Below are positions 1 to 36,030 of a stretch of 36,030 nucleotides of DNA, in pieces. Under the pieces are notes generated by a model. It was given only the letters and a program-made list of their open reading frames with translations. It searched no databases and was not told the origin of the DNA. The number at the start of each line of letters is the position of its first letter. Within the stretch, counting starts at the first letter, position 1. The position numbers and the translations under genes are program-made. Origin of the DNA: Mediterranea sp. (in: CFB group bacteria) (lineage in GTDB: Bacteria > Bacteroidota > Bacteroidia > Bacteroidales > Bacteroidaceae); assembly GCA_031258135.1 (NCBI GenBank), contig JAIRNG010000014.1:1-36030 (forward strand), read 5' to 3'.

Positions 1-1
1 A

Positions 2-778
2 GAAGGTAATGCTGTGGTCGCTATTAAGAAGGGTAGTGACATTGTCTGGTCTTATCATATCTGGGTGACGGATTATGATGGTTCCGCTACGTACGCCAAT
101 ACGTATAATACGAATAACAACGGCAAGAATTTTGTCTTTATGGATCGTAATCTGGGGGCTACTAAAGCCGGTCTTCTCACCAGTAGCGGTACCGGTGCGA
201 ACGCTGGTTTTGGTTTGTTCTACCAGTGGGGTAGGAAGGATCCATTCCCTGCCACACTTGCCCCAGGCGCTACCCAACCTGGCAGTGGTACGTTTACGGC
301 TACGGCCACTTCTTCTTCTAACGGTACAGTTGCATATACACTCAAAAATCCGAATACGTTCCTTACGGCAGGCAGTAGCAGTTCTTATGATTGGTATTAT
401 GGTTCCCGTGATAATGCGTTGTGGGGTCATTCCGGTGTGAAGACGATTTATGATCCTTGTCCTTCGGGTTGGCGGGTGCCCAAGAATTCGGGTATGTCTG
501 AGGCTACTAGTCCCTGGAAAGGTTTTACCAGCAGCAATGGTACTTGGAGTTATGGTTATAATTGGGGCACTAATACCAGGTACCCGGCCGCCGGGTCTCG
601 TGGCAACAGTAGCGGAAGTATCGGCAACGAGGGGTCCTACGGCGTCTATTGGAGTGCATCGCCCTCCAGTAGCAGCAGCAACAACGCCTCGAATCTGAAC
701 GTCTATTCCGGCTACGTCCGCGTGGATGACAGCCGCGGTCGCGCCACCGGCTTGTCTGTGCGGTGTGCCCAGGAATAG
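2..778 (+). CDS. FISUMP / Lcl-like C-type-lectin-fold surface protein, 5'-truncated by the window edge
   Basis: Frame is open to the window start (EGNAVVAIKKGSD...). Motifs FVFMDRNLGATKAG, GLFYQWGRKDPFP, IYDPCPSGWRVP, YWSAS and terminal SVRCAQE are typical of Fibrobacter/Bacteroidetes paralogous (FISUMP) domains. The GTG at 14 is not the real start. Confidence 0.85.
   Translation, partial: EGNAVVAIKKGSDIVWSYHIWVTDYDGSATYANTYNTNNNGKNFVFMDRNLGATKAGLLTSSGTGANAGFGLFYQWGRKDPFPATLAPGATQPGSGTFTATATSSSNGTVAYTLKNPNTFLTAGSSSSYDWYYGSRDNALWGHSGVKTIYDPCPSGWRVPKNSGMSEATSPWKGFTSSNGTWSYGYNWGTNTRYPAAGSRGNSSGSIGNEGSYGVYWSASPSSSSSNNASNLNVYSGYVRVDDSRGRATGLSVRCAQE
601..778 (+). other. Candidate diversity-generating retroelement (DGR) variable region at the 3' end of the FISUMP gene
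   Basis: By hand count about 33 of the last 58 codons end in C, against about 15 of the first 58. Sequence ...YWSASPSSSSSNNASNLNVYSGYVRVDDSRGRATGLSVRCAQE* has the layout of DGR C-type-lectin variable regions, with substitutions at NNC codons between invariant blocks. Confidence 0.5.
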
Positions 779-790
779 CAGGCCCGCAGG

Positions 791-806
791 GCCGTGTTTT
801 CACGGC
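791..806. other. GC-rich hairpin with TTTT tetraloop just downstream of the candidate variable region
   Basis: gccgtg-tttt-cacggc, perfect 6-bp stem, 12 nt after the stop codon. Confidence 0.6.
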
Positions 807-815
807 GCAGCCTTT

Positions 816-840
816 CCGCGGGGCATTTAAAGCCCCGCGG
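816..840. repeat. GC-rich inverted repeat
   Basis: ccgcggggc-atttaaa-gccccgcgg, perfect 9-bp stem, no T-tract following. Confidence 0.7.
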
Positions 841-917
841 GGAATGGCCGCCAAACAGAGACAGAAGACAAAAAAGAACTAATTATTTTATTTATATCAA
901 CTAAAAAACTAAAAAGT

Positions 918-1616
918 ATGAGTATCAATCAGGAATTAGAGAAGTTGTATGCTGAAAAGTGGGATAATTTATATGCTCAGTTTCAGAACATTAAAGACGA
1001 AATAAAGCCTTGTAATCCGCTAATGCTTTCCATTGAGGATGAAGACGATTATAAGACAGCCGATCTGCGGGTCATGTTTTTCGGGCGGGAAACAAGCGGC
1101 GGAAAGTGGCGGCTTTCCGACACAAGCAAGAAACATCCCGTGAAGGAAATTATGGACGATTATCTGAGATTTTCCGACAAGAAACCCAGCGCAAGTAACA
1201 GAGGAATGGGCGCAGGAATGAATCTGTTCAAGACCCTGCTCGAAGAAAAATACCCGGGCAAAAGAATCAGGTATGTCTGGAACAATATCGTAAAATCGAG
1301 CAATCTACTCGGAACGTATCCTTCGGACGAAGTCCGCAATGTTGTTTTTGAACATTTCAATGTCATCAGGCAGGAGATCAATATCCTGAAGCCCGACATT
1401 ATTTTGCTTGCCCCGGGTGTAAAAGGCTACGGCGATATTGAACGGCAGTTTGGGAAATTGGACTATCAGCCCATTCCGCAGTTCCACCCCAACCAGTTGT
1501 GCAGAACGGCATTGCCCGAATTTCCGTTTGTGAAATACGCTTTCAGAATGTATCATCTGGCAGGGCATTACAATAAGTATCACTACCTGGGCGCCATAAT
1601 AAAGTTATTAAATTGA
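918..1616 (+). CDS. Uracil-DNA-glycosylase-like fold protein
   Basis: 232-aa ORF. 'VMFFGRETSGGKW' sits at the UDG motif-I position, 'IILLAPGVKG' is a core strand, and 'IPQFHPNQL' resembles the UDG HP(S/N) motif II. Confidence 0.6.
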   Translation: MSINQELEKLYAEKWDNLYAQFQNIKDEIKPCNPLMLSIEDEDDYKTADLRVMFFGRETSGGKWRLSDTSKKHPVKEIMDDYLRFSDKKPSASNRGMGAGMNLFKTLLEEKYPGKRIRYVWNNIVKSSNLLGTYPSDEVRNVVFEHFNVIRQEINILKPDIILLAPGVKGYGDIERQFGKLDYQPIPQFHPNQLCRTALPEFPFVKYAFRMYHLAGHYNKYHYLGAIIKLLN

Positions 1617-1630
1617 AAATTGAGAATTAA

Positions 1631-1674
1631 GGGTACACGGATGACACGGATGAACGCGGATTTTTGAACACAGA
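1631..1674 (+). repeat. 'acggat' periodic repeat, left arm
   Basis: gggtacacggatgacacggatgaacgcggatttttgaacacaga; inverted copy at 1777-1829. Confidence 0.75.
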
Positions 1675-1776
1675 GACACGGGTTTTAATTTTAATGAAGA
1701 AGACGAGAGATACACAGAGGCTCTTTAAATTGAGAATTGAAAATTGAAAATTGAAAATTACGATGCCGCATGGAAA

Positions 1777-1829
1777 TCTGTGTTCAAAAATCCGCGTTCA
1801 TCCGCGCAATCCGCGTTATCCGTGTACCT
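1777..1829 (-). repeat. 'acggat' periodic repeat, right (inverted) arm with one additional unit
   Basis: Reverse complement reads ggtacacggataacgcggattgcgcggatgaacgcggatttttgaacacag. Confidence 0.75.
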
Positions 1830-1857
1830 GTCCGTTATTGATATAATCATAATAATC

Positions 1858-1877
1858 AGACGCAAAATATTGCGTCT
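1858..1877. repeat. Short perfect palindrome
   Basis: agacgcaa-aata-ttgcgtct, 8-bp stem with 4-nt loop. Confidence 0.7.
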
Positions 1878-1884
1878 CTACATC

Positions 1885-1924
1885 ATCACATCACATTACA
1901 ATCACATCACATTACAATCACATT
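1885..1924 (+). repeat. 16-bp tandem repeat, ~2.5 copies
   Basis: atcacatcacattaca twice, then atcacatt. Confidence 0.8.
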
Positions 1925-1978
1925 ATAACCGGACGAATGGAATTAAATAAATCCGTGTACCATCTCAATTTTCAATTC

Positions 1979-2614
1979 TCAATTCTCAATTTTCAATTTA
2001 ATAATCGTTAATCCGTCGCGTAGCGGAAGAATGACTTTCTCCGTGCGGCCATCCTGCGCCACATAATCATTGAACGCCCTTATGCCGTCGGTTTGCCTGT
2101 CCGTTGTATGGGATTCCTGCAGGATATGCCCATCCCATAACGTATTGTCGGCAATGATATATCCTTCAGGAGAGAGATATTTGAGCGCCATATCATAATA
2201 CCCGATGTATTTCCGCTTATCCCCGTCTATGAAAACCATGTCAAACGTGATTCCGAGCCGGGGGACGATCTCCAGGGCATCGCCTATATAGAACTTTATT
2301 CTGTCCGCGTATGCCGACCGTTCCAACCAGGGACGGGTAAAATCTTCCTGCTCGTCGTTAATCTCAAACGTATGGAGCATGCCCCCCTCTTTAAGCCCCT
2401 CAGCCATACAGAGCGCGGAATATCCGCTGTATGTGCCTATCTCGAGAATCTGCCGGGGGCGTATCATTTCGACGAACATCTTCAGCAGACGTCCCTGCAG
2501 ATGTCCCGAAGCCATGCGCGGACGCAGCAGCCTCACGTGCGTATCCCTGTAAAGCTCCTTCAGATAGTCGCTTTCAGGGTCGATGTGTTGGAGTATATAT
2601 TCGTCGATGGACAT
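1979..2614 (-). CDS. Class I SAM-dependent O-methyltransferase (caffeoyl-CoA OMT family)
   Basis: MVEMIRPRQILEIGTYSGYSALCMAEGL, FDMVFIDGDKRKYIGYYDMAL and ADNTLWDGHI are family motifs. Confidence 0.92.
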   Translation of the reverse strand: MSIDEYILQHIDPESDYLKELYRDTHVRLLRPRMASGHLQGRLLKMFVEMIRPRQILEIGTYSGYSALCMAEGLKEGGMLHTFEINDEQEDFTRPWLERSAYADRIKFYIGDALEIVPRLGITFDMVFIDGDKRKYIGYYDMALKYLSPEGYIIADNTLWDGHILQESHTTDRQTDGIRAFNDYVAQDGRTEKVILPLRDGLTIIKLKIEN

Positions 2615-2635
2615 TTCCGATACCCGCCCCGCCGC

Positions 2636-4090
2636 TCACCGTTGGCTGAAGCTGGGCAATAAGTAGTCGCCGGCATTAGCCAGGACCGTATTTACCTTGT
2701 TGATCTCGATGAAGGTGGTGCCTCCGCCTTCGCCGAAGCTACCGCTCAGATAGGCATACTGGTCGTCCGGTTTCACCCGTTTGCTTTGTATCAGCATCTC
2801 CAATGCCGAGAGGAAGTAGGTGCGTGCGCTCTCTTTTTCTTCCAGGAAGATGGGCAGTACGCCGTAAGACAACGCCAGCAGGCGCATCGTCTTTTCCCTG
2901 TAACAGATGGCCAACACCGGATATTTGCCGCGGAAAGCCGCCACATAACGGGCCGTACGTCCGGTGTAGCTATCCGTAATGATAGCGCGGATGTTCATTT
3001 TGGAAGAGGCCTTCACGGCTTGCTTGGCCAGAAAGGCCGTTACGTCGATGGTGTCCGAGCTTAACGGGATACGGATATCGTTTTCATCCAGTTTGTCTTT
3101 TTCGGCCTGCTCGGCAATCTGCGCCATTGTGCGCAAAGCCTCCACAGGATACTTGCCATAGGCCGTTTCGCCGCTCAGCATCAACGCATCGGTACGATAG
3201 TAGATGGCATTCGCAATGTCCGTAACCTCGGCGCGCGTCGGGCGCGGATTATGGATCATCGTATGGAGCATCTGGGTAGCCACGATGACGGGACGTTTCG
3301 CCAGGATGCATTTCTTGATCAGCTTGCGCTGGATGCCCGGTATCTTCTGTTGCGGAATCTCGATGCCAAGGTCGCCGCGGGCAATCATAACGCCGTAGGT
3401 CGCTTCCAGTATTTCGTCGATATTGTCTACCCCTTCCTGATTCTCTATTTTGGAGATGATCTTTATCTCACTGTGATGCCGGTCGAGGATTTCCTGAATG
3501 TCGAGCACATCCTGCTTTGTCCTCACAAAAGAGTGTGCGATGAAATCGATGTCTTTCTCAACGGCATACAGGATATTCGCCTTATCTTTCTCTGTCAGCG
3601 AAGGCAGATTGATACACATTCCCGGAACGTTCACGCTTTTACGGCTTCCCAGGGTCGCATCGTTCTGCACCTCACAAATCAGATAACCGTCTGCACGGTC
3701 TGTCACTTTCAGGTTCAGCTCGCCGTCGTCAATCAGTACGTCGCCGCCGGTTTTTACGTCTTCCGCGAAATCCGGATAAGATACGGCGATACAGTCGTGA
3801 GTCGTCTCAAGCCCGGGGTTACCGGTTATCTTTACCTTTTCGCCGGTACGGAAAAGAATGGGCGAAGCGCACGCCGTAGTGCGGATCTCAGGGCCCTTTG
3901 TGTCCATCAGAATGGCGATATTGTTCGATACGGCCCTCACGTTATGGATGATCTTATCAAATCCCTCCCTGTTCAAATGGGCGGAGTTCATACGGACGAC
4001 ATTCATTCCCGCCTTATACAGCTGGGTAAGGAACTCTATATCACAACGCTGGTCCGAAATGGTAGCGACGATCTTGGTATGCTTCTTCAT
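2636..4090 (-). CDS. pyk: Pyruvate kinase
   Basis: MDTKGPEIRT, MIARGDLGIEIP, ATQMLHTMIHNPRPTRAEVTDIANAI, DALMLSGETAYGKYP. Confidence 0.98.
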   Translation of the reverse strand: MKKHTKIVATISDQRCDIEFLTQLYKAGMNVVRMNSAHLNREGFDKIIHNVRAVSNNIAILMDTKGPEIRTTACASPILFRTGEKVKITGNPGLETTHDCIAVSYPDFAEDVKTGGDVLIDDGELNLKVTDRADGYLICEVQNDATLGSRKSVNVPGMCINLPSLTEKDKANILYAVEKDIDFIAHSFVRTKQDVLDIQEILDRHHSEIKIISKIENQEGVDNIDEILEATYGVMIARGDLGIEIPQQKIPGIQRKLIKKCILAKRPVIVATQMLHTMIHNPRPTRAEVTDIANAIYYRTDALMLSGETAYGKYPVEALRTMAQIAEQAEKDKLDENDIRIPLSSDTIDVTAFLAKQAVKASSKMNIRAIITDSYTGRTARYVAAFRGKYPVLAICYREKTMRLLALSYGVLPIFLEEKESARTYFLSALEMLIQSKRVKPDDQYAYLSGSFGEGGGTTFIEINKVNTVLANAGDYLLPSFSQR

Positions 4091-4123
4091 AAATCTGAAA
4101 ACACCTTTAAACTTTAAATAAAA

Positions 4124-4540
4124 CTAACACGACAACGCCTCGACCGCCAGACGGTAAGAATCGAGCCCGAAACCGCAGATCACCCCCTTGCATGCGGCGG
4201 CGATCATGGAAGTATGCCGGAATTCTTCCCGCTTGTGGACATTGGAAATGTGTACCTCGATGACGGGTGAAGGAACTGAGCGTATGGCATCCTGCAGGGC
4301 GATGGAAGTATGCGTGTAAGCCCCTGCGTTCAGAACAATCCCGTCGGCGTTGAACCCGGCTTCCTGAATCTTGTCGATCAATCCGCCCTCGCTGTTCGAT
4401 TGGCAGTAGTCGATTTCGATACCGGGATACTTGCCGCGGAGGTCTGCCAGATAATCTTCAAAAGAAACGACGCCGTAAACGGAAGGCTCACGCTTGCCCA
4501 ACAGGTTAATGTTCGGTCCGTTAATAATCTGTATTCTCAT
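4124..4540 (-). CDS. aroQ: Type II 3-dehydroquinate dehydratase
   Basis: IQIINGPNINLLGKREPSVYG, QSNSEGGLIDKIQEA, VLNAGAYTHTSIALQDAI, VEVHISNVHKREEFRHTS. Confidence 0.97.
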   Translation of the reverse strand: MRIQIINGPNINLLGKREPSVYGVVSFEDYLADLRGKYPGIEIDYCQSNSEGGLIDKIQEAGFNADGIVLNAGAYTHTSIALQDAIRSVPSPVIEVHISNVHKREEFRHTSMIAAACKGVICGFGLDSYRLAVEALSC

Positions 4541-4562
4541 CTTACAATCGGATTGTTTTTAA

Positions 4563-4570
4563 TATCTTTG
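4563..4570 (+). promoter_or_regulatory. Putative Bacteroidetes -7 element (TATCTTTG) for xerD
   Basis: Matches TAnnTTTG upstream of the ATG at 4612. Confidence 0.45.
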
Positions 4571-4594
4571 TTTTGAGAACAATATTTCAAGGTG

Positions 4595-4602
4595 CAAAGG
4601 TA
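4595..4602 (-). promoter_or_regulatory. Putative Bacteroidetes -7 element (TACCTTTG) for aroQ
   Basis: Reverse complement of CAAAGGTA, upstream of aroQ. Confidence 0.45.
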
Positions 4603-4611
4603 GAAAAAAGA

Positions 4612-5571
4612 ATGAAAAACAAACGAAATATGGAGAAGAAGGATGAAAGGGACAGGATAATAAAACGATACCGGCAATACCTGAAACTGGAAAAATCGTT
4701 TTCCGGAAACACGCTGGACGCCTATCTGACCGACCTGGACAAACTCCTGTCGTTCCTGATACTGGAAAACATCGCCCTGCCGGACATCACCCTGGACGAC
4801 CTGCAACGGTTCACGGCCGGCCTGCATGACATCGGTATCCATGCCCGGTCGCAGGCGCGTATCGTTTCGGGCATAAAATCCTTTTTTAATTTCCTGATTC
4901 TTACCGACTACCTGGAAGCCGATCCGTCGGAACTGCTCGAAGGCCCCCGGATAGGATTGAAACTCCCCGAAGTGCTGACGATAGAAGAGATCGACGCCAT
5001 AATCGGAACGATAGACCTTAGCAAAAAGGAAGGACAAAGAAACAAGGCCATTCTGGAAACGCTGTACAGTTGCGGACTCCGCGTGTCGGAACTGGTCAGC
5101 CTGAAGCTATCCGAACTCTATCTCGACGAGGGCTTCATTAAAGTCGAGGGAAAGGGAAGCAAGCAGCGGCTCGTACCCATCTCTCAGAAAGCTGTAAATG
5201 AAATCAGGCTGTATAGCTTGGACAGGAACCGGGTCATAGCGAAAAAAGAGTTTGAAGACTACCTTTTTTTAAGCAAAAGAGGGACGGGTCTGTCCCGTAT
5301 CATGATATTCCATATAATAAAGGAACTGGCCGCGGCTGCGGGAATAAAGAAAAACATCAGCCCGCATACGTTCAGACACTCCTTTGCCACCCATCTCCTC
5401 GAGGGCGGAGCCAACCTGCGCGCCATCCAAAGCATGTTGGGACACGAAACGATCGCCACCACGGAAATTTATACACACATCGACCGGAATATGTTACGCG
5501 CCGAAATCATAGAACATCACCCCCGGAATATAAAATACCGGAACAGCAATGCTGCTAAAGACAGGCAATAA
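4612..5571 (+). CDS. xerD: Tyrosine recombinase XerD
   Basis: LETLYSCGLRVSELVSLKLSEL, VEGKGSKQRLVPIS, SPHTFRHSFATHLLEGGANLRAIQSMLGHETIATTEIYTHID. ATG 4612 is preferred to 4573 because a promoter motif lies at 4563. Confidence 0.93.
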   Translation: MKNKRNMEKKDERDRIIKRYRQYLKLEKSFSGNTLDAYLTDLDKLLSFLILENIALPDITLDDLQRFTAGLHDIGIHARSQARIVSGIKSFFNFLILTDYLEADPSELLEGPRIGLKLPEVLTIEEIDAIIGTIDLSKKEGQRNKAILETLYSCGLRVSELVSLKLSELYLDEGFIKVEGKGSKQRLVPISQKAVNEIRLYSLDRNRVIAKKEFEDYLFLSKRGTGLSRIMIFHIIKELAAAAGIKKNISPHTFRHSFATHLLEGGANLRAIQSMLGHETIATTEIYTHIDRNMLRAEIIEHHPRNIKYRNSNAAKDRQ

Positions 5572-5678
5572 TACATTCGTTTTTGCTGTTTATGGCGGAA
5601 TAATCCCCCGGTTGCATGATTTTTTATAAAATTATCATAATTTTGAGCCTTGAAATAATGAATTATCCAATAAATAGG

Positions 5679-5686
5679 TATCTTTG
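5679..5686 (+). promoter_or_regulatory. Putative -7 element (TATCTTTG) of the TPR lipoprotein gene
   Basis: TAnnTTTG match ~90 bp upstream of the start. Confidence 0.4.
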
Positions 5687-5772
5687 CCTACGTTCGCGGG
5701 AATCGGCTTACGGTAAAGCGATAAAAACGAAAAATAAATCAATTACAAACGTTTAATTTATACCTTAGAAAA

Positions 5773-7470
5773 ATGATTAAGAAACTGTATTTACCACTTC
5801 TGTTAACAGTGGTTGTTGCCCTATCTTCATGTAGCGGCAAAATGGGTGAATTGTCATCGGATTACTTCACGGCTGATCCGCAAGTTCTTGAAGCAGTGGG
5901 TGGAAAAGTACCTGTTACTATTTACGGTAAATTTCCGGAAAAGTATTTCAAGAAAAAAGCAGTTGTAGAAGTCACTCCGGTATTGAAATGGGATGGCGGC
6001 GAGGCCAGAAGCCAATCGACCACATTCCAGGGTGAAAAGGTAGAGGGTAACGACCAGGCTATTAACTACAAAGTAGGCGGTAACTATTCAATGAAAGCTA
6101 ATTTTGACTATATCCCGGCAATGGCTAAGTCGGAATTGTATCTTGAATTTAACGCAAAGATCGGCGATAAAGTCGTTAACATCCCTCCTGTCAAGGTGGC
6201 CGACGGTGTTATCTCTACTTCCGCTTTACTTGAAAATACGCTGAACAACGCCAACCCCGGACTGGGAACGGATGCGTTCCAACGCATCATCAAAGAGGCT
6301 AAACAGGCTAATATCATGTTCCTTATTCAACAGGCCAACCTGCGCGCCGGCGAGTTGAACAAAGGCGAGATAAAGAATTTCAAGAAAGACATTTCTGATG
6401 TTAGCGCGGCTGGAAACAAAAAGATCACTAACATTGAAGTTTCCGCCTACGCATCTCCTGATGGCGGCATTAAACTGAACACCGGTCTTGCCGGAAATCG
6501 TGAAGACAACACCGTTAACTACCTGAATAAAGAATTGAAGAAGGCTAAGGTTAACGCAACGTTGGATTCCAAATATACTGCACAGGACTGGGACGGCTTC
6601 CAGGAACTGGTTAGCAAATCGAACATACAGGACAAAGAACTGATCCTTCGCGTTCTTTCCATGTACAAAGACCCGGAACAAAGAGAAAATGAAATCAAGA
6701 ATATCTCTTCCGTATACAAAACTCTTGCCGACGAAATCCTTCCTCAGCTGAGACGTTCACGTCTGACATTGAACTACGAAATCGTCGGTAAACCGGACGA
6801 AGAAATCACGCGGTTAGCCGCTTCCAACCCAAGCGCACTGAGCATAGAAGAACTTCTTTACGCCGCAACATTGACAAATGACGCCGCAAAGAAAGAATCT
6901 ATCTATACCCAGGTTACAAAACAGTTCCCTAACGATTACCGTGGTTACAATAACTTAGGCTTGTTGGCCTATCAGGCCGGCGACTTCGTTAAAGCCGAAT
7001 CGTTCTTCAACAAAGCCAACAGCATTAAGAGCGCTCCTGAAGTTAACATGAACTTAGGCCTTATCGCCCTGAAGAAAGGCGACAAAGCTACTGCCGAATC
7101 ATACTTCGGTAAAGCGTCCGGTACTCCTGAACTGAACGAATCACTGGGTAACCTGTACATTGCCCAGGGTCAATACGGCAAAGCGGTGAGCACATTCGGC
7201 TCTGCCAAGACGAATAGCGCCGCTCTGGCTCAGATTCTTGCCAAGGATTACAACAAAGCTAAATCTACTTTAGATGCCGTTCAGGAGCCTGATGCTTATA
7301 CTGACTACCTGAAAGCTGTATTGGGCGCAAGAACCAACAACACTTCAATGGTTACGGACAATCTGAAAAATGCAATTGCAAAAGATGCTTCTCTGGCGAA
7401 ACAAGCCGCTACAGACATTGAATTTGCAAAATATGCAACCGATCCGGCTTTCACAGGCCTTATCAAGTAA
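5773..7470 (+). CDS. TPR-repeat outer-surface lipoprotein with an OmpA-like segment
   Basis: Lipobox VALSSC. 'IEVSAYASPDGGIKLNTGLAGNREDNTVNYL' resembles OmpA-like segments. C-terminal TPR motifs (YNNLGLLAYQAGDFVKAESFFNKA, MNLGLIALKKGDKATAESYFGKA). Confidence 0.8.
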   Translation: MIKKLYLPLLLTVVVALSSCSGKMGELSSDYFTADPQVLEAVGGKVPVTIYGKFPEKYFKKKAVVEVTPVLKWDGGEARSQSTTFQGEKVEGNDQAINYKVGGNYSMKANFDYIPAMAKSELYLEFNAKIGDKVVNIPPVKVADGVISTSALLENTLNNANPGLGTDAFQRIIKEAKQANIMFLIQQANLRAGELNKGEIKNFKKDISDVSAAGNKKITNIEVSAYASPDGGIKLNTGLAGNREDNTVNYLNKELKKAKVNATLDSKYTAQDWDGFQELVSKSNIQDKELILRVLSMYKDPEQRENEIKNISSVYKTLADEILPQLRRSRLTLNYEIVGKPDEEITRLAASNPSALSIEELLYAATLTNDAAKKESIYTQVTKQFPNDYRGYNNLGLLAYQAGDFVKAESFFNKANSIKSAPEVNMNLGLIALKKGDKATAESYFGKASGTPELNESLGNLYIAQGQYGKAVSTFGSAKTNSAALAQILAKDYNKAKSTLDAVQEPDAYTDYLKAVLGARTNNTSMVTDNLKNAIAKDASLAKQAATDIEFAKYATDPAFTGLIK

Positions 7471-7506
7471 TAAGGAAACAGGAAACAGACGTTCGTCTAA
7501 TATAAT

Positions 7507-7537
7507 AAGGTGTCCGAAGCCGGACACCTTATTTTTT
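7507..7537 (+). terminator. Rho-independent terminator of the TPR lipoprotein gene
   Basis: aaggtgtccg-aagc-cggacacctt-atttttt, perfect 10-bp stem plus T-tract. Confidence 0.85.
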
Positions 7538-7640
7538 GCGCTGAACCTTTTAAATAAGATGTTTCACGGTTCATCCGGAAAATGCATGGTTTTTATCATG
7601 TAGCGCTGTCTAAGCTGTGTGCTCATTGTACATTTCCCCC

Positions 7641-7724
7641 AAAAAGCTGCCTGCAGAATCTAAAAAGCTGCCTGCAGAATTCAAAAAGCTGCCTGCAGAA
7701 TTCAAAAAGTTGCCTGCAGAATCC
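7641..7724. repeat. 21-bp tandem repeat, 4 copies
   Basis: Unit aaaaagctgcctgcagaattc at 7641, 7662, 7683 and 7704 with 1-2 nt variation. Confidence 0.95.
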
Positions 7725-7771
7725 AAAAAAACTTGTTGAGACTGATAATGGTTGTCTGTCCCGGCAAGAGA

Positions 7772-9445
7772 TTATTCCTTCGTTACCCTGAACCAGTCGA
7801 CTTCAGTCCAGCCGCCGTCGTTCGTTGTGATGGCCGGGCGGGTGCAGAATGTACCGATTTTGGCTCCGATCCATTTACCTTCTTTCGCCCGGAACGGTTG
7901 GCCGAACTTCGTGAACTCCTTTCCATCGGGGCTGTAGCTAAAGTCACACATCACCAGCAGGTCGTGTCCGCCTTCGCTCGATGTGATCTTCCTGCCGTCG
8001 GCGCTGAATCGTACTTTCAGGTAGATGGTATTGTCTTTCAGGCCGGTAGATGCATTGACCTGTTCGGCGGCGCCTCTGTCCGCCTGATTGCAGACCACTT
8101 GCGACAGGACAAGGCCCTTGTCTGTGTTTTCAAGGATCAATCCGGCATAGTCCATTCCCATAACGACAAGTCCGGTACGTTCGCCGGTGTATTTCTTTGT
8201 GGGTTTGAATGTCAGCTTGATTGTTGCGGCAAAGTTATCGGATGGCGTCTTTTGCAACATCAGGTTAGTCACATCCCACAGGCTCTTGTATGCCGGCGTT
8301 ACGGGATATGAGTACAGGCGGACGTTCCCTTTGCCTCCATCAAAGAAAGCCCATTTCTCGTTAATGGCGGCATGCCATTGCCATTGGGGGGATAGCGTGA
8401 ATCCGTCGAACTCATCGCTTTCCTGAGGGGTGCAGATGGGATATGTCTTTCCTGCGTCCGGTTTTTTATACGTAAGCACAGGCTCTCCACATCCGTCGCC
8501 GTCTTTGTCGACGCCGATAACGGGCCAGTCGTTCACCCATTTCATCGGCTGGAGATGTACGATACGCCCGTAAGCGCCTACATCCTGAAAGTGCAGGAAC
8601 CAGTCTTCTCCGGTAGTTGTGTTTACCCATGCGCCCTGGTGGGGCCCATTGACCTGAGTGTTACCCTGGTGAAGAACATCTTTCGATTCGTAGGGGCCAT
8701 ATACATTTTTTGAACGAAGAACGGTTTGCCATCCTGTCGGTACTCCGCCGGCCGGTGCAAAAATATAGTAATACCCGTTACGTTTGTAGAATTTAGGGCC
8801 TTCAATCGTCTCGTGGCTTTCGTGTCCATCGAAGATGATGCGGGATTGAGTGGCGGCTTTGCTTGCATCCGGCGTTAATTCGCAAATGCTCAGGATACTT
8901 TTTAATTGCGCACGGCTTCCTGCGTAACCATGTACCAGGTATATCTTACCGTCATCGTCCCATAGGGGAGATGTGTCGATGATCCCTTTGCCCGGCTTAA
9001 CCAAGACCGGTTCCGTCCAGGGGCCTTCCGGGTATTTGGCTTTTACCATGAAAGCTCCCTGATCGGGATCGCCCCAGAAAATGTAAAACTCACCTTTATG
9101 AAAGCGGATGCAAGGCGCCCATACACGATTGCCATGTTCGGGGCGATCCGTTTCTTCTATCGGGGGGAGGGCGGGCGCGGCCGCGCCGATAATCGTCCAG
9201 TTAACCAAATCGTTGGAGTGCAGAATCTGTAACCCCGGCAGACAATTGAAACTGGATGATGTCATGTAATAATCATTATCGACGCGGCAAACATCCGGGT
9301 CGGAATAGTCTGCATAAAGAACAGGATTTTTGTATGTGCCGTTTCCCTGGTCGGCGACCCATACTTCGGATACATCATTCTTCTGTGCTGTTACGGGAAG
9401 CGCCATTAATAGGCAGAGGCTCAATGTCTGTACCGGTCTTTTCAT
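7772..9445 (-). CDS. GH43 family glycoside hydrolase (beta-xylosidase / arabinofuranosidase type)
   Basis: Signal peptide; NPVLYADYSDPDVCRVDNDYYMTSSSFNCLPGLQILHSNDLVNW; VWAPCIRFHKGEFYIFWGD; IDTSPLWDDDGKIYLVHG; ETIEGPKFYKRNGYYYIFAPAGG. Confidence 0.93.
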   Translation of the reverse strand: MKRPVQTLSLCLLMALPVTAQKNDVSEVWVADQGNGTYKNPVLYADYSDPDVCRVDNDYYMTSSSFNCLPGLQILHSNDLVNWTIIGAAAPALPPIEETDRPEHGNRVWAPCIRFHKGEFYIFWGDPDQGAFMVKAKYPEGPWTEPVLVKPGKGIIDTSPLWDDDGKIYLVHGYAGSRAQLKSILSICELTPDASKAATQSRIIFDGHESHETIEGPKFYKRNGYYYIFAPAGGVPTGWQTVLRSKNVYGPYESKDVLHQGNTQVNGPHQGAWVNTTTGEDWFLHFQDVGAYGRIVHLQPMKWVNDWPVIGVDKDGDGCGEPVLTYKKPDAGKTYPICTPQESDEFDGFTLSPQWQWHAAINEKWAFFDGGKGNVRLYSYPVTPAYKSLWDVTNLMLQKTPSDNFAATIKLTFKPTKKYTGERTGLVVMGMDYAGLILENTDKGLVLSQVVCNQADRGAAEQVNASTGLKDNTIYLKVRFSADGRKITSSEGGHDLLVMCDFSYSPDGKEFTKFGQPFRAKEGKWIGAKIGTFCTRPAITTNDGGWTEVDWFRVTKE

Positions 9446-9483
9446 GGTAAGTAAATGTTTAAAATTAAATAATAGTAAAATGA

Positions 9484-9528
9484 TGGGTACACGGATGACA
9501 CGGATTAAGCGGATGAACGCGGATTTTT
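9484..9528 (+). repeat. Third copy of the 'acggat' periodic intergenic repeat
   Basis: tgggtacacggatgacacggattaagcggatgaacgcggattttt, close to 1631-1665. Confidence 0.8.
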
Positions 9529-9549
9529 AGTTTTCTTATTCAATCTGTT

Positions 9550-10761
9550 TTATCTTATTGAAACGGTGACCGGATGATCCAGTTCGTCTTTCCATTCACG
9601 AACGGATGCAAACCAGGCTTCAGGGGTTTTATACCCGAAGGTTTCTTTCATGGAAGTGAAGGTAATGTAATAACGGATATAGCTGGCGCCTTTCGCTCCG
9701 ACCGTATACAGGTAGTTCGATGGGTCTTTAACTTCCGCCTTCACATATTTTTGTGGGACGTAAGCGGCCAATCCGACCGTTTCCTTTGCGTATTTCAGGG
9801 TATCGTTTACCGGCCAGTCGGTTCCCCAGCACGCAATGAGTCCTTTATGGTCCGAGAACGAAACCGAACCTTTAACGTCTTGTACGCCGGTACAAAACAC
9901 TTCGTCTTTCAGTGGTTCTTCAAAGAATGTCTCTACCAGGACGTCGCGATGACCGGCATAAAGTGTATAACGATTGATCATGTTCAGGCTTGAACCTTGG
10001 TAGTCCCACTCGTTGGCTTCTACCTCTACCACCGTGCGTACCGGGCCGTAAGCCAGGATGCGTTCTGTACGGGCAGACACGGGTTCAATATGGGTTGCTT
10101 TCGTTCCGTTCCAACCTTTCCATGCGCCGGCGCCACAGCTTCCGCTTACGCGCAACACGTCATCGCCGAAGCCGCGGGCCAGTTGCTCGTCCGTAGGATA
10201 GAATTGACACGCTTCGATTTCAAGGCCTTTATTGAACTTACCATAGATATCGACCGTTTGCTTCTGGTCGAAATAGATGCGGTACGCCGCCAGCTCCGAT
10301 TCAAAGGCGGGGCCGTGGTGATGGAGTTGATTGTAGATGTGGCTTGTACCGGGAATGGTGAGCGAACGGACGGGAACATGTTTGCCTTTCCTGTCACTGA
10401 CCAGCATTTCCGCAAATACGCGGGCTTTATACGGTTTATCGTTTCTCTCGGAACAGAGCGTGATTTCAAACCTCTTTTCGCCGTTAGCGGGCAGGTCAAC
10501 CACAAATGCCAGTTCATCGGCTTTGCGGTCGTTGTTCAGATCGTCCAACTGCGAAGGGATTTCCAGGGAGCCGTCCCGGACCGTAGCCGATCTGGCTTGG
10601 AAGTTCAATCCGAGATCACTTAATTTGATGGCTACCGGAACGTCGGTTTGTTCTTTCTTCCGGTTATTCTTCACTTCTACGGTTATCGCCTTTTCTATTC
10701 CTTGTGCCCATATTGCGGTACAAGTTGCTGCAAACAAAAGGGAGACAAAAATCTTTTTCAT
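9550..10761 (-). CDS. DUF4861 family secreted protein
   Basis: Signal peptide; VEVKNNRKKEQTDVPVAIKLSDL; YGPVRTVVEVEANEW; association with pectin-type GH genes. Confidence 0.75.
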   Translation of the reverse strand: MKKIFVSLLFAATCTAIWAQGIEKAITVEVKNNRKKEQTDVPVAIKLSDLGLNFQARSATVRDGSLEIPSQLDDLNNDRKADELAFVVDLPANGEKRFEITLCSERNDKPYKARVFAEMLVSDRKGKHVPVRSLTIPGTSHIYNQLHHHGPAFESELAAYRIYFDQKQTVDIYGKFNKGLEIEACQFYPTDEQLARGFGDDVLRVSGSCGAGAWKGWNGTKATHIEPVSARTERILAYGPVRTVVEVEANEWDYQGSSLNMINRYTLYAGHRDVLVETFFEEPLKDEVFCTGVQDVKGSVSFSDHKGLIACWGTDWPVNDTLKYAKETVGLAAYVPQKYVKAEVKDPSNYLYTVGAKGASYIRYYITFTSMKETFGYKTPEAWFASVREWKDELDHPVTVSIR

Positions 10762-10775
10762 GGCTTTCGCTACGG

Positions 10776-12380
10776 CTACCTGAAATTCAATGTTTCGAGC
10801 TTATTGCCTGCGCTGTATGTTTCTCCATTCACTTTGATCCCGGCATTCCTGATACGGAGCGGCGCGCCTTCCCGGGCTTCTATCTTCATGTTTTCCAGAG
10901 TAACGTTCACAGCCTGACTGATGACTACCCCTTCTTTGGCGTCGCTGATGACCACGTCTTTTACGGTTATGTTTTCGATAGGCATTTCAGGAAGTCCGTT
11001 GAAGAACATTGCACGGCCCGAACCTTTGCAATAGACGTTAGAGATATGTATATCACGGAAAGCGGGCGTTTCTTCGGTAACCGGCAACGGGGTCATATCC
11101 TGGTTTCCTTCATCTTCCGCCGTAACCTCGCCGGGCCCTTTACCACCATAGAACAAGTCGAACAATAAAGGTTCGTTAGGTATATCGATCATGTGAATGT
11201 TGTGAATGTAGATGTTTTCTACAACGCCGCCGCGCCCGCGGGCGCTTTTGAATCGGAGACCGACATCCGTTCCTAAGAAAGTACAGTCGGCCACATAGAT
11301 GTTTTTCACGCCGCCCGACATTTCGCTACCGACGACGAAGCCCCCATGCCCATGGAATACGGTATTGTTTCTGATGATCACGTTCCGGCACGGCTCGCCT
11401 CTTCTGCGTCCGTTTTCATTCTTGCCCGATTTGATGCAAATGGCGTCATCTCCGGCATCAAAGATACAATTGATGACCAGTGCGTTTTTGCACGATTCCA
11501 GGTCGAGCGCATCGCCGTTCTGTGAATACCAAGGATTGAACACCTTTACATTATTCAGAGTGATAAACTCACAGGATAGCGGATGAATACACCAGCTTGG
11601 AGAGTTTTTGAATGTCACGCCCTCAAGCAGCACCTTTTTACACTTGATGAAGCTAAGCAGTACCGGGCGAAGCCATGGACGTATCTCATTCCATTCTTCT
11701 TCGGTTTCAATACCTTCCGGATTATTGAACGATTTGGTTGCCATAGCGCCTTTCAACGCGCCTGCGGTTGGATACCATATCCTGCCGTCAGCATGAACAA
11801 CGCCACCCGATCTTACCAGATCGTTCCATTGCCTTTCTGTCATTTTCTCCTTTTTAACAGGCCTCCAGGCATCGCCGGCGCCATCAAATACGCCATATCC
11901 GGTGATAGCGATGTTTTCCGCATTGCGGGCGGAAACAGGCGATTGACAACGGCGTGTATCCAACCCTTCAAATGACGTTTCAATAACGGGATATGCCTCA
12001 AAGTCGGCCGTAAAGATCACCAATGCATTCTTTTCCGTATATAGATTAACATTACTGAGTATTTCGATAGGCCCTGTGAGCCACAGGCCTCCGGGAATAA
12101 TGACTTTCCCTCCGCCTTTGGCATGAACGTCTTTAATGGCATGATTGATAGCATCGGTATTCAGGGTTATCCCATCGCTTTTAGCGCCGAAGTCGAGAAT
12201 GTTAACCTCGTATGCAGGGAAAGACGGTTGTTCTACTTCCGGCATATCGAATGGAAGGTTCTCATAGATACTGTTATTGATGGCGACAGCCTCTTGCTGA
12301 TGACAGTCCGTACAAGCGCCCCAGAAGAGCGGAACACATGCTACTGCCGACATTAGAATCTTATTGGATAATGTATTCAT
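10776..12380 (-). CDS. GH28 family polygalacturonase-like lipoprotein
   Basis: NILDFGAKSDGITLNTDAINHAI; NGDALDLESC; FDAGDDAICIKSGKNENGRRRGEP; HGGFVVGSEMSGGVKNI; LRFKSARGRGG. Confidence 0.93.
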   Translation of the reverse strand: MNTLSNKILMSAVACVPLFWGACTDCHQQEAVAINNSIYENLPFDMPEVEQPSFPAYEVNILDFGAKSDGITLNTDAINHAIKDVHAKGGGKVIIPGGLWLTGPIEILSNVNLYTEKNALVIFTADFEAYPVIETSFEGLDTRRCQSPVSARNAENIAITGYGVFDGAGDAWRPVKKEKMTERQWNDLVRSGGVVHADGRIWYPTAGALKGAMATKSFNNPEGIETEEEWNEIRPWLRPVLLSFIKCKKVLLEGVTFKNSPSWCIHPLSCEFITLNNVKVFNPWYSQNGDALDLESCKNALVINCIFDAGDDAICIKSGKNENGRRRGEPCRNVIIRNNTVFHGHGGFVVGSEMSGGVKNIYVADCTFLGTDVGLRFKSARGRGGVVENIYIHNIHMIDIPNEPLLFDLFYGGKGPGEVTAEDEGNQDMTPLPVTEETPAFRDIHISNVYCKGSGRAMFFNGLPEMPIENITVKDVVISDAKEGVVISQAVNVTLENMKIEAREGAPLRIRNAGIKVNGETYSAGNKLETLNFR

Positions 12381-12414
12381 ATTGAGTGTAAATTCTATTG
12401 TTATTTGTAATGTA

Positions 12415-12422
12415 CAAAGATA
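12415..12422 (-). promoter_or_regulatory. Putative -7 element (TATCTTTG) of the GH28 gene
   Basis: Reverse complement of CAAAGATA ~35 bp upstream of the start. Confidence 0.4.
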
Positions 12423-12517
12423 TTGCGGATAAGTCCCGCAAGTGTGTACTATTTGATAATATAGGTGTATTTTTTGTTGATTTGCGCTTTTCTTGGTAAG
12501 GATAATAATAAAGTTCT

Positions 12518-12525
12518 TATCTTTG
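12518..12525 (+). promoter_or_regulatory. Putative -7 element (TATCTTTG) of fabI
   Basis: TAnnTTTG match 30 bp upstream of the ATG; TTGG about 21 bp upstream as a possible -33 box. Confidence 0.5.
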
Positions 12526-12555
12526 CCGCCTGATTCAACAAATTGAAAAATAGAT

Positions 12556-13413
12556 ATGAGTTACAACTTACTGAAAGGTAAAAAAGGTATTATTTTCGGC
12601 GCGCTCAATGAGCAATCCATCGCCTGGAAAGTAGCTGAACAAGCTGTAGAGCAGGGAGCGGCCATTACATTGACAAACACTCCCATCGCAGTGCGCATGG
12701 GTGAGGTTTCCGAGCTGGGCAAGAAGTTGAACTGTGAGATTATCCCTGCAGATGCTACCAGCGTAGAAGACCTGCAAGAGGTATTCCGTCGTTCGATGGA
12801 AGTACTTGGCGGGCAGGTAGACTTTGTGCTGCACTCCATCGGCATGTCTCCTAACGTACGCAAGAAACGTACGTATGACGATTTGGACTACGATATGCTG
12901 GATAAAACATTGGATATATCGGCCGTTTCATTCCACAAAATGATACAGGTAGCCAAAAAGATGAATGCCATCGCTGAATATGGCTCGATTGTAGCATTAA
13001 GCTATGTAGCGGCGCAACGTACGTTCTTCGGATATAACGATATGGCCGATGCGAAAGCGCTGTTGGAATCGATTGCCCGTAGTTTCGGATATATATACGG
13101 CCGTGAGAAGAACGTTCGCGTAAATACAATATCCCAATCGCCAACCCCAACGACTGCCGGTTCGGGTGTGAAGGGTATGGATAAGCTGATGGACTTTGCA
13201 AACCGCATGTCTCCGCTGGGCAATGCTTCCGCCGATGAGTGTGCAAGCTATTGCATTGTGATGTTCTCCGACCTTACGCGTAAGGTGACCATGCAGAACC
13301 TGTTCCACGATGGAGGTTTCTCCAGTGTAGGCATGAGTTTGCGTGCTATGGCTACTTACCAGAAAGGCCTTGAAGAATACATGGATACTGACGGAAACAT
13401 TATTTACGGATAA
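12556..13413 (+). CDS. fabI: Enoyl-[acyl-carrier-protein] reductase (NADH)
   Basis: LLKGKKGIIFGALNEQSIAWKVAEQ; VDFVLHSIGMSP; YNDMADAK (Y-x6-K catalytic motif); VRVNTISQSPTPTTAGSGV. Confidence 0.96.
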   Translation: MSYNLLKGKKGIIFGALNEQSIAWKVAEQAVEQGAAITLTNTPIAVRMGEVSELGKKLNCEIIPADATSVEDLQEVFRRSMEVLGGQVDFVLHSIGMSPNVRKKRTYDDLDYDMLDKTLDISAVSFHKMIQVAKKMNAIAEYGSIVALSYVAAQRTFFGYNDMADAKALLESIARSFGYIYGREKNVRVNTISQSPTPTTAGSGVKGMDKLMDFANRMSPLGNASADECASYCIVMFSDLTRKVTMQNLFHDGGFSSVGMSLRAMATYQKGLEEYMDTDGNIIYG

Positions 13414-13419
13414 TCGGGA

Positions 13420-13459
13420 GTAAGCAGTCAACAGCTCTTGGCAGTTACTGACTGCTTAC
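13420..13459. repeat. Intergenic inverted repeat
   Basis: gtaagcagtca ... tgactgcttac, perfect 11-bp arms, 18-nt loop, no T-tract. Confidence 0.7.
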
Positions 13460-13474
13460 CCCTTACTTCTGAAA

Positions 13475-14179
13475 ATGGATGCAGCTCTTTATCTTATTCC
13501 CGTGACTTTGGGCGATACGCCGGTTGAGAAGGTATTGCCTTCCTATAATAAAGAAGTCATATTGAATATCCGGCATTTCATTGTGGAGGATGTTCGTTCG
13601 GCCCGTCGTTTTCTAAAGAAGGTGGAATGTGGTATTGATATAGATACGCTTACCTTTTATGTATTAAACAAGCATACTTCTCCCGAAGCGCTATCCGGTT
13701 ACCTGAAACCTTTGATTGACGGAAAGTCTATGGGAATCCTTTCGGAAGCCGGCTGTCCTGCAATAGCGGACCCGGGCGCCGATGTGGTGGCTATTGCTCA
13801 ACATAAAGGATTGAAAGTCGTTCCTTTGGTCGGGCCTTCTTCCTTATTATTGGCTATCATGGGATCAGGGCTTAACGGACAGCGCTTTGCGTTTCATGGT
13901 TACCTGCCTGTCGACTCCGGTGAACGGGTTAAGAAATTGAAGCTGTTGGAGCAGCAGGCCTATACGGAAAAACAAACCCAGCTGTTCATTGAAACGCCTT
14001 ATCGTAACCATAAGATGGTTGAAGACATTTTACAGCACTGTCGTCCCCAGACAAAGTTGTGTATAGCAGCTAATCTTACCTGTGAAGGCGAATACCTGAA
14101 AACCCGGACCGTAAAAGAATGGCGGAATTGCGTTCCCGACTTGTCTAAGCTTCCTTGTATATTCCTCTTGTCTCCATGA
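13475..14179 (+). CDS. Tetrapyrrole-methylase-family SAM-dependent methyltransferase (RsmI-like)
   Basis: LYLIPVTLGD; GILSEAGCPAIADPGADVVAIAQHKGLKVVPLVGPSSLLLAIMGSGLNGQRFAFHGYLP; FIETPYRN. Confidence 0.88.
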   Translation: MDAALYLIPVTLGDTPVEKVLPSYNKEVILNIRHFIVEDVRSARRFLKKVECGIDIDTLTFYVLNKHTSPEALSGYLKPLIDGKSMGILSEAGCPAIADPGADVVAIAQHKGLKVVPLVGPSSLLLAIMGSGLNGQRFAFHGYLPVDSGERVKKLKLLEQQAYTEKQTQLFIETPYRNHKMVEDILQHCRPQTKLCIAANLTCEGEYLKTRTVKEWRNCVPDLSKLPCIFLLSP

Positions 14180-15272
14180 TCTGTTTCAGGTGATCGTATT
14201 CATTCTCGAACATTTCGCTGAAGTAGTTCCGGTTCAGGTTAAATTCTATTTGTTGAAAAGTCCACAGTTTCCCGTTCTCAACCTTGGGACTGCATAAAAG
14301 CCCGTCCGCTGTTCCCAAATCTAAAATGAACAGATAAACCAGCCGGTCTGTCTCTTCATTCCTGAATTTATACTTAATGCTGAACTCCGGTTTGAGATCT
14401 TTCCAGGCCTGCGGAAAAGTCTCTTTCAAGAGACGCTCGACACCACTCCTGATGTCTTCTTTGAATAGCAAATAGGTCTCCAACAGAATATCTGTCTTCC
14501 CTTTATCGATAACCCGTTGCGGGGAACGTTTCGCTAAAAAAAGCATGTTGTAGTTTACTACGGCAATCCGTATGATGGGATGGATGTACTCATTCTTATA
14601 CTCGTCTGCCAGAATCTTGTCTATTCTGCCGATGACCTCTCCCTGAGGAGTGACTACAGGAACAAACTCCGGCGCTTTTACGCTTCGTAGTATTTGTATC
14701 TCGATTTGCTCCACAATCATGCTGGTTATACAAACAAAAACCGGAGCGATATGCAACATAAACCGCATAAAGCCATTGTCCGGCGACCGGGTAAAGATCA
14801 GCCCGATAGCGATAAAAGCGAAATGTATGGTGGTCAGTCCGAAGAATATACGGATGCAGCACAGTGTCAATGTGGTTACACACATCTGTCCTTTCAGGCC
14901 GGCGGCTGCTTTATGTTTATACGGAATCATTGAATATCGTTTCCTGTTCAGGAAAAGGATCAGCAATGGAAGTATTACGGTCATCTCAAGCGTAAGCGGG
15001 AGTAAATGTTGAGGCCATTCGTTGTGCGCGCCCATGAAAAAAGCTATGATGCTCAATATGACGAGTACAATCGTGCTTGAAAAGAGAATAAAGTGTATAC
15101 TCCGCGGTTTGTACGCCGCATAATAAAACATGGAAGACAGTATGGCTATCGCGGCCCCGATGTAGACGGTCAGGTTCACCGGAATGAATTTGCTTAATAA
15201 CATCGCAATGATTATCGGTATAAACCCCAATGACATGTTTGACCCGACTGAAAATCCACTATCATTTTTCAT
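14145..15272 (-). CDS. Multi-pass membrane protein with C-terminal degenerate Nudix-like domain
   Basis: About six hydrophobic segments in the first ~190 aa, then 'VVTPQGEVIGRIDKILADEYKNEYIHPIIRIAVVNYNMLFLAKRSPQRV...' resembling IPP-isomerase/Nudix N-termini. Confidence 0.6.
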   Translation of the reverse strand: MKNDSGFSVGSNMSLGFIPIIIAMLLSKFIPVNLTVYIGAAIAILSSMFYYAAYKPRSIHFILFSSTIVLVILSIIAFFMGAHNEWPQHLLPLTLEMTVILPLLILFLNRKRYSMIPYKHKAAAGLKGQMCVTTLTLCCIRIFFGLTTIHFAFIAIGLIFTRSPDNGFMRFMLHIAPVFVCITSMIVEQIEIQILRSVKAPEFVPVVTPQGEVIGRIDKILADEYKNEYIHPIIRIAVVNYNMLFLAKRSPQRVIDKGKTDILLETYLLFKEDIRSGVERLLKETFPQAWKDLKPEFSIKYKFRNEETDRLVYLFILDLGTADGLLCSPKVENGKLWTFQQIEFNLNRNYFSEMFENEYDHLKQIMETRGIYKEA

Positions 15273-15329
15273 CCTGTCTGCTCTCTCCTTTGTTATAAAA
15301 CAATAAGGATGTGGATTAAGTTCTTCGTT

Positions 15330-16184
15330 TCAGGCTTTCTTTATGTGTTTTTCAGCATGATAAGAGGAACGTACCAGCGGGCCGCTTTCCACCTGTTCAA
15401 ATCCTTTGGATAAACCGGTCTTTCTATAGTTGTCGAATTGTTCGGGGGTAATGTACTCAGCGACGGGGTAATGTTTGTGTGAAGGCTGGAGGTATTGACC
15501 GATCGTTAAAATCCGGCAGCCTGTCCGAATCAGGTCATCCATCAATTCTTCCACTTCATTTACGGTTTCCGAAAGTCCGGCCATAATACCTGATTTGGCG
15601 GTTATACCGCTTCCGGCAACTTGTTTGATTACATCCAGACTCGTTTCATAGCGGGCAACGCTCCGCACAAGAGGAGTGATACGCCGAACCGTTTCCATGT
15701 TATGGGAAATGATATCCGGTCTGGCTTCGATAATTTTGTTTATCAGCGCAGGCTTTCCCTGGAAATCGGGAATCAGTACTTCTATCGTTAGTCCCGGATT
15801 TACCGACTTTATTTCACGAATGGTATCCGCCCAGTGTTGAGCGCCCAGATCGGGCAGGTCATCCCGGTCTACGGAAGTGATCACGGCATGTGTCAGCTTC
15901 ATCAGCCGTATGGATTCCGCTACCTGTTCCGGCTCTCCCGAATCGAGCGGCAGCGGCCGGCCTGTTTGTGTGTTACAGAATTTACAGCTACGCGTACAGA
16001 TATTTCCGGCAATCATGAAGGTGGCCGTTCCTTTTCCCCAACACTCTCCCATGTTCGGACAACGGCCGCTGCTGCATATCGTGTGCAGGCCATGCGACTC
16101 GACTATACGCTTTGTTTCCGTGTATTTTTCATTGGCTCCGATATTAATCCTGAGCCATTCGGGTTTACGTATCCGTTCTTTCAT
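15330..16184 (-). CDS. lipA: Lipoyl synthase
   Basis: CSSGRCPNMGEC (Cx4Cx5C), CTRSCKFC (Cx3Cx2C), terminal VRSSYHAEKH. Confidence 0.97.
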   Translation of the reverse strand: MKERIRKPEWLRINIGANEKYTETKRIVESHGLHTICSSGRCPNMGECWGKGTATFMIAGNICTRSCKFCNTQTGRPLPLDSGEPEQVAESIRLMKLTHAVITSVDRDDLPDLGAQHWADTIREIKSVNPGLTIEVLIPDFQGKPALINKIIEARPDIISHNMETVRRITPLVRSVARYETSLDVIKQVAGSGITAKSGIMAGLSETVNEVEELMDDLIRTGCRILTIGQYLQPSHKHYPVAEYITPEQFDNYRKTGLSKGFEQVESGPLVRSSYHAEKHIKKA

Positions 16185-16216
16185 CTTTCATGACCGGAAT
16201 AAACAGCGTTTAATCC

Positions 16217-18406
16217 TTATAAATAGGTTATGAAGAAGTCTGTCAGTCTGGTGTACAGGTGATAACGGGTGTTTCCGCCATAAATACTGTGATTGCGGTT
16301 GGTGTATAGCTGCATCTCAAACTGTTTGTTTGCCTGTACAAGACATTCACTGTATTCCGCGCAGTTCTGGAAATGTACATTGTCATCGGTCAGGCCGTGT
16401 ACCAGCAACAGGCGTCCGTTTAACCGGTTCGCACGGGTAAAGGCCGATCCGGCTTTGTATCCTTCGGCATTTTCTTTTGGCGTGCGCATGAAGCGTTCAC
16501 TGTATATCGTATCATAATATTTCCAGTCGGTTACAGGCGCAACGGCTGCTCCGGCTTTGAATACCGGCGTACCTTCGCTCATACTCATGATCGCCATGTA
16601 TCCTCCATAGCTCCATCCCCAGATGCCGATCCGGTTCTTGTCTATGTAAGGCAGGCTGCCTAAATGTTTGGCTGCCTCCACCTGATCCTGTGATTCTTTT
16701 ACGCCGAGATTCAGGTAAGTGCACTTCTTGAATGTTTCGCCGCGACCGCCTGTTCCCCGTCCGTCTACACAAGCAACGATATATCCTTTGGCCGTCATAT
16801 AGTTCTCCCAACTCACACCGCCCCAGCGGTCAAGTACCTGTTGGCTGCCCGGCCCGCTGTATTGGAACATCAATACCGGATACTTCTTGCTTGCCGTAAA
16901 ACCGGCCGGTTTCATGATCCAGCCATTCAGGGAAACTCCCTGTGAGGTGTTGAACGTAAAGAACTCCTTAGTTGGTAAATCGTATTGCGCTAACGATTGC
17001 TGCAACGCATTGTTATTAATCAATGTTTTTAATGTCTTGCCGTTATTGTCGTTGATCGTTGTAACGGGAGGCGTTTGCAGATTGGAGAACGTATTGATGT
17101 AATACTTCATCGTACGGCTGAAATGTGCGTCGTTCGTTCCCTGCTTCTCCGACAGTCCGGTCTTTTTCCCTTTTTTGTCTATCTTATAGATAGCCTGGTA
17201 TAACGGGCCTTCTTCGTTGCTTTGGTAGTAGAACGTATCGCTTGACTCATCCCATCCCAGAAAGCCGGTCACTTCGTACTTGCCCTGGGTTACCTGTTTG
17301 ATCAGATTGCCTCCCATGCTATACCAATAGAGATGGGCATACCCGTCTCTTTCACTGACAAAGCTGAAACGATCCGTATAGAATCTGATGTTGTTCAGTG
17401 ATGTTTCGTCAATGTAGTATGGGCTTTCATCGCGAAGAACGAGTTTGCATACGGTTGAGCGCGGGTCGGCAAAGTAAAGGTCGAGCCGGTTCTGGTACCG
17501 GTTCATGGTGACGATAGCCAGCTTGTTCGCATCTTTGGTAAACTTTATGCGGGGGATATAACTGTCGGAATCTACCGGCAGATTCATTTTGCGCGTCACT
17601 TTTGAACGGATGTCAAACGTATGTACCGATACCTTTGAGTTAGGCTCGCCGGCTTTGGGGTATTTGTAGCTGTATGCCCCCGGATACGTATCGAACCGTG
17701 CAAGATGCGGAGCTTGTCCGGCATACGTGTGGAGCCGGAATAGAGGGACTTCCGATTCATCGAAACGGATATAGGCCAGCATTTCACTATTCGCGTCAAA
17801 TTCCAGCGCCTGGCCGAGTCCAAACTCTTCTTCATAGACCCAGTCGGGTACTCCGTTGATGATTTCATTGAATTTACCATCCTCCGTAACTTGTGATTCA
17901 CTGTTCCCATACAGCATCTTCACCAGGAAAATGTTTCCTTCCCGGACAAAAGCGATCATGGCGCCGTCCGGAGAGAAGACCGGCGCTTCCTGAGGCCCTC
18001 CGTCGGTAAGGGTTTCCAACCTGTTGTTCCTGACGGAATAGATGTAGTGCACCGCAGTATACGAACGGCGGTATTTCTGTGTCGTTCCGGTACGGATCAG
18101 GATTTTTGTTTCGTCGGGAGAGAATGTATATCCGTCGAACGTCCTGAAGTTACAGTCTCTGGCGGTCGTTACATCAAAAACTACTCCGACTTCTTCACCC
18201 GTACGGAATGAGTATTTAAGGATCCGGGTTCCTTCCCTGTTCATTCGTGTGTAATGTTCTCCATCGTTCATGGAGACTATACCCCGCAGGCTTTCCGCCC
18301 GGAACTTTCCGTCGGTTATCTCTTTCAGGTTTAAAGGCTGTGTCCCTTGCGCCCGGACAAGGCTGAACAGACAGCAGATCAAAAGGAGGCTACATCTTCT
18401 TTTCAT
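16217..18406 (-). CDS. Dipeptidyl peptidase IV (S9B family serine peptidase)
   Basis: N-terminal propeller, VPDWVYEEEFGLGQALEFD, WGWSYGGYMAIMSMSEG nucleophile elbow, HGLTDDNVHFQN, TNRNHSIYGG. Confidence 0.95.
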   Translation of the reverse strand: MKRRCSLLLICCLFSLVRAQGTQPLNLKEITDGKFRAESLRGIVSMNDGEHYTRMNREGTRILKYSFRTGEEVGVVFDVTTARDCNFRTFDGYTFSPDETKILIRTGTTQKYRRSYTAVHYIYSVRNNRLETLTDGGPQEAPVFSPDGAMIAFVREGNIFLVKMLYGNSESQVTEDGKFNEIINGVPDWVYEEEFGLGQALEFDANSEMLAYIRFDESEVPLFRLHTYAGQAPHLARFDTYPGAYSYKYPKAGEPNSKVSVHTFDIRSKVTRKMNLPVDSDSYIPRIKFTKDANKLAIVTMNRYQNRLDLYFADPRSTVCKLVLRDESPYYIDETSLNNIRFYTDRFSFVSERDGYAHLYWYSMGGNLIKQVTQGKYEVTGFLGWDESSDTFYYQSNEEGPLYQAIYKIDKKGKKTGLSEKQGTNDAHFSRTMKYYINTFSNLQTPPVTTINDNNGKTLKTLINNNALQQSLAQYDLPTKEFFTFNTSQGVSLNGWIMKPAGFTASKKYPVLMFQYSGPGSQQVLDRWGGVSWENYMTAKGYIVACVDGRGTGGRGETFKKCTYLNLGVKESQDQVEAAKHLGSLPYIDKNRIGIWGWSYGGYMAIMSMSEGTPVFKAGAAVAPVTDWKYYDTIYSERFMRTPKENAEGYKAGSAFTRANRLNGRLLLVHGLTDDNVHFQNCAEYSECLVQANKQFEMQLYTNRNHSIYGGNTRYHLYTRLTDFFITYL

Positions 18407-18513
18407 AAAACCGGTTTAAACTTTGTTAGAATCGTAAAAGCATTTGCTGTTCAAAGAACAAGTCCATTCAGTGGTTAACCGGCATGTACCTGATCTTATG
18501 AACGGCAAGTGTG

Positions 18514-18521
18514 CAAAGATA
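18514..18521 (-). promoter_or_regulatory. Putative -7 element (TATCTTTG) of the DPP-IV gene
   Basis: Reverse complement of CAAAGATA, between the susCD terminator and DPP-IV. Confidence 0.45.
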
Positions 18522-18527
18522 ACAAAA

Positions 18528-18558
18528 AACACCTTTATCCGAGGCGGATAAAGGTGTT
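18528..18558 (-). terminator. Rho-independent terminator of the susC-susD operon
   Basis: aacacctttatccg-agg-cggataaaggtgtt, perfect 14-bp stem; on the minus strand it is followed by a T-run (...ggtgttttttgtt). Confidence 0.85.
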
Positions 18559-18572
18559 AAATGGCAAATGAT

Positions 18573-20183
18573 TTAGTATCTATCATTCTGCGACCAATTG
18601 GTATTGGTGTTCAGAATATATGTCGGAACCGGGAAGATACGGCGATAGCGTTCTGTTTTGGCGCTCGGATTGATGATGTGCTTGTAGCCCCAGTCGTCTT
18701 CGAACTTGCCGAAGCGGATCAGGTCGTTGCGCCGCCAGTTCTCGTCGGCAAACTCACGGGCGCGTTCGTCAAGAAGGTCGTCTAATGTCGGGGCTTGAGT
18801 GATTTGCGGAGCATGCACATAATCACGTATCCGGTTGATCAGCGACGTCGGCGTGTCGCCATTCGTGGCGGTGGCGCCGCGCAGGATGGCTTCGGCTTTC
18901 ATGAGCAGGATGTCTGCGTAGCGGAAGATGGGTACGTCGTTACTTTGGTTGCGGGATTGCGCGGCGGTTGTTTTCAAGTCCATATAGAACTTGATGGAGC
19001 GGTAGCCTTGTGAACGGCCGCCATGGGGTGTATTGTCCACCGGCATGGTCTCGTCCAGGCGATCCAGTGTAACGTCTTTCGTTAATGTTACCTGTTGTCC
19101 ATTGACGATCCAGGGGGTGGTTGTCGCTTTGTAGGTGTTCGGGTCGCGGACAAACAGCGGCCCGCCGATGATCTGTTCGTTGCGGTCGTCGCCCGGCAGA
19201 TTGAACTTGTCTGCAAATTCGGGGTTGACGGCGAGGCATCCGCCCACGCTGCTCGGCAGAGTCACGCCATAGAATCCTGTGTTGCCGTTGCGGTGCGTCC
19301 AGAAGCGGGCGTAGGTCATGCCTTGCTGCGTCTCGCGGTCGAAGGGCATGGCATAGATGAAGTCCTTGATGTGCGCACCGTTCTCCGGATTAAACTTAGT
19401 CATGTAGCTGTCCGTCAGGTCGAATTTACCGGAAGCGATGATGTCGTCACATACGGCTACTGCGTCGTTCAGCTTGTTGTTGCTTGCCGCCGGGGTGTAG
19501 GCGGCCACATCGCCGCAGGTATAGACCGCCCAGTTCAGGTAGAGTTTGGCCAGCAGTGCGTCGGCCATCCATCGGGTCGGCTTGCCGTAGGTGGAGATGT
19601 TCACATCGGTGGGCAGCCGGTCTATCACGGCCAGCAGTTCCGATTCGATGAACCGGGCGATATCGGCGCGGGGGGCGCGGTCGATGGCTTCATCTTCCGC
19701 CAGCACGTGGTCCAGCAGGGGTACGTCGCCGTAGCTGTCCATCAATACCCAGAGGTAGTAGGCGCGGACGGCGCGGATTGTCGCCGTAGCGTCGACGCCG
19801 TCTCCTCCCATCTCGTTGATCAGGCTGTTGCAGGTCGTGATTCCCCCTGTGAGACTCTCCCAGTAGCCGATAGCTACATCGTCCGGCGTCCAGCTGTGCA
19901 GCGCTATGTGTATGCGTTCTCCGTTATCGTAATAGTCTGAGCCATTGAACGAGAACGACATGGTTTCGTCGGACGATAGCGTCTGGGCGATGTTGTAGTG
20001 ACGCCCCAGCGGCCCGCGCATGGCGTAGTAGGCATTGGCCGCCTTGGCTTCGGCGGCGAGTTCCGAGTCGGGAAATTCAGTGTATTGCGACTCGATGTTC
20101 ACATCGAGGTCTGTGCAGCTTGCCGCCAGCGCCAGCAGCGCTACTGCCATAAAAGATTGTATATGTTTCGCTTTCATATTCAT
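18573..20183 (-). CDS. SusD/RagB family nutrient-binding outer-membrane lipoprotein
   Basis: Lipobox LAASC; AVRAYYLWVLMDSYGDVPLL; IFRYADILLMKAEAILRG; LLDERAREFADENWRRNDLIRFGKFE; YRRIFPVPTYILNTNTNWSQN. Confidence 0.96.
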   Translation of the reverse strand: MNMKAKHIQSFMAVALLALAASCTDLDVNIESQYTEFPDSELAAEAKAANAYYAMRGPLGRHYNIAQTLSSDETMSFSFNGSDYYDNGERIHIALHSWTPDDVAIGYWESLTGGITTCNSLINEMGGDGVDATATIRAVRAYYLWVLMDSYGDVPLLDHVLAEDEAIDRAPRADIARFIESELLAVIDRLPTDVNISTYGKPTRWMADALLAKLYLNWAVYTCGDVAAYTPAASNNKLNDAVAVCDDIIASGKFDLTDSYMTKFNPENGAHIKDFIYAMPFDRETQQGMTYARFWTHRNGNTGFYGVTLPSSVGGCLAVNPEFADKFNLPGDDRNEQIIGGPLFVRDPNTYKATTTPWIVNGQQVTLTKDVTLDRLDETMPVDNTPHGGRSQGYRSIKFYMDLKTTAAQSRNQSNDVPIFRYADILLMKAEAILRGATATNGDTPTSLINRIRDYVHAPQITQAPTLDDLLDERAREFADENWRRNDLIRFGKFEDDWGYKHIINPSAKTERYRRIFPVPTYILNTNTNWSQNDRY

Positions 20184-20189
20184 TGTGTT

Positions 20190-23100
20190 TTAGAAGTTGA
20201 CATTAATCCCGAACATAAAGGTGCGTGTGCGCGGGTAGGTCTGACGGTTGTCGATGCCCGGCGTTATACCGCCCAGGTTCACTTCCGGGTCGATGCCCTT
20301 GTAGCCGGTGATGGTAAGGAGGTTGTTGCAGGTGGCATAGAAGCGAAGCCCTTTGATGGATTCGTTGATGCGCCCGAAGTTGTAGCCCAGCGTGAGCGAC
20401 GACAGCCGTACGTAGCTGCCGTTTTCCAGATAGCGGTCGGACGGGGCGTGTGCGTTGTTGTCCGTCACGGGATTCCCGTCGGCAATGGAGGCCAGCACAT
20501 TCTTGCCTGCCGTTACATTGCCGATGTTGCTCAGGTAGGCGCGCGATGCGTTCAGTATCTTGTTGCCGAATACGCCTTGGAAGAAGAGGGTCAGCGTCCA
20601 CTTTTTGTAGTCGATGGTGTTGTTCCATCCGGCGTTCAGCCTGGGTTGCGCCGAGCCGGCGGCGGCGCGGTCGTCGTAGAGCGGCTTGTTGGTGGTCACG
20701 TATTCGCCGGTGGCGTTGTCCGTGTAGCGTCCGTCCGCCTGCAGGGTCACGTTGCTTTCAAAGCCGCCCCGGTCTTTGTAGAGGTCGGTCAGGCTGCCCT
20801 CGCCGTAGACATAGAAGTGCGAAACGCCGTCTTTCACTCCGGCCCACTTCCACAGGTAGAACTGGCCGATGGGGCTGCCTTCCATGACCCGTTGGTTGGT
20901 TGCCGTGTTAAATCCCGGCGCATCTACGTTCACCTTGTCGAAGTAGTCTACGGAGTACATGGCGTTGGATAACCTGACGACTTCGTTCTTATTGTGCGAG
21001 AGGTTCAGGGAGGTTTCCCAGGTGAGGTCTTTGGTCTTCACGGGTACTGCGTTGACCGTCAGTTCGACGCCCTTGTTGCTGATCTCTCCTACGTTGGCGG
21101 TGAGCCAGTTGTGTTGGTATTTGGTGGTCGAGACGGCGTAGTCGGCTATCAGGTCTTTCGTCCGTTTGTCGTAGTATTCGATGGTGGCGCTCAGGCGGTT
21201 GTTGAAGAAGCCGAGGTCCAGGCCGATGTTGAACATGCCGGTGCGTTCCCATTTCAGGTCGGGGTTGGCGTTGCGCGTAGCGCCGAGAACGTGGATCTGT
21301 TCGGATTCGCCTGTGGAGGTGAGATGGTCGTACCAGCCGGTTGCGCCGTAGATCTGTGTGGCTGTGAATACGTCGAAGCCCAGCGAGTTGCCGCTGACGC
21401 CATAGCCTGCACGGAGTTTCAGGTCGTCGAACAGGTTGAGGCTTTTGATGAACTCTTCTTCGGAGAGGCGCCAGGCCAGGGAGACGGAGGGGAAGGTAGC
21501 CCAGCGGTTGTTCTTGCCGAAGGCGGATGAGCCGTCGCGGCGGACGGTTGCCTGAAGCAGGTATTTGCTGTTGTAGGCGTAGTTGAGGCGTCCGTAGAAT
21601 GAGATCATGCGCAGGGTGGAGAGCGCCCAGCCTCCCAGGCCGTTCTTGTCGATGTGGTTGGCCATGCCCATGTTGTGGTAGGTCAGTGCGTCGTTGTAAT
21701 ACCCGTAGGTGGTTACCTGGAAGCCGTCGTTGTCGTTGGATTCCTCCCAGGAGTATCCGCCCATCAGTCCCAGCTTGTGTACGGTGTTGAACGTCTTGTC
21801 GTAGTTGAGGTAGGTTTCCAGTATTTTCTTCCTGTACGTCACGGTAGAGCGGTCGGCTCTGCCGTCCATTCCGTTGGCTATCAGGGATTTGGAGGTGTTG
21901 TAATTGCTGTAGATGTTCTGTTCGTTCTGATAGGCCAGGCTCAGGTTATAGACCAGTCCGTCTATGATGTTCAGTGACGCCTTGCCTGTTCCCTGAATGT
22001 GTTTGGCTTCCGTGTCATAGATGTTTTCGTTGATCAGCGCCAGCGGGTTGTAGTTCTGCGAGATGCCGCCGTTCTCGTACCAGCTGCCGTCGTCGTTGCG
22101 GACGGGTACTAATGGGGAGTAGTAGCACATGGCGTCCAGCACGCTTCGTCCCTGGGTGTCCATGGGTATGTTGTGGTGGTTGGTTACGCTGGTGTTGATG
22201 TTGAACGATAGCGTGAGGCGGTCGTTGAGCGCTTTGGTCTGGAGCCAGGCGCGTCCGGTCAGGCGATCCACGTCCGTGCCTTTGATGACGCCCTGCCGGT
22301 CGAGGTAGTTGATGCCGGCGTTGTACGTGGTCTGTCCGGAGCCTCCGCTGATGGACAGGTTGTGGTTGTGGCTGAGGCCGGTGCGTTGCACTTCGTCTTG
22401 CCAGCGGGTGTCGGCGCCCAGGTCGTTGGGCAGCGTGATGCCGCCCGAGGCGGCGTAGCTGCGGAGTTGCGCGGCGTTCATGACGTCGTAGTTCTTCATG
22501 ACGTTGTCCACGGCTACATAGCCGCTGTAGGCAACGCTTGTGTGTCCGGCCTTGCCTTTCTTGGTGGTGACGATGATCACGCCGTTGGCTGCTTTCGAGC
22601 CATAGATGGCGGTTGCCGTGGCATCGCGGAGCACGTCGATGCTTTCGATGTCGTCCGGTGATATCAGGGAGAGGGATATTCCGGGCACGCCGTCGATGAC
22701 GTAGTAGGGTTCCATGGCGGATCCTTCACGCAGGGTGGAAGCGCCGCGCAAGGTCACGGAAGGAGCGGCGTTGGGGTTACTGCTTTGGGTGACGGTCAGC
22801 CCGGGAACTTTGCCTTGCAGCAACTGGGCGGGGTTTGCGTATACGCCCACGTTCAGCTTGTCGGCGCTTACGGTGGTGATGGAACTGGTCACGTCCTTGC
22901 GGGTCATGACGCCATAGCCCACGACGACTACTTCGTCGAGCGTCCGGTTGTCTTCTTCCAGCACGATGTCGATGACGCTGCGGTTCGCCTGTACCGCCTG
23001 CCGGATGAAGCCTATGAAGCTGAAGACAAGGGTTTTACCCCGCTCCGCTTCGATCGAGTATCTACCGTCGATGTCGGTAATAGCGCCGGCGGCGGAGCCT

Positions 23101-23225
23101 TCCACCACGACATTGACCCCGGTCAGCGGGTCGCCTGTCCGGTCGGTCACGGCGCCGGTCACCTTGTTCTGGGCGAACGCCGGGGCGCCGGCCAGCAAGA
23201 GCATAGCAAACAGAATACTTTTCAT
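20190..23225 (-). CDS. SusC/RagA family TonB-linked outer membrane protein
   Basis: Start MKSILFAMLLLAGAPAFAQ; CarboxypepD_reg-like repeat VTGAVTDRTGDPLTGVNVVVEGS; plug VVVGYGVMTRKDVTSSI..IDGVPG..IESIDVLRDATATAIYGSKAANGVIIVTTKKGK; terminal RTFMFGINVNF. The ORF-track start at 23384 is upstream of the signal peptide. Confidence 0.96.
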   Translation of the reverse strand: MKSILFAMLLLAGAPAFAQNKVTGAVTDRTGDPLTGVNVVVEGSAAGAITDIDGRYSIEAERGKTLVFSFIGFIRQAVQANRSVIDIVLEEDNRTLDEVVVVGYGVMTRKDVTSSITTVSADKLNVGVYANPAQLLQGKVPGLTVTQSSNPNAAPSVTLRGASTLREGSAMEPYYVIDGVPGISLSLISPDDIESIDVLRDATATAIYGSKAANGVIIVTTKKGKAGHTSVAYSGYVAVDNVMKNYDVMNAAQLRSYAASGGITLPNDLGADTRWQDEVQRTGLSHNHNLSISGGSGQTTYNAGINYLDRQGVIKGTDVDRLTGRAWLQTKALNDRLTLSFNINTSVTNHHNIPMDTQGRSVLDAMCYYSPLVPVRNDDGSWYENGGISQNYNPLALINENIYDTEAKHIQGTGKASLNIIDGLVYNLSLAYQNEQNIYSNYNTSKSLIANGMDGRADRSTVTYRKKILETYLNYDKTFNTVHKLGLMGGYSWEESNDNDGFQVTTYGYYNDALTYHNMGMANHIDKNGLGGWALSTLRMISFYGRLNYAYNSKYLLQATVRRDGSSAFGKNNRWATFPSVSLAWRLSEEEFIKSLNLFDDLKLRAGYGVSGNSLGFDVFTATQIYGATGWYDHLTSTGESEQIHVLGATRNANPDLKWERTGMFNIGLDLGFFNNRLSATIEYYDKRTKDLIADYAVSTTKYQHNWLTANVGEISNKGVELTVNAVPVKTKDLTWETSLNLSHNKNEVVRLSNAMYSVDYFDKVNVDAPGFNTATNQRVMEGSPIGQFYLWKWAGVKDGVSHFYVYGEGSLTDLYKDRGGFESNVTLQADGRYTDNATGEYVTTNKPLYDDRAAAGSAQPRLNAGWNNTIDYKKWTLTLFFQGVFGNKILNASRAYLSNIGNVTAGKNVLASIADGNPVTDNNAHAPSDRYLENGSYVRLSSLTLGYNFGRINESIKGLRFYATCNNLLTITGYKGIDPEVNLGGITPGIDNRQTYPRTRTFMFGINVNF

Positions 23226-23264
23226 GTTTTCATGTTTTAAATTATACATTCGGTTTTGTCGGAG

Positions 23265-23272
23265 CAAAGTTA
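23265..23272 (-). promoter_or_regulatory. Putative -7 element (TAACTTTG) of susC
   Basis: Reverse complement of CAAAGTTA, ~40 bp upstream of the susC ATG. Confidence 0.45.
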
Positions 23273-23395
23273 TGCCGATGGGACGGACGGCGGGGGGAAT
23301 ATAGTGTAATTCAGGCGGAATATAGTAAAAAGGACGGATGGTCGTATGGCATTTGTCAACGGATCGTGTTATATTTGTGTACAAATTGATTTAAT

Positions 23396-23833
23396 ATGGA
23401 AACATTCGATTTCTCACAAGTTCCTTACGGCTTCGTTGCATGTGCATCGGCCGGTTGTGCCAAAGCCTCTACCTGTCTGCGCCACATCGCGCTGGAGCAT
23501 GCGCCGCTGACATCTCCTTACATGCCCACTCTGACGCCGGCCTTCCTCAAAGCGATGAAGGAGGAATGTACGTATTATCGTTCCGACGTGAAGGTGCGTT
23601 ACGCCAGAGGCTTCACCGGGATTATCGGGCATCTGACCGTAACCGGTTTCAGAGCCTTCAAGGCAAGGTTGATCGGCCGCTACGGACGCAAGTATTACTT
23701 CATGTATCGCAAGGGAGACCGGCCTATAAAACCCGCCGACCAGCAGTACATTATCCACACCGCCCAGGCTTTTGGCCTGCAGCTCGACGACTACTTCGAC
23801 GCGTACTTTGAAGATTATCTGTGGGAAGACTGA
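23396..23833 (+). CDS. DUF6078-like small Bacteroidetes protein
   Basis: FDFSQVPYGFVACASAGCAKASTCLRHIAL; EECTYYRSDVKVRYARGFTGI; GRYGRKYYFMYRKGDRPIKPADQQYI; EDYLW. Confidence 0.6.
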   Translation: METFDFSQVPYGFVACASAGCAKASTCLRHIALEHAPLTSPYMPTLTPAFLKAMKEECTYYRSDVKVRYARGFTGIIGHLTVTGFRAFKARLIGRYGRKYYFMYRKGDRPIKPADQQYIIHTAQAFGLQLDDYFDAYFEDYLWED

Positions 23834-23835
23834 GA

Positions 23836-23938
23836 GTGTCCATAGTTCCCTTGTACCGTAACCGTAGTTCCCTTGTACCGTAACCATAGTTCCCTCGCCG
23901 AGGGAACTATGGTTACCCCGCCAGGGAACTATGGACAC
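23836..23938. repeat. Nested palindromic/direct repeat cluster built on CATAGTTCCCT
   Basis: Outer 16-bp perfect arms (23836-23851 / 23923-23938), inner 18-bp perfect arms around one base (23880-23897 / 23899-23916), and a 22-bp direct repeat (c[a/g]tagttcccttgtaccgtaac). Confidence 0.9.
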
Positions 23939-23974
23939 AGTACAAGTGTCATATCGTTAACTAACCGAACTGCC

Positions 23975-26920
23975 ATGAAACGACGTATCCTGCCGGCCTT
24001 TTTTTGTCTGACGCAAGCGCTGACCCTCTTCCCGCAAGGCGCGGACCGCTTCTTCAACCGGTACAACTTTACGTTCGTCACCGAAAGTAAAGGGCTGCCC
24101 TGCAACTTTGTGAGCGACATCCTTAAAGATTCCGACGGGTACGTCTGGGTGGCGACGCACTGCGGGATAGGACGGTATGACGGTTATGAATTTCTCAACT
24201 ATGGCGCGCAAACCGGGCCGGTACGCCTGAAGAACGATTTCGTTCATCAGGTATGCGAAGACAATTTCCGGCGGCTCTGGATAGCCTCCGAAGGTGGGAT
24301 CGACATTCTCGACCTGAATACGTATGCTTTGGTCGAGCTTTCCCTTCCGCCGGATCACCCGCTACGGCGACTCATGAACGAAGACATCCGTACGATCTGC
24401 AAAGACAAACAGGGCCACCTGTGGATAGCCGGCAACAGGGAACTCTGGTGCATGGAGCCGGACGACGCGGGAAATATCCGGGCGTATTATGGCATGAAGA
24501 ATGTCGGCGCATCGCCGGTGCACGCCATCGTTGACCTGGGCTGGGCTGTTTATGCGGGCATCGACAATCAGGTTTGCCGCATCGAAAAACAGCCGGGCCA
24601 CCGGCTGAAGGCCGTCGCCATGTCCGACAGCCTGGTTCCTTTCAGCGAAGACTGGCGCATCTCCTGCATGCAGGCTGACGGCGATCTGCTGTGGATCGGC
24701 TCGAACCGCGGCCTGTTCAGGTACAGCCATACGGAACGCAGCCTCAAAAGATACCGCTACTCCACACACCGTTCCGGCATGCTGAGCCAGGCCTACATCA
24801 CGGATATCGGACTGACCGGGCGCGGGCGACTGATCGTATCCACCCTCAACGGACTGAATGTCTACCACAGGGACACGGACACCTTCTCGTTCATCCGCCG
24901 GACAAGTGACCGGAACGGCGTCTCGATCAACTGCAACGCCGTCAATTGCCTCTTTACGGACGGGGAAACCATCTGGTCGGGCACCGGGACAGGAGGCATA
25001 AACCTGCTCACCCCCAAACACCTGCAAACCGAATTATGGCCCGGCGAAACGTATGCTGCGAATACAGACGCCCCTACGCCGGTAAACGCCATAGATGAAG
25101 ACAGGGACGGCAACCTCTGGTTCGGACAGGCGGAACGCGGACTGATAAAGTGGAACAGGGGAAGCAACCTCTGCACGCACCACCTCTTCTCGCCCGGCAA
25201 CGCCACCTCCATCAGCAACAACACCCTCAACGGCATCCTGATAGACTCCGACAACTACCTGTGGGCATACACCTGGGGCGTCGGCATCAACGGCCTCGAC
25301 CTGAACATCCCCAACAACCGCACGTTCAGGCGCTATACCCGTGAGAATATCCCCGGACTGGAAGACGACTTCATCAGCAGCGCCTGCGAAGACACGGTCA
25401 ACCGGGGAATATGGTTCGGCTCGACCCGGGGGATCTATTTCTACGACAAACGGAAAGACACCTTCACCCGGATACTGTTCGACCGCTCCGACAACGAATT
25501 CGAAGCGATCCGCGCCCTCCTGATCGACCGGAAAAAGCGCCTGTGGGTAGGCACCACGCAAGGCGTCTTTATGGTTGACCTGCTCTCTTTTGCCGGATCC
25601 CACAACAATTTTCACTATGAATACCTGAAATACAAGCTGGACCACCCGGAGTCAATGCAACCGGAAAAGATCAACAGTATGCTGGAAGACAGTAACGGCG
25701 ACCTGTGGTTCGGTGGCGACGGAAGCGGTCTGTATCGGTTGACCGGTGACAGGGAGCATCGTTTCGTGTTCAGGAACTACACCACGCGGCACGGGCTGTC
25801 CGGCAACACCATTACCGGCATGGCGGAAGACGGGCGGGGCAACCTCTGGCTAACCACGAACAACGGCGTTTCCCGGTTGAATATCCGGTCGATGACATTC
25901 TGCAATTACACACAGGCCGACGGGCTGCCCGCCACTCAATTCTATATGAACGGCATTCACTATTCGGCAAAACATGATTTTATTTATCTGGCCGCCATAG
26001 ACGGCCTGGTCATCATACATGCCGGTAAAGAGGCCTTGTTGCAGGCCTTGCTGCCCGTGCATGCACGGGTGAAATTGTCTTCATTGCTCATTGGGGGAAA
26101 CAGGGTTTATCCCTCCGGCTTAGCTTCCGGAATCTCCCTGCACGAGAAAGACAATCGTTTTTCCGTCGGCTTTACCACACAGGATTATGGAAACAGCGGC
26201 CGGATACGTTTTGCTTACCGGCTGAAAGGATATGAAGAAGAATGGAACGAAACTCAACCGGGGAACTATACGGCGCGATATACATCCGTATCTCCCGGAA
26301 GTTATACCTTGCAGGTACGCGCAACGGATGAGTTGGGACGCTGGTCGGACGAAGTGACGGAAATAGAAGTAGGCGTCACTCCCTATTTCTATAAGTCCGG
26401 CTGGTTCTACCTGCTGCTTGTTATGGCCGTTTCCTGGGGCGTCTTTTATTCTATAAAAAGGAAGACCCCGGTTTACCGCGAACGGCAGATAGCCTTCTTT
26501 ACCAATATTACCCATAAGTTCCGCCGGAACAAGTATAAAAAGATATTCTCTGCAAGCAGCAATGTGGAAGAACTGCATTTGCAGGAAGAATCAAGGGATA
26601 AGGCGTTTATTACGAATGCCGTCAACCTGATGAAGGAGAATTATGCCGATTCGGCATATAACCTGGATCGCTTTGTCCGCGATATGAGATATAGCAAGAC
26701 GTTGGTCAACAGGAAAATGCATGACCTGACCGGACAACCCATTGGCCGGTTCATGAAGAACTACCGCCTGAATGTAGCCAAGAAAATGATACAGGAAAGT
26801 ACGGGAGACATAAACGTCTCCGAGATAGCTTATGCCGTAGGCTTCAACGACCCGAAGTATTTCACGAAATGCTTCAAAGAGTTTTTCGGATATCTGCCGA
26901 GCTCTAAACTCAAGAAGTAA
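23975..26920 (+). CDS. Transmembrane two-component-type propeller sensor fused directly to an AraC HTH domain (HTCS-like, no kinase or receiver)
   Basis: Repeated propeller motifs (D..G.LWIGS / DSNGDLWFGGDGSGL), Y_Y_Y-like domain, TM WFYLLLVMAVSWGVFYSI, relic AFFTNITHKFRRN, then an AraC domain (EIAYAVGFNDPKYFTKCFKEFFGYLPS). Confidence 0.88.
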   Translation: MKRRILPAFFCLTQALTLFPQGADRFFNRYNFTFVTESKGLPCNFVSDILKDSDGYVWVATHCGIGRYDGYEFLNYGAQTGPVRLKNDFVHQVCEDNFRRLWIASEGGIDILDLNTYALVELSLPPDHPLRRLMNEDIRTICKDKQGHLWIAGNRELWCMEPDDAGNIRAYYGMKNVGASPVHAIVDLGWAVYAGIDNQVCRIEKQPGHRLKAVAMSDSLVPFSEDWRISCMQADGDLLWIGSNRGLFRYSHTERSLKRYRYSTHRSGMLSQAYITDIGLTGRGRLIVSTLNGLNVYHRDTDTFSFIRRTSDRNGVSINCNAVNCLFTDGETIWSGTGTGGINLLTPKHLQTELWPGETYAANTDAPTPVNAIDEDRDGNLWFGQAERGLIKWNRGSNLCTHHLFSPGNATSISNNTLNGILIDSDNYLWAYTWGVGINGLDLNIPNNRTFRRYTRENIPGLEDDFISSACEDTVNRGIWFGSTRGIYFYDKRKDTFTRILFDRSDNEFEAIRALLIDRKKRLWVGTTQGVFMVDLLSFAGSHNNFHYEYLKYKLDHPESMQPEKINSMLEDSNGDLWFGGDGSGLYRLTGDREHRFVFRNYTTRHGLSGNTITGMAEDGRGNLWLTTNNGVSRLNIRSMTFCNYTQADGLPATQFYMNGIHYSAKHDFIYLAAIDGLVIIHAGKEALLQALLPVHARVKLSSLLIGGNRVYPSGLASGISLHEKDNRFSVGFTTQDYGNSGRIRFAYRLKGYEEEWNETQPGNYTARYTSVSPGSYTLQVRATDELGRWSDEVTEIEVGVTPYFYKSGWFYLLLVMAVSWGVFYSIKRKTPVYRERQIAFFTNITHKFRRNKYKKIFSASSNVEELHLQEESRDKAFITNAVNLMKENYADSAYNLDRFVRDMRYSKTLVNRKMHDLTGQPIGRFMKNYRLNVAKKMIQESTGDINVSEIAYAVGFNDPKYFTKCFKEFFGYLPSSKLKK

Positions 26921-26989
26921 CGGTGCGTTATCGCCACTATTTTCCGCCTGATCTTTACTATTTTCCTCTTTATATAGGGATGGACATCT

Positions 26990-26997
26990 TATTTTTG
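26990..26997 (+). promoter_or_regulatory. Putative -7 element (TATTTTTG) of the GH92 gene
   Basis: TAnnTTTG match ~22 bp upstream of the ATG. Confidence 0.35.
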
Positions 26998-27019
26998 CAT
27001 ATCATCATAAAGGATATAA

Positions 27020-29335
27020 ATGAAGCGAACCCTCTGCACATATAGCTCCATACTGTTGGCCGTGATGTCGTTACAGTGTATTGCGTCATGTACCGGTGAC
27101 AAACGCGATACAGCCAAAGATTCTCTCCTGGCGTATATCGATACCCGTGTCGGCACAGCCCCCAGCGCCACCCATACAGCCGGCAGGTTCGGCAGGAATA
27201 CGGAAGAATACGGGCAGACCCTGCCGGCCGTGCTCGAACCGAACGGCATGAACTTCTGGACTCCGCAGACACGGGACACAGAGCTGAAGTGTATAGCTCC
27301 TTATTATTATGCGGATACTTTGCTGCAAGGCTTTCGCAACTCCCATTGGATTGTGGGCGGTTGCATGCAGGATTATGGTTCGATGACGCTTATGCCGCTT
27401 TACGGCGCTCTGCGCTGCCGGCCCGGACTCCGTTCAACCCGCTTCTCCCATCAGGAAGAAGAAGCGACCCCGTCCTACTATGCCGTTTCGCTACCCGACG
27501 AACATCTCTTTACGGAAATGACCGCCCGCTCCCGCTCCGCCATCTTCCGTTTCACCTACCGCAAGGCAGGAAAAGGCTACCTGATAGTCAATCCCAACAG
27601 CGACGAAGCTAAGGGTTACATCCGGATCGACACGCTCAATCATCAGATCTACGGGTACAACCCCGTTCACCGCATCTATCAGGGATGGGGAGAACCGGCC
27701 GGATACAGCGGGCACTTTATTGTTCAGTTCAGGAAGAAGATAACAGACTACGGAATATATAGAGGAGACGCTTTATTTCCCCGCGCCCTTCAAACAGAGG
27801 ATGCCGCACAGATAGGAACATACGTGGAGTTTGACGTTGAAGAAGGAGAAGAAGTCCTGGTCAAGGTGGCTTCATCCTTCGTCGGCAGGGAAGGCGCAGC
27901 CCGCAATCTGGAAGCCGAAATTCCACATTGGGACTTTAACCGGACCCGGACAGAGCTAAACCGGATATGGGAACGACATCTTTCCGTAATAGAAGTAGAG
28001 ACTGAAAGCCGCACGGATAAGGAAAAGTTCTATGGCGCCTTCTACCGCGCCTCTTTCCTGCCCCGCACGTTCAACGATGTGGACGGGCGGTATCCCTCTT
28101 TTGCAAAAGGCAGTCCGGTACGCCGGTTACCGGAAGGAGAAACCTATTACGAAGATTACAGTATATGGGACACCTACCGCGCCCTGCATCCATTGATCAA
28201 CCTGCTCCACCCGACCAAAGGAGGAGACATGATGCAGTCCCTGGTATACAAATATGAACAAGGCGGATGGCTACCCATTTTCCCCTGCTGGAACAGCTAC
28301 ACCGCCGGCATGATTGGCGACCATTGCATTGCCGCCATTGGTGACGCTTACTGCAAAGGCATCCGCAACTTTGATGTAAGGAAGGCGTACGAAGGTATGC
28401 GGAAAAATGCCTTTGAAACCCCGTGCAACCCGGAGGAATACAGGAACGGTATGGGACGCCGTGCATTGACTTCGTATCTGAAGTATGGCTATATCCCCCT
28501 TGAAGATACCGTACCGGATGCGTTCCATACGAATGAGCAGACTTCACGTACACTGGAATATGCTTATGACGATTTTGTCCTTGCACAGATGGCAAAGGCT
28601 TTAGGCGAAACAGAAGATTATCAGGCCTTGATGGCACGCACCACCAATTACCGGAACGTTATCGATCCCCGCACCGGATACGCTCAGGGACGTTATGCCG
28701 ACGGCGCTTTCCTGAATGAAGATAACACATTCCGTTTCACCGGCTTCATTACCGAAGGAGCGCCTTGCCACTATACCTGGTATGTTCCCCACGACCCATA
28801 TGGGCTTATGGAGTGTATGGGTGGCAAAGCTAACTTTATAACCAAATTGGACTCTATGTTCAGCGAACAACGCTATTGGCACGGGAACGAACCTTGCCAT
28901 CAGATCGCCTTCATGTTTAACGATGCAGGCCAACCCTGGAAAACCCAACGAGCCGTCCGCCATATCATGGAGACCGAGTATCTGAATACGCCGGGCGGAC
29001 TTTCGGGAAATGATGACGCCGGACAGATGTCGGCATGGTACCTGTTTGCCGCCATGGGATTTTACCCCGTTTGCCCGGGCACGCCGTATTATCAGATTGC
29101 CAGTCCCTCATTCCCCAGCTTTACCCTGCAATTGGAGAATGGGAATACGTTTTCCGTAAAAGCCCTGAACGCATCGGGAAAAAACATCTATATCCGGTCG
29201 GCAACGCTGAACGGGAAACTTTATACACACCATTACATAACCCATCAGGACATCATGAAGGGTGGAGTGATGGAATTTGTGATGAGTGATGATCCCTTTG
29301 AAACGCCGGAGCCAAATCCCCATGCCTCGCCATAG
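27020..29335 (+). CDS. GH92 family glycoside hydrolase (alpha-mannosidase type) lipoprotein
   Basis: YIDTRVGT..; EDYSIWDTYRALHPLINLLHP; WNSYTAGMIGDHCIAAIGDAY; YVPHDPYGLMECMGG; GNEPCHQIAFMFNDAGQPWKTQ; GLSGNDDAGQMSAWYLFAAMGFYPVCPGTPYYQI. Confidence 0.95.
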   Translation: MKRTLCTYSSILLAVMSLQCIASCTGDKRDTAKDSLLAYIDTRVGTAPSATHTAGRFGRNTEEYGQTLPAVLEPNGMNFWTPQTRDTELKCIAPYYYADTLLQGFRNSHWIVGGCMQDYGSMTLMPLYGALRCRPGLRSTRFSHQEEEATPSYYAVSLPDEHLFTEMTARSRSAIFRFTYRKAGKGYLIVNPNSDEAKGYIRIDTLNHQIYGYNPVHRIYQGWGEPAGYSGHFIVQFRKKITDYGIYRGDALFPRALQTEDAAQIGTYVEFDVEEGEEVLVKVASSFVGREGAARNLEAEIPHWDFNRTRTELNRIWERHLSVIEVETESRTDKEKFYGAFYRASFLPRTFNDVDGRYPSFAKGSPVRRLPEGETYYEDYSIWDTYRALHPLINLLHPTKGGDMMQSLVYKYEQGGWLPIFPCWNSYTAGMIGDHCIAAIGDAYCKGIRNFDVRKAYEGMRKNAFETPCNPEEYRNGMGRRALTSYLKYGYIPLEDTVPDAFHTNEQTSRTLEYAYDDFVLAQMAKALGETEDYQALMARTTNYRNVIDPRTGYAQGRYADGAFLNEDNTFRFTGFITEGAPCHYTWYVPHDPYGLMECMGGKANFITKLDSMFSEQRYWHGNEPCHQIAFMFNDAGQPWKTQRAVRHIMETEYLNTPGGLSGNDDAGQMSAWYLFAAMGFYPVCPGTPYYQIASPSFPSFTLQLENGNTFSVKALNASGKNIYIRSATLNGKLYTHHYITHQDIMKGGVMEFVMSDDPFETPEPNPHASP

Positions 29336-29365
29336 CCGTTAAAGAGCAACACAGGCCCCTACTAT

Positions 29366-30652
29366 TCATGGGAAGAGGTTAGGGCTTTTCTTCTCGCGGC
29401 GTTGCAATGATAAAAATCGTCTTTTCACTTCACCCTTTTCCAGCATTTTCTTATACCTGGTTAATGCTTCGATATAATAATAATCGGCATAATTGATCGA
29501 AGCGTCTATTTCGGATTTAGCCGGCCAATGACCTACGGAATGTAAAAGGAAAGAGGGTTTTGATGCCCTGCTCTGGAATTTTTCGGAAGACAGTTCCACC
29601 AACATGTTGGTGGCGGCAAGCCTGTATACTTCAGCCTTTTCCCTGTTGTCTTCCAGCTGTGACAATTCAATCAAAGCAGATGCTACAATAGCTGCGGCCG
29701 ACGCATCTTTTGGGGCATTGGGAATGTCGGGGTCGTCAAAATCCCAGTAAGGAATGTATTCTCCCTCAGGCAATCTACGCAAATACAGATCGGCCACTTT
29801 TTCCGCAAACCGAAGGAATTTCTTATCCTGTGTTTCCCTGTACACCATTGTATAACCGTATATTGCCCAAGCCTGCCCCCGCGCCCAGAGCGTACTGTCA
29901 CCGTAACCCTGATGAGTCACTCCCTTAATGAAATGTCCGTCGGCAGTATTATATACCGCTACATGGTAATTACCCCCATCTTCCCTGAACTGATTTTTCA
30001 TTGTAGTCTCGGCATGTCTGGTAGCCATATCATACAGTCTTTTATCTCCCCCGTTTTTTGCCGCCCAATACAGCAGTTCCAGATTTATCATATTATCCAT
30101 GATCGTATTGTGAGGCCAGTTGTTGGGTTCCACTTCGCGAGGCCATGAGAGGATTGTTCCCACTTCCGGATTATACAGAGTGGCCAACGTATCGGCCGCA
30201 TTCAGGATAATGCGTTTATATTTTTCGTAACCCGTAAGCCGATAGGCATTTCCATAGCTACAAAACAGTTGAAAACCTATATCATGATCATAAACGGGAA
30301 GGGTGGTCAATGGAACAAGCAGATCCGTATAATAAACTGCCGCGTCTTTATCTTCCATATCCCCGGTATTTTCATAGTTATACCACAAAATGCCCGGCCA
30401 GAAGCCAACGGTCCATTCCGTAATTTCTACCGGACAAAGGTTCCAATGCGCTTCGTTATGCAAAATATTGCGGGGCATCCCGTTTTTACCTGATATTTCT
30501 TTTAAAGCCTTTTGTACCTGACTGTCGCAATATGCCAGATTTCTATCTACATCCAAAGTCGTATTTTGTATATTACGTACCGTACAGCTACATAGCGCCA
30601 CCCATGCCGCCAGGATATAAACAGATGATTTTAAACACATTCTATTCCCCAT
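29366..30652 (-). CDS. GH88 family unsaturated glucuronyl hydrolase-like protein
   Basis: EWTVGFWPGILWYNYENTGD; YDHDIGFQLFCSYGNAYRLTG; DNMINLELLYWAAKNGGD; QGYGDSTLWARGQAWAIYGYTM; YWDFDDPDIPNAPKDASAAAI. Confidence 0.93.
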   Translation of the reverse strand: MGNRMCLKSSVYILAAWVALCSCTVRNIQNTTLDVDRNLAYCDSQVQKALKEISGKNGMPRNILHNEAHWNLCPVEITEWTVGFWPGILWYNYENTGDMEDKDAAVYYTDLLVPLTTLPVYDHDIGFQLFCSYGNAYRLTGYEKYKRIILNAADTLATLYNPEVGTILSWPREVEPNNWPHNTIMDNMINLELLYWAAKNGGDKRLYDMATRHAETTMKNQFREDGGNYHVAVYNTADGHFIKGVTHQGYGDSTLWARGQAWAIYGYTMVYRETQDKKFLRFAEKVADLYLRRLPEGEYIPYWDFDDPDIPNAPKDASAAAIVASALIELSQLEDNREKAEVYRLAATNMLVELSSEKFQSRASKPSFLLHSVGHWPAKSEIDASINYADYYYIEALTRYKKMLEKGEVKRRFLSLQRREKKSPNLFP

Positions 30653-30778
30653 ATTTTCATGTTTTTCAATATTCTTTTTACTGTCTGTTATATGGAAACG
30701 CGCAGGCCTCCTTTACAGACTTTTACTCTCAGACGGAGGAGTCTGTCGTCGACAGGTTTTGAACCATCGATAAAGACT

Positions 30779-33517
30779 TCATAGTTTTATTTTCCGGTAT
30801 GTCATTTTATTGAATTTGATTGTTTTCCTGCCTGCCTTGACGGTAACCGGACTTTCCGTCATCAGATAATATTCACCGTTTTCATATTCCAATACGGCAT
30901 TTGTCCTTTCATCCGCCAGAATGGAGCATCCTTTTCCCTGAACGAAAGTTCCGTTTCCAAGGAACAAGGTGAAGTCTTTGCCGTTTTCGCTTACCATGGC
31001 ATAAGTGGCATTGACGAACATCTCGCGGTAGGATACTTTTTCATCTTTCGCCGAAGAGAAAATATAGTCGGTTCGCCCCGATTTGCTTTTTACCGTCAAT
31101 CCTACGAAATCAGGCGAGGCGTCCGGTACGCTGAATGATTCTATCGCCTGAATAGATCTACCTTCTTCCGTCGTGGGTTCAAAGACGGATACGAACGGGC
31201 GATTCCATGCTTCGCCATGCTGGCGTGCGGCGATAGTCAGGTAAGGCGCTTTATTTACTTCATAAGGGAAATCATTGTTGTTACGGAATGCTTTACAGGC
31301 AGGCGCCTTGATAGAGAATACCTCCCGTCCGTCCTGCCCTTGCATCCACAGGTTCATATAGATGTGATTACCATCAGGAAAGCTCATTTTCCATACGGCC
31401 TGATAGTCGTCATTTGTTTTGGCTGACTTCTTATCCCACATGTAATCGAGCGCGAAGAGATGCCTTCCGGCGAATGTCATTTCATCACTTTGTCTCAAAT
31501 CCAATGATTTTCCTTTGGTGTCCTGAATAATTAGTTCCTGCCCTAAATTGTGATAAAAATAGTCATGGAACTTATCTCCTTTCCGTTGTTTCCTCGAACG
31601 GAAAACATCTACATAGTAGCCCGTCGTTTCTCCTGTACTGACAATGCTTAGCAAACGGCTCTGGTCACTTCGGCTTTCAGGCTCTAAAAAGTAGATATCC
31701 GAATAAGTGATTTCTTTATAAAAACCGTCTTTCTGCATTGAACGGGGATAGCAGGCCAGCAAATCGAACGGATGGTTGCCCGACATTTCGGGATACTTGG
31801 AAATGCCGTCTACCATTACCGTATTGTGTGCCGGAAATTGCGAATAGTATTCCAGATATGGCTTTTCAAAATAACTCGACCCGATGCCTGATTCAGCGCC
31901 TAAGATGTACCCCTTGCCATATAGTTCCATCGCTATGCCGTTAGAGTGGACATGATTGCCGAATGAGGCATATTGCGAAATCATCAGGCCGTTTTCTTTA
32001 CTGTCATATTTGTTTCGCTGTACGAACCAGCTCACATTAGGCGCATAGAAGGTCTGCGTAACGTAATCGGGGAGTTTGGCCTTCGCCGTATTCCCGTCAA
32101 GGACGAGAGGTTTTGCCGTGAAGAAAGACGATACTTCGGCCGGCAATTTTGAGACCTTCCGGTTCTGAGCCTCTGCGCCGGCGCCGGGACTGAAGAGTTT
32201 ATACATGCCCGTAAAACGGATTTCGTCTTCGGCCTTCCCGTGTTTTTGCGCTATACGTATCATATCAAGCACAGGCCCGGTATCCAGGCCGCTGTAATAG
32301 GTGTCGCCAAATGCCGTAATTTTGCCGTTAGGAAACAGGTATTGCGGCAATACTTCTACCGCCTTGTACATAACAGGCATATAAGGCAGGATGTCCTGAC
32401 CGAATGTATTGTCGTAATTGTTGATAAAGCGCATAAATTCGCGGGTAACACTGCTCGCGTAACCCGGACACTCGTTCCAGACGCCATTGTCGCAGTCATA
32501 TCCGTATTGCATCAATTCAGTCAATGACCATTGACGGGAAGAGGTTTTATTAAGTACGTGATCAATATAGTATTCACGTCCTTTGCCGTCCGTATAGTTC
32601 CTGTTGTCATCGAGTACCATGGCTACGCTAAGTATAATGTTAGCCTGATGCAGATTCCAGTTGTTGTGCGGCACGCCGTGTTTTATCGTTACGTCGATAC
32701 CTTTTTTCAGGGCGGCTTCGTAGAGAGCGGCTTTATCTTTATGCTCACTCTTTATATAATTATAGAGGAAATCATAATACTGGGCGAGATCATGGTAAAC
32801 AGCTTCTTGTATTACTTCGAAAGTGGTTAGCCCGGCGAGAGTCTGTGCATGGCCTTTCCCGATATCTACAGGTTCGTTGCGATAATACAGTCCCGTCAGA
32901 TAAGTATCCAGAATGTCATAAGCGAATCTCCCGTATTTTTTGTCGCCTGTAAGCCAAAACACAAACGCTCCGTCACGTCCCAGACGTATTATTTCGGTAT
33001 TCACGCTTTCGATATTACCGCCGGAAACATTTCCCTGTTCCACCCACTCCGGCGAGCTGCCGTCTTTGGCTGTATTCAGGAAACAGACGCCTTTGGTGTC
33101 GTCCATATAAGGAACGATATTTTCCAGTTCCGGACGTTTGTAATGTGAGTGGACTCCGCGTGTACTGCCAAAGCGCACGGTCGGTACGGGAGCCTGTCCG
33201 CCGGCATGCGAGTATACGCCGCCATTGATATAGACATCCGTTGCGTGGCTTTTCCAGTACATCATCAGGCGGGAAAGCATCCAGTCGGGTTCCTTCTGTG
33301 TTTTTTCCACATAAGGATTTATACGGTCCATGATGCCCTGATATACATCTTTAGCCCATGCCTCATTTTTTATTTGTTGCTGCAAGGCCTGTTTATAACT
33401 GTCCGTTGTCAACAGGCGGGGGTGTCCTTGCGGCAAATCGGATGGCAGGGGAATTTGTTGTGCCGGCAAGCCTGCATTGACGGATAAAATGAATAAAACT
33501 GTAATTATGTGTCTCAT
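30779..33517 (-). CDS. Heparinase II/III-type polysaccharide lyase
   Basis: Signal peptide; alginate-lyase-like toroid (GVPHNNWNLHQANIILSVAM; NECPGYASSVTREFMRFI); heparinase II/III segment (ASFGNHVHSNGIAMELYGKGYILGAESG; FPAHNTVMVDG). PL family number not assignable by eye. Confidence 0.8.
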   Translation of the reverse strand: MRHIITVLFILSVNAGLPAQQIPLPSDLPQGHPRLLTTDSYKQALQQQIKNEAWAKDVYQGIMDRINPYVEKTQKEPDWMLSRLMMYWKSHATDVYINGGVYSHAGGQAPVPTVRFGSTRGVHSHYKRPELENIVPYMDDTKGVCFLNTAKDGSSPEWVEQGNVSGGNIESVNTEIIRLGRDGAFVFWLTGDKKYGRFAYDILDTYLTGLYYRNEPVDIGKGHAQTLAGLTTFEVIQEAVYHDLAQYYDFLYNYIKSEHKDKAALYEAALKKGIDVTIKHGVPHNNWNLHQANIILSVAMVLDDNRNYTDGKGREYYIDHVLNKTSSRQWSLTELMQYGYDCDNGVWNECPGYASSVTREFMRFINNYDNTFGQDILPYMPVMYKAVEVLPQYLFPNGKITAFGDTYYSGLDTGPVLDMIRIAQKHGKAEDEIRFTGMYKLFSPGAGAEAQNRKVSKLPAEVSSFFTAKPLVLDGNTAKAKLPDYVTQTFYAPNVSWFVQRNKYDSKENGLMISQYASFGNHVHSNGIAMELYGKGYILGAESGIGSSYFEKPYLEYYSQFPAHNTVMVDGISKYPEMSGNHPFDLLACYPRSMQKDGFYKEITYSDIYFLEPESRSDQSRLLSIVSTGETTGYYVDVFRSRKQRKGDKFHDYFYHNLGQELIIQDTKGKSLDLRQSDEMTFAGRHLFALDYMWDKKSAKTNDDYQAVWKMSFPDGNHIYMNLWMQGQDGREVFSIKAPACKAFRNNNDFPYEVNKAPYLTIAARQHGEAWNRPFVSVFEPTTEEGRSIQAIESFSVPDASPDFVGLTVKSKSGRTDYIFSSAKDEKVSYREMFVNATYAMVSENGKDFTLFLGNGTFVQGKGCSILADERTNAVLEYENGEYYLMTESPVTVKAGRKTIKFNKMTYRKIKL

Positions 33518-33527
33518 TTTGTCTGTT

Positions 33528-34931
33528 CTACTTAAAACGGATATCTTTAATGAATTTATTATGGCGGAAGAAATTCAGGTTATCTACCTTTTTACCGTTT
33601 ATAATTATATGGTCGAAAGTTACATCCTGTATGATCCTGTCCTTGTTTAAACCTTCCAGCACACATAAACTTTCGTTTGTGCCATGATAAGCGATATTAC
33701 GGAGAGTAACGTTTTCTATGCCCCGTCCGGGCTGCTTATCATACTTTTCGTTGAAACGTACTTTCATGTACAGGAGCCGCCCTTCCTGTATGCTTTCTAC
33801 GCGGATATCTTCGCACAACACATTGCGGACTAAATTCCGATCTCCGGCATCTATGGCGATACATCCCTGATAGGGAGGGTCATCTTCATCGTGTTCCAGA
33901 ATATCTATATTCCGAATCGTTATATTCTCCATGACTTCGCCGGGGTCATTGCCGGGATCGCCATGACCTCCCATGTTTACCGGATGGGCTATATCCGCCC
34001 ATAAGGTGGAATTCCGTACCGTGATATTCCTGCTTCCGCCATAAAACTCCCATCGGTGGTTATACAGAGCGATACAGTCGTCGCTGTTGCGCATAAATAC
34101 GTGATCGACCAGCACATCGCTGCAACACATCATGTCGATACCGTCACTCCAGCCCTGATTGCTGAACGACCGGAAATTGCGTATCATTATCCCGGAAGAC
34201 TGCCCACCGGAAATCGAGTAATGCCGGGGATTGATCACTATGATATCATGAACCTGAATGTTCGTGGAAAAATTGATAGCTATGCCCTGCTGCGGTTCCA
34301 ATAGAAAACCCCGTCCACAGATCCGCACGTTTTCTACATTCTCACAAAACAATTTGCCCTTCAATACCGCGCCGCTTTCCAAATATACCGTGGTATTAGA
34401 CGGAATGCGGAAAACGCCCTTTTCTTCTTCTGCCGGCACATGTAACCCCGCATCAAAATACATGACCCCTTTCCCGTTCTTTTCAGGCCGGTTTGCTTCC
34501 AAAGGGTTTGTAAAAACATGCAGGTTATGCAGGCGGTCTCCGTTGAACTCTACCGACAAATCTTCCGGCGAGGCGAGCGTAAAGGTGAGGGCGTTATCGT
34601 TGATTTCCGGAACGATTCCTTTGGATAACGGACGAATCACGGCTCTGTTTATATCTCCGTTGTTTTTTTGCACTTTTATTTCGACCGTACCGTTGAAATC
34701 GAAATAAACCATCGAAGCATCGGACTTCGTATCCATGTCGACCTTTACGTTATATTCGTACAAGTCGGTCCACTCCCGGTCTCCGGCTTTACGTACCTGC
34801 ACGGTGTAATCATCGTTGTGCGTCCCATAGTATAATTCTCTGGGGACAGAATGAGTTACAATTTGTGCAACAGTGATGTTGCTGATAAGTGTCATCACTA
34901 TTAAAGCGGTGAATAATAATCTTGCTTTCAT
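33528..34931 (-). CDS. Right-handed beta-helix glycoside hydrolase (GH28/GH49-like)
   Basis: Signal peptide; IPSNTTVYLESGAVLKGKLFCENVENVRICGRGFL; NQGWSDGIDMMCCSDVLVDHVFMRNSDDCIALYNHRW; repeated beta-helix rungs. Confidence 0.75.
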   Translation of the reverse strand: MKARLLFTALIVMTLISNITVAQIVTHSVPRELYYGTHNDDYTVQVRKAGDREWTDLYEYNVKVDMDTKSDASMVYFDFNGTVEIKVQKNNGDINRAVIRPLSKGIVPEINDNALTFTLASPEDLSVEFNGDRLHNLHVFTNPLEANRPEKNGKGVMYFDAGLHVPAEEEKGVFRIPSNTTVYLESGAVLKGKLFCENVENVRICGRGFLLEPQQGIAINFSTNIQVHDIIVINPRHYSISGGQSSGIMIRNFRSFSNQGWSDGIDMMCCSDVLVDHVFMRNSDDCIALYNHRWEFYGGSRNITVRNSTLWADIAHPVNMGGHGDPGNDPGEVMENITIRNIDILEHDEDDPPYQGCIAIDAGDRNLVRNVLCEDIRVESIQEGRLLYMKVRFNEKYDKQPGRGIENVTLRNIAYHGTNESLCVLEGLNKDRIIQDVTFDHIIINGKKVDNLNFFRHNKFIKDIRFK

Positions 34932-34944
34932 ACGTAAATTATTG

Positions 34945-36030
34945 TTATAACAGTTGTTTTCTCTTATACGGTTTATATTTCTTCAAGTCATCTTTTGCTG
35001 CGGGCACAAAATGGACGGCACATCCCCCGCTTGGTTTCAGGTCAAAGTGCAGTACGGCATTGCTATCCACAATAAGCCTTGTGACTTTCACTTTGGTTTT
35101 TGTGTTTACGGCATCGTCATCCGTATAAATATTGGCTACATACCTTTGTCCTGCTGTAAGGAAAGAGAGGGGAGTCGTTATGCTGCGCTTATCATTGTTG
35201 CCCAAAGTACCTAAAAACCAATTATCATCACTTCGACGCGCTACCGTAACATACTCCCCTATATCTCCTCCTATTACTTTTGTGTCATCCCAAACTGTTT
35301 TTACCTTATCGAAAAACTCTATTTCAGGTTCGCCGGTATATGCGCCGGGACTGTCATACCAATACAGGAACTGTAAAGGACTGTAATATACGGCAGCCAT
35401 TGCCAGTTGATGAGCATGAGTGGTCTTTATCCGGTTGTTATAATAACAGATCGTATAGTCCCCGGCGCCGGCAAGGAAACGGGTAAACGGCAGGATGGTA
35501 TTATGGGTGGCATCCGGCATCTCTTCATTTCCCCTGATTCCTTCCTGTGTGAGAAGATTGGGATAAGTGCGGCTAAAGCCCGTCGGGCGGTATTCGTCAT
35601 GTATGTCGGCCATCAACCGGTATTCGGCACATTTTTTCACAGCCTCGTGCAGCCATGCAGTCCACCATTGGTTCCCCACTTGCACAAAACCGAATTTGAT
35701 TCCTTTGATCCCCCATTTTTTATATATCGGAAGAATAGAGTCCAATTGGTGGTATAAGGCGCGTTGGTTCACATATATCCAGACTCCGATATCCTTTGAA
35801 GCGGCGTAAGTAGTCAACGCAGGCATATCCAGAGGCTTAGTTTCGTGAGGTTTTGCCGCATCCGAGTTGACTTTCATTTCCGGACCATACCAACCCGCAT
35901 CCAGGTGGATATATTGTAACCCGCGTTCAGCCGCGAAGTCAACACACTTCATTGCGTCAGCTTGTGTCAGTTTTCCTACGCGGATAGCCTTTCCGGGCCT
36001 GATCCATGATGTGTCTTTTATTTTATTTTC
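34945..36030 (-). CDS. GH97 family glycoside hydrolase, N-terminus beyond the window
   Basis: Frame is open to 36030 (ENKIKDTSWIRPGKAIRVGKLTQADAMKCVDFAAERGLQYIHLDAGWYGPE); KGIKFGFVQVGNQWWTAWLHEAVKKCAEYRLMADIHDEYRPTGFSRTYPNLLTQEGIRGNE is typical GH97. Confidence 0.93.
   Translation of the reverse strand, partial: ENKIKDTSWIRPGKAIRVGKLTQADAMKCVDFAAERGLQYIHLDAGWYGPEMKVNSDAAKPHETKPLDMPALTTYAASKDIGVWIYVNQRALYHQLDSILPIYKKWGIKGIKFGFVQVGNQWWTAWLHEAVKKCAEYRLMADIHDEYRPTGFSRTYPNLLTQEGIRGNEEMPDATHNTILPFTRFLAGAGDYTICYYNNRIKTTHAHQLAMAAVYYSPLQFLYWYDSPGAYTGEPEIEFFDKVKTVWDDTKVIGGDIGEYVTVARRSDDNWFLGTLGNNDKRSITTPLSFLTAGQRYVANIYTDDDAVNTKTKVKVTRLIVDSNAVLHFDLKPSGGCAVHFVPAAKDDLKKYKPYKRKQLL

What the first reader, a model, noticed from the sequence alone, without database searches (positions are those of the whole stretch)
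601..778. Probable DGR variable region in the C-type-lectin-like C-terminus of the FISUMP protein
Seen: the last ~58 codons switch to a strongly NNC-biased pattern (about 33/58 against about 15/58 in the first 58 codons). The NNC codons (tcc tac ggc gtc ... tcc ggc tac gtc cgc ... gac agc cgc ... cgc gcc acc ggc) are interleaved with invariant-looking blocks (tat tgg agt gca tcg; ttg tct gtg cgg tgt). Established: DGRs mutate adenines of template AAC/AAY codons, giving NNC/NNY codons in 3'-terminal variable regions of C-type-lectin-fold proteins. Inference: the template reads roughly ...YWSASPN.NNNNA.NLN.NSGNVN.NNNNNRANGLSVRC. No reverse transcriptase, Avd or template copy is visible in the window, so the RT would act from outside it, possibly on a remote target.
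Basis: partly seen in the sequence, partly recalled or inferred. Interest (0 to 1): 0.85.

Follow-up and report, generated by a model that had tools for sequence, protein, structure and literature searches.

The report
Retroelement-diversified surface protein tail
The end of this gut-bacterium surface-protein gene carries the marks of a targeted-mutation machine (a diversity-generating retroelement) that has rewritten the tails of at least four related surface proteins in the same genome, apparently from a template stored elsewhere.

Summary
In detail: the last 58 codons hold 33 NNC codons against 43 in the other 200 (p=1e-6). The requested genome search gave a split result. No template repeat (TR) for this sequence is in the 82%-complete assembly, but the assembly holds at least ten FISUMP genes (window included) and three DGR-type reverse transcriptases. 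The four closest paralogs show the DGR signature without a template: differences sit at codon positions 1-2, position 3 is nearly frozen, and columns whose commonest base is A vary far more (29/38) than others (28/112; p=4e-8). Upstream of the variable region (VR) no such bias exists. VR skeletons are nearly identical even between genes that are very different upstream. A second genome of the genus reproduces the signature; a third termite-gut genome has one TR beside its RT and about 30 remote VRs. Best reading: a DGR variable region on a fimbrillin-like lipoprotein, written in trans. The likeliest enzyme is an avd-rt pair 15 nt behind alaS, with no TR beside it, kept under selection as strong as alaS; that link is inferred. 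DGR targets of this type and remote targets are known; the size of the family and the TR-less avd-rt are the new part.

The parts
2..778 (+). FISUMP-domain surface protein gene, 5' end missing (contig starts inside it)
   Evidence: full-length paralog on C170 has a lipobox and a Mfa_like_1 domain
602..745 (+). DGR variable region core: conserved skeleton interleaved with hypervariable NNC/NNY codons
   Evidence: codon alignment with paralogs on C67, C139, C170
746..772 (+). conserved 3' end of the VR, position of an IMH-like element (role inferred)
   Evidence: GTGCGGTG invariant in five paralogs
791..806 (+). short hairpin GCCGTG-TTTT-CACGGC just after the stop, position of the DGR target hairpin (role inferred)
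   Evidence: shared by C97, C139, C170, C24; fold of 776-850 z=-3.5
816..840 (+). 9-bp GC-rich hairpin, terminator-like or second target hairpin
   Evidence: shared by C97, C139, partly C170 and C24; z=-4.3

Best explanation
The 3' end of this gene (core 602-745) is a DGR variable region. SHOWN: it belongs to a FISUMP gene family on at least 10 contigs; four members share a VR skeleton in which A-consensus positions are hypervariable and codon position 3 is fixed; the skeletons are far more alike than the genes that carry them; the genome encodes DGR-type RTs and an Avd elsewhere. INFERRED: a template repeat outside the window is transcribed and copied by a DGR RT that misreads template adenines, and the mutated cDNA replaces the VR of several family members in trans, guided by the conserved 3' end and hairpin (746-806). 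The protein is probably a fimbrillin-like surface lipoprotein whose C-terminal tip binds a ligand, so each round would change the binding face. The likeliest enzyme is the alaS-avd-rt operon on contig C149, which has no TR beside it; this assignment is the weakest step (about 0.55).
For: NNC bias. Window vs C67 differences at codon positions 1/2/3: upstream 3/3/8, VR core 16/14/1; window vs C139: upstream 33/31/39, VR core 14/12/3, third-position p=5e-8. A-consensus columns variable 29/38 vs 28/112 others, p=4e-8; upstream 5/26 vs 17/88, p=1; replicated in Mediterranea sp. Roe453_bin87 (26/34 vs 30/116, p=1.5e-7). Avd hit (NF033474 E=5e-10). RTs 40-51% identical to the C149 RT sit beside TR/VR pairs with 85-100% of mismatches at template A in same-genus genomes. 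In Culturomica one TR beside the RT matches about 30 remote VRs, 580/928 mismatches at template A and 49/49 in the two youngest. RT and Avd of the TR-less operon have dN/dS like alaS across three genomes. Fib_succ_major+Mfa2 lipoprotein is a published DGR target (PMC4159848).
Against: No TR for this family was found in three related assemblies of about 82, 83 and 60% completeness. The A bias rests on a consensus of four sequences, not on a template; with nine more diverged G061 sequences it is not significant (p=0.09). Activity today is not shown. The C-type-lectin fold could not be confirmed.
Confidence: 0.9

Rival explanations
1. Relic: a DGR wrote these VRs in the past, the TR was then lost in this lineage, and the present sequences are frozen.
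For: No TR in G000, G061 or G063. The C149 RT locus has no room for one. More diverged family members (C38, C144, C113, C81, C169) have drifted at position 3.
Against: RT and Avd are under purifying selection as strong as alaS. The VR skeleton of window and C67 differs at 1 of 48 third positions against 8 of 38 upstream (p=0.009), so copying went on after the genes split.
Confidence: 0.25
2. The template and enzyme are an ordinary complete cassette (avd, TR and RT together) that happens to be missing from the assembly, and the alaS-avd-rt operon does something else.
For: The assembly is 82% complete and breaks at FISUMP repeats. In Culturomica the TR is beside the RT and only the targets are remote. 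A second RT (C26) has an A-rich TR-like repeat beside it at a contig end.
Against: The C26 TR skeleton does not match the window VR (76% over 79 nt, with differences at non-A sites). A further cassette would have to be missing from all three assemblies.
Confidence: 0.35
3. No retroelement: diversifying selection plus gene conversion among paralogous adhesins made the pattern.
For: Gene families of adhesins do convert and diversify; several paralogs are in the genome.
Against: Gene conversion would homogenise variable and fixed sites alike, and selection would not spare position 3 or single out A-consensus columns. Related genomes with a TR show the same codon pattern with A-specific mismatches.
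Confidence: 0.05

Closest known systems
Human-gut DGRs with Fib_succ_major / Mfa2 lipoprotein targets (PMC4159848); diversification of Bacteroides type V pilus tips noted in a review (PMC12632263)
   Same: FISUMP C-terminal variable region; fimbrillin-like lipoprotein N-terminus in the best paralog; Bacteroidales host
   Different: There the TR is found; here the targets are many and scattered, and no TR is found for them
Treponema denticola DGR, one TR and up to 7 targets (PMC4891356); cyanobacterial DGRs with remote variable proteins (PMC7517822; 18 TR/VR loci in Trichodesmium, PMC8867640)
   Same: Remote paralogous targets sharing one VR skeleton
   Different: Those genomes keep a core cassette with the TR; about 30 VRs for one TR, as in Culturomica G064, is more than any count I found in the held papers (not an exhaustive survey)
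Thiohalocapsa PB-PSB1 trans-acting and degenerate DGR loci (PMC10907252)
   Same: Target loci without a complete cassette, diversification best explained in trans
   Different: Each class there keeps one complete cassette; here the best RT candidate has no TR, is joined to alaS, and is conserved in three genomes
Bordetella phage BPP-1 DGR (from general knowledge)
   Same: Avd plus RT, A-directed mutagenesis, C-terminal VR, IMH and hairpin after the VR
   Different: Single cis target, TR between avd and RT

Membership tests
DGR variable region | C-terminal VR with NNY-rich variable codons between fixed blocks | tested here: met
DGR variable region | variation directed at template adenines | tested here: inconclusive
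   met on consensus A columns; cannot be tested against a real template
DGR variable region | near-identical template repeat in the genome | tested here: not met
   none in the 82%-complete assembly; absence is not final
DGR variable region | DGR-type RT and accessory gene in the genome | tested here: met
   on other contigs, not linked to the VR
DGR variable region | IMH and hairpin after the VR | tested here: inconclusive
   conserved 3' end and hairpin shared by paralogs; role not tested
DGR variable region | C-type-lectin fold of the variable domain | tested here: inconclusive
   low-confidence model (pLDDT 56), no fold match
DGR variable region | hypervariability restricted to the VR within a population | not testable with these tools
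   no reads or strains; viral-contig scans gave no answer
Complete DGR core cassette (for the C149 avd-rt) | TR adjacent to RT | tested here: not met
   alaS, avd, rt and a convergent gene are packed together; no TR within 4.9 kb on one side and 7.8 kb on the other

The most novel reading that the evidence does not exclude
In termite- and cockroach-gut Bacteroides a DGR has been taken apart and domesticated: avd-rt is fixed behind alaS, its template lies at an unlinked site, and it diversifies a genome-wide family of 10 to 16 adhesin-like proteins in trans.
Probability: 0.4. Interest if true: 0.75.

Novelty: new variant of a known kind. Interest (0 to 1): 0.58.

Why it matters
Surveys of DGRs usually start from an RT and look for repeats a few kilobases around it. 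Here the targets lie on contigs of their own and the best RT candidate has no local template, so such systems would be missed. The test used here (A-consensus columns against others, frozen position 3, shared skeleton in diverged genes) finds DGR targets without a template. If the uncoupled alaS-avd-rt is confirmed, it becomes directly testable whether an RT and its template RNA work from unlinked chromosomal sites, and insect-gut Bacteroidales become a place to look for very large diversified adhesin families.

Tried and rejected
Searches for the TR with the window VR, with an inferred window-family TR, with an inferred G061-family TR and with a skeleton pattern found VRs only. A scan of fetched loci for AAY-dense stretches found templates only in Culturomica. 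The C26 template was rejected as source of the window VR because its skeleton differs. Weak hits on C107 and C80 are unrelated coding sequence; the one on G061:C100 is a cassette array. A DNA search of 60 relatives found the VR in no other genome at E<=1e-5, so close-strain comparison was not possible. Viral-contig pattern scans gave no answer.

Full report
What was checked. The window is the whole of contig C97 of a 2.43-Mb, 171-contig, 82%-complete assembly. Frame 2-778 is open from the contig start and ends in a FISUMP domain.

Paralogs in the same genome. Searching with 590-900 found clear relatives on C139, C170, C67, C24 (3' end only), C38, C50, C144 and C113; further FISUMP genes lie on C81 and C169. 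In a codon alignment the window, C67, C170 and C139 share a skeleton (TAT TGG AGT GCA TCG CCC ... GCC TCG ... TCC GGC ... GTC ... GTG) and differ in the codons between, at positions 1 and 2, keeping position 3. Window vs C67: 3/3/8 differences at positions 1/2/3 upstream, 16/14/1 in the VR core. Window vs C139: 33/31/39 upstream, 14/12/3 in the VR core (third-position p=5e-8). The VR skeletons are thus younger than the genes that carry them. Copying from a common template with errors at chosen sites predicts this; gene conversion or selection alone does not.

Adenine bias without a template. In the VR, columns whose commonest base is A vary in 29 of 38 cases, the others in 28 of 112 (p=4e-8). 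Upstream the figures are 5/26 and 17/88 (p=1). Four close VRs of Mediterranea sp. Roe453_bin87 (G061) give 26/34 and 30/116 (p=1.5e-7), upstream not significant. Caveat: the commonest base stands in for the template, and in a wider set of nine more diverged G061 genes the bias is weaker (p=0.09) because position 3 has drifted too (all).

Relatives. The nearest named records are metagenome-assembled genomes labelled Mediterranea sp. Roe453_bin87 and Cc175_bin25 and Tannerellaceae Roe453_bin14. G061 and G063 coincide, contig by contig, with same-genus genomes G138 (83% complete) and G133 (60%). That these are termite and cockroach gut samples is my reading of the isolate codes, from general knowledge.

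The machinery. Three RT genes are in the assembly. C151 carries a self-contained cassette with an FGE-like target, 19 of 20 TR/VR mismatches at A. C26 carries an RT, an A-rich TR-like repeat and tandem truncated VR-like cassettes at a contig end; its skeleton is not that of the window. C149 carries an Avd gene (NF033474 E=5e-10; PF22296 E=4e-9, just under cut-off) that overlaps an RT, starts 15 nt after alaS and is convergent with an ATPase gene; no TR fits there and none was found in the 14 kb examined. The order alaS-avd-rt recurs in G063 (C53, RT 88% identical) and G061 (C55, 81%, contig end 0.4 kb after the RT). Between G000 and G063, dN/dS is 0.12 for RT, 0.11 for Avd and 0.11 for alaS at dS of 0.4-0.6; other pairs give 0.06-0.12 but with near-saturated dS. 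As positive controls, RTs of 40-51% identity in same-genus genomes do have adjacent TR/VR pairs with 85-100% of mismatches at template A; in G079 and G112 an avd precedes the TR and RT. So the detection works, and TR absence at C149 is a property of the locus.

A neighbour with the template in hand. Culturomica sp. Hm464_bin165 (G064) has one TR next to its RT and 34 further matches over its contigs. In 30 alignments 580 of 928 mismatches fall on template A, which makes up 27% of the bases compared; the two youngest VRs have 21/21 and 28/28. One template can thus feed a large remote family in a related host.

The protein. The C170 paralog (661 aa) has a lipobox and a Mfa_like_1 domain (E=9e-41) before the FISUMP tail; C113 also has a lipobox. 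A Fib_succ_major plus Mfa2 lipoprotein is a published DGR target (PMC4159848), and a review reports DGR diversification of Bacteroides pilus tips (PMC12632263). The C-type-lectin fold was not confirmed (model pLDDT 56, no fold match).

Target-site features. After the VR, a conserved GTGCGGTG end, a 6-bp hairpin (791-806) and a 9-bp hairpin (816-840) are shared with C139, C170 and C24, where DGRs keep their IMH and target hairpin. Their role is inferred from position.

What is and is not new. FISUMP targets, remote targets and trans action are known (PMC4159848, PMC4891356, PMC7517822, PMC8867640, PMC10907252). Not found in the held papers: an avd-rt fixed behind alaS without a TR and kept under strong selection, and a family of about 30 VRs for one TR.

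Verdict. DGR variable region: 0.9. Enzyme = C149 avd-rt: about 0.55. If TR loss by incompleteness were independent in the three assemblies, its absence from all would have a chance near 1%; so the TR either lies in repeats that assemblies drop, or it has been lost. Long reads would decide.

Noticed in passing
G064 (Culturomica sp. Hm464_bin165), TR at L229 / G064:C3:9351-9551: One TR next to an RT matches 34 other places in a 2.1-Mb genome; about 30 are 3' ends of FISUMP-like genes with A-biased mismatches.
   Followed up: partly
L035 (G000:C26:15740-17278), G000:C91:5634-5864, G061 contigs C22, C25, C35, C38, C43, C100, G063 contigs C34, C138: Tandem arrays of truncated VR-like cassettes (alternate spacing about 260 and 400 nt) without a gene body, often at contig ends and next to the second RT; they look like a store of silent VRs or debris of homing.
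   Followed up: partly
L034:4924-6529 (G000:C149), L172, L173: avd-rt operon directly behind alaS, with overlapping avd and rt and no TR, conserved in three genomes.
   Followed up: yes
L025:11400-11500 (G000:C139 VR): 18-nt in-frame insertion CATTGGAGAGCATCGCCC, a near tandem copy of TATTGGAGTGCATCGCCC inside the VR, as slippage during copying would give.
   Followed up: no
window 918-1616 and L028 (G000:C24:5240-5935): The gene after the FISUMP gene (no Pfam hit) has a similar gene after the FISUMP remnant on C24, so the pair seems to have been duplicated together.
   Followed up: no
L032:4750-4810 (G000:C113): A detached VR 3' remnant lies about 0.4 kb downstream of an intact FISUMP gene, after a run of short AT-rich repeats.
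   Followed up: no
window 7772-29335: The rest of the contig is largely a polysaccharide-utilisation locus: GH43, DUF4861, GH28, S9 peptidase, SusD and SusC, hybrid two-component regulator, GH92.
   Followed up: no
L024 (G000:C151): A separate complete DGR cassette with an FGE-like target, TR 8889-9004 and VR 9060-9175, 19 of 20 mismatches at A.
   Followed up: partly
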